Below are positions 1 through 64,000 of a stretch of 64,000 bases of DNA, in pieces (positions within the stretch are counted from its first letter, which is position 1; each line of letters starts with the position of its first letter). The stretch lies in contig JAIQFY010000004.1 in assembly GCA_020072965.1 (NCBI GenBank), forward strand, positions 62,001-126,000, read 5' to 3'. The position numbers and the translations under genes were made by a program. The DNA comes from Terriglobia bacterium. Its GTDB lineage: Bacteria; Acidobacteriota; Terriglobia; JAIQFV01. The notes beneath the pieces are model-generated. The model worked only from the letters and a program-made list of their open reading frames with translations, was not told the origin of the DNA and did no database searches.

Positions 1-1
1 A

Positions 2-487
2 CGATTTCTGCCCGGGTTGTGTCGAAGCTTATTGGATGTAGGATCCGGCGCCGGTTTTCCCGGCATTGCGCTGAAGATTCTGAACCCCCGGCTGTCCTTG
101 ACCCTGGTGGAGTCGTCCACCCGGAAAGTCCTGTTTCTAGATGAAGTGATCTCCACCCTGGGAATGGCGAGTGAGGCCAGCGTGATTCAGGCCCGTTTCC
201 AACAGTTCGTCGAGGAGGGGGAAGGGAATTTCGATGCCGCCACTGTGCGGGGGGTCAAGATTTCTCAGGACCTGATCGATTGTTTCAACGCGGTCCTGCG
301 CCCGGGTGGCCGGTTGATTGTGACCACGAGCTTAGCCTGGGCGAAGGAGTTCCAAAAACTCCGGTCGGGCCGCTTGGCTTGGGCTGAGCCACACCCGATT
401 CCCTCGGGGTCATCGCGCGTGGTGTTGGTGGGGGAAAGACAGCCCGAGGCGGGAAAATCCAAATTCCAAAGTCCAAAATCCAAATAA
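2..487 (+). CDS. rsmG: 16S rRNA (guanine527-N7)-methyltransferase RsmG, 5' partial
   Basis: The reading frame is open to the left edge, so the N-terminus lies outside the window. The SAM-binding glycine motif LLDVGSGAGFPGIALKI is near the visible start, followed by a Rossmann-type methyltransferase core and PGGRLIVTTS. RsmG methylates N7 of G527 in 16S rRNA. It precedes parA/parB, the order common in bacteria (rsmG-parA-parB). The last dozen residues (after about VLVGERQ) are encoded by one arm of a 34-bp inverted repeat, so the natural C-terminus appears to have been replaced or extended by repeat DNA. The assignment is secure; the exact native C-terminus is not. Confidence 0.9.
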   Translation, partial: RFLPGLCRSLLDVGSGAGFPGIALKILNPRLSLTLVESSTRKVLFLDEVISTLGMASEASVIQARFQQFVEEGEGNFDAATVRGVKISQDLIDCFNAVLRPGGRLIVTTSLAWAKEFQKLRSGRLAWAEPHPIPSGSSRVVLVGERQPEAGKSKFQSPKSK

Positions 488-670
488 GACCCAAATTCCA
501 ATGTCCCCAATTACAAATATAAACGAAGCGATCTTCCAGGAATGAGGATTCCCCTTTTTCTGGGTTCTCGAATGGATTTCTATCGAGCTGGAGTTTTCTT
601 GATTCAGCCGTTTGGAATTTGGATTTTGGAGTTTACTTGGACTTTGGAATTTGGATTTTCCCGCCTCGGG
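443..670. repeat. 34-bp perfect inverted repeat between rsmG and parA
   Basis: The left arm (443-476, beginning CCCGAGGCGGG) is the exact reverse complement of the right arm (637-670, ending CCCGCCTCGGG). About 160 bp lie between. The arms are rich in CCAAATTCCAAA/TTTGGAATTTGG units. The left arm encodes the end of rsmG. No transposase is inside, so it looks like a non-autonomous element or a pair of dispersed intergenic repeats. Confidence 0.8.
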
Positions 671-671
671 A

Positions 672-687
672 CGTTCCACGTGGAACA
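672..687. promoter_or_regulatory. parS: parS centromere site
   Basis: CGTTCCACGTGGAACA contains the 14-bp perfect palindrome GTTCCACGTGGAAC (673-686). This matches the conserved parS pattern TGTTNCACGTGNAACA except for the first base. It lies about 80 bp upstream of parA and adjoins the right arm of the inverted repeat. ParB is expected to load here and spread on DNA as a CTP-dependent clamp. Confidence 0.88.
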
Positions 688-767
688 TCCAAGGCCTAAA
701 ACCGGGCGCGGACCATTTTTACATTTTGTCGAGGCGGGTATTTGTGGTAGATTTCGACGCATCTACC

Positions 768-1562
768 ATGGGCCAAGTCATTGCCATTGCCAATCAAAAG
801 GGAGGAGTCGGTAAGACGACGACGGCGATCAATCTGGCCGCGTCGCTAGCGTCCGCCGAGGCCCGCACCCTGCTGGTGGATTCCGATCCTCAGGCGAATT
901 CCACCAGTGGCCTGGGTTTTGCACGTGACCCCGGACGGCGGAGCATCTATCATGGCCTGACCCTGTTCGAACCTTTTGATTCGCTGGTCCAGGCGACGGA
1001 GATGGGGCATTTGTTCCTGATCCCGTCGGAAAGGAACCTGGTGGGAGCGACCGTGGAGTTGGTGGGGATGGAAGACCGGGAAATTCGTCTTCGCAACGGG
1101 TTGGATCCCCTGCGGGACCAGTACCGATTTATTCTGATCGATTGTCCCCCTGCCCTGGACATCCTCACGTTGAATGCCCTGGTGGCGGCCGATTCCGTTC
1201 TGATCCCCATCCAGTGCGAATACTTTGCCCTGGAAGGAATCTCCGAGATGCTGGACACCATGGAGCGGATCAGGCAGCACCTCAATCCCACGCTGGCCCT
1301 GGAAGGGGTGCTTCTCACGATGTTTGATGATCGCACCAACCTGGCGACCCAGGTGCGACAGGACCTGTTGGATTTCTTTGGGGAGAAGATCTTTTCCACG
1401 GTCATCCCACGCAATATTCGGCTGGCCGAGGCCCCCAGCCACGGCAAGCCCATCATTCTGTACGATGCCCGATCCCGCGGGGCGGAAAGTTACATTCAAC
1501 TGGCAAGGGAGATCCTGGAGCATGACCACCACTACAAAGAAGGCGCTCGGGCGGGGGCTTAG
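768..1562 (+). CDS. parA: chromosome partitioning ATPase ParA (Soj)
   Basis: ParA/Soj ATPase of 264 residues that positions chromosomal origins together with ParB-parS. The deviant Walker A motif KGGVGKTT is at residues 11-18, the Walker A' segment DSDPQANST follows, and the Walker B segment [11 protein letters not shown] is in the middle. The start is chosen at ATG 768 because the family begins just before IAIANQKGG. An in-frame GTG at 744, preceded by GAGG at 731-734, is a good alternative (272 residues) because ATG 768 has no clear ribosome binding site. The gene overlaps parB by 41 bases, implying one transcript. Confidence 0.93.
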
Positions 1563-2394
1563 TGCCCTGATTCGAAGCGGCGACAGCGGCCAGGAGGGGG
1601 TTCGGGAGGTCGATATCGACCTGCTCGAGCCCAATCGATTCCAACCGCGGACCGATTTCGACGAAGCCAAACTCAATGAACTGGCCCAATCCATCAAGAC
1701 CAACGGCGTTTTGCAGCCCCTCCTGGTGCGAAAGGTGCAGGACCGTTATGAAATCGTGGCGGGAGAGCGGCGATGGAGGGCGGCACAGCTGGCGGGATTG
1801 TTTAGAATCCCAGTGGTCGTTCGCGCTATCCGGGATGAGCGGTTGCTGGAAGTGGCGCTGGTCGAGAACATCCAGCGGGAGAACCTGAATCCCATTGAAG
1901 CAGCCAAGGCCTTTCAGCGCCTCCATTCTGAGTTGGGCCTCTCCCATGATGAAATCGCTCATCAGACCGGGAAGGACCGGACCACGGTCACCAACTACAT
2001 TCGTCTCTTGAAATTGCCCCGGGAGGTGCAGCACCTTATCGCGGAGGGTAAGCTGTCCATGGGCCATGCCCGGGCGTTGCTCGCGCTGGAATCGGCCACG
2101 GAGCAGAAGGAGTTGGCTCAGAAGGCCGTCCAGGGTAGCTGGTCGGTCAGGCAGGTGGAACGGGCCGCCTCCCGGCGACTCGCTCCCAAGTCGACCGCTC
2201 CAACCCGGATGGCCCCCGTACAGGATCCTAATGTGGCCCATGCGATCGAGGAGCTGGAGCGGACCTTGGGAACCCGGGTACGGATTGCTCCGGATGGAAA
2301 TAAAGGGCTCATCGAAATTGAATACTATTCCCAGGACGATCTGATCCGACTTTATGAGTTGATCGTCCGTCCGGCCCAAAATCCTGAAGGCTGA
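1522..2394 (+). CDS. parB: chromosome partitioning protein ParB (Spo0J)
   Basis: 290 residues, with the usual N-terminal leader [10 protein letters not shown] that stimulates ParA. The ParB/Srx CTPase domain follows, with the CTP-binding signature GERRWRA and the ENIQRENL box. Next comes a helix-turn-helix ([21 protein letters not shown]) and a C-terminal dimerisation region. ATG 1522 is preceded by AAGGGAG at 1505-1511. It starts inside parA, so the two are probably translationally coupled. Its target parS is at 672-687. Confidence 0.95.
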
Positions 2395-2403
2395 GGTCAT
2401 GTT

Positions 2404-2805
2404 ATGAATTGGAAAAAAGACAAAGGACCTGATGTGGTTACCGGTTTTCTTGACCAGGGGGTCTTTTTTGAAGGACACCTCGCATTTTCCGGCACACTGA
2501 GGGTCGACGGCTCAATCAAGGGAACCATTAAAACCGACGACCATTTGCTGGTGGGTGAGCATGGCGTCCTGGAGGCAGAAATCCATGCGGGGACGGTCTC
2601 TATCGGCGGCCGGGTCACCGGTGTTATCCACGCCAAGGAGAGGGTCCAGATTCATTCCAAGGGGAGAGTGAGCGGAGAAATTCATACCCCCGTCCTCATC
2701 ATCGAAACCGGCGCCATTTTCGATGGAAAGAGTTTCATGACCGAGCCCGGGGATTCACATTCCGAAATCGAGCAGCCGGAACGTGTTGCCGCTCCGGTGG
2801 GATGA
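2404..2805 (+). CDS. bactofilin
   Basis: 133 residues of the bactofilin (DUF583) family, polymerising cytoskeletal proteins built as a right-handed beta-helix. Short repeating beta-rungs with glycine-rich turns run through the middle (GTLRVDGSIKGTI, HAGTVSIGGRVTGVI, GRVSGEI). The N- and C-terminal tails are short and polar, and there is no membrane segment. It begins 9 bases after parB and is probably cotranscribed. Bactofilins encoded with parAB are known in Myxococcus, where they scaffold the segregation machinery; the same role here is inference from position. Confidence 0.88.
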   Translation: MNWKKDKGPDVVTGFLDQGVFFEGHLAFSGTLRVDGSIKGTIKTDDHLLVGEHGVLEAEIHAGTVSIGGRVTGVIHAKERVQIHSKGRVSGEIHTPVLIIETGAIFDGKSFMTEPGDSHSEIEQPERVAAPVG

Positions 2806-2953
2806 GACATTCGAAGGCGAACACTCGCTTCGATTGGGGATTGCGGACTTCGGATTGCGGAATATAAGGACCGATCACGCAGGTCCTTTGGGCTTTGGTC
2901 ATGATAATCGACTGCTGAAGGACGAGGAGCTCCTGTCACATTTTGCTGGAATT

Positions 2954-4003
2954 ATGAGCACAACAAACAAAACAGTCAGATTAACAAGCCTGGTCAAGGC
3001 GGCGGGTTGAGCGGCTAAGATTGGTCCAAAGGATTTGGACCAGGTTCTCAGCCGACTTCCCCGGCAGCATGATAAGAATCTACTTGTTGGCTTTGAAACC
3101 AACGACGATGCAGGGGTGTATCTGATCTCACCAAACCAGGCCCTTGTTCAGACGGTGGATTTTTTTACTCCAATTGTAGATGATCCGTACCAGTTTGGCC
3201 AGATCTCCGCTGCCAATTCCTTGAGTGATGTCTACGCAATGGGAGGGACACCGATATCTGCTCTTACAATTGTAGGATTTCCAAGGACTGGATTGGATTT
3301 CGGAATTCTTGAGAGTATCCTCGCTGGAGGGATGAACAAGATGATGGAGGCCGGGTGCACCGTTGTGGGGGGCCACTCCATCGGGGATGAGGAGATTAAG
3401 TTCGGATATGCCGTAACGGGACTGATTGACCCCGAAAAAGTGATTCGAAATGTGGGAGCCCAAGGGGAGGATGTTCTTGTTTTGACCAAGCCCTTGGGAA
3501 CCGGCGTGATCGGCACTGCGGTGAAGCGCGAAGCGGTGGAGGATTCAGTCGTTCAGGCATCGGTCCGCTGGATGATCCAGTTGAACCGCCAAACCTCCAA
3601 GATTGCACAGGGCTACGAAGTTCATGCCATGACCGACATCACGGGATTCGGACTTCTGGGGCACGCGCGAATGATGGCCCAGGGGAGCGGCGTGACGCTT
3701 GAATTCGATCATACCCGGATCCCTGCCATGGGAGGGGCGCTGGATTGTATCGACAGGAAAATGATTCCCGGCGGGCTGGTGAACAACCGGAAGTATCTGG
3801 AGCCCATGGTGGAGTTTAAGGGGACCGTTCCCGAGCCGATGCGCACGCTCCTTTTCGATCCTCAGACTTCGGGAGGCCTGCTGATTTCATGTCGAGCAGA
3901 TCAAGCAGAGGCAATGATTCTTGAGATGCAGCGCCATGAAATACCCGCCAACGCGATTGGCACGGCGGTTGAAATGGGTCCGATGCCTCTTCGTGTGATC
4001 TGA
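2954..4003 (+). CDS. selD: selenide, water dikinase SelD containing selenocysteine (UGA at 3008-3010)
   Basis: SelD makes selenophosphate from selenide and ATP for selenocysteine and selenouridine synthesis. The frame runs from ATG 2954 through an in-frame TGA at 3008-3010 to the stop at 4003, giving 349 residues with Sec at position 19. Residues around the TGA read RLTSLVKAAG-U-AAKIGPKDL and align with the E. coli SelD N-terminus (RLTQY..GAGCGCKISPK). The TGA falls exactly on catalytic Cys17 and the essential Lys20 is kept as Lys22. Downstream are KNLLVGFETNDDAGVY, QTVDFFTPIVDDPY, NSLSDVYAMGG and the C-terminal TSGGLLIS. A hairpin 12-33 bases after the TGA fits a bacterial SECIS. The ribosome binding site is weak. 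Without Sec recoding the enzyme would lack its catalytic residue. Confidence 0.9.
3021..3043 (+). promoter_or_regulatory. bacterial SECIS-like hairpin in selD
   Basis: GGTCCAA (3023-3029) pairs with TTGGACC (3035-3041) as seven perfect base pairs. T3022-A3042 and T3021-G3043 can extend the stem. The apical loop AGGAT (3030-3034) has G in its second position and starts 19 nt after the UGA, inside the usual bacterial SECIS spacing of about 16-37 nt. Such hairpins are bound by SelB to deliver Sec-tRNA. Confidence 0.75.
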
Positions 4004-4159
4004 TCGTTTGGTCCAGGGAGATAAAGAACCAGCGCAATTCGTCGCTTTGCGCATGCTCCGTGAAATCCCTCGAACCCGTTTGAGGGACGGGAAATCGTCG
4101 GTGCCTGCGCGGGCTGGACTGGCGTGGGTGAGCAAACTGTTTTGAACGGGGGAAACCCG

Positions 4160-4189
4160 TTGACACCTTTCTCTGCCCTATGCTAGATT
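4160..4189 (+). promoter_or_regulatory. probable promoter of the ATP synthase operon
   Basis: A consensus -35 TTGACA (4160-4165) is followed after 18 bp by TAGATT (4184-4189). TGC immediately upstream of the -10 gives an extended -10 (TGnTAGATT). It lies about 50 bp ahead of the first atp gene. It is predicted from sequence only. Confidence 0.55.
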
Positions 4190-4240
4190 CTGCGTTCTTT
4201 ATTTCACAAGGACTTCCCTGTAGAGCGACGAAGAAAACCG

Positions 4241-4657
4241 ATGCTTGAGCTCAACGCCACGATTGCAGTGGTCATGGTTCTGTTTGCGGTGTTGGCATGG
4301 GCCGTGAGCCGGCTCTACCTTCGTCCGGTGGGCGCTCTTCTCGAGGAGCGGCGGCAATCCACTGAAGGAGCTCTGCACAAGGCGGAGCAGAGCAAGACGC
4401 AGATGGAAGAGGCTCTACACCGACACCATCAACTGATCCAGCAGGCGCGACAGGAAAATTACCGGCAACAAGAGGAGCATCGTCGCCAGGCGCTCGAGAT
4501 CCGGCAACAGATGGTTCATCAGGGGCATGATCAATACGAACGGACCCTTGCTGAAGCCCGCCGAGAAATTACCGCGCAATCCACGGGCGCCAAGGAATGG
4601 ATGGGGCGGGAGGCGGAGGCTCTGTCTCGGGCAATTGTACAGAAGCTCCTTGCCTAG
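4241..4657 (+). CDS. ATP synthase F0 subunit b' (b-type stalk)
   Basis: 138 residues: a single N-terminal membrane helix (about residues 5-24, ATIAVVMVLFAVLAWAV) followed by RLYLRPVGALLEERR and a long charged coiled coil. This is the form of the F0 peripheral stalk b or b' subunit. It is the first gene of the operon and is followed 35 bases later by a second b-type gene, so the stalk is probably a b/b' heterodimer. It lacks the extended N-terminus of the second copy. Confidence 0.85.
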   Translation: MLELNATIAVVMVLFAVLAWAVSRLYLRPVGALLEERRQSTEGALHKAEQSKTQMEEALHRHHQLIQQARQENYRQQEEHRRQALEIRQQMVHQGHDQYERTLAEARREITAQSTGAKEWMGREAEALSRAIVQKLLA

Positions 4658-4692
4658 TCCTGAAATTTCATCCATCAAACTCGAGCTTGACC

Positions 4693-5355
4693 ATGTTTGA
4701 GGGAAGACCTCGAAAGACTCTGCTCCAACACCTGGGGATGCTGCTGGTCGCAGCGATCCTGCTGTGGCCGTCCACCGCTAGGTCCGGACTCATCGACCAT
4801 CATTTCCTGGGGTGGCGTGTGGGGGGGGTGACCCTCTCGTCAGCCAAGGATCACTCCGAAGAGGGCGGGCTGAAAGAATCGCTTTTCAAATGGGCGAATT
4901 TTCTTGTCCTCTTTGGCGGCCTGGGATACTTCCTACGAAAACCGATGCAGCAATTTCTGGCGGCGCGGCGAGAAGAAATCCGCAAGTCGCTCGAGGAGGC
5001 ACGGTCTGCCAGGGAGAAAGCGGAACGGGACCTGGCGCAGGCCCTGGCCAGACTGGAACAGGTCGAAGAGGAGATGGTCTCGCTGAAAACGGCGGCAGCG
5101 GCGGAGATGGAAGCGGATCGAGTGCAGATTCTGGAAGCCGCCAAAGTGGAAGCCGAACAGATCATCACATCGGCCCACGACGAAGTGGCTCTCCTGGTGA
5201 AAAACGCTCAAAAGGATCTGCGAGAACATTCCGCGGCACTCGTGGTCGAGCTGGCGGAGCAACAGATCAAATCGCAGATCCGACCCGAGGACCAGGGACG
5301 GCTGTTCCGGCAGTTTACTTCTTCGCTCGAAGCGAAGACCCGTTCAAACCCCTGA
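4693..5355 (+). CDS. atpF: ATP synthase F0 subunit b
   Basis: 220 residues. An N-terminal hydrophobic stretch (about residues 11-27) resembles a signal sequence. After a loop comes the true b-subunit anchor FKWANFLVLFGGLGYFLRKP (around residues 65-84), then a long coiled coil rich in Glu, Ala and Lys (REEIRKSLEEARSAREKAERDL). It forms the peripheral stalk linking F0 to delta and F1. The start at ATG 4693 gives the double hydrophobic N-terminus; whether the first segment is cleaved is unknown. Confidence 0.87.
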   Translation: MFEGRPRKTLLQHLGMLLVAAILLWPSTARSGLIDHHFLGWRVGGVTLSSAKDHSEEGGLKESLFKWANFLVLFGGLGYFLRKPMQQFLAARREEIRKSLEEARSAREKAERDLAQALARLEQVEEEMVSLKTAAAAEMEADRVQILEAAKVEAEQIITSAHDEVALLVKNAQKDLREHSAALVVELAEQQIKSQIRPEDQGRLFRQFTSSLEAKTRSNP

Positions 5356-5380
5356 CCCGGCCGGGAGGAGTTGAAATCGA

Positions 5381-5917
5381 ATGGCGTCAGTTGCAATCCG
5401 ATATGCCAAGGCCCTTGCGGATGTCGTGCTCGCGAAGCATGAGGTGGAGCGGGTCCGGACAGAGCTTCTGGATTTTTCCTCATTGCTGTCGCGATCCAGC
5501 GAGCTTGTCAACGTGATGACCAGTCCGGCCGTCGCGCTTCCACAGAAGAAGAGTCTCCTCCAGGCCCTCGCGGCCCGGGAAGGCTACAGCACGACCACCC
5601 GGAATTTTCTCAATATCCTGATCGACCATCACCGCATCAACCTGTTTGATGAGATCCTGGCGGCTGTTCATAGGGAACTCGACCAGCGGCTGGGAATTCA
5701 GACGGTTCAGATCACGACAGTCACCCCGCTCGACGAGGAGCAAAAAAGGATCCTCGCATCCCGGTTGCAGGACCTCACCCAAAAAGAGATTCAACTGGAG
5801 ACGGAGGTCGATCCCAAGCTGATTGGCGGGGTGGTGGCAAGAATCGGAAGCACCATCTACGACGGATCCATTCGCGAACAGCTTCAACAGCTCCGGATGC
5901 AACTGAGCGGAGGATAG
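5381..5917 (+). CDS. atpH: ATP synthase F1 subunit delta
   Basis: 178 residues, the usual size for the delta (OSCP) subunit that joins the peripheral stalk to the top of F1. The N-terminus AIRYAKALADV, the central RNFLNILIDHHRINLFDEI and the C-terminal IGGVVARIGSTIYDGSIREQL are typical. GGGAGGAG lies just upstream of the ATG. It sits between atpF and atpA as expected. Confidence 0.93.
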   Translation: MASVAIRYAKALADVVLAKHEVERVRTELLDFSSLLSRSSELVNVMTSPAVALPQKKSLLQALAAREGYSTTTRNFLNILIDHHRINLFDEILAAVHRELDQRLGIQTVQITTVTPLDEEQKRILASRLQDLTQKEIQLETEVDPKLIGGVVARIGSTIYDGSIREQLQQLRMQLSGG

Positions 5918-5955
5918 CCGGGGCGCTTTTATTTTGAGGAGACAGGGAGTTCTGA

Positions 5956-7500
<1,545 letters not shown>

Positions 7501-7549
7501 GGCGGGGGAGCGCATTTTCACGATCTATTAAAGGACCAGCCCTTTCGTT

Positions 7550-8428
7550 ATGGCGAATATCCTCGATATCAAACGCCGCATCCGTAGCGTCAAGAACACG
7601 CAGCAAATCACCAAAGCGATGAAGATGGTGAGCGCCGCGCGGTTGCGTCGCGCCCAGGAGCGGATTTTAAACGCGCGTCCCTACGCCAACCGGATGCTGG
7701 CAGTGCTGAATTCCCTGGTGACACGCGCCCAGGAGGCGACTTCGGGCGAGGAAGCCGCACAGATCCACCCGTTGCTTGCCGAACGGGGAGATGTCAAGAT
7801 TGAGCTGGTGATCATCTCGGGGGACCGTGGTCTGTGCGGGGGCTTCAATACGAACATCATCAAGGCGGCGCAGGCCTTCCTCGAAAAACATGCGGACAAG
7901 CAGCTTGACCTGGAGCTAGTGGGCCGAAAGGCACGCGATTATTTCAAGCGGCGCCGCTGGAAGATTCACCACGAATACGTCAACATTTTTTCGCGGCTCA
8001 AGTATGAGCATGCGCAGCAGATTGCCCGGGCGATCATCGAAGAGTATTCCGGGTCCGAGCTCGATGCCGTCTATCTGGTCTATAACGAATTCAAGTCGAT
8101 TATCCAGCAGCGCATCGTTGTCGAACGGCTGCTGCCGATTGCCAAGCTCGAAGGCGCCGGATTGGAAAGCCAGGTCGATTACATTTACGAACAGACCCCC
8201 CGGGTGATCTTCAATGACCTGTTGCCCAAGCACGTCGAAGTGCAGGTCTACCGCGCCCTGCTCGAGTCGGCGGCTGCGGAACATGCGGCCCGCATGACAG
8301 CGATGGATTCCGCCACCAACAATGCCGCGGATATGATCGATTCGCTGACCTTGAACATGAACCGCGCCCGCCAGGCGGCCATCACCAAAGAAATCATTGA
8401 AATTGTGAGTGGCGCTGCGGCGCTGTAA
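7550..8428 (+). CDS. atpG: ATP synthase F1 subunit gamma
   Basis: 292 residues. It has the conserved N-terminal helix DIKRRIRSVKNTQQITKAMK, SGDRGLCGGFNTNI in the Rossmann part, and the C-terminal helix ending MNRARQAAITKEIIEIVSGAAAL. Both terminal helices form the rotating shaft. Full length and in canonical position between alpha and beta. Confidence 0.96.
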   Translation: MANILDIKRRIRSVKNTQQITKAMKMVSAARLRRAQERILNARPYANRMLAVLNSLVTRAQEATSGEEAAQIHPLLAERGDVKIELVIISGDRGLCGGFNTNIIKAAQAFLEKHADKQLDLELVGRKARDYFKRRRWKIHHEYVNIFSRLKYEHAQQIARAIIEEYSGSELDAVYLVYNEFKSIIQQRIVVERLLPIAKLEGAGLESQVDYIYEQTPRVIFNDLLPKHVEVQVYRALLESAAAEHAARMTAMDSATNNAADMIDSLTLNMNRARQAAITKEIIEIVSGAAAL

Positions 8429-8473
8429 AACCCGGCTACAAAGCGGTTCTGAATTTATGACTGTATGGAGTGA

Positions 8474-9922
<1,449 letters not shown>

Positions 9923-9963
9923 GGACAGCGTTTTGTTGTGAGGTTCAACTGGAGTCCGGCGGT

Positions 9964-10386
9964 ATGTTGCCTGATAAAATAAAACTGGATATCGTCACCC
10001 CGGACCGAATGGTGCTCCTGGAGTGGGTCGATGAGGTTCAGATCCCCGGCCATGAGGGCTACCTGGGAGTCCTTCCGGGACATGCTCCTCTGATCACCGA
10101 ACTTAAAATAGGCGAGGTTTCCTATCGGCAGGGGACTGAAGTCACCTATCTGGCGGTCGCGTGGGGTTACGCCGAGGTGTTGCCCGACAAAGTGACCATC
10201 CTCGCGGAGACGGCCGAACGAGCTGAAGAAATCAATATCCAGCGGGCACTCGAGGCCAAGGCCCGGGCCGAAAAACGTCTTTCGAAGGTCTATGACCAGG
10301 AGATCGACTTCAAACGCGCCCAGGTCTCTCTGGAACGAGCGATGATCCGCATCCAGGTCGCAAGGCACGCGGGTAGCCGCGTTTAA
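9964..10386 (+). CDS. atpC: ATP synthase F1 subunit epsilon
   Basis: 140 residues. The N-terminal beta-sandwich contains KLDIVTPDRMVL and GHEGYLGVLPGHAPLITELKIG split by a short turn. The C-terminal helical hairpin contains RALEAKARAEKRL. Epsilon couples the gamma shaft to the c-ring and can inhibit ATP hydrolysis. It is the last gene of the operon. Subunits a (atpB) and c (atpE) are not in the window. Confidence 0.92.
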   Translation: MLPDKIKLDIVTPDRMVLLEWVDEVQIPGHEGYLGVLPGHAPLITELKIGEVSYRQGTEVTYLAVAWGYAEVLPDKVTILAETAERAEEINIQRALEAKARAEKRLSKVYDQEIDFKRAQVSLERAMIRIQVARHAGSRV

Positions 10387-11361
10387 TTCGCTTGTGAAGT
10401 GAAACCAACATCGTTACCATCCACGACTTAATGATTTTCCTGACCCTACCATCCCTTCTGAACTGACACCTCAATTCTGAGCTTTCTCGGATTGCATTGA
10501 TTGGCTTGACCCATTCGGAAATCTCGCTTCGGGTGAACCCCTCTCCCGCTTCTCTCTTCTGGAATATAGAACTTGGCGGCTCCATCCATGGATCGAATGA
10601 ACCCGGATTCCGAAGTTGGGGGCTTGTGTCGAGGTTGTCACCAGAAACGAGACATTAATTTCGGAATCCGTTTCATGCCGAGGATTTTGGCCGAGGCATG
10701 TAGCTAAAATGGAGTCTTATGCCGCTATGGTTGATCAAATAGAGGTTGTAAGGTTGGTAGTGATTCATCACAAGGCAATTTAACGACACAGGGTAACGAT
10801 GAGTAAAATTAGATTATGCTACTTTAGTAGTAAATATGACCAGTGACTGAATGCTTGGACTTGAATCGGTCTAATCGTTATTTATATTGGAGTAAACATT
10901 GCACTGGGTATCCCATATATTCTCTGATTTGTAGTCGATGGTCTGGTCTGATCACCTCGCCAGAAACCTTATTGAGCTCGCCGGCAAACGACCGAGAGGC
11001 CAGAATACTATTATAGTAGTATGTTATCACTTGATTCTTTCTGCATGCTCACAACCTAGTCTTCGGTTGGGCTATAGAGAAATTCATTGTGGAGAAAAGG
11101 AAATTAGTGGGTGCTCTATATTTCCCCGTCGGGGAGGAGCCCCTTATAGTCTTTACTCTCCGAGCCGCGGTGTCTCTGCCGTGAAGGATCTCAAGCGTCT
11201 GGAGGCATCGGCCTCCATCAAAGGAGCACGGGCAATGATGCTGGGAATTCTTCTGGTTAAAATGAACCCGGCTGGCAACCGTCTATCGAATTCACGAGTC
11301 TAACGGGCATAACCCCAAAGTTGTTTGGGTGGCGAACAATAATTTAAAGGGAGCCTATTCT
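10387..11361. other. non-coding region without a recognisable gene
   Basis: About 975 bases, noticeably more AT-rich in its centre (10720-11060) than the neighbouring genes. A frame at 10938-11303 is open but its translation has no recognisable pattern. Near-palindromes occur at about 11004-11021 (ACTATTATAGTAGT) and near 10819-10835. The last 150 bases before the next gene are GC-rich and contain self-complementary segments that could be a structured leader, but I could not match them to a known riboswitch. Confidence 0.5.
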
Positions 11362-13776
11362 GTGCCAAGGAACGTCTTTGTCTCAAGAAAGCTGAGCGTC
11401 ACAAGTCTGCTGGCGATCTTCGTTCTAATTTTCACCCTTGTCGCGGCATCCGCGGTTGTTCTGTTTGGTTATGCGGAAGGGCCGCCAGCAGGAGAGAACG
11501 GCTGGCCCGGGGGATCGGGCCTCAATTGCACAAGTTGTCACACCTCCTTTGCACTGAACTCCCCCGCCAGCAATAGCGGAATAACTATCTCCGGCTTCCC
11601 AACGCCCAGTTATGTACCCGGTCAACAATACACCTTGAACATCACTGTCGGATTGATTGGACCTCAGACCTCGCCGCCGCGAAGGCGTTATGGTTTTCAG
11701 ATTTCCGCCCGTTCAAGTTCCAGTGCAGGCAACCCTCAAGCAGGCACCTTTGCATTGATCGGGACCACAGGATTCGACACCGCGCTCGGATTTACCACAA
11801 CCACTTCTCCCACTCCGGTGAATGGAATCGTCTATGTTTCGCACAATCAGGCAGGGAACTGTTCCTTCGCTACGTCCTGCACATGGCAGGTAAATTGGAC
11901 CGCTCCCCCCGACACGTCGTTGGGCACGATCGAATTCGATATTGCGGGCAATTCGGCCGACGGAGATTTTACCAACCAAGGCGATTATATCCTGACCAAG
12001 GCGATTACTGTTTCCCCGGCTGCTCCCAGTCTGCCGCCTCAATTTGCTCCATCAAACCCGAGCTTTCCACACATCGGGAGCATTCATGGAGGCACAACAG
12101 TGACTCTGAACGGGTCCAACTTCGTGAATGGGGCGGTTGTGTTTTTTGGATCGAATCAGGTGGGCACGTCCTTCTTAAGCGCCTCTCAATTGACGGCTGT
12201 TTCGCCTCCCGCCAGCGCCGCCGGGACGGTGGACCTGAAGGTTCAGAATCCGGACGGCAAATCGTCTACGCTCGCCGGCGCATTTACGTACTTTGACGAT
12301 TCGACTTTGAAAATTGCTTATGCCGTTGCCACCCCGGCCGCGTCGAAGCAGGCCGATGTGGCGGCCACCAGTGAAGCCCCGGCGGGAAGTGGAATTTTCA
12401 GCTTCTCACAGAACAATATCCTGGTCACCACGGTGGGGACAGCTTCCGCGACACCCACAAAATCCTTCCTGATGTTTGCCTCCTCGAAGCCATTCAAAAG
12501 CGTGAACGGTCCTATCCCGAACAACACCGGGGTCGCGATCATCAACCGCTCCGGGAGCACGGCAAACTTGACCTTCACGCTCATCAACACCGATGGAACC
12601 ATCAAGGCGGGCCCGCAACCTGGACCGGCGCTGGCCGATGGGGCGCACCTTCAGGGGTTCATCACCGACGCGAATTTCTTTGGAGCCGCGGCAGACAACT
12701 TTGAAGGAACGTTGAAGGTCGACAGTACACAACCGGTCGGTGCGCTGACTTTGCAATTAACAAACAATCAGCAACCAAGAAATGAAGCGCTGTTCACCTC
12801 TTTTCCTGTGGCCGATCTCACGCAAGTTCCCGCCGTGGGGGCGAATCTGGTGTTTGCTCACTTGCTGGGGGGTGGGGGATTTCAAACGTTAATTGTGCTA
12901 ATGAATACGACCAGCAGCGCGATTTCAGGAAACGTTTTCTTCTTCAAAGACAGCCCGTCGATGCCAGGGTTTGATTTTGGCACCGGACCGCTCGCTCAAG
13001 TGGCCTACTCCATTCCTCCGTTCTCGGAGCAATCCGTGACCTCGATCGGAACGGGGGCGCTGACGGACGGTTTCGCTGTGGTTGTGCCCGACACCGGCAA
13101 AGCCACTCCGATCGGAACGGGGGTCTTTGTCTTCACTCAAGGGGCATTCACGGTCACCACCGCAGGGGTTCCCTCTTCCCCCGCGATTCAGTCGGGATTG
13201 ATTTTCGTGGATACCAATCCGACGGCAAGCGGGTTGGCTCAGTTTACTGGGGTCGCATTGGCGAATTCGTCATCGACCCAAACGGCAGATGTGTCGTTCA
13301 AGCTTCGCAAGCTCGCTGACGGGACGGTGGTGGCGAGCAGGGATCTGAGTCAGGTCCCCGGACACCATGCGCTCGGGCCCAACACCCACGACGCGCTGTT
13401 TGTCGACCAGATCTTTACCAATGGGGAAGCGAATCATTTTACAGGAACCCTTTCCATCGAGACCGCGAGTCCCGACGGCATTTCAGCGTTGACACTCTTG
13501 CAAACGAACAATCAGCGCGGGGATGCGCTCTTAACCACGCTGCCGGTGGCGACAGAGTCCTCTTCTACGGCGCCCGTGTTCTTTCCACAGCTGGTCGCTT
13601 TTGGGGGATTTCAAACGCAACTGATCCTGCTGAATCCGTCAGGAAACGCGGCAACGACTGGGACTTTGAACTTCCTCAACGAGGTGGGATCCCCGTTGGC
13701 CTTGCCGCTGAACGACCAGGTCAACAGCTCCTTTGGATACAACCTCCCGTCCAAGGGGGGATCAACCTATAAATAG
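11362..13776 (+). CDS. secreted multidomain protein: choice-of-anchor-V/CxxCH domain, IPT/TIG domain and repeated C-terminal modules
   Basis: 804 residues from GTG 11362, chosen because AAAGGGAG lies 8 bases upstream and because a signal peptide follows (hydrophobic residues 12-35). Residues 38-60 carry GPPAGENGWPGG..LNCTSCH; the CTSCH at 56-60 is a c-type haem signature, typical of the choice-of-anchor V region. An IPT/TIG immunoglobulin-like domain follows (about residues 230-320). The rest is repeats with recurring FSFSQ, TNNQRGD, PVADL and GGFQT motifs, also found in the protein at 21852-25919. The last module stops abruptly (LPSKGGSTYK). It is probably exported; function is unknown and haem binding is unproven. 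Confidence 0.75.
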   Translation: MPRNVFVSRKLSVTSLLAIFVLIFTLVAASAVVLFGYAEGPPAGENGWPGGSGLNCTSCHTSFALNSPASNSGITISGFPTPSYVPGQQYTLNITVGLIGPQTSPPRRRYGFQISARSSSSAGNPQAGTFALIGTTGFDTALGFTTTTSPTPVNGIVYVSHNQAGNCSFATSCTWQVNWTAPPDTSLGTIEFDIAGNSADGDFTNQGDYILTKAITVSPAAPSLPPQFAPSNPSFPHIGSIHGGTTVTLNGSNFVNGAVVFFGSNQVGTSFLSASQLTAVSPPASAAGTVDLKVQNPDGKSSTLAGAFTYFDDSTLKIAYAVATPAASKQADVAATSEAPAGSGIFSFSQNNILVTTVGTASATPTKSFLMFASSKPFKSVNGPIPNNTGVAIINRSGSTANLTFTLINTDGTIKAGPQPGPALADGAHLQGFITDANFFGAAADNFEGTLKVDSTQPVGALTLQLTNNQQPRNEALFTSFPVADLTQVPAVGANLVFAHLLGGGGFQTLIVLMNTTSSAISGNVFFFKDSPSMPGFDFGTGPLAQVAYSIPPFSEQSVTSIGTGALTDGFAVVVPDTGKATPIGTGVFVFTQGAFTVTTAGVPSSPAIQSGLIFVDTNPTASGLAQFTGVALANSSSTQTADVSFKLRKLADGTVVASRDLSQVPGHHALGPNTHDALFVDQIFTNGEANHFTGTLSIETASPDGISALTLLQTNNQRGDALLTTLPVATESSSTAPVFFPQLVAFGGFQTQLILLNPSGNAATTGTLNFLNEVGSPLALPLNDQVNSSFGYNLPSKGGSTYK

Positions 13777-14046
13777 GATTTTTGCGGGGGTGCGCCGTCA
13801 TGCGCCCTTTTCGTGTCGCATGATTTCATGGGGTGCCGAGCCATGTCTGTGGACACACCCCGCCCGTCCGAATAGATGGAACGGCAGCACGGATTAGCGG
13901 GATCCCACTCCAACCGCAGTTCACCACCGATCTGTGGAATCGTTCCCCCCTCGTCTTGTCAATTCCGGGTGGATGTGTTAAAAAAGAGCCCCTTGTCCGC
14001 TCCGAACGCGCCTTGGCGAATCGGGGTGTGTAAGCCCGCCGGCAGT

Positions 14047-14120
14047 TGGGAGGTCGTCCAACGGTAGGACTGCAGACTCTGGATCTGCGTATCGGGGTTC
14101 GAATCCCTGCCTCCCAGCCA
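14047..14120 (+). tRNA. tRNA-Gln (anticodon CTG), CCA encoded
   Basis: Acceptor stem TGGGAGG (14047-14053) pairs with CCTCCCA (14110-14116). The D arm is GTCC/GGAC, the anticodon stem GCAGA/TCTGC with loop CTCTGGA (anticodon CTG), and the T arm is CGGGG TTCGAAT CCCTG. G73 is followed by encoded CCA (14118-14120). All stems close, with one G-T pair in the T stem. Confidence 0.95.
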
Positions 14121-14545
14121 ATCACACTGGATCGTCCTTTCCTTTGGCCTTTTTCACGAATCTGTCTTTCCAAGGATTTTCTGCAAAACTTTTTCTCTTG
14201 CATGCGCATGAAGGAACCCCCCAAGGCAGCGGGGTCAGGAGATGGTTCATCCGTCGCTGTCGCCCTTCACAGTTTCAAAGGACATCTCACCGCTGTGAAA
14301 AGTCAGCCTTCGTTTTCCACCAAACCCGGAAGTGCTTGCGGATCCAGGTGGTTGCCCCAATTCGTGCAGCGATCTCACCCCGCCTGTTCCCCACTCCCTT
14401 TGAGATTGTGGCCCAAGGGGGCCTGTCCCTGCCCAACCCCAAAGAACCGCCCGAAGCAGGACTTTGAGACATAGCGCCCGCCCCCGAATTAAATCAAAGA
14501 TACCCAGCCATTGGCGGGTGAGCGGGAGAGGGGAAGGGGTTTTTT
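14121..14545. other. intergenic region, no gene seen
   Basis: About 425 bases between the tRNA and the arsenic operon promoter. Frames are open on the plus strand but their translations show no recognisable domain, no good ribosome binding site and no conserved pattern. Nothing further can be supported. Confidence 0.4.
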
Positions 14546-14589
14546 TTGACAGGGTCTATAAAATCTGATATCTGTATATCCGTATATAT
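14546..14589 (+). promoter_or_regulatory. arsR promoter/operator region
   Basis: TTGACA (14546-14551) follows a T-run and is 17 bp upstream of a weak TATCTG (14569-14574). Directly downstream lies a TATA-type repeated tract (GATATCTGTATATCCGTATATA, 14566-14587 in outline) with two copies of TATnnGTATA. Such AT-rich repeated or dyad tracts between -10 and the start are typical ArsR operators, so autorepression relieved by As(III) is likely. Confidence 0.5.
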
Positions 14590-14599
14590 GGAGGAATCA

Positions 14600-14986
14600 A
14601 TGAAAGAAACGGTCAAGACCTTCAAGGCGCTTTCAGATGAGACCCGCCTGCGGATCCTTCACCTCCTGATTGAGGCCGGGGAGATTTGCGTGTGCGATAT
14701 GGAAACAGTGCTGGGGTGTCCACAGGCCAAGGTGTCGCGGCACTTGACAATCCTCAAGAACGCGGGCCTCGTGGACGACCGCCGGGAAGGACTCTGGGTT
14801 TTGTACTCCTTGGTCAAACCGGCGGACTCCACCCATGCCGCCGTTCTCAAAATGCTTCGGGAGACCGGCGGCGGCGAGCTTTTTTCTCTCGATAAGAAAA
14901 AACTGCTGCAAGCGATCCAACAGGGACGGTGCAAGACATTCGGCGTGATCAAACCGGAGAAGATACCCCAATCTATGGCGCGATAG
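14600..14986 (+). CDS. arsR: arsenite-responsive repressor ArsR
   Basis: 128 residues from ATG 14600, preceded by GGAGG (14590-14594). Winged helix-turn-helix: FKALSDETRLRILHLL, then EICVCDMETVLG and QAKVSRHLTILKNAGLV. The CVCD motif is the three-coordinate As(III)/Sb(III) site of the classical ArsR subgroup, placed at the start of the DNA-reading helices. It is the first gene of the arsenic cluster; Acr3 follows after 325 bases. A frame extends upstream to another ATG at 14588, which would overlap the ribosome binding site and is less likely. Confidence 0.93.
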   Translation: MKETVKTFKALSDETRLRILHLLIEAGEICVCDMETVLGCPQAKVSRHLTILKNAGLVDDRREGLWVLYSLVKPADSTHAAVLKMLRETGGGELFSLDKKKLLQAIQQGRCKTFGVIKPEKIPQSMAR

Positions 14987-15311
14987 AATTTCAGGGAGGG
15001 CCCGCGAAGAACGAATAACAAAATAGTGACTTAATGGTGGAATATGTACCAAGTATGGGAAGAAAACTCCCCATTAGGAGCTTATCAACATAATTTGTGC
15101 CGGGAAGGTCAAGAAAATTTATCATTAGGAGGCCAGGAATACAGGAAGTTGAAAACCTTCAATCGGAAGAGAACCTGATGATCCCGCACCGGCGGGCTTT
15201 CCATCGACAACCCCCGGTGTCCTGGTTTCCTAATAGAATCTGGTTTTGGTTCCGGCTCAGGAAGCCAAGAATGCAAGGAGTCGAAAATCCCGGGTCTTAA
15301 CAAAATGCCTT
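14987..15311. repeat. arsR-acr3 spacer with imperfect direct repeats
   Basis: No gene seen. Two related segments, around 15129-15158 (GGAGGCCAGGAATACAGGAA...) and 15258-15288 (GGAAGCCAAGAATGCAAGGA...), match at most positions and look like copies of a short dispersed repeat. They interrupt what is otherwise a compact ars operon. Confidence 0.45.
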
Positions 15312-16394
<1,083 letters not shown>

Positions 16395-16403
16395 GGCAGG
16401 TCA

Positions 16404-16817
16404 ATGCGGAAAGAGAGAATCTTGTTCCTCTGTACCGGTAATTCCGCGCGGAGCCAGATGGCGGAAGGCTTGCTCAGGCACATGGCGGGTGATCGCTTTG
16501 AAGTCTTCAGCGCTGGGACGCACCCCGCGGGATTAAACCCCCACGCGGTTGCGGCCATGCACGAGATTGGAATCGACATTTCCGGCCACCGTTCGAAGCT
16601 TGTGGACGAACTTGCGGGACAATCATTCGATTGTGTATTCACGGTCTGCGACAACGCCAGGGAAGCCTGTCCTTTCTTTCCCGGCGGGGGCAGACGCATC
16701 CACCATAGCTTTGAAGATCCGGCGGCTGCGACTTCGGAGCGGCAATCGGAAGTGTTCCAACGAGTGCGTGATGAGATCGGCACACGCCTGCGGGAGTTCC
16801 TTCGTGACGGCGGGTAA
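16404..16817 (+). CDS. arsC: arsenate reductase, thioredoxin-coupled (LMW-phosphatase fold)
   Basis: 137 residues. It reduces arsenate to arsenite for export by Acr3. The N-terminal P-loop is CTGNSARS (CX5R, nucleophile Cys near residue 10). The redox pair lies in TVCDNAREACPFFPG, the two cysteines of the S. aureus pI258 ArsC type that use thioredoxin. Length and order match. It is 9 bases after acr3 and probably in the same transcript. Confidence 0.94.
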   Translation: MRKERILFLCTGNSARSQMAEGLLRHMAGDRFEVFSAGTHPAGLNPHAVAAMHEIGIDISGHRSKLVDELAGQSFDCVFTVCDNAREACPFFPGGGRRIHHSFEDPAAATSERQSEVFQRVRDEIGTRLREFLRDGG

Positions 16818-16907
16818 GCAGTCGTACGACTGACCGGCCGTGATGCTTGATGCTCCACGGGGTTTCCGGGATGCCGCCATCCGCATGAGGTTGCGGTAAG
16901 GAGACAA

Positions 16908-17366
16908 ATGTCAGAGTACCTTCAAACAACGGTAGATAAGTTCACATTCCGAGTGGCGACAGATCGCCTTTACACTCCCCATGGCGTCTGGGTCCTTTCC
17001 ATGCCGCCTCAAGGATCCTCTCGCGTTCGAATCGGGGTTACGGATTTCCTTCAGCAGCACAGTGGTGATGTGGCCTTTGTGAATGTCAAGCCGACGGGGA
17101 CCCAGCTCAAAGCGGGGGAGGAGTTCGCGGACATGGAGACGATGAAGATCACGCTGGGACTTCCTTCGCCCATCACCGGCACCCTCGTCGAGATCAATCC
17201 GTCCCTCGAACTCACACCCGAGGTCGTCAACCAGGATCCCTATGGCGAGGGTTGGCTGGCGGTGATCGAGGGCATGGATTGGGAATCGGACCGCGCCAAA
17301 TTGCTCGAGGCGCCGGCCTATTTTGCCGTCGTGCAGTCGCAAGCGGAGCAGGAGCTGAAATCATGA
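16908..17366 (+). CDS. GcvH-like lipoyl carrier protein in the arsenic locus
   Basis: 152 residues with the GcvH fold: HGVWVLSMPPQGSSRVRIGVTDF in outline, GDVAFVNVKPTGTQLKAGEEF, then the lipoylation loop ETMKITLGLPSPITGTLVEIN with Lys80 as the expected lipoyl lysine, and VNQDPYGEGWLAVIE. AAGGAG precedes the ATG. No P-, T- or L-protein genes are nearby, so a glycine cleavage role is not supported by context. The stop overlaps the next start (ATGA), so it is coupled to the DGC genes. Similar lipoate-binding proteins act as sulfur carriers in sHdr systems; whether this one carries sulfur or reacts with arsenicals is inference. Confidence 0.85.
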   Translation: MSEYLQTTVDKFTFRVATDRLYTPHGVWVLSMPPQGSSRVRIGVTDFLQQHSGDVAFVNVKPTGTQLKAGEEFADMETMKITLGLPSPITGTLVEINPSLELTPEVVNQDPYGEGWLAVIEGMDWESDRAKLLEAPAYFAVVQSQAEQELKS

Positions 17367-17797
17367 ATGATGATAAACGAACTGTGGTCGTCGTCCCGTG
17401 CAGCGGCATCGGCAAGCCCTTGGGAAGCGTGACCCGCGAGGCGGCATATGAATTGTGCGATCACCTGCGTCCGGGCGACACGCGGTTGGTGGCGCTCTCG
17501 AAGCTGGTTCTCGGCGACGAACCAGCCCTCGAGCGAGTGCGCACCCATCCGGCCGTCACGATCGATGGCTGCAAGCAGATGTGCGCATCGACGCTGGTAA
17601 AACACAGCGGCGGCACGGTGGCGCAGGAGGTCGCGGTGTTTGACGCCTTCCGAAACCACAAAGGTCTCAAGCCGGAAGGGATTGCCGAACTGAACGCGGA
17701 AGGCAGGGAGCTTGCGCGAATTATTGCTGAAGAGATCGCGGCGCAGGTCGATGCAATCATCCAGACCGGGAGCAAAGATGGAGGGCAACATGCCTAA
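17363..17797 (+). CDS. DGC-domain putative zinc-binding protein, copy 1
   Basis: 144 residues of the DGC (putative zinc-binding, PF08859-type) family. The N-terminal VVVVPCSGIGKPLGSVTREAAY gives the first Cys (CSG), ELCDHLRPGD a second, and TIDGCKQMCAS supplies the DGC motif plus another Cys. No signal peptide. The start overlaps the lipoyl gene stop by 4 bases and the end overlaps the next gene by 8 bases, so it is translationally coupled on both sides. Biochemical function of this family is not established; a cysteine-based metal or redox site is inferred. Confidence 0.8.
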   Translation: MNDDKRTVVVVPCSGIGKPLGSVTREAAYELCDHLRPGDTRLVALSKLVLGDEPALERVRTHPAVTIDGCKQMCASTLVKHSGGTVAQEVAVFDAFRNHKGLKPEGIAELNAEGRELARIIAEEIAAQVDAIIQTGSKDGGQHA

Positions 17798-18506
17798 GCT
17801 GCCTGAGCGAAAAGTGGGGATTGTCGCCTGTTCCGGTGAAGAACTGGCCGAGGGCACGGTCACGCGGTTGGCAGCGCTGAAGGTGCTGCACGAGTTGCGT
17901 CCGGGGAAGACGGTGACGATTTGTCTGCCGTTGTTTCTCGCGGGCGGCGAGGGAGACCGGGCCTTCGCACGGTTTCATCCCACCATCACCCTTGACGGCT
18001 GTGACCTTCGCTGCGCGGCTCGAGGAACTGAGATGTATTCGGGCAAGCCCACGGCAAGCATCGTGGTCAGCGACCTGGTCGCGAAACACCGGTTGGGCAA
18101 GGTTGAAGGACGCCGCCAACTGAATGCATCCGGTAGAGAAGCGGTTGAAGTGGCCGCCCAGCGACTCACGGAACTGGTCGATGAGATTCTTGGTCCCCCT
18201 GTACTCGTGGTCATCAATAAAGCAATGGCTGCGGCGGGGCCCCAACCAACCCAGTCTGTCGGATGGTCCTGCGGCGCCGGCATCCCAGCCAAAAAAATCC
18301 GTATCGATGGCAAAACGGTGGAATTGCTGGCGCTGCCACAGATCTTCGGGCAGTTTCGTGAGTTGGGACGCCGCCCCGAAACCGCCGCAGATGACCTGCT
18401 AGAAGCGGTGAAAATCTACAACATCGTACCACCTGAACAGGAGAAGGCTTACCGCGAAGCGATGGTCCGCGAGTACGCCGCATTCTGTCAGGAGGTGACG
18501 CCATGA
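17790..18506 (+). CDS. DGC-domain protein, copy 2, with C-terminal extension
   Basis: 238 residues from ATG 17790, preceded by GGAGGG (17780-17785). An in-frame ATG at 17778 is the alternative. The N-terminal about 165 residues parallel copy 1: GIVACSGEELAEGTVTRLAA, ELRPGK, TLDGCDLRCAA. The extra C-terminal segment (SVGWSCGAG, KKIRIDGKTVELLALPQIF, then IVPPEQEKAYREAMVREY) is absent from copy 1 and looks like a small fused domain of unknown role. It overlaps the OsmC gene by ATGA. The two copies probably act together. Confidence 0.78.
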   Translation: MPKLPERKVGIVACSGEELAEGTVTRLAALKVLHELRPGKTVTICLPLFLAGGEGDRAFARFHPTITLDGCDLRCAARGTEMYSGKPTASIVVSDLVAKHRLGKVEGRRQLNASGREAVEVAAQRLTELVDEILGPPVLVVINKAMAAAGPQPTQSVGWSCGAGIPAKKIRIDGKTVELLALPQIFGQFRELGRRPETAADDLLEAVKIYNIVPPEQEKAYREAMVREYAAFCQEVTP

Positions 18507-18976
18507 GCCGGATGGCGACTTATCACACCATGGTTCAATGGACGGGCGAGCATCGGGGCCACCTGGCCATGGGAAACGGTCCGGAAATGAGTTTCTCTGC
18601 CCCTCCGGACGCGCAAGGCCATGCCGGAGTGTTGACGCCGGAAGATGCCTTTGTCGCCGCGGCAAATACCTGCGTGATGTTGATGTTCATCTGGGCGGCG
18701 GAGCGCTTCCATCTCAACCTGCTGTCTTACGAGTGTCGCACCGAAGGCACCAAGCTGATAGAACTCGACCGCACCGAGATTTTCACGCGACTGTGTTTCC
18801 GGCCCGTAATTCGGGTGGCGTGTGATCCCGGCCAAAGGGAACTCATTGAGGCCAGAACACGGCGCGCGTTGCAGGCGGCACAGAAATATAGCCTGGTCGC
18901 CAATTCGGTCAAGTCAGAACTCGTTATGGATCCGGAAATCATGGTCACCGAGAACGTCGCAGCCGAATCCCATTGA
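18503..18976 (+). CDS. OsmC-family protein lacking the second redox cysteine
   Basis: 157 residues. OsmC/Ohr fold: the PEDAFVAAANTCVMLMF helix carries the first conserved Cys. The region where OsmC and Ohr have the partner Cys reads SLVANSVKSELV, with Ser-Val instead. Another Cys is present in YECRTEG. OsmC proteins usually reduce organic peroxides with a Cys pair; loss of the partner suggests a changed reaction or a carrier role. It starts at the stop of the second DGC gene (ATGA) and closes the coupled four-gene set. Confidence 0.85.
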   Translation: MSRMATYHTMVQWTGEHRGHLAMGNGPEMSFSAPPDAQGHAGVLTPEDAFVAAANTCVMLMFIWAAERFHLNLLSYECRTEGTKLIELDRTEIFTRLCFRPVIRVACDPGQRELIEARTRRALQAAQKYSLVANSVKSELVMDPEIMVTENVAAESH

Positions 18977-19007
18977 CCCGCCGCAGAAGTGAACGAGGGG
19001 AAGTCCT

Positions 19008-19129
19008 ATGGAGAAACTCGATGTGCCGCTCAGGACACGTGCCCTTCCGGGACGGCATTTGGAGGATGGAGACTCTGCATGAAAGAGAAAATCGAAATCA
19101 TGGACTGAGTGTGCTCCTGCGCACGGTAG
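19008..19129 (+). other. two tiny overlapping frames with good ribosome binding sites, one interrupted by UGA
   Basis: ATG 19008, preceded by GAGGGG, encodes 24 residues ending at TGA 19080-19082. This overlaps ATG 19079, which opens MKEKIEIMD, then TGA (19106-19108), then VCSCAR and TAG (19127-19129). If the TGA were read as Sec the peptide would be MKEKIEIMD-U-VCSCAR. A 6-bp hairpin (CTGGAC 19131-19136 with GTCCAG 19147-19152) lies downstream. This may be a decayed thiol-protein gene or chance; I do not assign a product. Confidence 0.2.
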
Positions 19130-19176
19130 GCTGGACTCTGTCCTATGTCCAGGTGTGACCCCTTTTAAGTAAGAGT

Positions 19177-20004
19177 ATGAGCGTTCCTATTCCCATTCAA
19201 CATATCCGTGATCATTACGATCGCCTTTCCACCTATTACCGGACGTTGTGGGGGGTGCACCTCCATCATGGTTACTGGGAAGACAACGAGCCCCAGTCCG
19301 TAGCCCAGGTGAACCTCGTCAGGAAATTGGCAGAGCTGGCGGAGCTATGCCCTTCGATGCATATTCTCGACGTGGGGTGCGGGCTGGGAGGGTCATCGCT
19401 GTGGTTGGCCGAGAACCTGGAAGCCACGGTCGTCGGGCTGACCCTGAGCGAGGTGCAGGCGCGGATGGCGCACACGGAGGCGATGAGGTCGGGGCTCGAA
19501 GGACGGGTCTCTTTTCATTTGGGTGATGCCCGGCATTTGCCCTTTGCTGCGGGTCGCTTCGACGTCGTCTGGATCATCGAGTGCAGCGAACACGTGGAAG
19601 ACAAGCAATCATTTCTCGCCGGCTGTAGCCGGGTTTTGAGGATAGGCGGAAAGCTGGCGATCTGTGCATGGCTGAAGGCGGACGGGCTTTCTCGAGAGGA
19701 GGAAGAGGCATTCATCGAACCGGTCTGCGGCGGATTCTTGTGTCCTTCTTTGGAGACCATGAACAATTACCGGCGCTGGATGGAAGAGAGTGGCTTCACG
19801 GTTCTTCACGCGCTCGACATCACCCCCCGGGTTGAAAAGACCTGGACTGTGTGTACAAAGATCGTGCAACGGCCGGAGGTGAAGCTTCTGCTTCAGCTTG
19901 GAGATGAAAGCATCCTCAATTTTGTGAACGCTTTTGAAGCTATCCGGAAGGCCTACGCCCAGCGAAAGATGCTGTACGGGATGATGGTAGCTGAGAAACG
20001 ATAA
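19177..20004 (+). CDS. SAM-dependent methyltransferase, tocopherol/sterol-type class I
   Basis: 275 residues. N-terminal IRDHYDRLSTYYRTLWGVHLHHGYW in outline resembles the gamma-tocopherol/sarcosine-type methyltransferases. Motif I is ILDVGCGLGGSSLWLAE, motif II region ARHLPFAAGRFDVVWIIECSEHVED, motif III VLRIGGKLAICAW. It does not have the conserved cysteine arrangement expected of the arsenite methyltransferase ArsM as far as I can see, so arsenic methylation is not claimed. It lies about 200 bases after the OsmC gene, same strand; the substrate is unknown. Confidence 0.82.
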   Translation: MSVPIPIQHIRDHYDRLSTYYRTLWGVHLHHGYWEDNEPQSVAQVNLVRKLAELAELCPSMHILDVGCGLGGSSLWLAENLEATVVGLTLSEVQARMAHTEAMRSGLEGRVSFHLGDARHLPFAAGRFDVVWIIECSEHVEDKQSFLAGCSRVLRIGGKLAICAWLKADGLSREEEEAFIEPVCGGFLCPSLETMNNYRRWMEESGFTVLHALDITPRVEKTWTVCTKIVQRPEVKLLLQLGDESILNFVNAFEAIRKAYAQRKMLYGMMVAEKR

Positions 20005-20072
20005 CGGTTTAATCAGCGGGGGATGAGTTCATCAGTCAGGGGTCAACAAAACATCGTTCAGTCTCGAGCGTA

Positions 20073-20582
20073 TCAATGATGAGGGGGCCCCGATTTTACC
20101 CACTCGACACTTTCGTTGTAATCAAGCACCGTCCCGCCATGCACGACCTGGAACTCCTTTGCCTGAGCGCGGGTTTCGAAGGCTAGCAAGCTCGGGACAC
20201 AGCGGTCCCACGCCAGGTGCACGGGTTGGTGATCGGTCCAGTCCCTTTTTTGGGGGACGGCACAGTGCTCCAGATCCGAATTATAGACATACAAGGCTTC
20301 TTCCGCGGGAAGGGTTTTTGCGGTCTCGTAATCTGTCGCGCGGGCTGAAACGACTTGAGATTGCTTTTCCAGCCGCTCGAGAATTCCGCACTTGGCACAG
20401 CAGAGCGTCTCTTGCCCCCCATTCTTCATCGCCAGTGTAAAGACCCATCCGGGGTGAAGCTCTCTTTTACAGGCGGTGCAGGCTGAGGCAGCAACTTCCC
20501 GCCTTTCGAGGAAGAACACCGTCGAAGCCACGGCGATCATTAACATCATCACTACGGCAGGAATGATCTTCTTTGCTGACAT
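20073..20582 (-). CDS. NosL-like copper-binding accessory protein
   Basis: 169 residues. A single N-terminal membrane or signal segment (about residues 6-24) is followed by CTACKRELHPG and later LCCAKCGILERL, giving two CxxC-type pairs. The C-terminal half has AWDRCVPSLLAFETRAQAKEFQVVHGG, typical of NosL-like domains in which a segment of the form AF.....A..F...HGG follows the Cys. NosL proteins deliver Cu(I) in the periplasm, classically to nitrous oxide reductase; no nos genes are in the window. It is transcribed divergently from the copper storage protein gene, which supports a copper role. Confidence 0.7.
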   Translation of the reverse strand: MSAKKIIPAVVMMLMIAVASTVFFLERREVAASACTACKRELHPGWVFTLAMKNGGQETLCCAKCGILERLEKQSQVVSARATDYETAKTLPAEEALYVYNSDLEHCAVPQKRDWTDHQPVHLAWDRCVPSLLAFETRAQAKEFQVVHGGTVLDYNESVEWVKSGPPHH

Positions 20583-20874
20583 AACTTTTATCCCGTTCTT
20601 TCGGAATTAACAGGATTGGTCGGCCCGCCGAAGCTGAACAGCCCCTTTGACCCTCAAAGTTTACCCCATCCAGAGGCAAAGAGAAGCTAGAAAGATCTAT
20701 TCTGGCGCACGAGCCCTACTCCTGCTCATTCTCACCCCCCTCCCCGCATCCAAGGGACACCATCAAACGCGCATTGCGGGCTTGTTCGTGAATGCGGTCA
20801 TGATAGGGATGGCGGGTGAATTGTGATATTATCCGCCCATTTCCTATTAACTTCAGATCACAAGGGAGGAACGT

Positions 20875-21346
20875 ATGGAGCGACGGGATCTCGTGATGGG
20901 GGGGTGTGGTTTCAGCTACGGCCACGTTTGCGAACCTGGGACTGGCCGCCAATCAGGGCGAGCAGCACAAACACGATGAGCAAGAACACGAGGAGCACAT
21001 GCATCACGCCAGCGGCAAGTACAAGGCGCTGGTGAATAGCTCGGCCGACTGTGTGCATATCGGCGAGGAATGTCTGAACCACTGCCTCACGATGCTCTCC
21101 ACTGGCGACAAGGAGCTGGGCGAATGCTCCAAGTCGGTCAATCAATTGGTGGCGACCTGTGATGCCCTGATGAGACTGGCGGCTCAGGAGTCGGTGTACA
21201 CTCCGAAAATGGCGGCGCTGGCGGGACAGGTCTGCAAGGATTGTGAGGCCGAGTGCCGGAAGCACGAAAAGAAACATGCGCTGTGCAAGGCGTGCGCTGA
21301 TTCCTGTGCCGCCTGTTACAAGGAATGTCAAAAGGTGTCGGCATAG
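20875..21346 (+). pseudogene. Csp1-type copper storage protein, Tat leader frameshifted in a G7 run
   Basis: The body (from about 20906) is a four-helix-bundle cysteine-rich protein (DUF326 type) with 13 cysteines, e.g. CVHIGEECLNHC, QVCKDCEAEC and CKACADSCAACYKEC. That is the number in Methylosinus Csp1, which stores Cu(I). A His-rich linker (HKHDEQEHEEHMHH) precedes it. The start ATG 20875 has AAGGGAGGA upstream and encodes MERRDLVMGG, a Tat-type leader, but in another frame. Removing one G from the seven-G run at 20898-20904 joins it to VVSATATFANLG, restoring a 156-residue Tat-exported protein. It is a sequencing error, mutation or phase-variable tract; these cannot be told apart here. 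Confidence 0.8.
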
Positions 21347-21851
21347 CGGCGAGACGGTCGCTGCATTATTGACCCCTTCGTTCATTTTAATATTCTGACC
21401 CGGTAGACTTGCGAATTGTCGTCCAGCGTGGAAGATGCATAGAGGCTCGCCCGAATGGAGACAAGGGTCTCCCGCTCCTGTTCCGCATTCCGAAATCCGC
21501 AATCCGAAATTGCTTCGAAGGTTGCCTTCAGGCCGGGGCAATGATTCTCTTGAAAAGATCCGGATAGCGGCATAGAATTTCTGCGAGGTTAGACCGCAGG
21601 GAGCAACCTTGCCGCCCAACGCAGCGTCAATGGACTGTGTTGGCGGTAGGGTTTGGGGCAGGGATTCCTCTTGTGCAAAGGCTGGATATCGCAATCCTGG
21701 CGGCGGAATGGAAGTGCAAGACTGGGAGGCCTTTTCCCCCGAATCTGATTACCGTTGCTCAATCTCTGTGACCCGGCGCCCTGCACGTCATTCTAATCAT
21801 ACTTCATGTAACTCCATCATTCGGGTTACCCGCTCATTTTAAAGGATAATT
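21347..21851. other. intergenic region with dispersed-repeat and hairpin sequence
   Basis: No gene seen. 21485-21515 contains ATTCCGAAATCCGCAATCCG-type repeat sequence, related in reverse orientation to 2836-2865. A hairpin can form between about 21609-21619 (TGCCGCCCAAC) and 21639-21649 (GTTGGCGGTA) with one bulge. The leader upstream of the peptidase gene could therefore be structured, but I could not match a known riboswitch. Confidence 0.4.
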
Positions 21852-24800
21852 ATGATAAAAAGATTCCGTCGCCCCGGCTGTCTTTTATTTGTCATTCTCG
21901 TCAGCCTCGTCCCCGTTTCCCTCGTCGCACAACATCCCATTGCCAAGCGCTACCGCGAACAGAGCACCTGGATCGGACGCGCCGAACCCGGGATGCAAAT
22001 GAAGTCGATGATGTTCGCGTTCCAACTGCAGAACCAGCAGGATTTGGAACGCCTGCTCCAGGAGCAGCAGGATCCGCAGTCACCCAATTATCATCGCTGG
22101 TTGACGCCCGAAGAATTTGGTAGCCGGTTTGGTGTCCCCCAGGCGCAGTACCAACGCGCGGTACAGTGGCTCGAGGAGAACGGGTTTGCAGTCAAGATGC
22201 ATCTCGGCAACCGGCTGAGGATCTATTTCGATGGAGTCACCGAGAACGTGGAGCGCGCCTTCCGCACCCACATCCAGCTTTATGATTACAAGGGAAAGAC
22301 CTATTTCTCCAACGACCTTGACCCCCAGATTCCATTGGAATTCCAGGACCGTGGACAGGGGATCTATGGCCTGGACGATTTTCCCAAGGAACAACCGCTC
22401 TATAAGAACGGTAATACTTTTGGATTGGCGCCCACCGACACCCACGTGGCCTACAATCTGCAGCCCCTCTTTCAGAGCGGCATTGACGGGACCGGACAGA
22501 GCATCGCCATCGTGGCGCGGACGAACTTCAATATCTCCGATGTGCAATCCTTCCGGAGCACCTTTGGACTGCCTCCGAATGATCCCGTGAAAATCCTCGT
22601 TGGAAGCGATCCGGGAGACCTTGGCGGCGGGGAAGAAACGGAGGTGCTGCTGGATACTGAATGGTCGGGCGCGATTGCCAGGAGTGCCACCATCCAGGTG
22701 GTGATCGCCCCCAATAAGAATATTCAAGCCTCCATGGATTACATCCTCAACAACCTGTTCACCACCCGCGTGATGAGTATCAGTTTTGGTCTGGGGGAAA
22801 GCTCCTTCTCGACCAGCGGCCAGGTGAACTTTATCAGCAGCTTTTTTTCCCAGGCGGTCGCCCAGGGACAGACCGCCCTGGTTGCCTCAGGCGACGAAGG
22901 CGCACTACAGGGTGTCAGTAATGGTACTAGCACGGGTCTCGACATCAACTACCTTTGTGCTTCTCCGTATGTGGTTTGCGTGGGCGGAACGACCCTCGTT
23001 CCGCAGCTCGATAATACAGGCATTAATGTGATTGGGTATAACAGCGAGACTGTTTGGACTGGAAGCGGGGGAGGAAGTTCCAGGTTCATTGATAAGCCGT
23101 CGTATCAGGTTGGGCCGGGCGTGCCCATCACGGATGGGAAGCGGGATGTCCCCGACGTGGCTGCCACAGCGAATCCGCAAGGGGGGGCTTTCATCTTTGT
23201 GCGGGGAAAACTCAGCACGGGAACGATCGGAGGCACGAGTCTGAGCACTCCAATCTGGGCAGGCATCTTTGCATTGGTCAATCAAGCCAGCTTTTCGAAT
23301 TCGCCCGGCGGTGTGGGATGGGCCAACCCCCGATTGTACCAGATGGGCCGGATACAGTACGCGCAGAGCGGTCCGCAGTTTTTCAATGATGTCACGGTGG
23401 GAAACAACAACAACGGCAACGTGACCGGGTTTAATGCCGGCCCCGGGTACGATCAAGTCACGGGATGGGGGTCATTCAACGGCGACGTGTTTGTCAGAAA
23501 TTTCAGTCAGGTCCCCGCTCCCCCGACTGTCTCGATGGATAGCAACCCTCAGACCACGGGTACTATTCCCCCCGCGAACTCTGCCACGGAGTGCACCCTG
23601 AATTCCACTCAATACACTATCAATGTTCCCGCAGGGGCAGTACAACTGGTGGTGACGCTGGATGGACCTCCCGGCGGTGACGTGGATCTTTATGTCCGCA
23701 AGGCGCTCCAAGTCGGGAATGCCGGGTCGTTCAACCCCTTTGTTTCAGACTACCGCTCCGAAGGAAGCACGGCGCACGAGGCGGTCTATGTGGGCCCCAA
23801 TTCACTCAATCCACTGACACCGGGCACCTATTACATTGGCGTGACCAACTGCGGGTCAACTCCAGGTGCATTTACACTTTCGGCCAACGTGATCGCCGGC
23901 TCCGCCGCAACCAAGGTGGAGGAACTCTCTGTCGACAACGGCATTGTCGAATTCCCGTTTCCCCAGAGCACGGCGAATGGAACCATCGTTGTGAACCGGC
24001 TCCGGCCTTTGCGTTATCCTTCCAAGCTGACTAAGATCCGGATTTATTCAACGCAGTGGAGCACCAGCCAAAATCCAGTTGGACAAACCGTTCGTCTAAT
24101 TGCGTTTGCCGACCCATCGCGTTCGGGAAATCCCCCGTCTCCAACACCTCAATTCCTGGTGGATCAACAAGGCACGATTTCCGGCTCGAATGGGTTCATG
24201 GAATTCACCGTGCCCAATCCACCCACGATTACGAGTGGTGACTGGTATGTAGGTTTCCAACATCCCTCGACAGGGACTGCTGTTCTGGCGTCCATCAATA
24301 CCAGTGGGCTCCCCCAGCAGGCGAGCTTCATCTCGGCAGATGGGGGAGGGACTTTTGCCGGGCCATATATCCTGCCCACAACCCAGGAATCTGCGAACTT
24401 CATGATCCGCGCGGTGGTCGAGAGCCATGTCGACACCTTCAGCACGGTCAATCTGCAGATTCCGCCCATCGGCGCGAATACCGTGTCCACCAACACGGCC
24501 AATACGATTGTCCAGGTGGGATACGCCACGGCAAGCGCGACGAGCGGGGGCGTGCCTTTCGGCACCGCGGTCTTCAGCCTTTCCCAGGGCGGGACGGTGG
24601 TGACGGAAGCGGGTGTACCGGCTTCTGGGACGACCACTCATGCCCGGATATTCATCGATTACCGGACGGCGGTTCCGGCGAAGGGCAATGCCGTGGAGGC
24701 GGGAACAATTGGCATTGACACAGGATTTGCAATGGTCAATCGCGGCCCGGTCACTGCGAACATCACATACACCCTGAAGGATTCCACAGGGGCAATTACG

Positions 24801-25919
24801 CTCGCCAGCGGGAGTGGCACCCTCGCTCCAAATGCTCACGATGCCCGGTTCATCGATCAACTCAACCAGGTGGCTCCGGGCTTTAACCTGCCGGGGAATT
24901 TTTCTACGACCACGCAGTTTGGGACGCTCGACATTTTGAGCAGTCAACCCGTTGCAGTGGTGGCATTGCGGCTGACAAACAACCAGCGGGGCGACACACT
25001 GATTACCACCACCCCGATTGCCGACCTGGACGCGCCGTTGTCGAACAACCCCGTGAGCTTCCCGCAAGTGGTCGATGGCGGTGGATTCAAGACCATCCTG
25101 ATTTTGGTGAACACCTCAGCCGTGGCCGAGACCGGCAGTGTGAAATTCTTAACCGACACAGGGATACCGCTGAACGTCCATTTAACCGACGGCTTCATCG
25201 GCTCTACCGACTCCTACCTCATTCCGGCCGGAGGGTTTAAGGTGATGGAAACAGACGGATCCCCGTCGAGCCAGAATGTGGGGTGGGCGCTGGTGACGCC
25301 CAGTGCAACGAACACGCCGGTGGGAGCCGGGGTCTTCAGCTTCACACAGGGCGGTACGCTGGTCACCGAGTCAGGCATTCCCGCCGCCATCCCCACCACG
25401 CATGCGCGGATCTATGTGGATAAAACGATCAGTGCGGCCGGCACGCACAACACGGGACTGGCCATGGCCAACCCCTCCCTAACGCAGAGCCTGAACGTCA
25501 CTATCAGTGCTTTCCAAATGGATGGAGTCACACCTGTGGGCAGTAGCGCAGGGCCCGTCTCTCTTAACGTGCTCGGGCACGCGGCGAAGTTTGCCGACCA
25601 GTTCATCAATGGTCTTCCCAACGGATTCACAGGGGTGCTGGACATCAGCGCGGCGTCTCCTTTTGTGGCGCTCACTCTGCGCTCGCTCAACAATACTCGT
25701 CTCCCGAGCAGTGATTTTCTTCTCACGACGTTCCCCATTGCCGACCTCAATCAGGTTTCAGCGAACCCGTTAATCTTCCCCCAGATTGCGGATAGCGGTG
25801 GGTATCAGACGCAGATCATTCTTCTCAACACCAGCAATTCAAGCTCAAACGTCACGGTGAATTATTTTGATGGGAATGGCCAGCCGCTCGCGTTGAAGAG
25901 CGGGAGGGAAGATAAGTAG
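21852..25919 (+). CDS. secreted S53 (sedolisin/kumamolisin) peptidase with PPC domain and repeated C-terminal modules
   Basis: 1355 residues. Signal peptide about 1-27. The Pro-kumamolisin activation domain (about 30-185) includes PQSPNYHRWLTPEEFGSRFG. The S53 catalytic domain (about 200-555) has the Glu/Asp pair in EETEVLLDTEW, oxyanion Asp in ASGDEGA, Ser in GGTSLSTPIWAG, and the calcium site in FNDVT..GYDQVTGWGS. A PPC domain (GDVDLYVRKA..GTYYIGVTNC) follows. From about residue 870 to the end come repeats with VFSLSQGGTVVTEAG, AHDARFIDQ, TNNQRGD, PIADL and GGFKT, shared with the protein at 11362-13776. It is an acid-type protease probably released to the medium. The last repeat ends early (ALKSGREDK). 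Confidence 0.93.
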   Translation: MIKRFRRPGCLLFVILVSLVPVSLVAQHPIAKRYREQSTWIGRAEPGMQMKSMMFAFQLQNQQDLERLLQEQQDPQSPNYHRWLTPEEFGSRFGVPQAQYQRAVQWLEENGFAVKMHLGNRLRIYFDGVTENVERAFRTHIQLYDYKGKTYFSNDLDPQIPLEFQDRGQGIYGLDDFPKEQPLYKNGNTFGLAPTDTHVAYNLQPLFQSGIDGTGQSIAIVARTNFNISDVQSFRSTFGLPPNDPVKILVGSDPGDLGGGEETEVLLDTEWSGAIARSATIQVVIAPNKNIQASMDYILNNLFTTRVMSISFGLGESSFSTSGQVNFISSFFSQAVAQGQTALVASGDEGALQGVSNGTSTGLDINYLCASPYVVCVGGTTLVPQLDNTGINVIGYNSETVWTGSGGGSSRFIDKPSYQVGPGVPITDGKRDVPDVAATANPQGGAFIFVRGKLSTGTIGGTSLSTPIWAGIFALVNQASFSNSPGGVGWANPRLYQMGRIQYAQSGPQFFNDVTVGNNNNGNVTGFNAGPGYDQVTGWGSFNGDVFVRNFSQVPAPPTVSMDSNPQTTGTIPPANSATECTLNSTQYTINVPAGAVQLVVTLDGPPGGDVDLYVRKALQVGNAGSFNPFVSDYRSEGSTAHEAVYVGPNSLNPLTPGTYYIGVTNCGSTPGAFTLSANVIAGSAATKVEELSVDNGIVEFPFPQSTANGTIVVNRLRPLRYPSKLTKIRIYSTQWSTSQNPVGQTVRLIAFADPSRSGNPPSPTPQFLVDQQGTISGSNGFMEFTVPNPPTITSGDWYVGFQHPSTGTAVLASINTSGLPQQASFISADGGGTFAGPYILPTTQESANFMIRAVVESHVDTFSTVNLQIPPIGANTVSTNTANTIVQVGYATASATSGGVPFGTAVFSLSQGGTVVTEAGVPASGTTTHARIFIDYRTAVPAKGNAVEAGTIGIDTGFAMVNRGPVTANITYTLKDSTGAITLASGSGTLAPNAHDARFIDQLNQVAPGFNLPGNFSTTTQFGTLDILSSQPVAVVALRLTNNQRGDTLITTTPIADLDAPLSNNPVSFPQVVDGGGFKTILILVNTSAVAETGSVKFLTDTGIPLNVHLTDGFIGSTDSYLIPAGGFKVMETDGSPSSQNVGWALVTPSATNTPVGAGVFSFTQGGTLVTESGIPAAIPTTHARIYVDKTISAAGTHNTGLAMANPSLTQSLNVTISAFQMDGVTPVGSSAGPVSLNVLGHAAKFADQFINGLPNGFTGVLDISAASPFVALTLRSLNNTRLPSSDFLLTTFPIADLNQVSANPLIFPQIADSGGYQTQIILLNTSNSSSNVTVNYFDGNGQPLALKSGREDK

Positions 25920-25969
25920 AGGGTCCAGCTTAAAGCGTTGTTCTGGCAGGCACGTAGGAGGTTTGGAAG

Positions 25970-26101
25970 GGCGGGATTTCAATCCCGCCGCTAAAGCGGC
26001 TCAAAAAAAACCATAAACTTCTGTCTTGGTCCGGTCTTCGGCCGGACTTAAGTCCGGCCCTTCCTGGGTTTGGTAGCCCCGGCGAGCCCGCCGCGGCGGG
26101 C
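25970..26101. repeat. cluster of palindromic hairpins between convergent genes
   Basis: GGCGGGATT..AATCCCGCC (25970-25989), GCCGC TAAA GCGGC (25987-26000), a 20-bp perfect palindrome centred on CTTAAG (26040-26059) and GCCCGCCGCGGCGGGC (26086-26101). These resemble formulaic dispersed intergenic repeats rather than single terminators. Confidence 0.7.
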
Positions 26102-26112
26102 CGGGGGCTTTT
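26075..26112 (+). terminator. probable intrinsic terminator of the S53 peptidase gene
   Basis: AGCCCC (26075-26080) can pair with GGGGCT (26104-26109) around the 16-bp palindrome, and the stem is followed by a short T-run (TTTT, 26109-26112). It is followed by a gene on the opposite strand. Confidence 0.5.
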
Positions 26113-26166
26113 GTCAGGATCCGCACAAAAATCCCAGCTCGTCGATAAACCCTGGACCGGGGATCG

Positions 26167-26568
26167 TCATCCTTTTGTCTTCTCCAGGTATTTCCGCCAG
26201 GGTTTCCAATAATATTTCTCCCAGCCCTCAATGACTCCTTGAAAATCCTGATCGGCTACGTTGATGTGCGCCATCTCGATTCGACTGGCTTTTCCCTCCG
26301 GGTAGAAGGTGAGGGTGAGGATGGAGTCGATGTCTTCGGGTTTCCAGTGGTATGCTCGCCAGGATTGGACGATCAGCCGATTCGGAATGGTGTAGAGCAT
26401 TCTTCCTGAAAGCATATCGCCAAAGGCCCGGAACTGTGATCCGGGCTCGGAACTGATGGTGACAGGCGATCCGGTGAAAGCGGCATGGATCTTGGGGTCG
26501 AGGTACATCCCATAAAGTCGTTCGGCGGGGGCCGGCAAAATCACGCTTTGTTGAATAGTCTTGGGCAT
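26167..26568 (-). CDS. SRPBCC/AHSA1-like domain protein
   Basis: 133 residues of the START-like SRPBCC superfamily (AHSA1 type): IQQSVILPAPAERLYGMYLDP at the N-terminus, FTGSPVTISSEPGSQFRAFG, LTLTFYPEGKASRIEMAHINV and GWEKYYWKPWRKYLE at the end. These cytoplasmic proteins have a ligand cavity; substrates are usually unknown. It begins 15 bases after the DUF2007 gene on the same strand, so the two are probably cotranscribed. Confidence 0.85.
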   Translation of the reverse strand: MPKTIQQSVILPAPAERLYGMYLDPKIHAAFTGSPVTISSEPGSQFRAFGDMLSGRMLYTIPNRLIVQSWRAYHWKPEDIDSILTLTFYPEGKASRIEMAHINVADQDFQGVIEGWEKYYWKPWRKYLEKTKG

Positions 26569-26583
26569 GGACTCTTGGCCTTC

Positions 26584-26865
26584 TTATTCATGTTTTCTCT
26601 CTTGAATTTCAGAAAGAATTTCACTGGCTTTCTCTTCGTCTTTCGGTTCGACCTGAAGTTCTATCGGGCCGGAAATGAGATTGTAGCCGGTTCCGATGCG
26701 CCCGGCACCGAACAAATCCTGGAGGCCTTCGCCTCTCACCAGGAATTGGATGCCCGCCCCCTCGAGCAGGGATTTAGCATAAGCAAGAATGGCGGGATCT
26801 TCAGTTGTCAGAATGGTGACCAGGGAGTCGGACTGTAATGCTCGGTGTACTTCTTCAGTTTTCAT
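26584..26865 (-). CDS. DUF2007-type small protein
   Basis: 93 residues. The pattern SLVTILTTEDPAILAYAKSLLEGAGIQFLVRGEGLQDLFG..GPIELQVEPKDEEKASEIL matches the putative signal-transducing DUF2007 family, which resembles small ACT-like ligand-binding folds. GAGGAGG lies just upstream of the ATG. Cytoplasmic; molecular role unknown. Confidence 0.8.
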   Translation of the reverse strand: MKTEEVHRALQSDSLVTILTTEDPAILAYAKSLLEGAGIQFLVRGEGLQDLFGAGRIGTGYNLISGPIELQVEPKDEEKASEILSEIQERKHE

Positions 26866-26954
26866 TCTTGCCTCCTCTTAGAGCAATGTCAGCGATAGTG
26901 TATCACCTCAACCAGTAGATCTGCCCAGGGAAGGTGACGCATTCTCCAATCTCC

Positions 26955-27266
26955 TCACCGCCACCCAATAATGAAAGCCAGTGCCCCAACGCAACCGACA
27001 AGCATCAGGGTATAACCTGCTCGATAAGCCCGGCGATTCCACAACGACATCGGGTTACTTCCCCAAGAGAAGTAAACACCCTGCCGAAACAGGGATGCCT
27101 TTGCAACGAAAAATAAGATGAAACCGACGGAGTAAGAAGAAAGCATCCCAAAGAAGAGCAGGGCCGGCGGCCTCCGGGCGAGTGTCGTGAGCAACAGCAA
27201 GCCGGCGCCGAGCACGATCGGGGCGAGTTGAATGACAAAGGTCCATGCCGCATGTCGCTGGCTCAT
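26955..27266 (-). CDS. small membrane protein of unknown function
   Basis: 103 residues with three hydrophobic segments (about residues 9-27, 33-54 and 80-101). The connecting loop FRQGVYFSWGSNPMSLWNRRAYRAGY is polar. The strong membrane pattern and clean start support a real gene. I do not recognise the family. It lies between the TlpA-like gene and the DUF2007 gene, all on the minus strand. Confidence 0.6.
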   Translation of the reverse strand: MSQRHAAWTFVIQLAPIVLGAGLLLLTTLARRPPALLFFGMLSSYSVGFILFFVAKASLFRQGVYFSWGSNPMSLWNRRAYRAGYTLMLVGCVGALAFIIGWR

Positions 27267-27363
27267 AAAGACCCCCTTTCAGACTGTCCTGCATCCCCTG
27301 TCCGACTCGCAACTCCGCGCAATGGGATGACGTTGCACGCGGCTATCCGACAAACGTGAACTT

Positions 27364-28548
27364 TCATTTAAGATTGGAATCCGGGCTGGGTTCCTCCAGG
27401 TATTGGAGAATCTGTTTCTCAAGAGTCTCTGCCGCCGCTCGCACGCGCAGCACGCCTTGTCGATCGATAATCCAGAACGTCGGGAATGCTCCCACGGCAT
27501 ACTTTCGGGCGATTGGATGATAATAGTTCTCTGCGGTCAACGATCGATCCACCATTTCGGTCCATTCATATCCTTTTTCGCGAAGGAGTGCCTTTGCCTT
27601 GTCGATCTTCTGGTCGCACAGGACGCCCACGATCCGCAAGCCACGTTGTTGATATTTTTCGTAAATCTGCTTGAGTTCAGGGAGGGCTTCCATGCACGGC
27701 TGACACCAGGTTCCCCAAAAATCGACCAATACCACATCCCCCTTCCATTGGCCGGTGTCGATCTTCTCGCCCTCAAATCCGACCCCTTCCAGCCGGATGG
27801 GTTTTCCAAAAGATCTCTTTTGAAGAACGAATCCATGACCCATGGTGCCTGTTCCCAAATTGCTCATCATCCAGTCGTGCCATTTGGTTTTCACCGCAGG
27901 GTCCGGCTCCAAATGCAGGGCTTCAAGTAGCAAGAGGCCGGCGAGAGGCTCCTCTTTCCGGGCGAATTCAACCTCCGAGATCCGCTCATAGTCTTGAGGG
28001 GCAACATGCATTTTATTCGTATTCATGAAAAGGATGATATCCAACAACTCATCGGTCTCGGCCTTTACCGCGATCGGTTCTCCCGGATGCCGCTCGATGA
28101 TTTCCGTGCGGAGCGAGTTATACGCGTCCCATTCATTCCGGTTACAAATCGCATTGATATCTTCGAGCTTCTGTTCCAATAATCCCTGCAATCTTTGGCC
28201 TTTGTATCCAGCTTCCTCCAACTCCGAAATCAAATCGATGCGATGACGCCTCAGTTCGCGATTCTGCAGTTTTGTTCGTATCCAAGTTGCCGGGTCATCT
28301 TGGAAAGTGGCCATTTGCTTTGGCAGTGCGTCGATCTCGGCAAGGATCACTTCTGCGGAGCGGGGAGCAGGTCTTTTGAGCAAGGCACGATATTCTTTGT
28401 CAACCGGGCGTGGGAGAATCAGGGGTCCGGGTTTCTCTGCTCCACTCGACTGCCCAGACATCTGCGAGGGACACATGGGAAGTGAGACCCCGAGCAAGAT
28501 CCCCGCCAGGAGGATCCCCCGAAAAAGACCCGATTTTCGCAGAGGCAT
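27364..28548 (-). CDS. TlpA-like thioredoxin-fold protein with long N-terminal helical region
   Basis: 394 residues from ATG 28548, chosen because an N-terminal signal-like segment follows (SGLFRGILLAGILLGVSLP) and AAAGGA is upstream. The frame continues further 5' without recognisable sequence. Residues about 40-230 are charged and helical (a tetratricopeptide-like or coiled region of unknown type). The C-terminal domain is TlpA/ResA-like: VVLVDFWGTWCQPCMEALPELKQIYEKY with the CQPC redox motif, later GAFPTFWIIDRQGV with the cis-Pro. It is likely a periplasmic thiol-disulfide or reductase protein; the partner is unknown. Confidence 0.82.
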   Translation of the reverse strand: MPLRKSGLFRGILLAGILLGVSLPMCPSQMSGQSSGAEKPGPLILPRPVDKEYRALLKRPAPRSAEVILAEIDALPKQMATFQDDPATWIRTKLQNRELRRHRIDLISELEEAGYKGQRLQGLLEQKLEDINAICNRNEWDAYNSLRTEIIERHPGEPIAVKAETDELLDIILFMNTNKMHVAPQDYERISEVEFARKEEPLAGLLLLEALHLEPDPAVKTKWHDWMMSNLGTGTMGHGFVLQKRSFGKPIRLEGVGFEGEKIDTGQWKGDVVLVDFWGTWCQPCMEALPELKQIYEKYQQRGLRIVGVLCDQKIDKAKALLREKGYEWTEMVDRSLTAENYYHPIARKYAVGAFPTFWIIDRQGVLRVRAAAETLEKQILQYLEEPSPDSNLK

Positions 28549-29119
28549 ACGCGAGGAGTTCCTTTCACCGTTCATCACGCGACTGGAGGTGCATTGCAGC
28601 ACACCTCTTTGAAGGCAATGCAAATTCCCCGCTCCAAAGAAATGGAACGGCAGCTCATGGGGTGGTGATTGTTTGCTCATGGATTTCTCCGGGGAGGGTA
28701 AGTGAACCAAGCGGAACGTTACAAGGAGAGTATATTCGGTTTCATGGTGTGGAACAAGTCGGCCAGAGCAGTCCCGGCTGTGGCAGAACAGGATAGAATT
28801 TCGGCCAGCCCCGTTTACCGGGGCGCAGGACCTTTGGCCCACGGCGCGAGCCGTGGGACAGGGGGGGCCCCTATCCGTTCATTGAGCCCCGGCAGGGGCG
28901 AAAGATGAATTGATCGGCCGCCGGTTTGGATCAATGATTGGGGTCGCATCTTTCCATTCTCTAATTTAGCGTGATGATATGATTTACTTGGAGTTATCGC
29001 TCGTGCGATTGTCCCAAACCTAGCTTCACGTTGGGTGTTGATCCCTGTAAATTTTCTGAACTTTTTGCGGGGCTTCCACGTTACAAGGGGTAGGCACATC
29101 AAGAGAGGAGAGGGCGAAA
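28549..29119. repeat. intergenic region with composite hairpin repeat
   Basis: Between divergent genes. It holds GCCCC..GGGGC (about 28807-28823), CCCACGGC GCGA GCCGTGGG (28838-28857) and GCCCC GGCA GGGGC followed by GAAAGATG (28886-28907). The order and the sequence CGTTCATTGAGCCCCGGCAG reappear in related form at 60086-60150. No gene is seen; a promoter for the plus-strand gene should lie in the AT-richer part 28940-29080. Confidence 0.55.
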
Positions 29120-29689
29120 ATGAAGAAGACAATACTGGGTCTTGTTTTGCTGATCTTGGCAACGAGCATGGTGCTCGCGCAGACCAGCGACAAATGGCTT
29201 CACATTAAAGTCGATAACACGGGTGACAAAACGGAACGCGTGCGCGTGAATATCCCGCTGGACCTGGCGGAGAAGATCCTCCCGGCAATCAATAAGGACC
29301 ATCTCCACGCCGGTAAGGTCCGGATCGGTGAAGCGAAGTTCAACGACATTGATCTGAGGGCGATGCTGGATGCGATTCGGAGCTCCAAGGACAACGAATT
29401 CGTAACGGTCGATTCACAACATCAAAATGTCCGTGTTGCCAAGCAAGGGGGCAACCTGATCGTCAAAGTGAACGATCTCCGGCATGGGCAAAAGGAGCAG
29501 AAAGTGGATATCTCCATCCCGTTTACGGTTATCGATGCCCTGCTTTCCAGCGGGAAAAAGGATGAGTTGGATCTCGTTGCGGCCGTCAGGGCTTTGGCGG
29601 CGCACGGGGACACGGTTTTGGTCACCGTCACGGATGGATCGAACAACGTTCGCATCTGGGTGGATTCAAACGCCCCGGCAGCGCAGTGA
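29120..29689 (+). CDS. secreted protein of unknown function, member of a tandem pair
   Basis: 189 residues with a clear signal peptide (MKKTILGLVLLILATSMVLA). GGAGAGGG precedes the ATG. The mature part contains repeated beta-type segments: WLHIKVDNTGDKTERVRVNIPL, VTVDSQHQNVRVAKQGGNLIVKVND and VDISIPFTVIDALLSSG. The pattern [hV.V.....VRV...G..L.V.V..] also occurs in the next gene, suggesting divergent paralogues. I do not recognise a named family. The pair is closed by a strong terminator at 30320-30376. Confidence 0.7.
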   Translation: MKKTILGLVLLILATSMVLAQTSDKWLHIKVDNTGDKTERVRVNIPLDLAEKILPAINKDHLHAGKVRIGEAKFNDIDLRAMLDAIRSSKDNEFVTVDSQHQNVRVAKQGGNLIVKVNDLRHGQKEQKVDISIPFTVIDALLSSGKKDELDLVAAVRALAAHGDTVLVTVTDGSNNVRIWVDSNAPAAQ

Positions 29690-29699
29690 GGAGGGCATT

Positions 29700-30191
29700 A
29701 TGCCTATAGGACTCGGAATTCTTGGCAGCGCGGGCGTGTTGGTGCTCGGGGGAGTGGTCGTGGCGGGGGCTGCGGTCTACCAGGCGGGAGCAGTCCGGGT
29801 GAGCGTCGATGAAAAGTCACCCGATGGACATCACATCCATTTGATCGCTCCAGCTGCCGCGGTTCCGATCGGACTCCGGTTTGTGCCCGATCATGCGCTG
29901 CGGCACGCCGCCTCGGAGGTGCGGCCCTGGCTCCCGGCCATCGAGATCGCGGTCACAGAGTTGGAAAAGTATCGCGACTTTACCCTTGTGGAAGTCGACG
30001 ATGCCCAGGACCATGTAAAGATCCGGAAACTCGGGCAAACCATGGTGATTGATGTCGACAGTGCGGACGCGACGGTCCACGTGTCGTTCCCGCTGAGAAG
30101 CGTGATGTCGGCCCTGCACAGAATCGAGGCGCTTCCACGGAACAGTGGGAAGGCCGTTGTCAGCGATCATTTCTCCGATGAAGGTGATTAG
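29700..30191 (+). CDS. membrane-anchored protein related to the preceding gene
   Basis: 163 residues from ATG 29700 (GAGGAGGG just upstream). An N-terminal hydrophobic segment (LGILGSAGVLVLGGVVVAGAAV) probably anchors it. The rest mirrors the preceding protein: VRVSVDEKSPDGHHIHLIAP, FTLVEVDDAQDHVKIRKLGQ, TMVIDVDSADATVHVSFPLRSVMSAL. Ten bases separate the two genes, so they are one operon. The function is unknown; an envelope sensor or complex partner is possible. Confidence 0.68.
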   Translation: MPIGLGILGSAGVLVLGGVVVAGAAVYQAGAVRVSVDEKSPDGHHIHLIAPAAAVPIGLRFVPDHALRHAASEVRPWLPAIEIAVTELEKYRDFTLVEVDDAQDHVKIRKLGQTMVIDVDSADATVHVSFPLRSVMSALHRIEALPRNSGKAVVSDHFSDEGD

Positions 30192-30319
30192 GTGTCTGAA
30201 AGCAGTTGCCAGTTGTCGGTTGTCAGGAATCAGTTCTCAGGTGTCAGTGAATGGCCGTAAAATCGCGAAATGTGGCGCGTTAGCGAAAGATAGCCCAAGA
30301 CCATTCCACTGCGCCTTAT

Positions 30320-30376
30320 GCCACTGAGGTGGGTTGTCACATTTGACACACGGTGACCTCAGTGGCTGATTTTTTT
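30320..30376 (+). terminator. intrinsic terminator after the paired secreted/membrane genes
   Basis: An 11-bp perfect stem GCCACTGAGGT (30320-30330) / ACCTCAGTGGC (30356-30366) encloses a second small hairpin (TGTCA..TGACA). It is followed by TGA and seven T (30370-30376). Size and T-run fit a Rho-independent terminator. Confidence 0.78.
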
Positions 30377-30831
30377 GATGGGTATTCGCGGCCCACGCTG
30401 CATCCAGCGATTCGTGCCTCTTTTCCTGAAGGTGTTCTCCCCCCAAGAAGAATTTTTTGCCTCCCCACTCTATCCACCGTGACTATTCCTCCACTTTATC
30501 GCATTTTAGATGAGCCTGAAAGTCAAACCAGGTCGGACGAATGACCGGATCAGCTGTAAACTACTGTCTCAAAGACCGCTGGTCGGAGATTGAGGTCGGG
30601 AATAATTCCCCGTCTTCTCATCTGGAATTTGGAGCGTATCACAACTCATCGGGAGCCTGGTTTCTTGTGGAACTCTTTTTTTGCTTGAAACCATAGCTGA
30701 ATACTTCCAAAAACTTGGAATATTGTGGCATGCTTGGGGAACAACTTTAAGTTCATTAATGTCCAGTTTGATTTGGCAAGAATACGGCATCTAAAGTGCA
30801 AGATAGCGGAAAAAACAGACGAAACCACAGA
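30377..30831. other. intergenic region, no gene seen
   Basis: About 450 bases before the Omp85 gene. Upstream of the terminator (30200-30240) is a GTTGTCGG/TCAGTTCTCAGG type tandem-like repeat. The rest shows no recognisable coding pattern or structure; a promoter for the tamA-like gene is expected here. Confidence 0.35.
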
Positions 30832-33789
30832 ATGCGTAATGCGTTGAAGATCAACTTTCTGCTCATGATCGGGACGGCGTTGATTGCCTCCTTTGTCTCC
30901 CTGGGAACTTCCTTGGCGGCAGGAAATCAACAATCTCCGCAGTTGCCCTCTTATGAAGGCGAGAAGGTTGCTATCGTGGACCTGATAGCCAAGCCCACCC
31001 TGGACATCGAAACGCTGCGGCCTCTGGTACTGCAAAAGGCAGGGGAGCCTTACTCGGCCGGGAAGATTCAGGACACGGTAGCGGCTCTCGGGCGGACCGG
31101 ACTGTTCAGCAAGATTGACATTGAAGTCACACCGGAAGCCGCTGGACTCCGGATCGTGTTTGTGCTGCAGCCGGCGTACTACATCGGCATAATCGACTTC
31201 CCGGGGGCGCTCGATACCTTTAGTTACCCCCGTCTCCTCCAGGTCGTCAATTACCCTGCGGAACAGCCCTATGAACAAAGTCGAATGAAGGCCGCCGTAC
31301 CGGCCCTGCTGCGATTCTTTGCCAGCAACGGTTATTTTGCGGCCCAGGTACAAAGTGAAAGCAAACTCGATGAATCCCGGCAACTGGCCGATTTGGTCTT
31401 TCATGTCACCTTGAAAAAGCGGGCAAGGATCGGGCGGGTGGAGATCATTGGACTCGAAGCCGCGGAGGCGGCCCGCCTTCAGAGCTCCCTGCACTCGGTT
31501 CGAGCCCGCGTCAAGAGCGCCTCCTTGATCGCCGGCAAACCCTATGAGCCGGAGCGGATACGCGCCGCCACAAAATTTATTATTGCCCTCCTGGGCAAGG
31601 AGAATCGCCTGGCGAGTCAGGTCCGTTTGGAGCCGCCGCAATATGATCCGGAGACGAATCGCGCCCGCCTCACGTTTCAGGTAACGTCGGGGCCTTCGGT
31701 CTCCGTCCGAACGGACGGTGCCCGTGTCTCCAAAAGAACTTTGAGGAAGTTGATTCCCATTTATGAGGAGAATTCGTTTGACCAGGACTTGGTGGAAGAG
31801 GGAAGACGGAACCTTATTTCTTATTTTCAAAGCCACGGGTACTTTGATGTAAGGGTCAATTCTCAGATTGAAGATGAACCCGCCCGGGTGTCGGTGGTCT
31901 ACCAGATCGACAAGGGAAGCCAGCATCGCGTGGTCGAACTGGCCTTTCGTGGAAATCACCATTTCACGGTGGAGGATCTTCTCAATCAGATTGAAATCCG
32001 AAGAGGTCAGCGTCTTTCTCGTGGGAAGTTTAGCAGCGACCTTCTCAATCGCAGCGTCGAAAAGCTGGCCGCCTATTATCGCGACGCTGGGTTTCCGGAC
32101 GTGAGTATCAAACCCAGCGTGGTTGACCGCGATTCCCAGGTCAACATAGTTTTTCAAATTGCTGAAGGCGCGCAGACGATTGTGGATGCGCTCCACGTGG
32201 AGGGCAATGCGACCCAAACGATTCGGGCGCTGGCCCCGGGGGGGCTGAAATTGGGGCCCGGGAAGACTTATTCGCAGCAGCTTCTCAACCATGATCGAAA
32301 CCAGATCATGGCCACCTATCTCGATCTCGGATATCTGAACGCGGTGTTTCGATCAAGCGTCAAGCCCCTGCCAGAGCGCCCGCATCATGTGGACGTCACA
32401 TATACCATTCAGGAAGGACCGCAGGCCCGCATCAAAGACGTCGCCATCCTGGGAGGGGGGCACACGCAACGGAAATTTATCGCCCGTTCCGTGGGGATTC
32501 AAAGCGGTGCGCCACTCAGCCAGGGGAAGATGCTCGCATCCGAAAGCGCCCTGTACGATGCCGGGGTCTTCGACTTGGTCAGCGTCGCTCCTCGAAAGGC
32601 GATCACCGACCAGACGGAGGAGGATGTCCTGGTTAAGGTCCATGAGGCCAAACGCAACACCCTGACCTACGGAATCGGATTTGAGTTTAGTCCGCGCACG
32701 GGGAACATACCGGAGGGCACGGTGGCTTTGCCGGGCTTGCCGGTGGTCAGTCTCCCCAGCACGATTACCATCACGCAGAAAAACTTCGCCAGCCCGAGAG
32801 GCTCGATCGAGTACAGTAGGGGAAACATGCGCGGACGAGGCGAGACGGCTTCGGTTTCGATGTTTGCCGCCCGGCTGGATCAGCGCGGATTGTTTACGTA
32901 CGGATCGCCGCACATCGGCGGCACGGACTGGAGCTCTCTCTTCAGCGTCTCCGCCGAGCGCACCAGCGAAAATCCCATTTTCACCGCACGCCTGGGTGAG
33001 GCTGGGTTCCAGGTGCAGAGACCTTTAAACAAGGACAAGACCAAGACCTTGCTCTTCCGCTACAATTTCCGCCGCACGGATTTGACCGAAATACTGATCC
33101 CCGATCTCGTCCCACCGCAGGACGAGTCGGTCCGCCTGTCGACGCTTGCAGCCGGCTATGTGCGAGACACACGCGACAAGCCGCTCGATGCTCACCGCGG
33201 CATTCTCCAGACGCTCGATTTTGGCATCACACCGAAGGCCTTCGGATCGAGCGCCGGTTTCGCGCGCTTCCTGGGTCAAATGGCCTACTACCGGCAAGTC
33301 AGACCCTCCCTGGTGTGGGCAAACAACATGCGATTGGGTTTGGCGAAGCCGTTCGGGGGGAATTTAATTCCACTCAGTGAACGCTACTACTCCGGCGGCG
33401 CCGCCAGCCTGCGGGGTTTCCCGGTGAATGGCGCGGGTCCCCAGCGGACCGTACAAGTTTGCAACGATGCAAGTAATCCTTCGCCGTCGACGTGCACCAA
33501 CATCCTGGTGCCTGTCGGGGGGAATCAGCTGTTCATCTTCAACTCGGAATTGCGTTTTCCGATTCCCCTGATGAAAGGACTGGGCGGCGTGCTGTTTTAC
33601 GACGGCGGAAACGTCTACGAACGCATCGGGTTCAGCCGGTTCTTCATCGATTACAGCAACACGATTGGCTTCGGCCTGAGGTACGACACCCCGGTGGGGC
33701 CGATCCGCATCGATCTCGGACACAATTTGAATCCGGTCACCGGGATGAAGTCCACTCAGTTCTTCATTTCCCTGGGACAGGCTTTTTAG
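30832..33789 (+). CDS. Omp85 outer-membrane insertase, TamA/BamA type with a long POTRA array
   Basis: 985 residues from ATG 30832, which puts a signal peptide (NFLLMIGTALIASFVSLGTSLA) at the start; GTG 30796 in the same frame is the alternative. Residues about 50-600 consist of repeated POTRA-like units, e.g. VAIVDL..LRPLVLQKAGEPYS, RVVELAFRGNHHFTVEDLLNQI and IVDALHVEGNATQTI. The C-terminal 16-stranded barrel has the Omp85 lid motif YSGGAASLRGF (the VRGF/LRGF element) and GLRYDTPVGPIRIDLGHNLN near the end. It is followed by tamB, so it is more probably the TamA-like partner than BamA itself. Confidence 0.9.
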   Translation: MRNALKINFLLMIGTALIASFVSLGTSLAAGNQQSPQLPSYEGEKVAIVDLIAKPTLDIETLRPLVLQKAGEPYSAGKIQDTVAALGRTGLFSKIDIEVTPEAAGLRIVFVLQPAYYIGIIDFPGALDTFSYPRLLQVVNYPAEQPYEQSRMKAAVPALLRFFASNGYFAAQVQSESKLDESRQLADLVFHVTLKKRARIGRVEIIGLEAAEAARLQSSLHSVRARVKSASLIAGKPYEPERIRAATKFIIALLGKENRLASQVRLEPPQYDPETNRARLTFQVTSGPSVSVRTDGARVSKRTLRKLIPIYEENSFDQDLVEEGRRNLISYFQSHGYFDVRVNSQIEDEPARVSVVYQIDKGSQHRVVELAFRGNHHFTVEDLLNQIEIRRGQRLSRGKFSSDLLNRSVEKLAAYYRDAGFPDVSIKPSVVDRDSQVNIVFQIAEGAQTIVDALHVEGNATQTIRALAPGGLKLGPGKTYSQQLLNHDRNQIMATYLDLGYLNAVFRSSVKPLPERPHHVDVTYTIQEGPQARIKDVAILGGGHTQRKFIARSVGIQSGAPLSQGKMLASESALYDAGVFDLVSVAPRKAITDQTEEDVLVKVHEAKRNTLTYGIGFEFSPRTGNIPEGTVALPGLPVVSLPSTITITQKNFASPRGSIEYSRGNMRGRGETASVSMFAARLDQRGLFTYGSPHIGGTDWSSLFSVSAERTSENPIFTARLGEAGFQVQRPLNKDKTKTLLFRYNFRRTDLTEILIPDLVPPQDESVRLSTLAAGYVRDTRDKPLDAHRGILQTLDFGITPKAFGSSAGFARFLGQMAYYRQVRPSLVWANNMRLGLAKPFGGNLIPLSERYYSGGAASLRGFPVNGAGPQRTVQVCNDASNPSPSTCTNILVPVGGNQLFIFNSELRFPIPLMKGLGGVLFYDGGNVYERIGFSRFFIDYSNTIGFGLRYDTPVGPIRIDLGHNLNPVTGMKSTQFFISLGQAF

Positions 33790-33849
33790 AATCATCAAGC
33801 ACCGCTCGCAGTTTGGTTACGGACGCCCTGGGGATGTGATTTTCAGGTT

Positions 33850-36800
33850 ATGGGAGGGAAGTCCTTGAACCTTAAAAAGAATCTTCGACGGATTTTAGTG
33901 GCCGTCCTTGTACTCCTGGTGACGGCCGTGATCGCGTTTTTTTTCGTTGTCCGCAGCCGCTCTTTCCACCGTTACGTTTTGGCCAAACTGATCGAGAAGA
34001 CTGCTGGAGCCACCGGAGGAAGGGTGGAGATCGGCGATTTCGCATTTCACTGGTTTCCGCTTCGCGCCGACATTTATCGCCTGGTGATTCATGGCACCGA
34101 AGCTAATCCCGCCGGGCCACTCTTCGCAAGCGATCACCTCGGTGTCGGATTAAGAATTATTTCTGTGTTCGAGAGTAAAGTGGACCTGAAGGAGCTTGTC
34201 ATTGACCATCCGGTTATCCACCTCTTCGTCGACCCATCCGGACACTCCAATATTCCCCGGCCGCAAGGCACTCAAGAAGGTCAGGCCCCCGTTAACGTCT
34301 TTGACTTCGCGATCAAGCATTTCCATCTTCAGGGTGGTGAGCTGTACTGCAATGATCGTCAGATACCCCTGGATGCTGAGCTTCACGAACTCGAGGCACA
34401 GGCCCGGTTCGACCGGGTCAAGGCTCAATACAACAGCACGCTCAGTTACCGTCGGGGCCGTCTCCAGCTCAGCCATCTCAACCCGCTGCAGCATGACCTC
34501 GATGCCAGGTTCAATGCCTCTCCATCCGGAATCAACCTTGATCACATTAAAGTGACCACGATTTCCTCACGCCTCTCAGCTCAGGCGAGTGTCAGGGATT
34601 ACAGCCATCCTGCGGTCGAGGGGACCTACCAGGCTAATATCTCCCTGGAAGAGTTAAAGACGATTCTTAAGGAGACCTCATTGCCCGTCGGGGAGGTGGC
34701 CGTGAATGGCGCGGCGCGGTATCACTACGTGCCGGGTCAGCCGTTCTTGGACGGCCTGTTTTTGGAGGGTCATTTCAGCAGTTCAGTCCTGGCGCTGCGG
34801 ATGCAAGGGGTCCATGGCGAGGCTCGGGCTGCCCGGGGACAATACCGCCTTGAAAAAGGAAATCTCGAAGCAACCCATTTGGAGGCAGAGCTGCTCGGAG
34901 GGAGGATAAGGGGAGATCTTCGGATGCGTCGGTTGTCGGGTAATCCTGAATCGCATGCGAGCGGGTCCTTTAGTGGCATTTCACTCATGGGGTTGTGTGC
35001 CAGCCTGGGCAGCAAACCGCTTGAGGGCATCCCGGTCAGGGGAGGGCTGGAGGGAAAGGCCGAGGCGACATGGCGTGGCGCTTTGCACGGTCTTCGGGTT
35101 CGCTCGGACGCCGTCATTGCGGGCAGTGCGGGCCCAGCGTCGGCCACCCGCTCAAAAGAATCGACGATTCCTTTGAATGGGGAGCTGCACCTCGATTACG
35201 ATGACGCCCGCGACATACTGCTTCTGACTCAAACCCGTCTGCAAACGCCTCATACAACCCTGCTCTTAGATGGCACCGTAAGTGACCGCTCGCTCTTGAA
35301 CGTGAAAGCAAGCACCGACGACCTCTACGAGCTCGATGTTCTTGCACTTCCTGTCAGGAGAACTGCTGCCAGCACGTCATCCCCACCCCGGCTGCTGGGG
35401 GTATCGGGGACGGCATCGTTTACGGGACGAATGCAAGGCACGATGAAGGAACCTCGGTTCATGGGCCAGCTGAAGGCCGGAGAATTCCAATATCAGGGAT
35501 TCTCGATCCGGGCGTTGCGGGCAGATTTCAATGTAAGTTCCTCCCAAGTCGTTTTTCACCAGGGAGACCTTGAAACCCACACGCAAGGACACATTGGATT
35601 CGATCTTACAGCGGGACTCCGAAGTTGGTCGTATATTCCTTCAGCCCCGATCACTGGCCAGGTATCGCTCGCCAGGATTTCCATCGCTGAATTGGAGAGC
35701 TTGGCCAAACTTCAATACCCGGTCACGGGGTTATTGAGCGGGGATATTTCGATTCGCGGCTCCCTGCTCCACCCCGTGGGGCAAGGTTCAGTCCAAGTGG
35801 TTGAGGCGCGCCTGTGGGATCAGCCCGTCCACAACATTTCACTTCAATTCCAGGGAACAGGCGACGTCGTCCATTCAACCATTTCAGTTGGGACCCCCGC
35901 GGGCAGAGCAACGGGACAAATTACTTATTTTCCGAAGAACCAGGGATACGAGGGAGAAATAAAAGCCCCCTCTGTCCGACTCGATCAGCTTGAGCTGGTG
36001 CGGGCACGCCACCTGGAACTCAAGGGAGTGCTGACAGTTTCAGCGAAGGGGAGCGGGACCTTGCAGTCCCCTCAGCTCGAAGCCACGATGGAGATTCCGG
36101 AACTTCAGATCCGTGACCAGAAAATTACCGGCATCAAAGCCCAGGCAAACATGATGCAGGAACGTTTGACTCTGGCCCTCGACTCCAGAGTCGCTGAGGC
36201 TTATATCAAGGTGAGTGGAACCGTCGATCTCAGGCAAGGCTATTACACAACCGCCCTGCTCGACGCTCGCGATGTACCCCTGGTACCTTTTCTTGCCAGC
36301 TATCTGCCCATTCAATCCCGTGACCTGCGAGGACAAGCGGAAGTTCACGGGTCGCTGAAGGGTCCCCTGAAAGATCCCACTCGCCTAGAAGCTCATGTTG
36401 AAATCCCCACTCTGAGCATTGCCTATCAATCCCTCCAGGCTCAGAACGCCACACCCATCCGCCTTGACTACCAAAACGGCGTTGTCAGCTTGCAGCCCAC
36501 CAAAGTCAAGGGCTCAGGGATTGATCTGCAATTACAGGCTACAGTTCCCCTTCCAGGGCCGGGTTCGATCAATATTTCTGCCCTGGGCACGCTTGATCTC
36601 CGTTTGATACAGATCTTCGACCCTGCGTTGATTGGCTCAGGGGAAGTGAAGTTGGATGTCGCGGCGCGGGGTGACAGCTTTCACCCGAGTATTCAAGGTG
36701 GGATCCGGGTGAGCAACGGCGCGATCCAGGTCTCCAATGCTCCCCTTGGTTTGGAAAGAGTGAACGGTGACATGAGGGTTCAAAACAACCGGCTGGAAAT

Positions 36801-37827
36801 CAATCACCTTTCCGGACAAATCGGCGGCGGGTCTTTATCAGCCCGTGGATACGTGGTCTACCGTCCGGACGTCCAGTTCCATATTGGACTCACAGGAAAC
36901 TCGGTGCGCCTGCGCTACCCGGAGGGAGTTCGCGCCGTGCTCGGGGGGGACTTGGCATTGAGCGGCGGTCCAAACTCGTCCGAGCTCAGTGGCCAGGTCG
37001 TCGTCGAGCGCGTCTCTTTTACCAAGTCATTTGATCTGGGAACCTTCTTGAACCAGTTCAGCGGTGAGTCCCCGGTTGTGTCCGGAGGAGGATTCGCCCG
37101 GAACCTGACACTGAATGTGAGCGTGCAGACGACAGAAGAGCTGGGTTTGGAGAGCGCTAAATTGAGCATGCAAGGATCGGCCAACCTGCGGGTACGCGGT
37201 ACACTGGCGGAGCCCGTCGTTCTGGGACGAGCGAATCTCACTGGTGGAGAATTGTTCTTTCTCGGCAATCGATATCAGATTCAGAAAGGTGTGGTTGACT
37301 TTGCGAATCGCTTTCGCACCTCGCCGGTGATGAACCTCCAGGTGACCACGACGGTGAATCAATACATCATCAACCTGAACTTTGTTGGGCCGGTGGAACG
37401 CTTTCGGACGACCTACACCTCAGACCCGCCGCTTCCCCATGTGGATATCATCAACCTGCTCGTGTTCGGAAAAACCACAGCCACCGCCGCAGCCACCGGC
37501 AGCACGCCCACCTTCCTCGGAGCTGAGTCCGTTTTGGCTCAGGGCCTGAGTAGCCAGCTCAGCAGCCGGGTTGAGAAATTTGCCGGAATCTCTCACCTGT
37601 CGATCAATCCTTTAATTGGTGGAAATCAACGAAATCCCGGGGCCCGGCTGGCTGTTCAACAGCGGATTACCAAGGATTTGTTATTTACCTTTGCCACGGA
37701 CGTCACCTCGACTCAGGGTGAGATAGTTCAGATTGAATACCAGGTCAGCCCCAAGTGGTCAGTGACCGTGGTCCGGAGTCAGACCGGGAGCATTGCCGTG
37801 GACGCCACGGTGCGCAAGACGTTCTAG
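33850..37827 (+). CDS. tamB: TamB-family translocation and assembly module protein
   Basis: 1325 residues. An N-terminal membrane anchor (LVAVLVLLVTAVIAFFFVV) is followed by a long periplasmic beta-rich body typical of AsmA/TamB proteins, and the C-terminal DUF490 domain (GGELFFLGNRYQIQKGVVDF, SDPPLPHVDIINLLVFGK, ending in a Phe-terminated strand AVDATVRKTF). TamB bridges the inner membrane to an Omp85 protein and is implicated in lipid transport or outer-membrane protein assembly. It begins 60 bases after the Omp85 gene. GGAGGG at 33853-33858 raises the possibility that a TTG at 33865 is the real start. Confidence 0.92.
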   Translation: MGGKSLNLKKNLRRILVAVLVLLVTAVIAFFFVVRSRSFHRYVLAKLIEKTAGATGGRVEIGDFAFHWFPLRADIYRLVIHGTEANPAGPLFASDHLGVGLRIISVFESKVDLKELVIDHPVIHLFVDPSGHSNIPRPQGTQEGQAPVNVFDFAIKHFHLQGGELYCNDRQIPLDAELHELEAQARFDRVKAQYNSTLSYRRGRLQLSHLNPLQHDLDARFNASPSGINLDHIKVTTISSRLSAQASVRDYSHPAVEGTYQANISLEELKTILKETSLPVGEVAVNGAARYHYVPGQPFLDGLFLEGHFSSSVLALRMQGVHGEARAARGQYRLEKGNLEATHLEAELLGGRIRGDLRMRRLSGNPESHASGSFSGISLMGLCASLGSKPLEGIPVRGGLEGKAEATWRGALHGLRVRSDAVIAGSAGPASATRSKESTIPLNGELHLDYDDARDILLLTQTRLQTPHTTLLLDGTVSDRSLLNVKASTDDLYELDVLALPVRRTAASTSSPPRLLGVSGTASFTGRMQGTMKEPRFMGQLKAGEFQYQGFSIRALRADFNVSSSQVVFHQGDLETHTQGHIGFDLTAGLRSWSYIPSAPITGQVSLARISIAELESLAKLQYPVTGLLSGDISIRGSLLHPVGQGSVQVVEARLWDQPVHNISLQFQGTGDVVHSTISVGTPAGRATGQITYFPKNQGYEGEIKAPSVRLDQLELVRARHLELKGVLTVSAKGSGTLQSPQLEATMEIPELQIRDQKITGIKAQANMMQERLTLALDSRVAEAYIKVSGTVDLRQGYYTTALLDARDVPLVPFLASYLPIQSRDLRGQAEVHGSLKGPLKDPTRLEAHVEIPTLSIAYQSLQAQNATPIRLDYQNGVVSLQPTKVKGSGIDLQLQATVPLPGPGSINISALGTLDLRLIQIFDPALIGSGEVKLDVAARGDSFHPSIQGGIRVSNGAIQVSNAPLGLERVNGDMRVQNNRLEINHLSGQIGGGSLSARGYVVYRPDVQFHIGLTGNSVRLRYPEGVRAVLGGDLALSGGPNSSELSGQVVVERVSFTKSFDLGTFLNQFSGESPVVSGGGFARNLTLNVSVQTTEELGLESAKLSMQGSANLRVRGTLAEPVVLGRANLTGGELFFLGNRYQIQKGVVDFANRFRTSPVMNLQVTTTVNQYIINLNFVGPVERFRTTYTSDPPLPHVDIINLLVFGKTTATAAATGSTPTFLGAESVLAQGLSSQLSSRVEKFAGISHLSINPLIGGNQRNPGARLAVQQRITKDLLFTFATDVTSTQGEIVQIEYQVSPKWSVTVVRSQTGSIAVDATVRKTF

Positions 37828-38615
37828 CCTCAAAACCGAATTGAAGGGCCCAAGGACTCTTTCTGAGACAGGAGGGGAAGGATCAAATACACTCCAGGCT
37901 GGTCTCTTGAGTTGGCACCAAGATCGTCTCCGCCGGTCCAAGAGGCTTTTTGAATATTGGAACTTATGCCGGCACCGGGCCTTTGCCTTTTCGCCTCGAA
38001 ATGGCAAATCTGAGATTTCAACTTTGAGATCGGGAGTACACGGCGTTGAAGGAAACATGAACAACTCCCGATTGAATGAGAAGCAAGCTCCTGCACGACT
38101 GTAAGTCCAAAGTCACAAGACCGCCTTCGCGAGAGAGCAAGGTGGATGCTGTGTTCTTTCCGGATTAACCCCTTGTGGTCAGGCATCCGGGTTGGGAGCC
38201 CTGTCTCGGACGCTTTGATGAAAAGACAATTTTGCAGCGCCTCACAAGCAGGGGTTGATTGAATCGGGATCGATCTGAGTGCGCTCCCTCCTGCGCACTC
38301 ACCTTAATGCAGGCCCGTGCGCAGAGAGTTGTGATAGACTATTCACCTTAAGGACCAACATATCAGCGGTCGTGTTCGGGAAGAAATTCCCGTTTCCTCG
38401 TGTCAGTTTCAGGTCAGAACTGGAGGAACTTTGCACGCGGCAGGTTGATTTCCGCTTTTTGGTCAACGCATTCAGCCCTCGCGATATGGTGGGAAAGTAA
38501 CTATCTTTGCAATACCTTAGATTCATCCTGGAACCGCATTGTAGCGGCCGCAGTGACTGAAGAGTGGGTCGGCATCGAAAATGCTCCAGAGCAAGGACAC
38601 AGGCGGAACTGATAA
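37828..38615. other. intergenic region, possible degenerate cobalamin-riboswitch-like segment
   Basis: About 790 bases without a recognisable gene. Around 38055-38135 the plus strand has GAAGGAAACATGAA, CGACTGTAAGTCC and AAAGTCACAAGACCGCC in this order. They resemble parts of cobalamin riboswitches (GGGAA.., ACTGTAA, AAGTCAG.AGACC.GCC) but several core elements are not evident and no B12 gene follows. It may be chance. Nothing else is visible. Confidence 0.3.
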
Positions 38616-40886
38616 ATGCGTATTTCTTTGAGATTAATCCTCCTTCTGTTCATCGGGGTCACCCTGGTTTCTCTGTTTTTTGCGCGGTCCCAGGTGAAGG
38701 CACAGAAGCGGGGTTTGAGGGCCGATCTGGAAAGGCGCGCCGACGTTCTGGCGGATAGCCTCCAGGAGACCATCGAACCGATGATGCAAAATGATGCCTC
38801 CAAGGATCTTCAGCGCGTCTTGGAGAGATTTGGAAACAGGGAGCGCCTCTCAGGGGTGGCCATTTATGATTTGCAGGGGAAGTCCATTGCGATGACTTTG
38901 GGACTGACCGGAAAACTCAATGGCGTCCCAAACACGGTTGCCCTGGCTATCTCAAAGAACGAAGGTTGCGGCGAATTCGTGAACCTCGGTTCCACTTACA
39001 CCCACATCTTCGCCTTGCCCTTGCATCAGAAGGGGACCATCGCGGGGGCGATGGTTCTGTTGCACAATGCCGATTACATTCTGGCACAGAGCGATGCCAT
39101 CTGGCGTGATGCCTTCATTCGCGTGCTGGTCCAGACGCTGCTGATTTCGTTGATCACTCTGCTGATTGTACGTTGGAGTGTTGTCAATCCGATTTCGAAA
39201 ACTGCTCAATGGATGCGGGAGTTGCGCACGCGGGGAAGTCACTCTCCTCTGGACCTGCCGGAGGGGGAATTATTCAAACCGCTGATGCGGGAGGCGACTC
39301 ACCTGGTCCAAAGTCTTTCTGCCGCCCGGGCTACGGCTCAGGAGGAAGCGCGCTTGCGTGAAGCGTCCGAGTCCTTGTGGACGTCAGAGCGCCTTCGCGT
39401 TCATGTTCGCAATACGCTTCAAACCCGGCCGATGATTGTGGTATCGAATCGCGAGCCCTACATGCATGTTCATCGTGGCAACTCCATTGAGGTGATCGTT
39501 CCTGCGAGTGGGTTGGTCACGGCGCTGGAACCAATCCTGCGCGCCTGCGAGGGCACCTGGATTGCACACGGCTCGGGGGATGCCGATCGGGAGGTGGTCG
39601 ACAGCCGCGACCGGCTTCGCGTGCCGCCGGAAGAACCTCAATACGCGCTGCGCCGGGTGTGGCTCACACGGGAAGAGGAAGAGGGTTATTATTACGGCTT
39701 CGCCAACGAGGGACTCTGGCCTCTTTGTCATATCGCGCACACTCGCCCCACGTTTCGCAGCTCGGACTGGGAGGATTATCAAGCTGCGAATCAAAAGTTC
39801 GCGCGCGCGGTGCTGGAAGAAATGAAGGACACCCACGACCCCTTCCTCCTGATCCAGGACTATCACTTCGCGCTTCTTCCCCGGTTGGTGAAGAAAGAGC
39901 GACCGGACGCTCGGGTGGCCATCTTCTGGCATATTCCCTGGCCGAATCCGCAGGCCTTCAGCATCTGCCCCTGGCAGCGGGAACTCCTGGATGGATTGCT
40001 GGGGGCCGATTTGATCGGATTCCACATCCAGTCCCATTGCAACTATTTTTTGGAGACCGTGGATCAGACCATGGAATCACGGATTGACTGGGAACACTTT
40101 GGCGTGAGCCGCCTCGGTCATATGACTCTCGTCAAGCCGTTTCCGATCAGCGTGGCGTATTCCGAACCGGCCACACCCTTGCCGGATGCTTTTTCCGGCG
40201 ATCGGTTTGCCCTGATCAAAGAGCTCGGCCTGGAGGCAACCTATCTGGGGGTGGGCGTAGACCGCGTGGATTACACCAAAGGGATACTGGAGCGGCTCCG
40301 CGCCGTGGAACGCTTTCTTGACAAGTATCCGGCCTACCGCGGCAAGTTCACTTTTGTACAGATCGGGGCGCCCAGCCGGACTCACATTAAACGCTATCAT
40401 GATCTCCAGGCCGAAGTCGAAGCCGAGGCGGAGCGGATCAATTGGCGCTTTGAGACGAGCCGCTGGAAGCCGGTCGTCTTTCTCAACAAACATCACAGCC
40501 ATGAGGAGATTGAGCCCTATTACCGTGCGGCCGATGTCTGTCTGGTGACCTCGCTGCACGACGGCATGAACCTGGTGGCCAAGGAATTTGTGGCGGCACG
40601 GAACGATGAGCAAGGCGTGCTGATCCTCAGCCAGTTTGCCGGAGCATCCCGCGAACTTCAGGACGCGCTTGCCATCAATCCCTATGACACGGAGCAACTC
40701 GCGGAAGCCATCCGGTTTTCTTTAGAGATGGATTCCGTGGAGAAGACGGAGCGGATGCGAAGGATGCGGCGAATCGTCAAGGAGCATAACGTTTATCGCT
40801 GGGCGGCAAATCTCATCACGGCACTTTCCGAAATCCGTCTGGAGCCGACGGCGACCGGGACAGTTGCGGGAGCCGGCCGCACGTGA
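38616..40886 (+). CDS. membrane sensor-HAMP-trehalose-6-phosphate synthase fusion
   Basis: 756 residues. Residues 7-23 are a membrane helix, about 25-165 a periplasmic sensor-like region ([16 protein letters not shown].., [15 protein letters not shown]), 168-189 a second helix, then a HAMP-like linker ([16 protein letters not shown]). The remaining about 485 residues are a GT20 synthase: [55 protein letters not shown] and [15 protein letters not shown]. It makes trehalose-6-phosphate from UDP-glucose and glucose-6-phosphate. Free OtsA is normally soluble and about 470 residues, so the sensor fusion is notable. The operon continues with otsB. Confidence 0.9.
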
Positions 40887-41057
40887 CCTTTGAGGGAAGT
40901 CGCATCGCAATCAGCCCAAGGAAATTCGAGCCAGGGACGCCCGCCGGGGCGGCAAGAGAGCATGGGTTGGTGAAGGGACAGGATTGTTGCGAAAAGACGC
41001 TGTGATGGGATAGGCTCGCCCCCACAAGCGTCTGAAGCCACGGAAAATCAATCGCTC

Positions 41058-41852
41058 ATGACCCCGCGTCGAGGTTTGTCCAAGGAACATCGTCCCCGGT
41101 ATCTTTTTGCTCAATGGAAAGGTGTAGTCCGGCGATTGCGAGCGGCGAAGCGGTTTCTCTTAATCATGGACTTTGACGGAACGCTGGTGCGGTTGCGCGC
41201 CCGTCCGGAAATTCCCCACATGGACAACTCGGTCCGGCGTGTCCTGGCTCGCCTGGCACAGGGTCACCGAGCGACCTTGTACGTCATCAGCGGGCGGCGG
41301 CGAGACGATGTGCGCCGTCGTGTAGGAGTTCGGAGGATCCGGTATCTGGGATTGCATGGCTGGGAAGGAAGCGGGAACGTCTCATCGAATGGCGCCAATG
41401 CGAAGCTTCTGCGCCAAATCAACCGGCAACTCTCCCGCCGCCTGGCCGGCCTTCCTCCCATCTGGATCGAGGACAAGAAGCATGTGCTCTCGGTGCACTT
41501 CCGCGGCTCGAATCCGGCCACGACGCGCCGTGCTCACAGGATCGTCAAGGAATTGATCAAACCCTCAGACGGGCAGCTGCGTATCGTAGCGGGCAAGAAA
41601 GTGTGGGAAGTGATTCCCCGCGAGATCGGCGGAAAGGGAGAGGCCGTGCGCGCAATCCTGGCGCGTTGCCCTGAAGAAACACTGCCCATTTGCCTGGGGG
41701 ATGACGCGACCGATGAGGCGGCTTTCCAGGCACTGCGGCGGGGCGTGACGGTCCGCGTGGGAGAGCATCGCCGCACTCGGGCCCGGTACTATCTCCGCAA
41801 TCCCGCAGAGGTCAAAGAATTCCTGGAAAGACTGGAGACCGAGATCCCATGA
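41058..41852 (+). CDS. otsB: trehalose-6-phosphate phosphatase
   Basis: 264 residues, HAD superfamily. The nucleophile motif is LLIMDFDGTLVRL, motif II is in VISGRRRDDV, and the C-terminal acid motif is CLGDDATDEAAFQAL. It dephosphorylates trehalose-6-phosphate to trehalose and completes the route begun by the upstream synthase. Its stop overlaps the next start (ATGA). An unusually Arg-rich composition is seen in the N-terminal half. Confidence 0.93.
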   Translation: MTPRRGLSKEHRPRYLFAQWKGVVRRLRAAKRFLLIMDFDGTLVRLRARPEIPHMDNSVRRVLARLAQGHRATLYVISGRRRDDVRRRVGVRRIRYLGLHGWEGSGNVSSNGANAKLLRQINRQLSRRLAGLPPIWIEDKKHVLSVHFRGSNPATTRRAHRIVKELIKPSDGQLRIVAGKKVWEVIPREIGGKGEAVRAILARCPEETLPICLGDDATDEAAFQALRRGVTVRVGEHRRTRARYYLRNPAEVKEFLERLETEIP

Positions 41853-42505
41853 AGACCGCAGAACATCCCTTCCGTTTTGTGACGGCGGCTTACCTGACCC
41901 GCATCTGTAACCAGAAGGCGAGAACCCTGGCAGAACTTTCTCGCGACCTCGAGGCGTGCAGCGATGCCTCCATCTTCTATCACACCTTCCAGAGCCTCGG
42001 CCGATATCATTTTCTGACCGAAGGCTTTTCGAACGATTTTGCGCAGTGGGTCCTGGCATCCTGCAATCGCGCCGTACTCGCTGAGAAGCTGGCTTCACTG
42101 GATATCCGGGATTACCTCGCCCTGGCCGAATTGCGCTCCGATCTTCGCCAACTGGTCGATGATTACTGTCGGGCCCATCCTCAATTCGCGGAACAAAGCG
42201 CCTTTGAGCCCTTCTACTTCTGTGAGGGCATTGAGGTCACGGTTCCATTGGACCGGGAGGCACGAACCCTCGAGGAGTTTTGTGAGGCTCTCCGGAATAT
42301 GAGCAACGCCGCCTTCCAATACCACTTCATTGCTTCGCGACTTCGCTTGCACTTGCGTACCAACGACTTCTCCCATTGGATTGAAACGGAACTGGCGCTC
42401 CCCACCCTGGCCAAGCGCGCCAACCAGATAGACATTTATACCAACACGCTGGATAGCGGTCGGGAGAAGCTGCTTTCCCTGGCAGAAAGGGAATTGGCCC
42501 GATGA
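41849..42505 (+). CDS. DUF5752-family protein of the trehalose operon
   Basis: 218 residues, predicted soluble and largely helical. FRFVTAAYLTRICNQKARTLAELSRDLEAC and SNDFAQWVLASCNRAVLAEKLASLDI in outline resemble the DUF5752 proteins often found beside TreT. The second half partly repeats the first (TLEEFCEALRNMSNAAFQYHFIASRL versus TLAELSRDLEACSDASIFYHTFQSL), so an internal duplication is visible. It overlaps otsB and treT by ATGA on both sides. The function is unknown; close coupling suggests a regulator or partner of the trehalose enzymes. Confidence 0.78.
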   Translation: MKTAEHPFRFVTAAYLTRICNQKARTLAELSRDLEACSDASIFYHTFQSLGRYHFLTEGFSNDFAQWVLASCNRAVLAEKLASLDIRDYLALAELRSDLRQLVDDYCRAHPQFAEQSAFEPFYFCEGIEVTVPLDREARTLEEFCEALRNMSNAAFQYHFIASRLRLHLRTNDFSHWIETELALPTLAKRANQIDIYTNTLDSGREKLLSLAERELAR

Positions 42506-43734
42506 GCACCGCAAGTCCTTCCACTCACGTCATCCGGTTGGACGATTACGCGCCCTTGCTGGGGGCTCCGGAAATTTCACAACTGCGCGCCCTCGCCAGC
42601 CGCCTTCAAGGGCGGACGATGCAGATGGTGAATTCCACCGCGATGGGGGGCGGGGTTGCCGAAATCCTGAATCGAGTGGTCCCGATCCTTGAGGAACTGG
42701 GGCTCTCTGTAAAGTGGGATGTCATCACCGGCGGGAACGATTTCTGGGAAATCACCAAGGCCTTTCATAACGCCCTCCACGGCGGACCTTATGACATGCC
42801 GCCGGAGAGTTTTGAAATTTTCCTGGCTTACAATGAGCAGAACCGGGCGCGCATGCAATTCGAGGCCGAGTTTATTCTGGTCCATGATCCTCAACCGGTG
42901 GCGCTCATCAAAGCGCGCCATGACCACTCGGGACATTGGCTTTGGCGCTGCCACATTGATCTTTCACAACCCAACCCCGAGGTGTGGAAGTTTCTGGAGC
43001 CCTATGTCAGCCGGTATGACGGCGCCGTGTTCTCGTCACCGGCCTTTGCGCGTCAACTCCCCATCCCTCAGTATCTTTCTTATCCCAGCATTGATCCCCT
43101 CTCAGAGAAGAACCGCGATCTTGAACCTGAATTCGTTCGCGGGGTTCTGGAACGATTCAACATCGATCCGCAACGCACCATTCTGACGCAGATCTCGCGC
43201 TTTGACCGGCTGAAGGATCCCGTTGGGGTGGTCCGCGCCTACCAGATTGTTAAACGTTATTTCGATTGCCAACTCGTCCTGGCGGGAGGGGGCGCGACGG
43301 ATGACCCTGAAGGAGAGGCCGTTCTCCAGGAGGTGCATCAGGTCGCCGGGAATGATCAAGACATTCATCTTCTTAACCTTCCGCCCTGGAGTGCGATTGA
43401 GATCAATGCCCTGCAACGCGGATCAACCATCATCATCCAGAAAAGCCTTCGCGAAGGATTTGGGTTGACCGTATCGGAGGGCTTATGGAAGAAGAAACCC
43501 ATGGTGGCCTCGGCTGTGGGCGGTATCCCAACTCAGGTGATTCATCGACACACCGGATTGCTGGCGCATTCGGTCGAAGGCACGGCGTACCAGGTTCGAT
43601 TCCTGTTATCGAACCCTGCATTGGCGCAGAGACTGGGCGAGCAAGGACATGAACACGTGCGTGAGCATTTCCTGATTACCAGTCAGGTCCGACGCCACCT
43701 GACCGCATGTCTGCATTTGAAGAATAAGGGATAG
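42502..43734 (+). CDS. treT: trehalose glycosyltransferring synthase (TreT-like GT4)
   Basis: 410 residues, GT4 family. TMQMVNSTAMGGGVAEILNRVVPILEELGL at the N-terminus, ISRFDRLKDPVGVVRAY, and the C-terminal EX7E region QKSLREGFGLTVSEGLWKKKPMVASAVGG are characteristic of TreT. It joins ADP/UDP-glucose and glucose directly to trehalose (reversible), so the operon carries two trehalose routes. AAGGGAA precedes the ATG, which overlaps the DUF5752 stop. Confidence 0.9.
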   Translation: MSTASPSTHVIRLDDYAPLLGAPEISQLRALASRLQGRTMQMVNSTAMGGGVAEILNRVVPILEELGLSVKWDVITGGNDFWEITKAFHNALHGGPYDMPPESFEIFLAYNEQNRARMQFEAEFILVHDPQPVALIKARHDHSGHWLWRCHIDLSQPNPEVWKFLEPYVSRYDGAVFSSPAFARQLPIPQYLSYPSIDPLSEKNRDLEPEFVRGVLERFNIDPQRTILTQISRFDRLKDPVGVVRAYQIVKRYFDCQLVLAGGGATDDPEGEAVLQEVHQVAGNDQDIHLLNLPPWSAIEINALQRGSTIIIQKSLREGFGLTVSEGLWKKKPMVASAVGGIPTQVIHRHTGLLAHSVEGTAYQVRFLLSNPALAQRLGEQGHEHVREHFLITSQVRRHLTACLHLKNKG

Positions 43735-43886
43735 GGAGATGGGGAATGAATGTTGGATCGGTTTGGGTGATGACGGGGAGACCGATGAATCGATTCCGGC
43801 TTGACCGAACGGAAAACCTTCAATCACTCCGACGAATCGGGGTGCTGAGGTAAAGTCCCGACATCCGTATCTGGGATTTCCCCCGA

Positions 43887-46800
43887 CTATCGTACTTTTT
43901 CCTCTTCTGTGGCCTCTGCCGCAATGGGCGTTCCCGCCTGCCACCGCGACAGCAGCCTTCTTCCCCAATCATCCAGGAAGGTGTAAACGACCGGGACCAC
44001 GATCAGGGTGAGAAGCGTGGATGTAATGAGCCCTCCGATGACAGCGCGGGCCATGGGAGCGCGCATTTCTGACCCGGCCCCGATTTCAAATGCCAGGGGC
44101 AGCATGCCGAAAATCATCGCCAGCGTGGTCATGAGGATCGGGCGTAGCCTGATCTTCGCTGCAGCAACCAGTGCCTCTCCCCGCTGCATACCCTCACGCC
44201 GCAGGCGATTTGCATAATCGACCAGCAAAATGGCGTTCTTGGTCACCAGGCCCATCAGCATGATCACCCCGATCATGGACATGATGTTAAGCGTGTCGCG
44301 GCTGAACCACAGAAATACCGCCACTCCAAGCAGGGACAGCGGCAGCGAAAGCATGATGGCCAAGGGGTGGAAGAAACTCCGGAACTGGGAGGCAAGGATA
44401 GCGTAAATGAAGATTACGGCGAGAATGAGGGCGCGCCCGATGTAATAAAAGGTCTCGCGCATATCTTCGGCCTGGCCGGTGTAATTGATCTGGACACCGG
44501 GCGGGAGTTGGATCCCGCCACTGAGGGCGCGCAGATCATCCACCACATCGCCCAGAGGCCGGTTCTGCGTGGAGGCCATCACCCGGACCTCACGCATCAA
44601 GTCGCGGCGCCGGATCAGTGACGGAGCTTCGGAGTCTTCGAGCTGCGCCACCAGGGAGAGGGGAACCATGGATCCCGACGCCGGAAGGGCAGTCATCACT
44701 GGAACGGAAATGTCAGCTAAATCCTCACGCAGGCGGCGCTGATCCTCCTCCAGTCGGACTCGGACGTCATAGGCATCCCCATCTGCGTCCTGATACTGTG
44801 AGACCACTTCACCGGCCACCAGCCCGCGCACGATGGAGGCGACTGTCCCGAGATCAAGTCCGAGGTCGGAGGCGGCCTTGCGGTCAACCTGAACCCTGAT
44901 TTCCGGTCTTGGATCCTCGCGGCTGGAATCCACATCCGTCGTTCCACGGACGCTTCGGGCGTGCTCCATGATTTGTCGAGCGACCTGGTTTAATTGATCG
45001 AGGTCCATTCCCCGCACGCTGATCTGGATGGGTCGGGCCTCGCCCATCTGCTCGGCCTCCTCCACGCTGGACCGGAGGATTGGCCAGCGTGCGAGTTCTT
45101 CACGCAATACTTGCCGCAATTGCAGGTCGCTCAACTTGCGCTTCCTTTTGGGCGTCAGTTTGACGTAGACATTCCCTTCATTCACGGGGGTCGTCCCGCC
45201 GGCGCCAATCGTGACGAAAGAGTAATCAATGCCGGCCTGACGACGGAGCATCTCAGTCATGCGACGCCCCACCTCCGTAGTTTCGCGGAGGGTCGTGCCG
45301 GGAGGCATTTTGAAAGAGATTTGGAATTCCCCACGGTCGTAGTCCGGGAAGAAAGCGCTGCCCACACGCCCAAAGAAGAAGACACTCGCGACCACCGAAA
45401 GCGCGCCCATCCCCACCACCGCCAGACGATGCTTAAGCGCCCAGGTGAGACCTCCTCCCAGCACCTGCTGAAGAGATTCGAGCTTCCGGTTAAATTTTTC
45501 GAGCTGGCGGCTGAGCCAGCCTCTCCGGCGGCCGGTCTCGATGGCTGGATCGTACCAGCGGGAGGACAACATGGGATCGAGGGTGAAGGAAATAAAGAGA
45601 GAAACCAAAACGGCAAAGCCCACCGTCATCCCGAATTGGTAGAAAAAGCGCCCGACAATGCCACCCATGAAGGCGACGGGCACAAATACGGCGATAATGG
45701 TAAACGTTGTGGCCATCACCGCCAGGCCGATTTCCGTGGTTGCTTCAGCCGCGGCGGTCATATGATCTGTGCCGCCTTCCATGTGGCGCACAATGTTCTC
45801 GCGGACGACGATGGCGTCGTCAATGAGCATTCCGATGGCTAAGGACAGGCCCATCAGCGTGAGGACATTCAGGGTAAACCCCAGCACCCGCATGATAATG
45901 AATGCGCTGATCACCGAGACGGGCAGGGTCAGCCCGGTGATCACCGTGCTCCGCCAGCTGTTCAGGAAAATGAAAACAACCAGCACAGTGAGAATCGCAC
46001 CGAGGATCAGCGTCGTGCGTACATCCTCCACTGCATCCCGAATGAAAATTGAGTTGTCGCGGACCACGCGCAGTTCAATGCCTTTCGGCATCTCGGTCTG
46101 CAGTTGGCGAAGCCCCGCTTTGACGTTTTCGGCGACGTCGACGGTGTTGGCACCGGTTTGCTTCTGAATTTCGAGCGCCAGCGCGGGTTCCCCGTCAAGA
46201 AGTGAAAAGCTGCGCTGCTCTTCGATTCCGTCCTCAACTTTCGCGATGTCGGAAAGCGGGATGGCATAGCCGTTGCGCTCGGAAATAATGAGGGGTTTGA
46301 AATCCCGCGGTTCTTTGGCCCGTCCGGCCACCCGAACCAGCGATTCGCGGATCCCCTGGTCCAGTTTGCCCGCGGGGACATCCAGGTTTTCCCGCCGCAA
46401 GGCTTCAAGCAGCTCGGGGTAGGCCAGGCCAAAAGATTTCATCTTGTCGCGGTCCACGAGAATCTGTATCTCCCGCCGGGCCGCCCCCACCAGGCGAATC
46501 TGCCCCACCCCGGAGACGTTTTCCAGCCTCCGCTTCAACACTTTCTCTGAGAGGGTCGTCAAGGCCTTCGCGTCCAGGTTCGGCGAAAGCACTACCACGG
46601 ACAAGATGGGGAGCTCCTCCATACGAAACTGCTGGATCACCGGCTCCTTGACCTCGCGAGGAAACAGACTGCGAATGCCGTTAATCTTGTTCTGGATCTC
46701 CTGAAGGGCAGTCACGATGTTGGTTCCCAGCTGGAACTCGACGACGACGCTGGAGAATCCCTCTGTGGTGGTGGAATTGATGTGGCGAATTCCGCTGATC

Positions 46801-47018
46801 GGGTTGATGGCCTCTTCGATGCGCTTGGTGACTTCGGTCTCCACCGTCTCCGGCGCGACACCAGGGTAAATCGTGTTAATGCTGACTACCGGGATATCGA
46901 CGTTTGGAAACAGATCGATCTTCAGCTCGGTGTACGAGAAGATCCCGATGACCACGAGTGCAACGACCATCATCGTGGCGAAGACGGGCTGTTTGATGGA
47001 GAGATTCGAGAGAAACAT
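43887..47018 (-). CDS. RND efflux pump inner-membrane transporter (AcrB/MdtBC type)
   Basis: 1043 residues, full length. N-terminal ATMMVVALVVIGIFSYTELKIDLFPNVDIPVV and the TM4 acidic pair in SLAIGMLIDDAIVVRENIVRH are RND hallmarks. Two large periplasmic loops and twelve membrane helices fit the family. It exports drugs or other toxic compounds with proton motive force. It is the last gene of tetR-tolC-mfp-rnd on the minus strand. It is separated from the MFP gene by 231 bases holding an inverted repeat. Confidence 0.95.
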   Translation of the reverse strand: MFLSNLSIKQPVFATMMVVALVVIGIFSYTELKIDLFPNVDIPVVSINTIYPGVAPETVETEVTKRIEEAINPISGIRHINSTTTEGFSSVVVEFQLGTNIVTALQEIQNKINGIRSLFPREVKEPVIQQFRMEELPILSVVVLSPNLDAKALTTLSEKVLKRRLENVSGVGQIRLVGAARREIQILVDRDKMKSFGLAYPELLEALRRENLDVPAGKLDQGIRESLVRVAGRAKEPRDFKPLIISERNGYAIPLSDIAKVEDGIEEQRSFSLLDGEPALALEIQKQTGANTVDVAENVKAGLRQLQTEMPKGIELRVVRDNSIFIRDAVEDVRTTLILGAILTVLVVFIFLNSWRSTVITGLTLPVSVISAFIIMRVLGFTLNVLTLMGLSLAIGMLIDDAIVVRENIVRHMEGGTDHMTAAAEATTEIGLAVMATTFTIIAVFVPVAFMGGIVGRFFYQFGMTVGFAVLVSLFISFTLDPMLSSRWYDPAIETGRRRGWLSRQLEKFNRKLESLQQVLGGGLTWALKHRLAVVGMGALSVVASVFFFGRVGSAFFPDYDRGEFQISFKMPPGTTLRETTEVGRRMTEMLRRQAGIDYSFVTIGAGGTTPVNEGNVYVKLTPKRKRKLSDLQLRQVLREELARWPILRSSVEEAEQMGEARPIQISVRGMDLDQLNQVARQIMEHARSVRGTTDVDSSREDPRPEIRVQVDRKAASDLGLDLGTVASIVRGLVAGEVVSQYQDADGDAYDVRVRLEEDQRRLREDLADISVPVMTALPASGSMVPLSLVAQLEDSEAPSLIRRRDLMREVRVMASTQNRPLGDVVDDLRALSGGIQLPPGVQINYTGQAEDMRETFYYIGRALILAVIFIYAILASQFRSFFHPLAIMLSLPLSLLGVAVFLWFSRDTLNIMSMIGVIMLMGLVTKNAILLVDYANRLRREGMQRGEALVAAAKIRLRPILMTTLAMIFGMLPLAFEIGAGSEMRAPMARAVIGGLITSTLLTLIVVPVVYTFLDDWGRRLLSRWQAGTPIAAEATEEEKVR

Positions 47019-47090
47019 GTTTGCCTTTTCCTACTGGGTTGAATCCCGGCGATGCGTAAGCGAGACGCCCGAGTTCAGAGTTCGGGGAAG

Positions 47091-47250
47091 AGGTGATAGG
47101 GAATAGGTGATAGGTGGTAGGTGACAGACACTGCAGATCAAATACCGAGAATATTCAGTTTAGAAATACTAATGGATCCTCCAGGTCCTTGTATCTGCTT
47201 TTGGGCTTGAAGCCCTAACCCCTATTCCCTATTACCTATCACCTTCCCCC
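47091..47250. repeat. inverted repeat inside the RND operon
   Basis: The left arm (47091-47125, AGGTGATAGGGAATAGGTGATAGG-like) is largely the reverse complement of the right arm (about 47219-47250, CCCTATTCCCTATTACCTATCACC-like). The end of the MFP gene (stop 47250-47252) touches the right arm. The arms are low-complexity GATAGG units. Confidence 0.6.
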
Positions 47251-48455
47251 TACTTCTTCGCTGCCGCGATCCGCACTCCTTCCGCCAGTTCCAGGCTCTG
47301 TTCCGCAACGACCCATTCTCCCGGCTTGAGACCCTGCACCACCTCGATGCTGCTCGATTGTTCGAGGCCGAGGCGGACCTCACGCCTCCGCGCCTGGTTT
47401 TGCTCGACAATGTAGACGAATGGTGGCTCACCGGTACGGCGCCAGATCGCATCGGCGGGCACAACCAGTGCATTGAGTTTCTTGCCCACCACGATCCGCC
47501 CCTTTGCAAACATCCCCGCCTTGAGCTTACCGGACGGGTTGGGGACCCCGGCTCGAACAGGAAGAGAGCGATTTTGAGTTTGAACCCCGGAGCTGATGGT
47601 CACGAGGGTGGCCGTGAACTCCTCGCCGGGGAACGCCGCGACGCCAAATCGAATCGCCTGCCCTTTCGCAATGCGCCCAATGTCAGAGGAGGCGACCAGC
47701 GAATCAAGCTCCAGCCGCTGGTTGTCGACCAGCCGGTAGACGATCGCCATCGCGTCGACATAGCTGCCCGGGTTCAAAGGCTTGCGTTCCACAGTTCCGG
47801 CGATCGGAGAAATAATGCGGCAATCATTGAAGTGCTTTTGCGCCATCGCCAGCACCTGCTTTGCCTGCTCGACTTGTGCCTCTCCCAGCTTGACCTGGGC
47901 GCGTGCATCCCGGCTTGCCATTTGCGCAGCCAGCAGATCCTTGTCGGTGATGCCGCCGGAACGCAACAGGTTCTGGGCGCGATCCTGCTCTGTTTTCGCA
48001 TGCTCTTCCGCCACGTGCATGCGATCCAATGCAGCTTGGGCGACTTCAAGGTTGGCGCGTGCCTGTCCCACCGAAAGCCGGGCATTGGTGTCGTCGAGTT
48101 GGGCCAGCAATTCACCCTGGCTGGCTGCATCCCCCTCCTGCTTCCGCAGTGCGATGATACGTCCTGCAAATTCGGTTTTGACGTCCACGGCGACAGAAGA
48201 AACCAGGGATCCGGTAACATCCACGAATTCCTCCAGTGCGCGCGGTTCCACCTGGATCGTCTTAACATTCAACGCCGCAACTTCCGCCCGTTTGGGATCT
48301 TGCTTGGAGCAGCCGGGAACAAAGATCAACAACAAGGCTAATAGGCTTCCGCAAAATATTCCCGCATAAGGAGGCGACATCAATGGCGTCCTGGGCCCTG
48401 GGCGCGCCGCCCCCTTGGATTTATGACGGAACATTTTACTGGCTCGATTTTGCAT
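47250..48455 (-). CDS. RND membrane-fusion lipoprotein (periplasmic adaptor)
   Basis: 401 residues. The lipobox LLALLLIFVPGC marks a lipoprotein attached to the inner membrane. The body has the HlyD order: beta-barrel and lipoyl half (VDVTGSLVSSVAVDVKTEFAGRI), a coiled-coil hairpin (NLEVAQAALDRMHVAEEHAKTEQDR), the second lipoyl half (CRIISPIAGTVERK) and a C-terminal barrel. It links the RND pump to TolC. ATG 48455 is chosen for the AGAGG upstream; another in-frame ATG is at 48434. It overlaps the end of the tolC-like gene. Confidence 0.9.
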   Translation of the reverse strand: MQNRASKMFRHKSKGAARPGPRTPLMSPPYAGIFCGSLLALLLIFVPGCSKQDPKRAEVAALNVKTIQVEPRALEEFVDVTGSLVSSVAVDVKTEFAGRIIALRKQEGDAASQGELLAQLDDTNARLSVGQARANLEVAQAALDRMHVAEEHAKTEQDRAQNLLRSGGITDKDLLAAQMASRDARAQVKLGEAQVEQAKQVLAMAQKHFNDCRIISPIAGTVERKPLNPGSYVDAMAIVYRLVDNQRLELDSLVASSDIGRIAKGQAIRFGVAAFPGEEFTATLVTISSGVQTQNRSLPVRAGVPNPSGKLKAGMFAKGRIVVGKKLNALVVPADAIWRRTGEPPFVYIVEQNQARRREVRLGLEQSSSIEVVQGLKPGEWVVAEQSLELAEGVRIAAAKK

Positions 48456-49830
48456 CAGTGGCCTCTGGTGGTTCCACGGGATCCTCACCCATGATAAAAC
48501 GGAGCTGCGCCCGGGCGAGGATGTGATCGTAAAGCCCCTGTAGAAGCGTTAGGCGCGCCAGGACCAGCGCGAGCTGGGAATCAAAGACTTCGAGCGTGGT
48601 GGCCGCACCGTATTTATAGTTATTTTGCATCATCTCGAGGACCCGTTCCGCCTGCTGGACGTTCAGGCGCGCGGCCTCGATGGTCTTCGATGCTCTTTCC
48701 AGGTCGTCCAGGGCGGTTTGTGCTTCCAATCGGACCACGTCTTCCTGCGCCGATCGGGTGAGTCGGGCAATCCGCTGCTGGGCCAGGGCCTGCTCCACGA
48801 GACCGGACCGCTTGCCGCCGTCAAAAACCGGGAGCGTGAAATTGAATGAGAAAATCCAGCGGGTGAAGTCCCGGCTGGTCAGATTTGCAGGATCGCGCGC
48901 CTGCACCCCGTAGGAACCGTTGAAATCGAGACGCATTCCGCTTTCCGCCCGCGCCAGGCGGAGCTCCATCTCAGCTTCCTGCTCGTTGATCTTCAGCCGC
49001 TTCAACTCCGGTCTCTTTGCCATGGCTTCCTGGACGATGGCTTGAATGTCGGAGCGGGTCCAGGGAATGAAAATCAACTGGCCGTTTGCCTGGGTGGGGA
49101 AGTCCACCGGCCGTACCAGCAGGTTATTGAGGACGGACCGCGCCTGACGAATGCCGTTCTCCGCGCGGATGAATTCGGGTTGGGCGTTGGCGAGGCTCAC
49201 CTGGGACCGCAGCACATCCACTTCCGTGGCCACACCCGCCTGGTAGCGGCTGCGTGCCAGCTCGAGCTGGCGTTCGCGATGCTGAATTGTCTCGCGGCTT
49301 ACTCCGAGCCGGTCCTCTGCCAGGAGGAGGTCATAGAAGGCGTGGACCGTGCGCAGCCGGACGTCTTGTTCAGTGCGTATTTGGTCCGTGGCGACGCCAT
49401 TGTTCTCCAGAGCAGCCAGTTGCAGCGCCGTCCGCACTTTCCCCGAGGTGTAAAGGGGCTGAGAAACTGTGATGCCGTAATCAAACAGGTTGGCGCCTCG
49501 CGGCACCAGGCCTTCCCGGATGTCGGGGGGGATGGCATCAAAACTCGAGGCATTTAGAAAGGACGGGTCGCGCAGTCTAAGCGCATTGGAATAGATCGTA
49601 ATTTGTGGCAGGGCCTGGGAACGGACCTCCCTGACGCGGCCCTTCATGGCGTCCACCTGGGCGCGCGCAATCAAAGCCTGCTGGTTGCGCTCCAGGGCCA
49701 GGGCTACCGCTTCCTGCAGGGTGAGCGCGTGTTTCTCTTCCGGGACGGCTGCGAAGACCCCATCGCACCCCAAGAGGACAATGAGGGTGAAAAGTATTCC
49801 CTGAGGGATTTTGGATTGTGTTCTTCGCAT
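48436..49830 (-). CDS. TolC-family outer-membrane efflux channel
   Basis: 464 residues from ATG 49830, which gives a signal peptide (QGILFTLIVLLGCDGVFA). The two tandem OEP domains contain LTLQEAVALALERNQQALIARAQVD in outline and, in the second half, the long helices EAQTALDDLERASKTIEAARLNVQQAERVLEM. YKYGAATTLEVFDSQLAL is the typical TolC helix-strand junction. It forms the outer-membrane exit duct for the RND pump. ATG 49830 lies 5 bases after the tetR stop. Confidence 0.9.
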   Translation of the reverse strand: MRRTQSKIPQGILFTLIVLLGCDGVFAAVPEEKHALTLQEAVALALERNQQALIARAQVDAMKGRVREVRSQALPQITIYSNALRLRDPSFLNASSFDAIPPDIREGLVPRGANLFDYGITVSQPLYTSGKVRTALQLAALENNGVATDQIRTEQDVRLRTVHAFYDLLLAEDRLGVSRETIQHRERQLELARSRYQAGVATEVDVLRSQVSLANAQPEFIRAENGIRQARSVLNNLLVRPVDFPTQANGQLIFIPWTRSDIQAIVQEAMAKRPELKRLKINEQEAEMELRLARAESGMRLDFNGSYGVQARDPANLTSRDFTRWIFSFNFTLPVFDGGKRSGLVEQALAQQRIARLTRSAQEDVVRLEAQTALDDLERASKTIEAARLNVQQAERVLEMMQNNYKYGAATTLEVFDSQLALVLARLTLLQGLYDHILARAQLRFIMGEDPVEPPEATDAKSSQ

Positions 49831-49835
49831 CGAGT

Positions 49836-50447
49836 CTACCGCCCGGTAGGTCTGCCGGTACATCCGTGGAGAAGTAAATCCACCTGGCTCTGGGCATGGG
49901 AGCGATCGAGGGTGGGTTTGCCCGTAATAAGAAAGTCCATGATGTGGAGTGCGGCGACCCCGCCCAAGGCCTCGGCAATTTCTATGGGACGCCCATGCAA
50001 TTCGCCCTTCTTGATGCCCTCGCGGACGATCTGCTGCATCAGTCGCTGGTCGAATTGCCCCAACTCGACAATGTCGATCGGCGGGGTCCCCTTCTCTGCC
50101 GCAAATATCATCCGGAATCCAAGGCGCACCAGATGCGGGCTCCTGCGCGTGAAGGTGAACATGGCATCCAGCACGTTGACGATCTTCTGCTCGGCGCTTT
50201 TACCTCGCCGGGACGCCCGCAGGAGCGCCTTGCGATACTCGTTCGAGGCATCGAGAATCAACTCCTGGTAGAGCTGTTCCTTGCTGCCGAAATGGTAATA
50301 CAGGACAGGTTTGGTGATTCCCGCCGCCGCGCAGATTTCTCGCGTCGAGGTGGCGGCATAGCCCTGTTGGGCGAAGAGCATCGTGGCGGCCGCATGAATC
50401 GCCTCTCGGGTGGTTCCGTTTCGGGGATGTTTGCGCTCAGTAATCAT
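49836..50447 (-). CDS. TetR/AcrR-family repressor of the RND operon
   Basis: 203 residues from ATG 50447. The N-terminal HTH is TSTREICAAAGITKPVLYYHFGSKEQLYQ with the usual YYHFGSKE. The variable C-terminal ligand-binding domain follows. It is the first gene of the efflux operon. A dyad (50446-50463) overlaps its start, so autorepression is likely. An in-frame ATG upstream (50486) is an alternative start. Confidence 0.88.
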   Translation of the reverse strand: MITERKHPRNGTTREAIHAAATMLFAQQGYAATSTREICAAAGITKPVLYYHFGSKEQLYQELILDASNEYRKALLRASRRGKSAEQKIVNVLDAMFTFTRRSPHLVRLGFRMIFAAEKGTPPIDIVELGQFDQRLMQQIVREGIKKGELHGRPIEIAEALGGVAALHIMDFLITGKPTLDRSHAQSQVDLLLHGCTGRPTGR

Positions 50448-50463
50448 ACCGACCGGTAAGTAT
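50446..50463. promoter_or_regulatory. probable TetR operator
   Basis: ATACCGACCGGTAAGTAT is an imperfect dyad (half-sites ACCGAC / GTAAGT) of the ACCGACCGGT type common for TetR-family operators. It covers the tetR start codon, a position that would allow repression of the whole operon. Confidence 0.5.
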
Positions 50464-50753
50464 ACAAGTCCGGGCAATATTGTCAAGGAAATTGTGATCG
50501 GGAGACCGCGAGGGGAAACGTGCGAAGTTCTGGTAGCCCCGTCACATGTTTTGTGGCGGGGGAAGGTTTGTTGGTCTGGTAGCCTCCCCGCGGTTCAAGC
50601 GGGGGGGGCATTTGAGCGCAGAATACAGAAAACCACGTTTTATGGCGTGTGGGCAGGGATAATTCATCGCGAAATACACACCGTGGGGGGGCAGGATTTT
50701 GGAAATGGCCCCGCTGCCAGGACAGCGGGGCACCGAGCGTCTGAAGAGCGTGG
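50464..50753. repeat. intergenic region with GC-rich hairpin repeat
   Basis: Contains GCCCCGCTG CCAGGA CAGCGGGGC (about 50709-50732), a 9-bp hairpin, and several GGTAGCC(C/T)CC segments. No gene is seen between the tetR promoter region and the cupin remnant. Confidence 0.5.
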
Positions 50754-51311
50754 TTACTTGAGTTCCACATCAATCAGGTGGAGCGTAGTTTTTCCAGTGT
50801 TCACGGCCGAATGCGTTGAGGGCCCCGAGAACGTGGCGGTGTCCTTCTTGCCGTCCTTGTCGGTCACTTCTGCGCTGCCATCGGTCAGCGCAACGGTGAC
50901 GTGGTCCCCATGGGTATGTTGGGCCATCATTGCCCCCGCCGTGGAGTTTCCCTCAAACACACGGACATAGGGATTATCCAACACCTGCTTGAAGGGGGAG
51001 GGCATGGCAGGATTCAGGCCTTTTCCCGCGGCTGGCGCCGGCTTCTTAAATTCAATCAGGATCGCCCGGACAGTTGTCTTGCCAATATTTTGCGAGGCGT
51101 GAGTCCCGGCCGGGGACTGCGTCGATGTGCCATCAGCATTCGTCCATTTAATGGTCCCGGGTTCAAGCATCACGACCAGGTTATCAGGGTGGGAATGCTT
51201 CGGCGCGCTCGAACCGGGTGCGACATTTATGTCCAATAGTCGGACCTGTTCATTTTCCGTGATGACCTTGTAGGAGCCGGCCGCCATCTTGACTGGATCT
51301 TGAGCCAACGA
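50754..51311 (-). pseudogene. cupin-domain protein, 5' end lost in a deletion junction
   Basis: About 185 residues are recognisable: SLAQDPVKMAAGSYKVITEN, then two cupin-like beta barrels (APKHSHPDNLVVMLEPGTIKW and MMAQHTHGDHVTVALTDGSAEVTDKDG). The sequence begins at SLSLAQDPVK, which looks like the end of a signal peptide; the start and leader are missing. Upstream of about 51310 the same strand switches to nucleotidyltransferase sequence in another frame. ATG 51287 inside the body could still give a leaderless protein. Confidence 0.7.
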
Positions 51312-51579
51312 GAGGGAGACCCATTCGGACAATCGGGTGGTCTTTGAGGAAGACATCGGTGGAAAGGGTGGGAAGATCGAAACCAAAATCCTTGAGAGCA
51401 GCGACCACTCGTTCCTCATTGGGCGGATTCGTGGCGATCCAGACATCCATATCGGCCGTGGCTCGCGGATAGCCATGATAGGCCACGGCGTAGCCGCCAA
51501 TGAGCAGGTACTCAACGCGATGAGAGTTGAATAATTTCAAGAACTCTCTGAAGTCGGGCGGAAGACTGACGGTCGCCAT
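51250..51579 (-). pseudogene. nucleotidyltransferase-fold protein, truncated by fusion to the cupin gene
   Basis: From ATG 51579 the protein MATVSLPPDFREF..YLLIGGYAVAYHGYPRATADMDVWI has the nucleotidyltransferase motifs GG and DMD. It ends recognisably at IVRMGLPL (residue about 90); the remaining 19 residues come from the cupin gene read out of frame. Family members usually run on for about 60 more residues. The upstream small gene at 51512-51724 overlaps its start, an arrangement resembling two-gene nucleotidyltransferase systems, sometimes toxin-antitoxin-like. It is probably inactive. Confidence 0.75.
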
Positions 51580-51724
51580 AATTGAGTCGTCGCAAGCTCT
51601 CGACCGCGAGCAAGCGTTCCTGGGGAGACCGGGCTTGCCAAAATACTTTATCGTTTGACCCGTCATCCAGTGGCACAACCTCCACTGCGGTCCTGTCCAG
51701 CCTAAGAGAATTGAACGTGGGCAT
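51512..51724 (-). CDS. small partner protein of the nucleotidyltransferase
   Basis: 70 residues: VEVVPLDDGSNDKVFWQARSPQERLLAVESLRRLNYG, followed by LQRVLEIIQ. This pattern (acidic start, then a helix with RSPQERL) is typical of the short genes placed directly before nucleotidyltransferase genes of this type. It ends 68 bases inside the nucleotidyltransferase frame. It may be the regulatory partner; no known domain name can be given. Confidence 0.6.
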   Translation of the reverse strand: MPTFNSLRLDRTAVEVVPLDDGSNDKVFWQARSPQERLLAVESLRRLNYGDRQSSARLQRVLEIIQLSSR

Positions 51725-51817
51725 GACCCATCATGTCATCACAAAATCTCGGAACGAGGAGTTCTGGAACAGAATGCATTTTCTGCTTCAAATTCTCAAT
51801 CCTATCCGTGAGAGCGT

Positions 51818-51840
51818 AGGACGACGAGCCTCATCGTCCT
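51818..51840. repeat. REP hairpin 1 (downstream of RAYT)
   Basis: AGGACGA (51818-51824) and TCGTCCT (51834-51840) with an inner GAG/CTC pair. The RAYT stop codon falls inside this element. Confidence 0.75.
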
Positions 51841-52235
51841 GGCATTCTATCAAGACCGACGACAAGGTGAACATGTTTCGGCATGATTGTATACGAATGA
51901 AGATCATAATCCTTGGAATCGCGATAATGAATCGCATCGGCCTCAAGCCCGGCTATCCGATCATCTGCCAGCCACAAAGGGCCGCCTTGTGCTGCATCTA
52001 GAAAGGCATCAAATCTTCCAAAATACTTCTTGCGTTGATTGCTGATTAGGTGTTTCCTCTGTTTCTCGTCCTTGATTCTCGCTAAAACCCGTTCCGTCTG
52101 GGCCTGTTCGTCTCGCAATCGGACGACCACCTCCTTGGGTAGAGATCCTGCCAATCGAAAGGTGACGAAGAAGGTGCCTTCCCGAGGTTGTAGATGCGGC
52201 AGCTTTCGGCGATAAAGAAGCGGAGACTTGTTCAT
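51831..52235 (-). pseudogene. REP-associated tyrosine transposase (RAYT), 3' truncated
   Basis: 134 residues of the Y1/RAYT family: PREGTFFVTFRLAGSLPKEVV, LIS..RKKYFGRFDAFLDAAQGGPLWLADDRIA and MPKHVHLVVGL with the HUH motif. The frame ends at GLDRMPGR inside a REP hairpin, before the helix that would carry the catalytic tyrosine, so it is probably not functional as a transposase. REP hairpins flank it at 51818 and 52247, as in REP-RAYT units. Confidence 0.8.
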
Positions 52236-52246
52236 TGGTCACGGTG

Positions 52247-52267
52247 GGACGACCACCCTGGTCGTCC
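52247..52267. repeat. REP hairpin 2 (upstream of RAYT)
   Basis: A 9-bp perfect stem GGACGACCA/TGGTCGTCC with loop CCC, just upstream of the RAYT start. Confidence 0.82.
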
Positions 52268-52428
52268 TACAGAGCGGAGCGACATTCCCGAGGTTCGGCG
52301 AATGGAGGTGTTGAACACCCGGACTGCCCTGCCATACTCCCAGGGGGTGTTTTTCCACAATGTTTGGGGGGTGCCACTCGGGGGTATTCCAGCGAACCCA
52401 GTATAAGTGGTCAGTATTGAGATGACAA

Positions 52429-52455
52429 GTAGGACGACGCGGCTCGTCGTCCTAC
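52429..52455. repeat. REP hairpin 3
   Basis: An 11-bp perfect stem GTAGGACGACG/CGTCGTCCTAC with loop CGGCT, same GGACGAC core as the two other copies. The remaining sequence to 52706 shows no gene. Confidence 0.82.
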
Positions 52456-52706
52456 ACCTCGATGGCGTGTTTCTTTCGGTTTTGCGAAACATGCGGACAG
52501 TAATGTAGACTGTTCGTTCAATCGCTTCGGTAACACGAGAATACCTTACTCTTCCTTGGCGGTGATGTGCCGGTCCCTGAAAATAAATTCCGCCACAAGA
52601 GATCGACTTGAGGAGGCGGAAGCGATAAATATTGTCCTGGATCATGAACTGTCGTGATCTCAGTCCAGAGCCTGACCCATAATTTGCAGGAGGATTCGTA
52701 ACATCA

Positions 52707-55700
52707 ATGAAGATACATTTCCGCCACATCGCTCTCCAGGCGTTCGCTGTTGCCGTGGCAATTGTTTGCTTACTGAGTACTAGGTTAGAGGCGAGGACCC
52801 CATTATCGCAGGATCTCTTTTCGGGAATGCGATGGCGCCTTGTTGGACCGCATCGGGGCGGTCGTGTTTTGACCGTGGCCGGAGTTCGAGGCCAGCCCAA
52901 CACATATTACTTTGGGGCGGTAGGAGGTGGTGTCTGGAAGACTGCGGACAAAGGCGAAGTGTGGATTCCTCTATTTGACCGGGAACCGATTGCTTCCATC
53001 GGTGCTCTTGCTATTGCACCCTCCAACCCCGACATCATCTTTGTAGGCACTGGCGAAGCCGATATGCGCTCCGATATTTCTTTCGGCGACGGCGTTTACA
53101 AATCAATGGATGGTGGCCGAACTTGGAAGCATGCTGGTCTGAAAGACAGCCGTCATATCGGCCGCATTCTGGTCGACCCGAAAAATCCGGACATCGTTCT
53201 GGTCGCAGCCCTGGGCCACGCCTATGGTCCCAACGACGAACGGGGTGTGTTCCGGTCCACGAACGGTGGCGAGACGTGGCAGAAGGTACTCTACAAGAAC
53301 TACGATACCGGAGCGGTAGACCTGTGTTTTGATCCCAACAATTCCTCCATTGTGTACGCAACTCTGTGGCAGACGCGTCGCCCGCCCTGGAGCGTTTATG
53401 CCCCCTCTAGTGGCCCGGGCAGTGGCCTGTATAAATCCACCGACGGCGGCATATCGTGGACCCAGCTTGCGGGCCACGGGCTTCCCGCTGAGCCATGGGG
53501 GCGAGTGGGGGTCGTCATCGCCAAGGGTGACAGCAGGCGAGTCTATGCGCTGATTGATGCCGGGGAAGGTGGGCTCTATCGGTCCGACGATGCGGGCCAG
53601 ACTTGGTCGCGAGTGGGAACCGACCCGCGTATCCGGGGCCGCGCCTGGTACTTCAGCGGGATAACAGTCGATCCGCACAATCCCGACATTGTCTATGTGC
53701 CGAATGTGTCACTCTATCGATCGACGGATGGCGGCCATACCTTTGAGGTGATTAAAGGGGCTCCCGGAGGCGACGACTATCACGACCTGTGGATTGATCC
53801 TGACGATTCAAGCCGGATGATCGTGGGGAGCGATCAAGGCGCCGTGATCAGTGTCGACGGGGGCAAGACGTGGAGTTCGTGGTACAACCAGCCCACCGCA
53901 CAGTTTTATCACGTCGCCACCGACAACCAATTCCCTTATCAGATTTACGGTGCGCAACAGGACAGCGGCACGGTAGGGATCACGAGTCGCAGCAATTATG
54001 GGAAGATCACCTATCGGGAATGGACCTCGGTCGCGGGCGGCGAAAGCGGCTACATCGTCCCCGACCCTGTCGACCCGAACATTGTTTATGGCGGCAACAC
54101 CGGCGGTCGCCTGTATCGCTGGAATAGGCAGACGGGACAATCCCAGGATATTTCTCCCGCGCCGATCAGGGATTGGGATGCCGATCCGGCAAAGGAGAAA
54201 TACAGATTTACCTGGACGTCGCCCCTGATTTTTTCACCTCAGGATCCCCGCACCCTTTACTTCGGGTCCCAGTTTGTGCTCCAGACAGCGGACGAAGGCC
54301 GAAGCTGGAAGGAAATAAGTCCTGATTTGTCGCGCCGGGAAGAGACCAAGAACCGCGGGGTCGTCTACACCATCGCGGTCTCGCCTCTTAAGGCGGGAGA
54401 GATTTGGGCGGGAACGGATGACGGTTTGGTTCATTTGACTCGCGACGAGGGAAAGACCTGGGAGAATGTAACTCCCCCGGCGCTTGCGGCTTGGAGCAAG
54501 GTCAGCTTGATCGAGGCCTCCCCGCATGATGCCGGAACGTCATATGCCGCCATTGATCGGCATCGAGGAGATGATTATTCTCCCTTGGTCTACCGGACCC
54601 ACGACTACGGCAAGACTTGGAGTAAGATCACGGACGGCATCCAGTCGACAGCTTTTGTGCGCGCGGTGCGTGAAGATCCGGTGCGAAAGGGACTGCTGTT
54701 CGCAGGAACGGAAACAGGGGTCTATGTATCTTTCGATGATGGTGACCACTGGCAGGTGCTACAGCTCAACCTCCCCGTCTCCCCAATACATGATCTAGTC
54801 GTCCATGGAAACGACCTGGTGGTGGCGACACACGGGCGTTCCTTCTGGGTGCTCGACGACATCACCCCGTTGCGACAACTCAATGCTGACATCTCCAATT
54901 CTGAAGCCCACCTTTTTAAACCGGCGGTCGCCTTGCGCGTGCGGCCCAATGTGAGCGATGAAACACCTTTGCCCCCGGAATTTCCAGCCGGACAGAATCC
55001 ACCTACGGGGGCGAGCATCGACTATTACCTGAAATCGGTTCCGGCTGGCGATGTGGTGCTGGAGATTCTCGACCGCGATGGAAAACCAGTGGTGCAGACG
55101 TCCTCGTCTGCACCCTTGGCCAGGGGCTCTGAGCCGCCACCTGCTTTCACCCCCGACTGGCTGCGTCCACCAAGGCCGTTATCCAAAGAGCCTGGTATGC
55201 ATCGTTTCATTTGGGACCTCCGATACCCCAAGCCACCTGTGCTTCGGCACAGCTACACCATTGCAGCGGTTCATGGGGAAGATACCCCGGCGTTGCCACT
55301 CGGCCCCCAGATCCTACCAGGAGAATACAAGGTCAGGCTGACCGTGGCCGGTCGTTCCTATACCCAGCCGCTGACTGTCAAAATGGATCCGCGCGTAACC
55401 ACCTCTGCCGCTGATCTCATCCGACAATTCAATCTGGAGAAGAAAATCTCCGATGCCATGGCGCAGGATTTCGCGGCGCTCCTGGAGGCCCGTGATCTGT
55501 CAGGGCATATCTATGCAATCCTCAGGCGCCTGGTCGAGGATCCCAAGACAAGGTTCTCCGCTCTCATACAACTCGACAGGAAGGTCTCAGCCCTTGCACC
55601 CAGGGAGCCTCCTCCGCCCGGTACAGGCAGCGATCTTTCCCGGATCAATGCCTCTCTTGCCACGTTGATGGAAGTGGTAGACACTGCGGACCGCCGGCCG

Positions 55701-55853
55701 ACCGACCAGGCCCAGCGGGCCTACAGTGAACTCCGTCTGAAGCTAGACGCCCAACTCGCTTTGTGGAAAGAAATCCGGGAAAAGGACCTGCCGGCAGTGA
55801 ACGAAGTTCTGCGGAAAAACAAGATGGAGGAACTCCGTCTGGGAACAGACTGA
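52707..55853 (+). CDS. secreted VPS10/sortilin-like Asp-box propeller protein
   Basis: 1048 residues, signal peptide about 1-30. The body carries about ten Asp-box (BNR) repeats, e.g. KSMDGGRTWKHAG, RSTNGGETWQKVL, KSTDGGISWTQL, RSDDAGQTWSRV, TRDEGKTWENV and RTHDYGKTWSKI, building beta-propellers as in the VPS10/sortilin and WD40/YVTN/BNR-like repeat families. A fibronectin-like C-terminal part follows (IDYYLKSVPAGDVVLEILDRDGKPV). No glycosidase catalytic residues can be claimed. It has a good GGAGG 13 bases before the ATG. Expected outside the inner membrane; ligand unknown. Such proteins are numerous in Acidobacteriota. Confidence 0.88.
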   Translation: MKIHFRHIALQAFAVAVAIVCLLSTRLEARTPLSQDLFSGMRWRLVGPHRGGRVLTVAGVRGQPNTYYFGAVGGGVWKTADKGEVWIPLFDREPIASIGALAIAPSNPDIIFVGTGEADMRSDISFGDGVYKSMDGGRTWKHAGLKDSRHIGRILVDPKNPDIVLVAALGHAYGPNDERGVFRSTNGGETWQKVLYKNYDTGAVDLCFDPNNSSIVYATLWQTRRPPWSVYAPSSGPGSGLYKSTDGGISWTQLAGHGLPAEPWGRVGVVIAKGDSRRVYALIDAGEGGLYRSDDAGQTWSRVGTDPRIRGRAWYFSGITVDPHNPDIVYVPNVSLYRSTDGGHTFEVIKGAPGGDDYHDLWIDPDDSSRMIVGSDQGAVISVDGGKTWSSWYNQPTAQFYHVATDNQFPYQIYGAQQDSGTVGITSRSNYGKITYREWTSVAGGESGYIVPDPVDPNIVYGGNTGGRLYRWNRQTGQSQDISPAPIRDWDADPAKEKYRFTWTSPLIFSPQDPRTLYFGSQFVLQTADEGRSWKEISPDLSRREETKNRGVVYTIAVSPLKAGEIWAGTDDGLVHLTRDEGKTWENVTPPALAAWSKVSLIEASPHDAGTSYAAIDRHRGDDYSPLVYRTHDYGKTWSKITDGIQSTAFVRAVREDPVRKGLLFAGTETGVYVSFDDGDHWQVLQLNLPVSPIHDLVVHGNDLVVATHGRSFWVLDDITPLRQLNADISNSEAHLFKPAVALRVRPNVSDETPLPPEFPAGQNPPTGASIDYYLKSVPAGDVVLEILDRDGKPVVQTSSSAPLARGSEPPPAFTPDWLRPPRPLSKEPGMHRFIWDLRYPKPPVLRHSYTIAAVHGEDTPALPLGPQILPGEYKVRLTVAGRSYTQPLTVKMDPRVTTSAADLIRQFNLEKKISDAMAQDFAALLEARDLSGHIYAILRRLVEDPKTRFSALIQLDRKVSALAPREPPPPGTGSDLSRINASLATLMEVVDTADRRPTDQAQRAYSELRLKLDAQLALWKEIREKDLPAVNEVLRKNKMEELRLGTD

Positions 55854-56283
55854 CAAAGGGAGCGACAGGGACCGACACCTATTCGCTCGACCTTTTTGAA
55901 AGCTTTTCGAATCAGGGTGTCTGTCCCTATCGCGGACAAGCCGAAAACACAAGGGACAGACACCAGCTTTGGTGTCATTCCTGCGAAGTTTTCTGAGAGA
56001 AGGTGTCTGCCCCTAACTTCCAGATTTCACGGCGGGGTCGAATCTCGGTTCGGATGCCACGGCATCCGATCTTTGCGTGCGTAAGGAATGAGAACGATCT
56101 CCCGAGGTTTTTCAGATTCCATGCGCATTCTGATGTGTTCCTTTGACCGGGCAGCGGCATCTAATCATGATGATATAAAAAGACCTTTAGAGAAACCAAC
56201 ACGAGAGCCATTGCGCCGTAATCAAAGATGACCGAGAATGTGTCAGGACGCACGGCCCGATGAGAACTGATTATGAGAGAGAC
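55854..56283. repeat. intergenic region with repeated GGTGTCTGTCCCT element
   Basis: Copies in both orientations occur at about 55868 (AGGGACCGACACC), 55914 (GGTGTCTGTCCCT), 55953 (AGGGACAGACACC) and 56009 (GGTGTCTGCCCCT); related copies are at 61559 and 61607. Neighbouring copies can form stems. No gene is seen. Confidence 0.65.
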
Positions 56284-56949
56284 ATGAATAGATTCAAGAC
56301 GATCACGAGCGTTGCCTTAATGGTCACTGCGTTGGGGCTGATGATACCGGAGGGCGTGAGAACGCTGACCGCACAGCCTGGAGCATCCCAGGAGAGGTCG
56401 TCTTATCAACTAGATCCTTCCCGGAGCCGATTTGAGGTGCGGGTTTTTTCCGGCGGGCTACTTCGGGCATTCGGGCATGACCACACCATCACGGTCAAGG
56501 ATTTCAGCGGCGCGGCTGAGATTTCACCGCCGGCCCTGGATCAGAGCTCTTTGAAGTTGAAAGTCAAAGCAAACTCACTCGCCCTCAGTGATCCTGGGGT
56601 CAATGATAAAGATCGGAAGGAGATCGAGGGCACGATGCGCAATCAGGTCCTCGAAGTCGATCGGTATCCAGAGATCATTTTTACAAGCACCCGCGTCACT
56701 GCCCGTAAGATTTCGGAGAATGAGTACGAAGCGAAGATCGAGGGAGATCTGCAGTTACACGGGGTGACCCGGCATGAGACCATACCCGCCCATCTCAAAA
56801 TACACGAGAACGAATTAAACGCGCAGGGCGAGTTTTCACTCAAACAGACGGACTATGCGATAAAACCGGTTTCCGCGGGCGGCGGCACGGTGAAAGTGAA
56901 GAGCGAAGTGAAGTTCTCGTTTGAGATGATAGGTATCCGTCACCCCTAG
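56284..56949 (+). CDS. YceI-family lipocalin-like secreted protein
   Basis: 221 residues from ATG 56284, with a hydrophobic leader (TSVALMVTALGLMIPEG). YceI pattern: YQLDPSRSRFEVRVFSGGLLRAFGHDHTITVKDFSG, later TMRNQVLEVDRYPEIIFTSTRVTA and GDLQLHGVTRHETIPAHLK. YceI proteins are periplasmic lipocalin-like barrels that bind isoprenoid or other lipids. It is 29 bases before the queuosine salvage gene; a functional link is not obvious. Confidence 0.88.
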   Translation: MNRFKTITSVALMVTALGLMIPEGVRTLTAQPGASQERSSYQLDPSRSRFEVRVFSGGLLRAFGHDHTITVKDFSGAAEISPPALDQSSLKLKVKANSLALSDPGVNDKDRKEIEGTMRNQVLEVDRYPEIIFTSTRVTARKISENEYEAKIEGDLQLHGVTRHETIPAHLKIHENELNAQGEFSLKQTDYAIKPVSAGGGTVKVKSEVKFSFEMIGIRHP

Positions 56950-56978
56950 CAGAAGACTTCCGAATTCCTAGGATCCCC

Positions 56979-58004
56979 ATGTTGAACAAACTCTCAAAGC
57001 AGACTCGGTTGCGGTGGCCGCAACCTATCGGCAGCCCGGTGCTCGACAGTTTGAAGCCGGTGATCGAGAACTCACACCACGTCCAAACTGATCTGACCAG
57101 GATTGTGGAGCACGCCGGCTGGATGGCATACGAGGAGCTCCCTATTCCTGATTTTCACCTGCCCTTCGGAATCGGGCGTGATGTGGACGAAGCCATCGAC
57201 TTCGGAATGGTCTCGACCTGCATCAATTTTGCGTTTACCGATTTTTCCACACACGAAATATTCCAGGTGGAATTTGCCGGCGGTCATTGGTCCGATTCGG
57301 ATGCCATGTTCGCGTGCATTAAACGCGCCCTTGATGAAGGGATCCCTTTCCTGGAGGGAAAGTATCTGAGTGAGATCACCCTCCCGGATTTGCGGCAGGT
57401 CTTCCGGGGTAATATCGAAATGCCGATGCTCCGGGAGCGGGTGGAGATCCTTCGTTCGGTCGGGGAAACCCTGGTCAAGCACTATGACGGGCACTTCTAC
57501 AATTTCATTCGATCAGCCTCACCTCGACTCTACGATCAGGGCAACGGGTTGATCGACAAGCTCGTGAAGGAGTTTCCCCGGTTCAGTGATCTCAGCCGTT
57601 TCAACGGGCATGAAATCAAATTCTACAAGCTGGCCCAGTTGGGCATTTGGGTTATTTACCGGGCGCTGCATCGAGCCGGCGGAATGCATTTGGAGGATCC
57701 CCAGAAGATGACGGCATTCGCCGACTACATCGTGCCTGTGGCTTTGCGGGTGATGGGAATCTTGCAGTATCGTCCGGCTCTGGAGAAAGCGATCAAGAGT
57801 TTTGAGATCATTCCGCGTGACAGCCCCCAGGAAATGGAAATTCGGGCGCACAGCCTTTATGCGACGGCGTTGTTGTGCGAAGAAGTCAACAAACTTCGCC
57901 CGGCGGAAAAGCAGGTCATCATTCCCCAGATTGACGCACGCCTCTGGACCCATTATCACACCACGCACTGGCCGCACCATTTGACTCGAACGATCATGTA
58001 TTGA
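56979..58004 (+). CDS. queuosine salvage protein (Qng1/DUF2419 family)
   Basis: 341 residues of the DUF2419 family, whose characterised members release queuine from queuosine 5'-phosphate. Recognisable segments are IDFGMVSTCINFAFTDF, LPDLRQVFRGNIEMPMLRERV, KLVKEFPRFSD, FNGHEIKFYKLAQLGIWVIYRAL, MTAFADYIVPVALRVMGIL and the C-terminal VIIPQIDARLWT. The order and spacing match. Cytoplasmic. It suggests that the cell salvages queuosine; no other queuosine genes are in the window. Confidence 0.85.
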   Translation: MLNKLSKQTRLRWPQPIGSPVLDSLKPVIENSHHVQTDLTRIVEHAGWMAYEELPIPDFHLPFGIGRDVDEAIDFGMVSTCINFAFTDFSTHEIFQVEFAGGHWSDSDAMFACIKRALDEGIPFLEGKYLSEITLPDLRQVFRGNIEMPMLRERVEILRSVGETLVKHYDGHFYNFIRSASPRLYDQGNGLIDKLVKEFPRFSDLSRFNGHEIKFYKLAQLGIWVIYRALHRAGGMHLEDPQKMTAFADYIVPVALRVMGILQYRPALEKAIKSFEIIPRDSPQEMEIRAHSLYATALLCEEVNKLRPAEKQVIIPQIDARLWTHYHTTHWPHHLTRTIMY

Positions 58005-58044
58005 TTCGTATTGTGCGCATCCTCTGCGGCACACCTGCCGCGTT

Positions 58045-58089
58045 AGGCCCGTAGGGCCCCCCCGCCTGGGCGGGGGGCCCTCCGGGCCT
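58045..58089. terminator. very stable GC-rich hairpin after qng1-like gene
   Basis: AGGCCC (58045-58050) pairs with GGGCCT (58084-58089); inside, GGGCCCCCC.GCC (58054-58066) pairs with GGCGGGGGGCCC (58069-58080) with one bulged C. No T-run follows, so it may act as a block, an RNA stabiliser or a dispersed palindrome rather than an intrinsic terminator. Confidence 0.4.
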
Positions 58090-58331
58090 GAAGGCACAGA
58101 AGCCTTGCTCGATAAGCATCCACTGAAGCAAATCGAAACTTCCTCCGACACTGATCACGGCCTTCAACTTCGGAATTCGGAATAAATCAGGAAACCGAAG
58201 AATAAAAAGTCTGGCAACAGATCCGAACGTCACACGGGACACGCACATCCTAGGAAAAGGCGAGGCGCGCGGCGACAGACGTAGTAGAATATTTAAAAAA
58301 GCGAATCTCTTCATCCACGGAGAATCGAGCC

Positions 58332-59759
58332 ATGTTTTCTTCAAAGATTTTTCTGGCCGGAAGGTGGCAGGAGACAAAGGACACCCTGGAGGTGCGTGCC
58401 CCCTTCGATGGGGAACTGGTGGGCACCTGCGGGCGGGCCTCCGCCGTCGAGATCGACGCGGCGATCGCGGAATCGGAACGGGGATTCAAGGTCATGAAAT
58501 CGCTGCCCTCCTATAAGCGGGCAGCGATTTGCTCCCGTGTGGCTGCCGCTTTAAGGTCCCGCAAGGAAGAATTTGCAAGGACCCTGGCGATGGAAGCGGG
58601 CAAGCCCATCAAGCAGGCGCGGGTGGAATTGGAACGTGCCATCTTCATCTGGGAGGTGGCGGGGGAGGAGGCCAAGCGGATCGGCGGGGAGGTTCTCCCG
58701 CTTGACTGGATGGAGATCGGGGTCCAACGCACGGGCATTTTGCGGCGATTTCCTGTCGGGCCTGTAGCGGCGATCACTCCATTTAATTTTCCGATGCATC
58801 TGGTGTCACACAAGATTGCCCCGGCCCTGGCTTCGGGTAATTCCATCTCCCTCAAACCCGCCTCTCAAACTCCATTGAGTGCGCTCAACCTCGCTTCAGT
58901 GCTGGCAGAAACGGAAATGCCGCCGGCGGCGTTGAGCATCCTGCCCAGTACAGCCGCCCTGGCAGAAGCCCTGGTAACTGACGAACGGACTAAACTCTTT
59001 ACTTTCACGGGCAGCCCCGCGGTCGGCTGGGGGCTGAAAGCAAAAGCGGGAAAGAAGAAGGTGACCTTGGAGCTGGGCGGGAACGCGGGCGTGGTGGTGC
59101 ACAAGGACGCCGATCTCGATTTTGCGTCCACACGAATTGTCGCGGGGGGCTTTCTTTATGCCGGTCAGAGCTGCATTTCCGTGCAGCGAATCTTTGTTCA
59201 AAAGCAGGTGCACGACGACTTCCTCGACCGTCTGCTCGCAAAGACAAAGCGATTGAGAGTGGGGAATCCGCTTGAGGAGTCGACCGACGTCGGGCCGATG
59301 ATCCATGAAAGCGAAGCCGCCCGGGTGGAGCGCTGGTTGTGTGAAGCGATCGACGGGGGTGCGACCTTGCTATGCGGAGGAGGGCGGAGCGGGACCGTGC
59401 TCGAGCCGACGATCCTCCTGAACTCGAAACCCGAGATGAAAGTGAATTGCCAGGAAATCTTCGCGCCAGTCGTTACGGTGACCTCCTATGACGCGTTCGA
59501 CGATGCTCTGTGGGCGATCAATCAGTCGCGTTACGGACTCCAGGCCGGTCTCTTTACGCGCGATCTGCTCTCCGTTTTTCACGCTTACGAGGAGCTTGAG
59601 GTGGGGGGAGTCATCGCGGGTGACATTCCCTCCTGGCGGATCGATCATATGCCTTACGGCGGCGTCAAAGATTCCGGATTCGGCCGGGAAGGCCTCCGCT
59701 ATGCCATTGAAGAGATGACAGAACCGAAACTGCTGGTGCTGAATCTGAATGTGAAATAG
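58332..59759 (+). CDS. NAD(P)-dependent aldehyde dehydrogenase
   Basis: 475 residues, full length. The cofactor motif is PFNFPM and FTGSPAVGWGLK, the catalytic glutamate sits in TLELGGN and the nucleophilic cysteine in YAGQSCISVQRI; the C-terminal PYGGVKDSGFGREGLRYAI is typical. CGGAGAA precedes the ATG. It resembles lactaldehyde/phosphonoacetaldehyde-type dehydrogenases, but the substrate cannot be decided from sequence alone. Confidence 0.93.
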   Translation: MFSSKIFLAGRWQETKDTLEVRAPFDGELVGTCGRASAVEIDAAIAESERGFKVMKSLPSYKRAAICSRVAAALRSRKEEFARTLAMEAGKPIKQARVELERAIFIWEVAGEEAKRIGGEVLPLDWMEIGVQRTGILRRFPVGPVAAITPFNFPMHLVSHKIAPALASGNSISLKPASQTPLSALNLASVLAETEMPPAALSILPSTAALAEALVTDERTKLFTFTGSPAVGWGLKAKAGKKKVTLELGGNAGVVVHKDADLDFASTRIVAGGFLYAGQSCISVQRIFVQKQVHDDFLDRLLAKTKRLRVGNPLEESTDVGPMIHESEAARVERWLCEAIDGGATLLCGGGRSGTVLEPTILLNSKPEMKVNCQEIFAPVVTVTSYDAFDDALWAINQSRYGLQAGLFTRDLLSVFHAYEELEVGGVIAGDIPSWRIDHMPYGGVKDSGFGREGLRYAIEEMTEPKLLVLNLNVK

Positions 59760-60449
59760 CGGGGCCTCACTCAGTAGGGCAAGTCCGATGGATGGCCTCG
59801 GTTCGAGCCTCATGGCGGCGCTGACCGCAGGACTGACGCTGGCGCCTCTGGCATAGAGCAGCGAGCGAAGACGGAGTGTGGCAAGACCGTGAAAGAGGTC
59901 GGAAGTCAGAAATCAGAGGTCAGAGGGAAGAAGCGGGAATTCATATTGTAGGGGCGCACCGCCGTGCGCCCTCTTGAGGATGTCTCAAGGCGGAGGTCGG
60001 AAGTCAGAAATCGACGCCAGAGGCTAGATGGCTTATCTCGCAGAATAATAGTTCTAGCGAGCCGCAAGGCGGCGAAATTAAGTAGCCTGGGGCGTCAGCC
60101 CCAGGAGAGGTCCCCTCTCGTTATTGAGCTCCCGAAGGGAGCGACATTGTTCTTCTCAAGCGAGAAGAGTCGCCATTAAACATCAGACGAAATAAGCCTT
60201 ATACCGCAGGCGTCACGATTAATCCGCCTTCCTTTATCCTAGTGAATTCATGCAGCTCCGTTCGTACTAGAGACATCCATGGCCTGAGGCCCCTGGCCAT
60301 CCTGCCCGGGCTGGACCTCCACTTCGTAGCGTTCTCTTCTCACGTTCCGCCAGTTTTTTTACTGGGCATGTCCAAACTGTGATATCCATTGTGTTTTGTT
60401 CTCTACGGGATCTGATGGAACCAGATCTCCATTTTGAATAGGAGCGAAA
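59760..60449. repeat. intergenic region packed with repeat elements
   Basis: Contains a 20-bp direct repeat GAGGTCGGAAGTCAGAAATC at 59895-59914 and 59993-60012, the hairpin GGGCGCAC CGCC GTGCGCCC (59952-59971; a relative occurs near 13786), CCTGGGGC GTCA GCCCCAGG (60086-60105) and GCTCCC GAA GGGAGC (60128-60142). The last two repeat the composite element at 28838-28899. No gene is seen; 60180-60440 shows no feature. Confidence 0.6.
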
Positions 60450-61484
60450 ATGAAAAAATGGTTCGTCTTGTTCTTCCTTCTTCTTCCCGCTGTTTTGGCC
60501 TTTGCCCAAACGGGCACCCTGATTGTTCTCAACAAATCGGACAACAACGCGTCATTAATCGACCTTGCCACGAGGACCGTGATCGTAACAATCCCGACGG
60601 GGGTGGCTCCGCACGAGGTTGCCGTGTCGCCCGACGGCACGCTGGCAGTCGTGTCGAACTACGGCGCCAAAGAGCCGGGCAACAGTCTCACCGTGATTGA
60701 CATCCCGGCCCGGAGGAAGCGCGAAGACCTTGACCTGGGCGAGTATAAACGCCCTCATGGCATAGCGTGGTTAAAAGACGGGAAGCATGTCGTGGTGACT
60801 TCAGAGGCGAGCAAGGCCTTGCTCATAGTGGACGTGGAATCGGGAACCGTTGTCCGCACGCTGGAAACCCACTCAGACGTCTCACACATGGTGGCGTTGA
60901 CCTCCGACAGCAGCCGTGCCTTCGTGGCCAATATCGGCTCCGGTTCAATCACGGCCTTTGATCTGAAAGAACAAAAGCCCGGAACAAACCTGGCAACAGG
61001 GGCAGGCTCGGAAGGCCTGGATGTTTCGCCCGACGGAAGGGAAGTGTGGGTGGCGAGCCGGCAGGCTGACACGGTTTCCGTGGTCAACACCGGAAATCTC
61101 AAGGTCGTGGCGACCCTTGAATCGAAGGCGTTTCCTATTCGCGTGAAATTCACCCCGGATGGCAAATACGTCCTTGTATCCCATGCGCGCACAGGCGATG
61201 TGGCCGTCTACGACGCCAGGAGCAAGAAGGAGCTCCGTCGCATCAAAATGGATCTGAGTCCGGTGGGCGATGCCAACCAGCGGGTGCTCGGTAATCAGTT
61301 CGGTACTAGTCCCGCCCCGATCGGAATCCTGATCCCTCCGGACGGTCAGCGAGCGTACGTCGCGAACAGCAACGCCGACACGGTGGCAGTGATTGATCTA
61401 AAAGAATGGACGATTGTGGATCGCATCAAAACCAGCAAGGAGCCGGATGGAATGGGATATTCCAAGTTGGTGTTGGCGAGATAG
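60450..61484 (+). CDS. secreted YVTN/beta-propeller protein
   Basis: 344 residues. Signal peptide KKWFVLFFLLLPAVLAFA. Seven-bladed YVTN-type repeats: TLIVLNKSDNNASLIDLATRTVI, HEVAVSPDGTLAVVSNYG, SLTVIDIPARRK, HGIAWLKDGKHVVVTSEASK, VSVVNTGNLKVVATLESK, AYVANSNADTVAVIDL. GGAG precedes the ATG. Such propellers occur in exported proteins with ligand-binding or quinoprotein-like roles; no catalytic residues are identifiable. Confidence 0.88.
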   Translation: MKKWFVLFFLLLPAVLAFAQTGTLIVLNKSDNNASLIDLATRTVIVTIPTGVAPHEVAVSPDGTLAVVSNYGAKEPGNSLTVIDIPARRKREDLDLGEYKRPHGIAWLKDGKHVVVTSEASKALLIVDVESGTVVRTLETHSDVSHMVALTSDSSRAFVANIGSGSITAFDLKEQKPGTNLATGAGSEGLDVSPDGREVWVASRQADTVSVVNTGNLKVVATLESKAFPIRVKFTPDGKYVLVSHARTGDVAVYDARSKKELRRIKMDLSPVGDANQRVLGNQFGTSPAPIGILIPPDGQRAYVANSNADTVAVIDLKEWTIVDRIKTSKEPDGMGYSKLVLAR

Positions 61485-61500
61485 GAAAAGCAGAAAGCCC

Positions 61501-61705
61501 ACCGCAAAGTACGCAAAGAAGGCGCAAAGGCCGCAAAGCAGGACCAGGGGGAAAACCAGGGACAGACGTCTTCCTCTTATAAACTTTGAAAGTCTTGGAA
61601 CGTCGGTGTCTGTCCTTTTCTTCTTTCCAACCCGCGAGATACAGTCTTTGTTTTAATATCCCCTAACCTTTGCGGTCATTGCGCCTTCTTTGCGCTCTTT
61701 GCGGT
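61501..61705. repeat. 38-bp imperfect inverted repeat
   Basis: The left arm (61501-61538, ACCGCAAAGTACGCAAAGAA...) and right arm (61668-61705, ending TTTGCGGT) are reverse complements with about four mismatches in 38 bp. The spacer contains copies of the GGACAGAC/GGTGTCTGTCC element. This GCAAAG-rich repeat is a recurring intergenic type. Confidence 0.75.
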
Positions 61706-61777
61706 TGGCTTTTATTTGGATGGTCCGATTCAATCACCTTGAGATCATGGACAAGCACATTTGCTTGTGAAGGGTTC

Positions 61778-62680
61778 CTAGGACTGCAGGTACCTTCTCA
61801 ATCCTTCCTCCAGCGATACAAACTTCATCTCAAACACTTTTTCCGCGTCGTTGGAATCGACCCTTTCTTCCATCAGAATAAAATCGATGGCCGCCGGTGT
61901 CAGCGGCCGACCGGGAAGGTACTGAACGAACGACGCCAGCAGCTTCATGAGTGCAGCCGGCTGGTGAAGCAGGAACCGCCGCCTGCCAGCCACTTTGAGC
62001 GCTGTGCGGATGATGGCGTCCATGGTAAGTTCCTGTGGACCTCCCAGCTCGAATGTTCGATTGGTCGCTTTCGGGTCAATCGCTGCCTTCGCAGCAACGC
62101 GAGCCACGTCAAAAACGGAGATCGGTTGGACCTTGTTCTTTCCGTTACCGATGACCGGCACGAAGGGAAGCCATTTGGCAAAAAACAGAAACTTGTTGAG
62201 GCTTCGGTCCTCCGGCCCGTAAATCCACGAAGGACGCAGAATCACATATTCCATCCCGCTTGAGTAAATTGCCTTTTCAGCCATCGCCTTGGCGCGGAAC
62301 CAGGGCTCGGTCTTCTCCGGAGATGCTCCCGCTCCACTGAGATAGACGAATCGTCTAACCCCGTTCTTCCGGGCGGCAGCTACCATACGCTCCGTGCCTC
62401 GACCGTCCACTTCGAGATAGGTCCAGCCACGACGGGGGTTCTCGATCGGATGATTGGGGAATTGTACGCAGTGTACAACTGCATTGATACCCTGGGTCGC
62501 ACGTTCCACTGAGCTGGAGTCAGTGATATCGCCCGCTCGCATTTCTACACGCTCGCCCCAGCGATTTCCGGTGTCGCCTCGCCGAGACATGCAGCATACG
62601 CGGTGACCTCCCTCAGCCAACAATTCTTCGACGATGTGTGAGCCAATGAGTCCCGTGCTCCCGGCGACCAGGATGTTCAT
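61778..62680 (-). CDS. NAD(P)-binding NDUFA9-like/atypical SDR protein
   Basis: 300 residues from ATG 62680 (GGGAGG upstream). Rossmann motif MNILVAGSTGLIGSHIVEELL, then DITDSSSVERATQGINAVVHC, RRFVYLSGAGASPEKTEPWFRAKAMAEKAI and the end FRGPE-like LRPSWIYGPEDRSL. This is an atypical SDR resembling complex I assembly or divinyl reductase types (NmrA/NDUFA9 group). It is cytoplasmic and may bind NAD(P)H; substrate unknown. The gene is transcribed toward the YVTN gene, leaving the inverted repeat between the convergent ends. Confidence 0.85.
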   Translation of the reverse strand: MNILVAGSTGLIGSHIVEELLAEGGHRVCCMSRRGDTGNRWGERVEMRAGDITDSSSVERATQGINAVVHCVQFPNHPIENPRRGWTYLEVDGRGTERMVAAARKNGVRRFVYLSGAGASPEKTEPWFRAKAMAEKAIYSSGMEYVILRPSWIYGPEDRSLNKFLFFAKWLPFVPVIGNGKNKVQPISVFDVARVAAKAAIDPKATNRTFELGGPQELTMDAIIRTALKVAGRRRFLLHQPAALMKLLASFVQYLPGRPLTPAAIDFILMEERVDSNDAEKVFEMKFVSLEEGLRRYLQS

Positions 62681-62799
62681 GCCGACCTCCCTTCCTTTGA
62701 ATGAGAGGACAATCTTTGTGAAATTATTCCCGTTTCGAGAGGGGCTCATTATCTCAAAAAGGAACAGTAGGACAATTATTTTTTTAGGGGGGAAGAATT

Positions 62800-64000
62800 T
62801 CAGCTTCTGATGAAGTTCCGGAAGTTCGAGGGTGAACTTTTGAATCCTGGAAACACCCTGGCCAGGTTCTTGCATCCGAGATGCTTATCGACGACTTCGC
62901 CGAAGACATCGCGAAAGTCTGTCGTGAGAGCCAGGTCACGGCCTTCGTAGAGATTCTCATTCCTTAAGCTCGGCCAGTGGCCGTAAACCTTTCCGCCTCT
63001 CACCGGTCCGCCGAGGGCAAACAGGCAGTTGGCATGCCCGTGGTCGGTGCCGCGATTTCCGTTTTCGCGAGCGGTGCGGCCGAACTCCGACATAGTCAGT
63101 ACTACGACATCCTCCATGCGGTTACCCAGATCCGCATAAAGAGCCACCAGTCCGTCACTGAAATCTTTCAGACGATTGGCAAGCTGTCCTTGCGTGTTGC
63201 CCTCGCCCGCATGGTGGTCCCATCCTCCAATGTCCGTGAAGGCGACTTCCAGGCCGACATTCGCCTTAATGAGTTGCGCCACCTGTTTCAAAGCATTTCC
63301 GAAAGGGCCGTTGGGATAGGTCGCCCCGTTCTCTGGCTGGAATTGCTGGGGATTCATCTTCTTCAGGAATTCGACGGCTTCGAAACTCTCCGCGCCCGTG
63401 GAGCGCACTTTGTCGGTGGATGTGTTTCCATAGAGCATTTCGAAGGCCTCAGTCATTTGGCCGGAAAACCGGCCGGCCCGGATTCCAAAATCATTCAGGT
63501 TCGTAATGGCGATGGCCGGGGAGGGGCCATACAAACTGCGGGGCATCTGGGGGCTCAAAGCGATGCCGCGGAAGGGTGTGGACTGCGGAGCCGGTTGAGT
63601 CTGCAGGATTCGATTGAGCCAGCCATCCGGCGTGGACTTCACGCCGGGCGTGGCTGACTCCATGAAATCCTGTGCGTCAAAGTGAGACCGGGTATTGTCC
63701 GGCGAGCCCGCACCGTGAATGACAGCCAGGTGGCCGGCGTCGTAAAGGGGCTTGAACGATGCCAGTGAAGGGTGCAGTCCAAAGAAGCCGTCGAGATCAA
63801 TTGCGGTCGTGGAGTCGCCGCTGCGAGGCTCGGGAATGGCAATAGTCGGCCGCATTTGGTAATAGTTTCTCTCCCCGAAAGGGACAACGATATTCAGCCC
63901 GTCGGCCGCGCCCCGCTGGAAAATGGCGATGAGAATCTTACGCTGTGCGGTGGCCCCGGCATCCGCTGATTCATTCAGGGTCGAGGCACGAAGCAGGAAC
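62800..64000 (-). CDS. DUF1501-family protein, incomplete at the window edge
   Basis: At least 400 residues; the frame continues past the right edge, reading RKILIAIFQRGAADGLNIVV, typical of the DUF1501 N-terminal region. Later landmarks are HLAVIHGAGSPDNTRSHFDAQ, FTDIGGWDHHAGEGNTQGQL and VLTMSEFGRTARENGNRGTDHGHAN. DUF1501 proteins are alkaline-phosphatase-like in fold, usually exported through Tat, and common in planctomycetes and acidobacteria. They often pair with a DUF1800 gene, which may lie outside the window. Confidence 0.9.
   Translation of the reverse strand, partial: FLLRASTLNESADAGATAQRKILIAIFQRGAADGLNIVVPFGERNYYQMRPTIAIPEPRSGDSTTAIDLDGFFGLHPSLASFKPLYDAGHLAVIHGAGSPDNTRSHFDAQDFMESATPGVKSTPDGWLNRILQTQPAPQSTPFRGIALSPQMPRSLYGPSPAIAITNLNDFGIRAGRFSGQMTEAFEMLYGNTSTDKVRSTGAESFEAVEFLKKMNPQQFQPENGATYPNGPFGNALKQVAQLIKANVGLEVAFTDIGGWDHHAGEGNTQGQLANRLKDFSDGLVALYADLGNRMEDVVVLTMSEFGRTARENGNRGTDHGHANCLFALGGPVRGGKVYGHWPSLRNENLYEGRDLALTTDFRDVFGEVVDKHLGCKNLARVFPGFKSSPSNFRNFIRS

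Follow-up and report, generated by a model that had tools for sequence, protein, structure and literature searches.

A selenocysteine-type selD gene with a predicted SECIS hairpin in the genome of a Terriglobia bacterium

Results

The selD reading frame

The window, which is the whole analysed stretch of 64,000 nucleotides from a Terriglobia bacterium, carries a selD gene whose frame runs from ATG 2954 to TGA 4001-4003 and has a single internal stop, the TGA at codon 19 (Table 1). Translated through this codon, the product scored 382.9 bits in a profile search against the SelD equivalog TIGR00476, which is well above the cut-off of 125 bits. The match begins at residue 9, upstream of the TGA residue, and thus spans it, which agrees with the interrupted SelD frame reported in a preliminary description of this DNA made from the sequence alone. 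That description had also expected the usual annotation to begin the gene at TTG 3035, and the mechanical ORF call with translation table 11 does place the start there. We infer ATG 2954 to be the most likely true start codon; no strong Shine-Dalgarno sequence was seen before it.

Table 1. Features of the selD locus, a further RNA match in the window and the formate dehydrogenase gene found elsewhere in the same genome.
Feature	Coordinates	Strand	Remarks
selD, selenide, water dikinase (selenophosphate synthetase)	2954..4003	+	349 aa; predicted Sec at residue 19
In-frame UGA, predicted to be read as selenocysteine; catalytic Cys/Sec position	3008..3010	+	alignment and 88 class relatives
Predicted bacterial SECIS core hairpin, GGUCCAAA-GGA-UUUGGACC	3023..3041	+	folding, relatives, published constraints
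Acido-Lenti-1 RNA (RF01687)	60060-60105	-	52.1 bits; fits an acidobacterial origin
Formate dehydrogenase N/O-type alpha (FdhA), outside the window	C43:88794-91682		loci L050 and L055-L057; in-frame TGA

The active-site residue

When the product is aligned with SelD proteins of known structure, its TGA residue is matched by the C of 'AGCGCKI' in PDB 3u0o and by the C of 'SGCAAKV' in the Aquifex SelD (2yye), and the preliminary assignment of the TGA to the catalytic Cys position is therefore upheld. The N-terminal loop reads UAAKIGPKDL where these proteins have CGCKI and CAAKVGP, and the essential Lys, located three residues past the TGA, is common to all of them. The catalytic Cys or Sec followed by Lys is thus found in the window SelD as well.

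Conservation of the codon in the class

The class sample comprised 121 genomes, of which 93 contained SelD above the cut-off, and 88 SelD loci were read. The codon at the Sec/Cys site is TGA in 74 of these loci, TGC in 10 and TGT in 4, with no other codon observed. Judged by SelD, the closest named genomes are MAGs of Acidobacteria group 2 and Acidiferrales, which makes an acidobacterial origin of the window very probable. The preliminary description had claimed that the sequence is kept on both sides of the TGA, including the essential Lys, and had regarded relatives without conservation across the UGA as evidence against its reading; the class relatives are conserved on both sides. As a separate observation, the N-terminus of one relative (L042, genome G029) shows near-repeats of A-A-K around Sec (SAAKAAGUAAK), possibly by coincidence.

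These counts bear on the possibility that the TGA really terminates translation or is an error of sequencing, leaving a pseudogene or an N-terminally truncated SelD translated from the TTG. TGA is indeed a stop codon in table 11, and the mechanical ORF call begins at just this TTG. However, a protein truncated in this way would lose its active-site residue together with the essential Lys, the same TGA with conserved flanks recurs in the 74 independent class genomes, and the only codons that replace it are those for Cys. A true stop or an error is consequently very improbable, and the reading as Sec is preferred.

A hairpin downstream of the UGA

The hairpin following the UGA has a core stem of 8 bp and a loop that can be drawn as GGA (3 nt) or, equally, as AGGAU (5 nt) at 3030-3034. 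Its stem base lies 12 nt past the UGA and its apical loop starts after 19-20 nt. The preliminary description had placed a stem with the loop AGGAT 19 nt downstream; the hairpin is there, but this distance is that of the loop start and not that of the stem. The 53-nt fold from the UGA has an energy of -24.9 kcal/mol, with a z-score of -4.8 compared to dinucleotide shuffles. Published constraints for bacterial SECIS elements are a loop of 3-9 nt, a stem of 4-16 bp, a G among the first two loop nucleotides, a distance of 16-37 nt from the UGA and a minimum free energy of -7.5 or lower, the usual loop pattern being N1-G-[G/U]-N-N2 in which N1 can pair with N2 (PMC13188914). The window hairpin lies within all of these limits, with an energy between -16 and -25 kcal/mol. 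A search of the selD region with the Rfam SECIS families gave no match, even at a relaxed threshold; Rfam covers bacterial SECIS elements poorly.

When codons were exchanged synonymously so that the peptide stayed the same, 111 of 20,000 recodings (about 0.6%) reached the observed 8/8 stem pairs, and 200 of 5,000 reached the hairpin energy. Since such recodings sometimes match its pairing and energy, the hairpin of this single gene is evidence of moderate strength, suggestive and not conclusive.

The comparison with the relatives makes a firm case for a SECIS element at this predicted position. TGA copies have on average 6.7 of the 8 stem pairs, compared to 3.8 expected from synonymous codons, whereas Cys copies have 4.4 compared to an expected 3.6. 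At least seven of the eight pairs are formed in 54/74 TGA copies but in only 2/14 Cys copies (Fisher p 6e-5, a value that ignores shared ancestry), and the hairpin is mostly eroded in the Cys copies. This contrast is also visible between near-identical peptides: L045, with the peptide SPSILDAVL and a TGC codon, is without the stem, while TGA copies encoding SPSILDSVL have it. In another locus with TGC (L038) the stem is still present and looks like a fossil SECIS. In a few TGA relatives (L082 and some members of family f8) the hairpin in the window register is weak.

Selenocysteine machinery and a second selenoprotein candidate

The genome (5.9 Mb, 100% complete) encodes SelA (556.5 bits), SelB (381.7 bits) and one tRNA-Sec (69.8 bits), for which ARAGORN gives the anticodon tca (UCA). 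Two further matches to the tRNA-Sec model above the threshold turned out to be ordinary tRNA-Ser genes. The preliminary description had expected all three components elsewhere in the genome and would have counted the lack of SelB and tRNA-Sec in a complete genome against its reading; each of them is present. It had also suggested looking for other UGA-interrupted genes, and FdhA is one. The TGA of this gene (C43:91236-91238) aligns exactly with Sec196, printed as X, of E. coli FdnG (1kqf) in the context '...DNQARL-U-HGPTVSSL...', and a hairpin is predicted past it. Judged by this alignment, FdhA is the predicted second selenoprotein of the genome.

The best match of the genome to the tRNA-2-selenouridine synthase profile TIGR03167 reached 25.3 bits, which is below the cut-off of 219.75, and the selenouridine trait is therefore not indicated. 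The genome also lacks the Rdx/SelW family, and its three CMD/AhpD-family matches have no internal stop.

Across the class, based on the lists of matches above the cut-offs, 90 of the 121 genomes have SelD together with SelB, and 24 have neither. SelD occurs without SelB in three genomes, each of which is 82-84% complete. Conversely, four genomes (G002, G030, G052 and G115) have SelB while SelD stays below the cut-off; these are probably assembly gaps, although G002 is rated 100% complete. SelB is kept in all 14 genomes with a Cys-form SelD.

UGA readthrough and genetic codes in which UGA encodes Trp occur in other organisms. The UGA of selD might likewise be translated as something other than Sec, such as Trp or a residue inserted by near-cognate decoding, and for metazoan SPS1 a non-Sec readthrough of UGA has been proposed (PMC4561486). 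Against this stand the presence of the Sec machinery and of the SECIS hairpin, a site that is exchanged only with Cys, and the TGA of the formate dehydrogenase at a known Sec position. Moreover, selD itself ends at a TGA, and the family length gives no sign of readthrough there. Insertion of a residue other than Sec is thus hardly to be expected. It is almost certain that the window gene encodes a SelD with Sec at the internal UGA, which would be decoded by the SelA, SelB and tRNA-Sec of the same genome. The codon and its position, the hairpin, the machinery, the conservation and the Sec/Cys exchange are read directly from the DNA; from them we infer the actual incorporation of Sec and the activity of the enzyme.

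Discussion

SelD with Sec was described long ago and ranks second in distribution among the selenoproteins of prokaryotes. For this reason, the window selD is an ordinary case of an arrangement that is well known in bacteria. SelD and FdhA have been described as the most widespread bacterial selenoproteins (PMC1794560), and in a reference set of 223 genomes 19% of the SelD genes encoded Sec, in every case at this one position and with a SECIS recovered (PMC4561486). Compared to these Sec-type proteins, including the Aquifex aeolicus SelD (2yye/2zod), nothing of substance differs: the family, the single UGA position, the in-frame SECIS directly downstream and the Sec machinery in the genome are shared, and one more species is added. 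Cys-type SelD proteins of the E. coli type (3u0o) have the same fold and enzyme function but carry a Cys codon at the aligned residue and do not need a SECIS. The Sec-containing formate dehydrogenase N of E. coli, in contrast, is a different enzyme with the same recoding mechanism.

In the proposed mechanism, SelB would bind the in-frame hairpin past the UGA and bring Sec-tRNA to the ribosome. The inserted Sec, located in a flexible N-terminal loop, would take the role of Cys17 of E. coli SelD. The enzyme is expected to make selenophosphate from selenide and ATP, which would feed the synthesis of Sec-tRNA, and SelD would therefore be built with the very amino acid whose synthesis it supports.

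Only the high share of Sec in the class, with 74/88 loci compared to the 19% of the reference set, and the number of Sec/Cys switches are mildly notable. A tree of 85 of the 88 SelD proteins requires eight Sec/Cys changes, six of which are forced by well-supported branches. Most Cys forms sit within groups of Sec forms, and genus g7 of family f6 contains both. Since the tree is midpoint-rooted, the direction of the changes can only be deduced. On balance, Sec appears to prevail in the SelD of the class and is probably its ancestral state, with at least six to eight switches between Sec and Cys, including some within one genus, while SelB was kept. The conversion of Sec to Cys in SelD, with SECIS-like remnants past the Cys codons, has already been reported (PMC1794560). 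A divergent pair in the tree (L082 of G097 and L061 of G020; stem branch 1.51), from families f6 and f4 and with one Sec and one Cys form, suggests horizontal transfer of selD.

If this history is true, the class would supply a set of natural cases in which to ask why an active-site Sec is lost, each switch being followed by erosion of the SECIS. For the Terriglobia bacterium, the use of selenium is indicated, and ordinary gene calling would truncate the selD of its genome. The known picture of a Sec-containing SelD together with formate dehydrogenase is thereby extended to one more acidobacterial genome, while the understanding of the recoding mechanism is unchanged.

What the first reader, a model, noticed from the sequence alone, without database searches (positions are those of the whole stretch)
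16908..18976. A translationally coupled lipoyl-DGC-DGC-OsmC operon attached to an arsenic locus
Four genes overlap end to start (ATGA, 8 bases, ATGA): a GcvH-like lipoyl protein without other glycine cleavage genes, two DGC cysteine proteins (the second with an added C-terminal domain), and an OsmC-like protein missing its partner cysteine. They follow ArsR-Acr3-ArsC on the same strand. All four are thiol or metal-binding types, and dihydrolipoate binds trivalent arsenicals strongly. Sulfur transfer, persulfide handling or processing of As(III)/other metalloids are possible. I know of no described system with this composition.
Basis: partly seen in the sequence, partly recalled or inferred. 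Interest (0 to 1): 0.72.

Follow-up and report, generated by a model that had tools for sequence, protein, structure and literature searches.

The report
Lipoyl thiol cassette in arsenic operons
Four tightly coupled genes for a lipoyl-carrier protein, two cysteine-rich DGC proteins and an altered OsmC-like protein travel together through distantly related microbes, nearly always beside arsenic-resistance genes, which points to an undescribed lipoyl-based way of handling arsenic.

Summary
Window 16908-18976 (+) carries GcvH-like, DGC, DGC and OsmC-like genes overlapping by 4, 8 and 4 bases, 90 bases behind ArsR-Acr3-ArsC. It is not a chance cluster: 43 cassette loci were examined (mostly Acidobacteriota; also MAGs labelled Myxococcota, Chloroflexi and Euryarchaeota). 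Of 37 loci with all four genes, 36 keep this order. In 41 of 43 loci an ars-type gene lies within 6 kb. Acr3 is on the same contig within 6 kb in 23 of 32 cassette genomes, at about one Acr3 per genome. In 101 relatives all 17 DGC genes lie in cassettes.

The lipoyl lysine is invariant (39/39). The carrier is neither glycine-cleavage GcvH nor sulfur-oxidation LbpA. The OsmC-like protein keeps the Ohr/OsmC reactive Cys and Glu, but its resolving Cys is always Ser, its Arg is nearly always His, and it has a new invariant Cys78. Ohr proteins are reduced by lipoylated proteins, which links the first and last genes.

Best reading: an accessory module of ars operons in which the dihydrolipoyl arm holds trivalent arsenic, or reduces arsenicals, together with the OsmC-like and DGC thiols. 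The arsenic linkage is well supported; the chemistry is inference. No description was found in the papers searched.

The parts
14600..14986 (+). ArsR/SmtB-family regulator (128 aa), holding an EICVCD stretch that resembles the As(III)-binding motif of ArsR (resemblance recalled)
   Evidence: Pfam HTH_5 55.7 bits; NCBIfam NF033788 101 bits over cut-off 55
15312..16394 (+). Acr3 arsenite efflux transporter
   Evidence: TIGR00832 468 bits over cut-off 282.8 (scanned from 15315)
16404..16817 (+). ArsC-like arsenate reductase, thioredoxin type
   Evidence: LMWPc 76 bits; NF010053/TIGR02691 138/136 bits, below their cut-offs
16908..17366 (+). GcvH-like lipoyl carrier (GcvHL, 152 aa); lipoyl-site Lys80 invariant, no Cys
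   Evidence: GCV_H 96 bits; Lys80 39 of 39 rows; below the NCBIfam gcvH cut-off, 89.1 against 115.85
17363..17797 (+). DGC1, DGC-domain protein (144 aa); Cys13, Cys70, Cys74 invariant
   Evidence: PF08859 52.9 bits; 39 of 39 rows
17790..18506 (+). DGC2, DGC domain plus a C-terminal domain (about residues 159-236) that exists as a stand-alone protein beside ArsR/ArsP_1 genes in archaea
   Evidence: PF08859 56.4 bits; Cys71 and Cys75 42 of 42, Cys14 and Cys45 41 of 42 with 1 gap; stand-alone homologues
18503..18976 (+). OsmC-like protein (157 aa): Cys57 and Glu47 kept, usual resolving Cys = Ser130, new invariant Cys78
   Evidence: PF02566 32.5 bits; residue counts; fold match to OsmC, Z 12.2

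Best explanation
The four genes are an accessory module of arsenic-resistance operons, built around a dedicated lipoylated carrier. Proposed working: (1) ArsR derepresses the locus when arsenite enters (inferred). (2) GcvHL is lipoylated at Lys80 by the cell's ordinary lipoylation enzymes (Lys80 invariance and a lipA gene are shown; lipoylation is inferred). (3) The reduced dihydrolipoyl arm, a 1,3-dithiol, chelates trivalent arsenic or an organoarsenical(III), so sparing the lipoyl domains of central metabolism (inferred). (4) The OsmC-like protein, a lipoyl-partner fold that has lost the peroxidase resolving Cys and usually the Arg, uses Cys57 with Cys78 for thiol exchange with the loaded arm; the DGC proteins offer further thiol sites (inferred). 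(5) The arsenical is passed to Acr3, or in other loci to ArsP- or ArsG-like permeases or to ArsM, and the lipoyl disulfide is re-reduced by a thioredoxin, often the MTH895/ArsE-family protein encoded beside the cassette (adjacency shown, reaction inferred). The confidence given is for this arsenical-carrier mechanism; that the module serves arsenic or metalloid handling at all I put near 0.85.
For: Conserved unit: 36 of 37 four-gene loci keep the order; in the 20 to 21 loci measured, stop-start gaps are -4 in 19 of 20 (GcvHL-DGC1), -8 in 16 of 20 (DGC1-DGC2), and -4 in 11 or -1 in 8 of 21 (DGC2-OsmC). Distances between the four proteins correlate at r 0.62-0.77, against 0.37-0.45 with Acr3. 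Arsenic linkage: within 6 kb of the cassette, Acr3 in 28, ArsR in 32, an MTH895/ArsE-family thioredoxin in 32, ArsC in 18 and an ArsM-like protein in 10 of 43 loci; any of these or ArsA/ArsD in 41 of 43. 30 of 32 cassette genomes have Acr3, 23 of 32 on the same contig within 6 kb. All 9 cassette relatives have Acr3, against 33 of 92 without a cassette, Fisher p 0.0002. Two distant kinds of Acr3 are partners (58-97% or 31-34% identity to the window's), so linkage arose more than once. Thiol logic: Lys80 39/39, OsmC Cys57 and Cys78 40/40, DGC Cys. Ohr is reduced by lipoylated proteins (passages of PMC5962072), and Ohr-dihydrolipoamide crystal entries are listed (6ebg, 6ebd). The DGC2 C-terminal domain occurs alone beside ArsR, or between an ArsP_1 permease and MTH895-like and DGC genes, in archaea. 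lipA is present. Strong binding of As(III) by dihydrolipoyl thiols is established chemistry (recalled).
Against: No binding, induction or phenotype data exist. ArsR-Acr3-ArsC alone normally suffices, and most Acr3-bearing relatives lack the cassette (33 of 42). Ohr/OsmC proteins mostly act on peroxides, so a reductase role is as compatible with the residues. One locus (L017) has 7 kb on each side without any ars gene tested for. L063 has no OsmC gene, L110 an internally shortened one (64 aa), and L066 a different order. 6 of 43 DGC2 homologues lack the C-terminal domain. Loci share ancestry, so the counts are not independent.
Confidence: 0.38

Rival explanations
1. Lipoyl-dependent reductase of arsenicals. 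The OsmC-like Cys57 attacks a pentavalent or oxidised substrate (arsenate, methylarsenate, an aromatic arsenical or a thioarsenate); with the resolving Cys gone, the intermediate is resolved by Cys78 or directly by the dihydrolipoyl arm of GcvHL, which MTH895/ArsE-type thioredoxin re-reduces. The DGC proteins bind the trivalent product.
For: Ohr-type catalysis ends with reduction by a lipoylated protein; Glu47 and Cys57 are kept in 40 of 40 rows; MTH895/ArsE-family thioredoxin genes are near in 32 of 43 loci, and DsbD-like genes in up to 14 of 43.
Against: ArsC is already present in 18 of 43 loci including the window. The place of the Ohr Arg is His in 38 of 40 rows, and R19A left only residual activity in Ohr. 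The DGC proteins have no clear role in it.
Confidence: 0.27
2. Sulfur or persulfide module: the lipoyl arm carries sulfane sulfur, as proposed for LbpA in sulfur oxidation, and the DGC and OsmC proteins are sulfurtransferase-like partners; the ars linkage reflects thioarsenic chemistry or thiol stress.
For: GcvH-like LbpA serves sulfur oxidation (abstract and passages of PMC6067878).
Against: LbpA's two conserved Cys are absent: 33 of 39 GcvHL rows have no Cys. Conserved neighbour clusters with 3 or more loci showed no rhodanese, TusA, DsrE or Hdr that I recognised by eye; no profile search for them was run.
Confidence: 0.12
3. Peroxide defence: an ordinary lipoyl-dependent hydroperoxidase with its private lipoyl donor, placed in ars operons because arsenic causes oxidative stress.
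For: OsmC fold (Z 12.2 to 1nye); Cys57 and Glu47 kept; the DGC protein AnvM has the most oxidation-sensitive Cys found in P. aeruginosa (passages of PMC6650552).
Against: Resolving Cys is Ser in 37 of 37 rows and the Arg place is His in 38 of 40, both features needed in Ohr; at least four other OsmC-family genes with one or both usual Cys exist in this genome; the linkage found is to ars genes.
Confidence: 0.1
4. Maturation or modification system: the lipoyl carrier and thiol proteins help a radical SAM enzyme (found next to the cassette in some loci) to make an organoarsenical or an unusual cofactor.
For: A radical SAM/SPASM protein resembling TIGR04317 lies within 6 kb in 9 of 43 loci, directly upstream of GcvHL in several.
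Against: Absent from 34 of 43 loci including the window; below the TIGR04317 cut-off (293 and 237 against 380 bits).
Confidence: 0.07

Closest known systems
ars operons with accessory genes (ArsR-Acr3-ArsC; ArsEFG; ArsD chaperone)
   Same: Same loci, regulators and transporters; thiol-based handling of arsenic; MTH895/ArsE-type thioredoxins and ArsG/DsbD-like proteins beside many cassettes
   Different: No lipoyl carrier, DGC or OsmC-like gene is known to me as an ars gene; none was found in the papers searched
Ohr/OsmC lipoyl-dependent peroxidases
   Same: Fold, reactive Cys, active-site Glu, and partnership with a lipoylated protein by analogy
   Different: Resolving Cys replaced by Ser, Arg place usually His, new invariant Cys78, own lipoyl carrier in the operon
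LbpA lipoate-binding proteins of the sHdr sulfur-oxidation pathway
   Same: A GcvH-like single lipoyl-domain protein used outside glycine cleavage (PMC6067878)
   Different: LbpA's two conserved Cys are missing; the gene partners differ
GcvH of the glycine cleavage system
   Same: Family GCV_H, lipoyl Lys
   Different: Separate clade with modest support 83/73; further GcvH-like genes coexist in the same genomes (6 of 6)
AnvM (PA3880), a DGC-domain protein of Pseudomonas aeruginosa
   Same: A single DGC protein with a highly reactive Cys (passages of PMC6650552); related proteins have a Cys at the place of DGC2 Cys45
   Different: Stand-alone regulator-like protein with no lipoyl or OsmC partner described in the passages read

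Membership tests
Glycine cleavage H protein (function) | Lipoyl-attachment lysine | tested here: met
   Lys80 in 39 of 39 rows
Glycine cleavage H protein (function) | Curated NCBIfam gcvH score | tested here: not met
   TIGR00527 89.1 bits against 115.85; NF002270 101.1 against 117
Glycine cleavage H protein (function) | Being the genome's only H protein | tested here: not met
   In 6 of 6 cassette genomes other GcvH-like genes exist; ORFs resembling GcvT/GcvP, read by eye, stand beside four of those (L137, L139, L141, L144)
Glycine cleavage H protein (function) | gcvT/gcvP beside the gene | not tested
   gcvT/gcvP were not sought by profile near the cassettes; no such cluster recurs among neighbours by eye
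LbpA (sHdr lipoate-binding protein) | Two conserved cysteines, N- and C-terminal (except some archaeal ones) | tested here: not met
   33 of 39 rows have no Cys at all; feature from PMC6067878
LbpA (sHdr lipoate-binding protein) | Linked hdr-like and sLpl(AB)/lipS1/lipS2 genes | not tested
   No profile search for these was made around the cassettes
Ohr/OsmC thiol peroxidase | OsmC fold | tested here: met
   AlphaFold model mean pLDDT 78; Z 12.2, 100 residues at 1.6 A to 1nye; PF02566 over cut-off
Ohr/OsmC thiol peroxidase | Reactive Cys and active-site Glu ten residues before it | tested here: met
   Glu47 and Cys57 in 40 of 40 rows; spacing as Glu51/Cys61 of XfOhr
Ohr/OsmC thiol peroxidase | Resolving Cys | tested here: not met
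   Ser130 in 37 of 37 rows that reach it; Cys in Ta0195 and VCA0330 near that place
Ohr/OsmC thiol peroxidase | Active-site Arg in the N-terminal loop | tested here: not met
   His in 38 of 40 rows, Arg in 2; place set by alignment with Ta0195 and the genome's paralogue L116
DGC domain, PF08859 | Pfam gathering score | tested here: met
   52.9 and 56.4 bits against 27
DGC domain, PF08859 | Zinc binding (as the name 'putative zinc-binding protein' implies) | not testable with these tools
   AnvM, the studied member, showed no significant Zn, Cu or Fe after dissolving inclusion bodies
ars operon accessory module | Recurrent physical linkage to ars genes | tested here: met
   41 of 43 loci; 23 of 32 genomes with Acr3 within 6 kb
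ars operon accessory module | Arsenite-induced expression and effect on tolerance | not testable with these tools
   No experiment; no + strand promoter-like site in 14400-19300 and no + strand terminator-like site between 16404 and 16908, neutral evidence only
ArsEFG system | ArsE/ArsF/ArsG genes beside the cassette | tested here: not met
   No MTH895/ArsE, thioredoxin or DsbD-like match near the window cassette, though they stand beside many others

The most novel reading that the evidence does not exclude
A further use of protein-bound lipoate outside 2-oxoacid, glycine and sulfur metabolism: a dedicated lipoyl carrier whose dithiol arm is the chemical handle for arsenic, served by an OsmC-fold protein converted from peroxidase to arsenical thiol-exchanger (or reductase) and by DGC proteins acting as arsenic-binding sites, moved between bacteria and perhaps archaea as one cassette. 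It would turn the classic target of arsenic poisoning, dihydrolipoate, into the detoxification device.
Probability: 0.35. Interest if true: 0.9.

Novelty: new variant of a known kind. Interest (0 to 1): 0.73.

Why it matters
Arsenic kills largely by capturing the dithiol of lipoate (recalled). A mobile, highly conserved four-gene unit that brings its own lipoyl protein to arsenic operons suggests that microbes have made that weakness into a tool. It would give lipoate a new role, the DGC family (whose one studied member known to me here is a regulator-like protein) a concrete biochemical setting, and arsenic biology an undescribed module that is directly testable with four small proteins. It also gives annotators a reason not to call these genes 'glycine cleavage H', 'zinc-binding' and 'peroxiredoxin'.

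Tried and rejected
Glycine cleavage remnant: rejected, see membership test. LbpA: rejected on the two Cys.

The selenoprotein 'Tso' lead from NCBIfam names (TsoR, GcvH_rel_desulf) was followed and led nowhere; those matches are far below their cut-offs.

DGC fold: the AlphaFold model of DGC2 is poor over the DGC domain (mean pLDDT 57.9), and Foldseek found nothing significant (best E 0.53); sequence search of PDB found no DGC relative. The fold of DGC stays untested. The C-terminal domain is confidently modelled (about residues 167-235) but without a significant match.

Plasmids: tblastn of DGC2, DGC1 and OsmC-like found none; an archaeal DGC protein found 24 plasmid records, and the four of these I opened show other neighbours (a flavin reductase, a Crp/Fnr regulator and so on), not ars genes. 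So DGC as a family is not arsenic-specific; only the cassette is.

Extraction of two of the seven other OsmC-family genes of this genome (L113, L114) failed, so only five were compared. Rows dropped before counts: six duplicate loci (L067, L069, L101-L104) and L108, the other contig end of a cassette genome already counted. ORF choice contains antisense artefacts; the counts come from tblastn, at E 1e-5 with one representative per family, so distant homologues are missed.

The archaeal case L021 is a 9.4 kb contig of a MAG; mis-binning is not excluded.
Full report
What is there. Window 16908-18976 (+) encodes a GcvH-like protein (GcvHL), two DGC-domain proteins and an OsmC-like protein, with stop/start overlaps of 4, 8 and 4 bases. 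Family scores are GCV_H 96 bits, DGC 52.9 and 56.4, OsmC 32.5, all over Pfam's cut-offs. Upstream on the same strand are ArsR (14600-14986), Acr3 (15312-16394; TIGR00832 468 bits over 282.8) and a thioredoxin-type ArsC-like protein (16404-16817). The gap between ArsC and the cassette is 90 bases; no + strand terminator-like site falls in it. The genome is a 5.9 Mb assembly of 108 contigs. It is Acidobacteriota by kinship: the genome G750 is 'same class', and its contig stretch is 100% identical to L004, a record titled Acidobacteria.

The cassette is a real unit. A scan of one genome per species with DGC2 gave 22 loci. Profile surveys with the DGC2 alignment (E <= 1e-10) found it in 15 of 396 genomes of the own phylum, 9 of 101 relatives, 4 of 282 in the phylum of the Myxococcota MAG, 3 of 301 in that of the Chloroflexi MAG and, as a whole cassette, 1 of 243 in that of the Euryarchaeota MAG (three more genomes there matched with the C-terminal domain only). 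After removing six duplicates and one partial contig, 43 loci were compared. Five are cut by contig ends inside the cassette (L009, L023, L024, L068, L111); one lacks OsmC (L063). The other 37 have matches to all four genes, and 36 of them keep the order GcvHL-DGC1-DGC2-OsmC; the exception, L066, has OsmC second. In L110 the OsmC match is a short 64-aa reading frame lacking the middle of the protein. Translational coupling is kept: of 20 loci measured, 19 have -4 at GcvHL/DGC1 and 16 have -8 at DGC1/DGC2; of 21, 11 have -4 and 8 have -1 at DGC2/OsmC (starts were chosen nearest to the window protein's). Pairwise distances of the four proteins correlate with each other (r 0.62-0.77) better than with the neighbouring Acr3 (0.37-0.45): the four move as one block. 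In 101 relatives PF08859 occurs in 8 genomes, and all 17 matches lie in cassettes (places compared).

The link to arsenic. Within 6 kb of the 43 cassettes, tblastn with one representative per family found ArsR in 32, Acr3 in 28, ArsC in 18, an MTH895/ArsE-family thioredoxin in 32, an ArsM-like protein in 10, a radical SAM protein in 9, DsbD-like proteins in 7 and 7 (two types), ArsA in 3 and ArsD in 2. At least one ars-type gene (Acr3, ArsC, ArsA, ArsD, ArsM, ArsR or MTH895/ArsE) is found in 41 of 43; without ArsR and MTH895 it is 30 of 43. The two without any are L009 (contig begins inside the cassette) and L017 (7 kb on both sides). Names for the MTH895/ArsE, thioredoxin, DsbD-like, permease and radical SAM representatives come; ArsA, ArsD and ArsM were named by eye from their sequences. 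Acr3 by curated model: 30 of 32 cassette genomes have it, mostly as one copy; in 23 of 32 it is on the cassette's contig within 6 kb, where chance would give about 0.003 per genome (assuming about 1.1 copies in 4.7 Mb). Of the nine unlinked, two have no Acr3, and six of the other seven carry the cassette on contigs under 15 kb. Background: 42 of 101 relatives have Acr3, all 9 with the cassette and 33 of 92 without (Fisher p 0.0002). Partners are of two distant Acr3 kinds (58-97% and 31-34% identity to the window's), upstream or downstream, on either strand, so linkage has arisen repeatedly. The loci are related by descent, so these figures are not independent trials.

What the proteins are. 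GcvHL: the lipoyl lysine is invariant, 39 of 39; it scores below both NCBIfam gcvH cut-offs; on a tree it forms one group apart from ten other GcvH-like proteins of six cassette genomes, with modest support 83/73; it lacks the two Cys that mark most LbpA proteins (33 of 39 rows have no Cys; LbpA feature read in passages of PMC6067878). The genome has lipA.

OsmC-like: the model (mean pLDDT 78) matches E. coli OsmC (1nye, Z 12.2, 100 residues at 1.6 A). Ohr catalysis uses Arg19, Glu51 and the reactive Cys61, a disulfide to Cys125, and reduction by a lipoylated protein (passages of PMC5962072); entries of Ohr with dihydrolipoamide are in the match list (6ebg, 6ebd). In the cassette protein Glu47 and Cys57 are invariant (40/40), the resolving Cys is Ser130 (37/37), the Arg place is His17 (38/40), and a new Cys78 is invariant (40/40) (Arg and Cys places). 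The paralogue L116 of the same genome has the usual second Cys and the Arg and no Cys78. This looks like an OsmC repurposed for other thiol chemistry while keeping a lipoyl partner (inference).

DGC proteins: DGC1 keeps Cys13, 70 and 74 (39/39); DGC2 keeps Cys14 and 45 (41 of 42, 1 gap) and Cys71 and 75 (42/42). The Cys at DGC2 position 45 is also present in four other DGC proteins, while DGC1 lacks it. The studied DGC protein AnvM has at Cys44 the most oxidation-sensitive Cys found in P. aeruginosa, and no significant Zn, Cu or Fe was detected (passages of PMC6650552); that Cys44 equals this place is my guess. The DGC2 C-terminal domain is missing from six DGC2 homologues of 140-162 aa. It occurs as a stand-alone small protein in three archaeal genomes: near ArsR genes in L096 and L097 and, in L098, between an ArsP_1 permease (242 bits) and MTH895-like and DGC genes (the MTH895 name there is by eye). 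Its fold has no significant match.

Interpretation. Arsenic linkage, conservation and thiol anatomy are shown. The step to mechanism is inference: a lipoylated carrier whose dihydrolipoyl arm holds trivalent arsenic, with OsmC-like and DGC thiols as exchange partners (0.38), or a lipoyl-dependent arsenical reductase (0.27). A metalloid role of some kind I put at about 0.85.

Known or not. No paper describing the combination was found (searches; an open-licence library only), and NCBIfam of June 2026 has no model that matches the DGC proteins. Papers were seen as listings, with passages read in PMC10332631, PMC13188914, PMC9144182, PMC5962072, PMC6067878 and PMC6650552. I file it as a new variant of a known kind (ars accessory modules), with the bolder reading in the section on the most novel reading.

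Noticed in passing
window 20906-21346 (+): Csp1-family four-helix copper storage protein (TIGR04401, 149.7 bits over cut-off 100) close to the arsenic locus; not found near the other 42 cassettes.
   Followed up: no
window 20073-20582 (-): NosL-like protein (20.6 bits, below the cut-off of 24) near the Csp1 gene, a possible small copper set.
   Followed up: no
window 19177-20004 (+): SAM-dependent methyltransferase directly downstream of the cassette; resembles sarcosine/dimethylglycine methyltransferases only weakly (82 bits against 550); its best-match label occurs beside no other cassette of the 43.
   Followed up: partly
window 21852-25919 (+): 1355-aa protein whose start looks like a secreted S53 (kumamolisin-like) peptidase with its pro-domain; named by eye, no family search run.
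   Followed up: no
window 16819-16832: Perfect 14-base palindrome CAGTCGTACGACTG just behind the ArsC stop, and an AT-rich palindrome at 14579-14592 in front of ArsR; possible operators, untested.
   Followed up: no
L057, L059, L060, L061, L064, L066 and others: A radical SAM/SPASM protein related to, but below the cut-off of, the tungsten-oxidoreductase maturase TIGR04317 stands near the cassette in 9 of 43 loci.
   Followed up: partly
L110 1642-7356 and L010 2738-5104: Phosphonate-type binding protein with a histidine kinase beside two Chloroflexi cassettes; L110 adds a response regulator, NrfD and a DsrO/TtrB/ArrB-like ferredoxin subunit, resembling arsenic-sensing and arsenic-respiration sets (resemblance recalled).
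   Followed up: partly
L096, L097, L098: Short archaeal proteins with a CC motif, homologous to the DGC2 C-terminal domain, beside ArsR or an ArsP_1 permease; the two scanned (L096, L097) have no NCBIfam or significant Pfam name.
   Followed up: partly
L017 7528-9320: An intact-looking cassette (with short DGC2) with no ars gene found within about 7 kb on either side.
   Followed up: partly
L063 8858-10843: Divergent cassette with three DGC genes and no OsmC gene found, downstream of ArsC, ArsR and MTH895-like genes.
   Followed up: no
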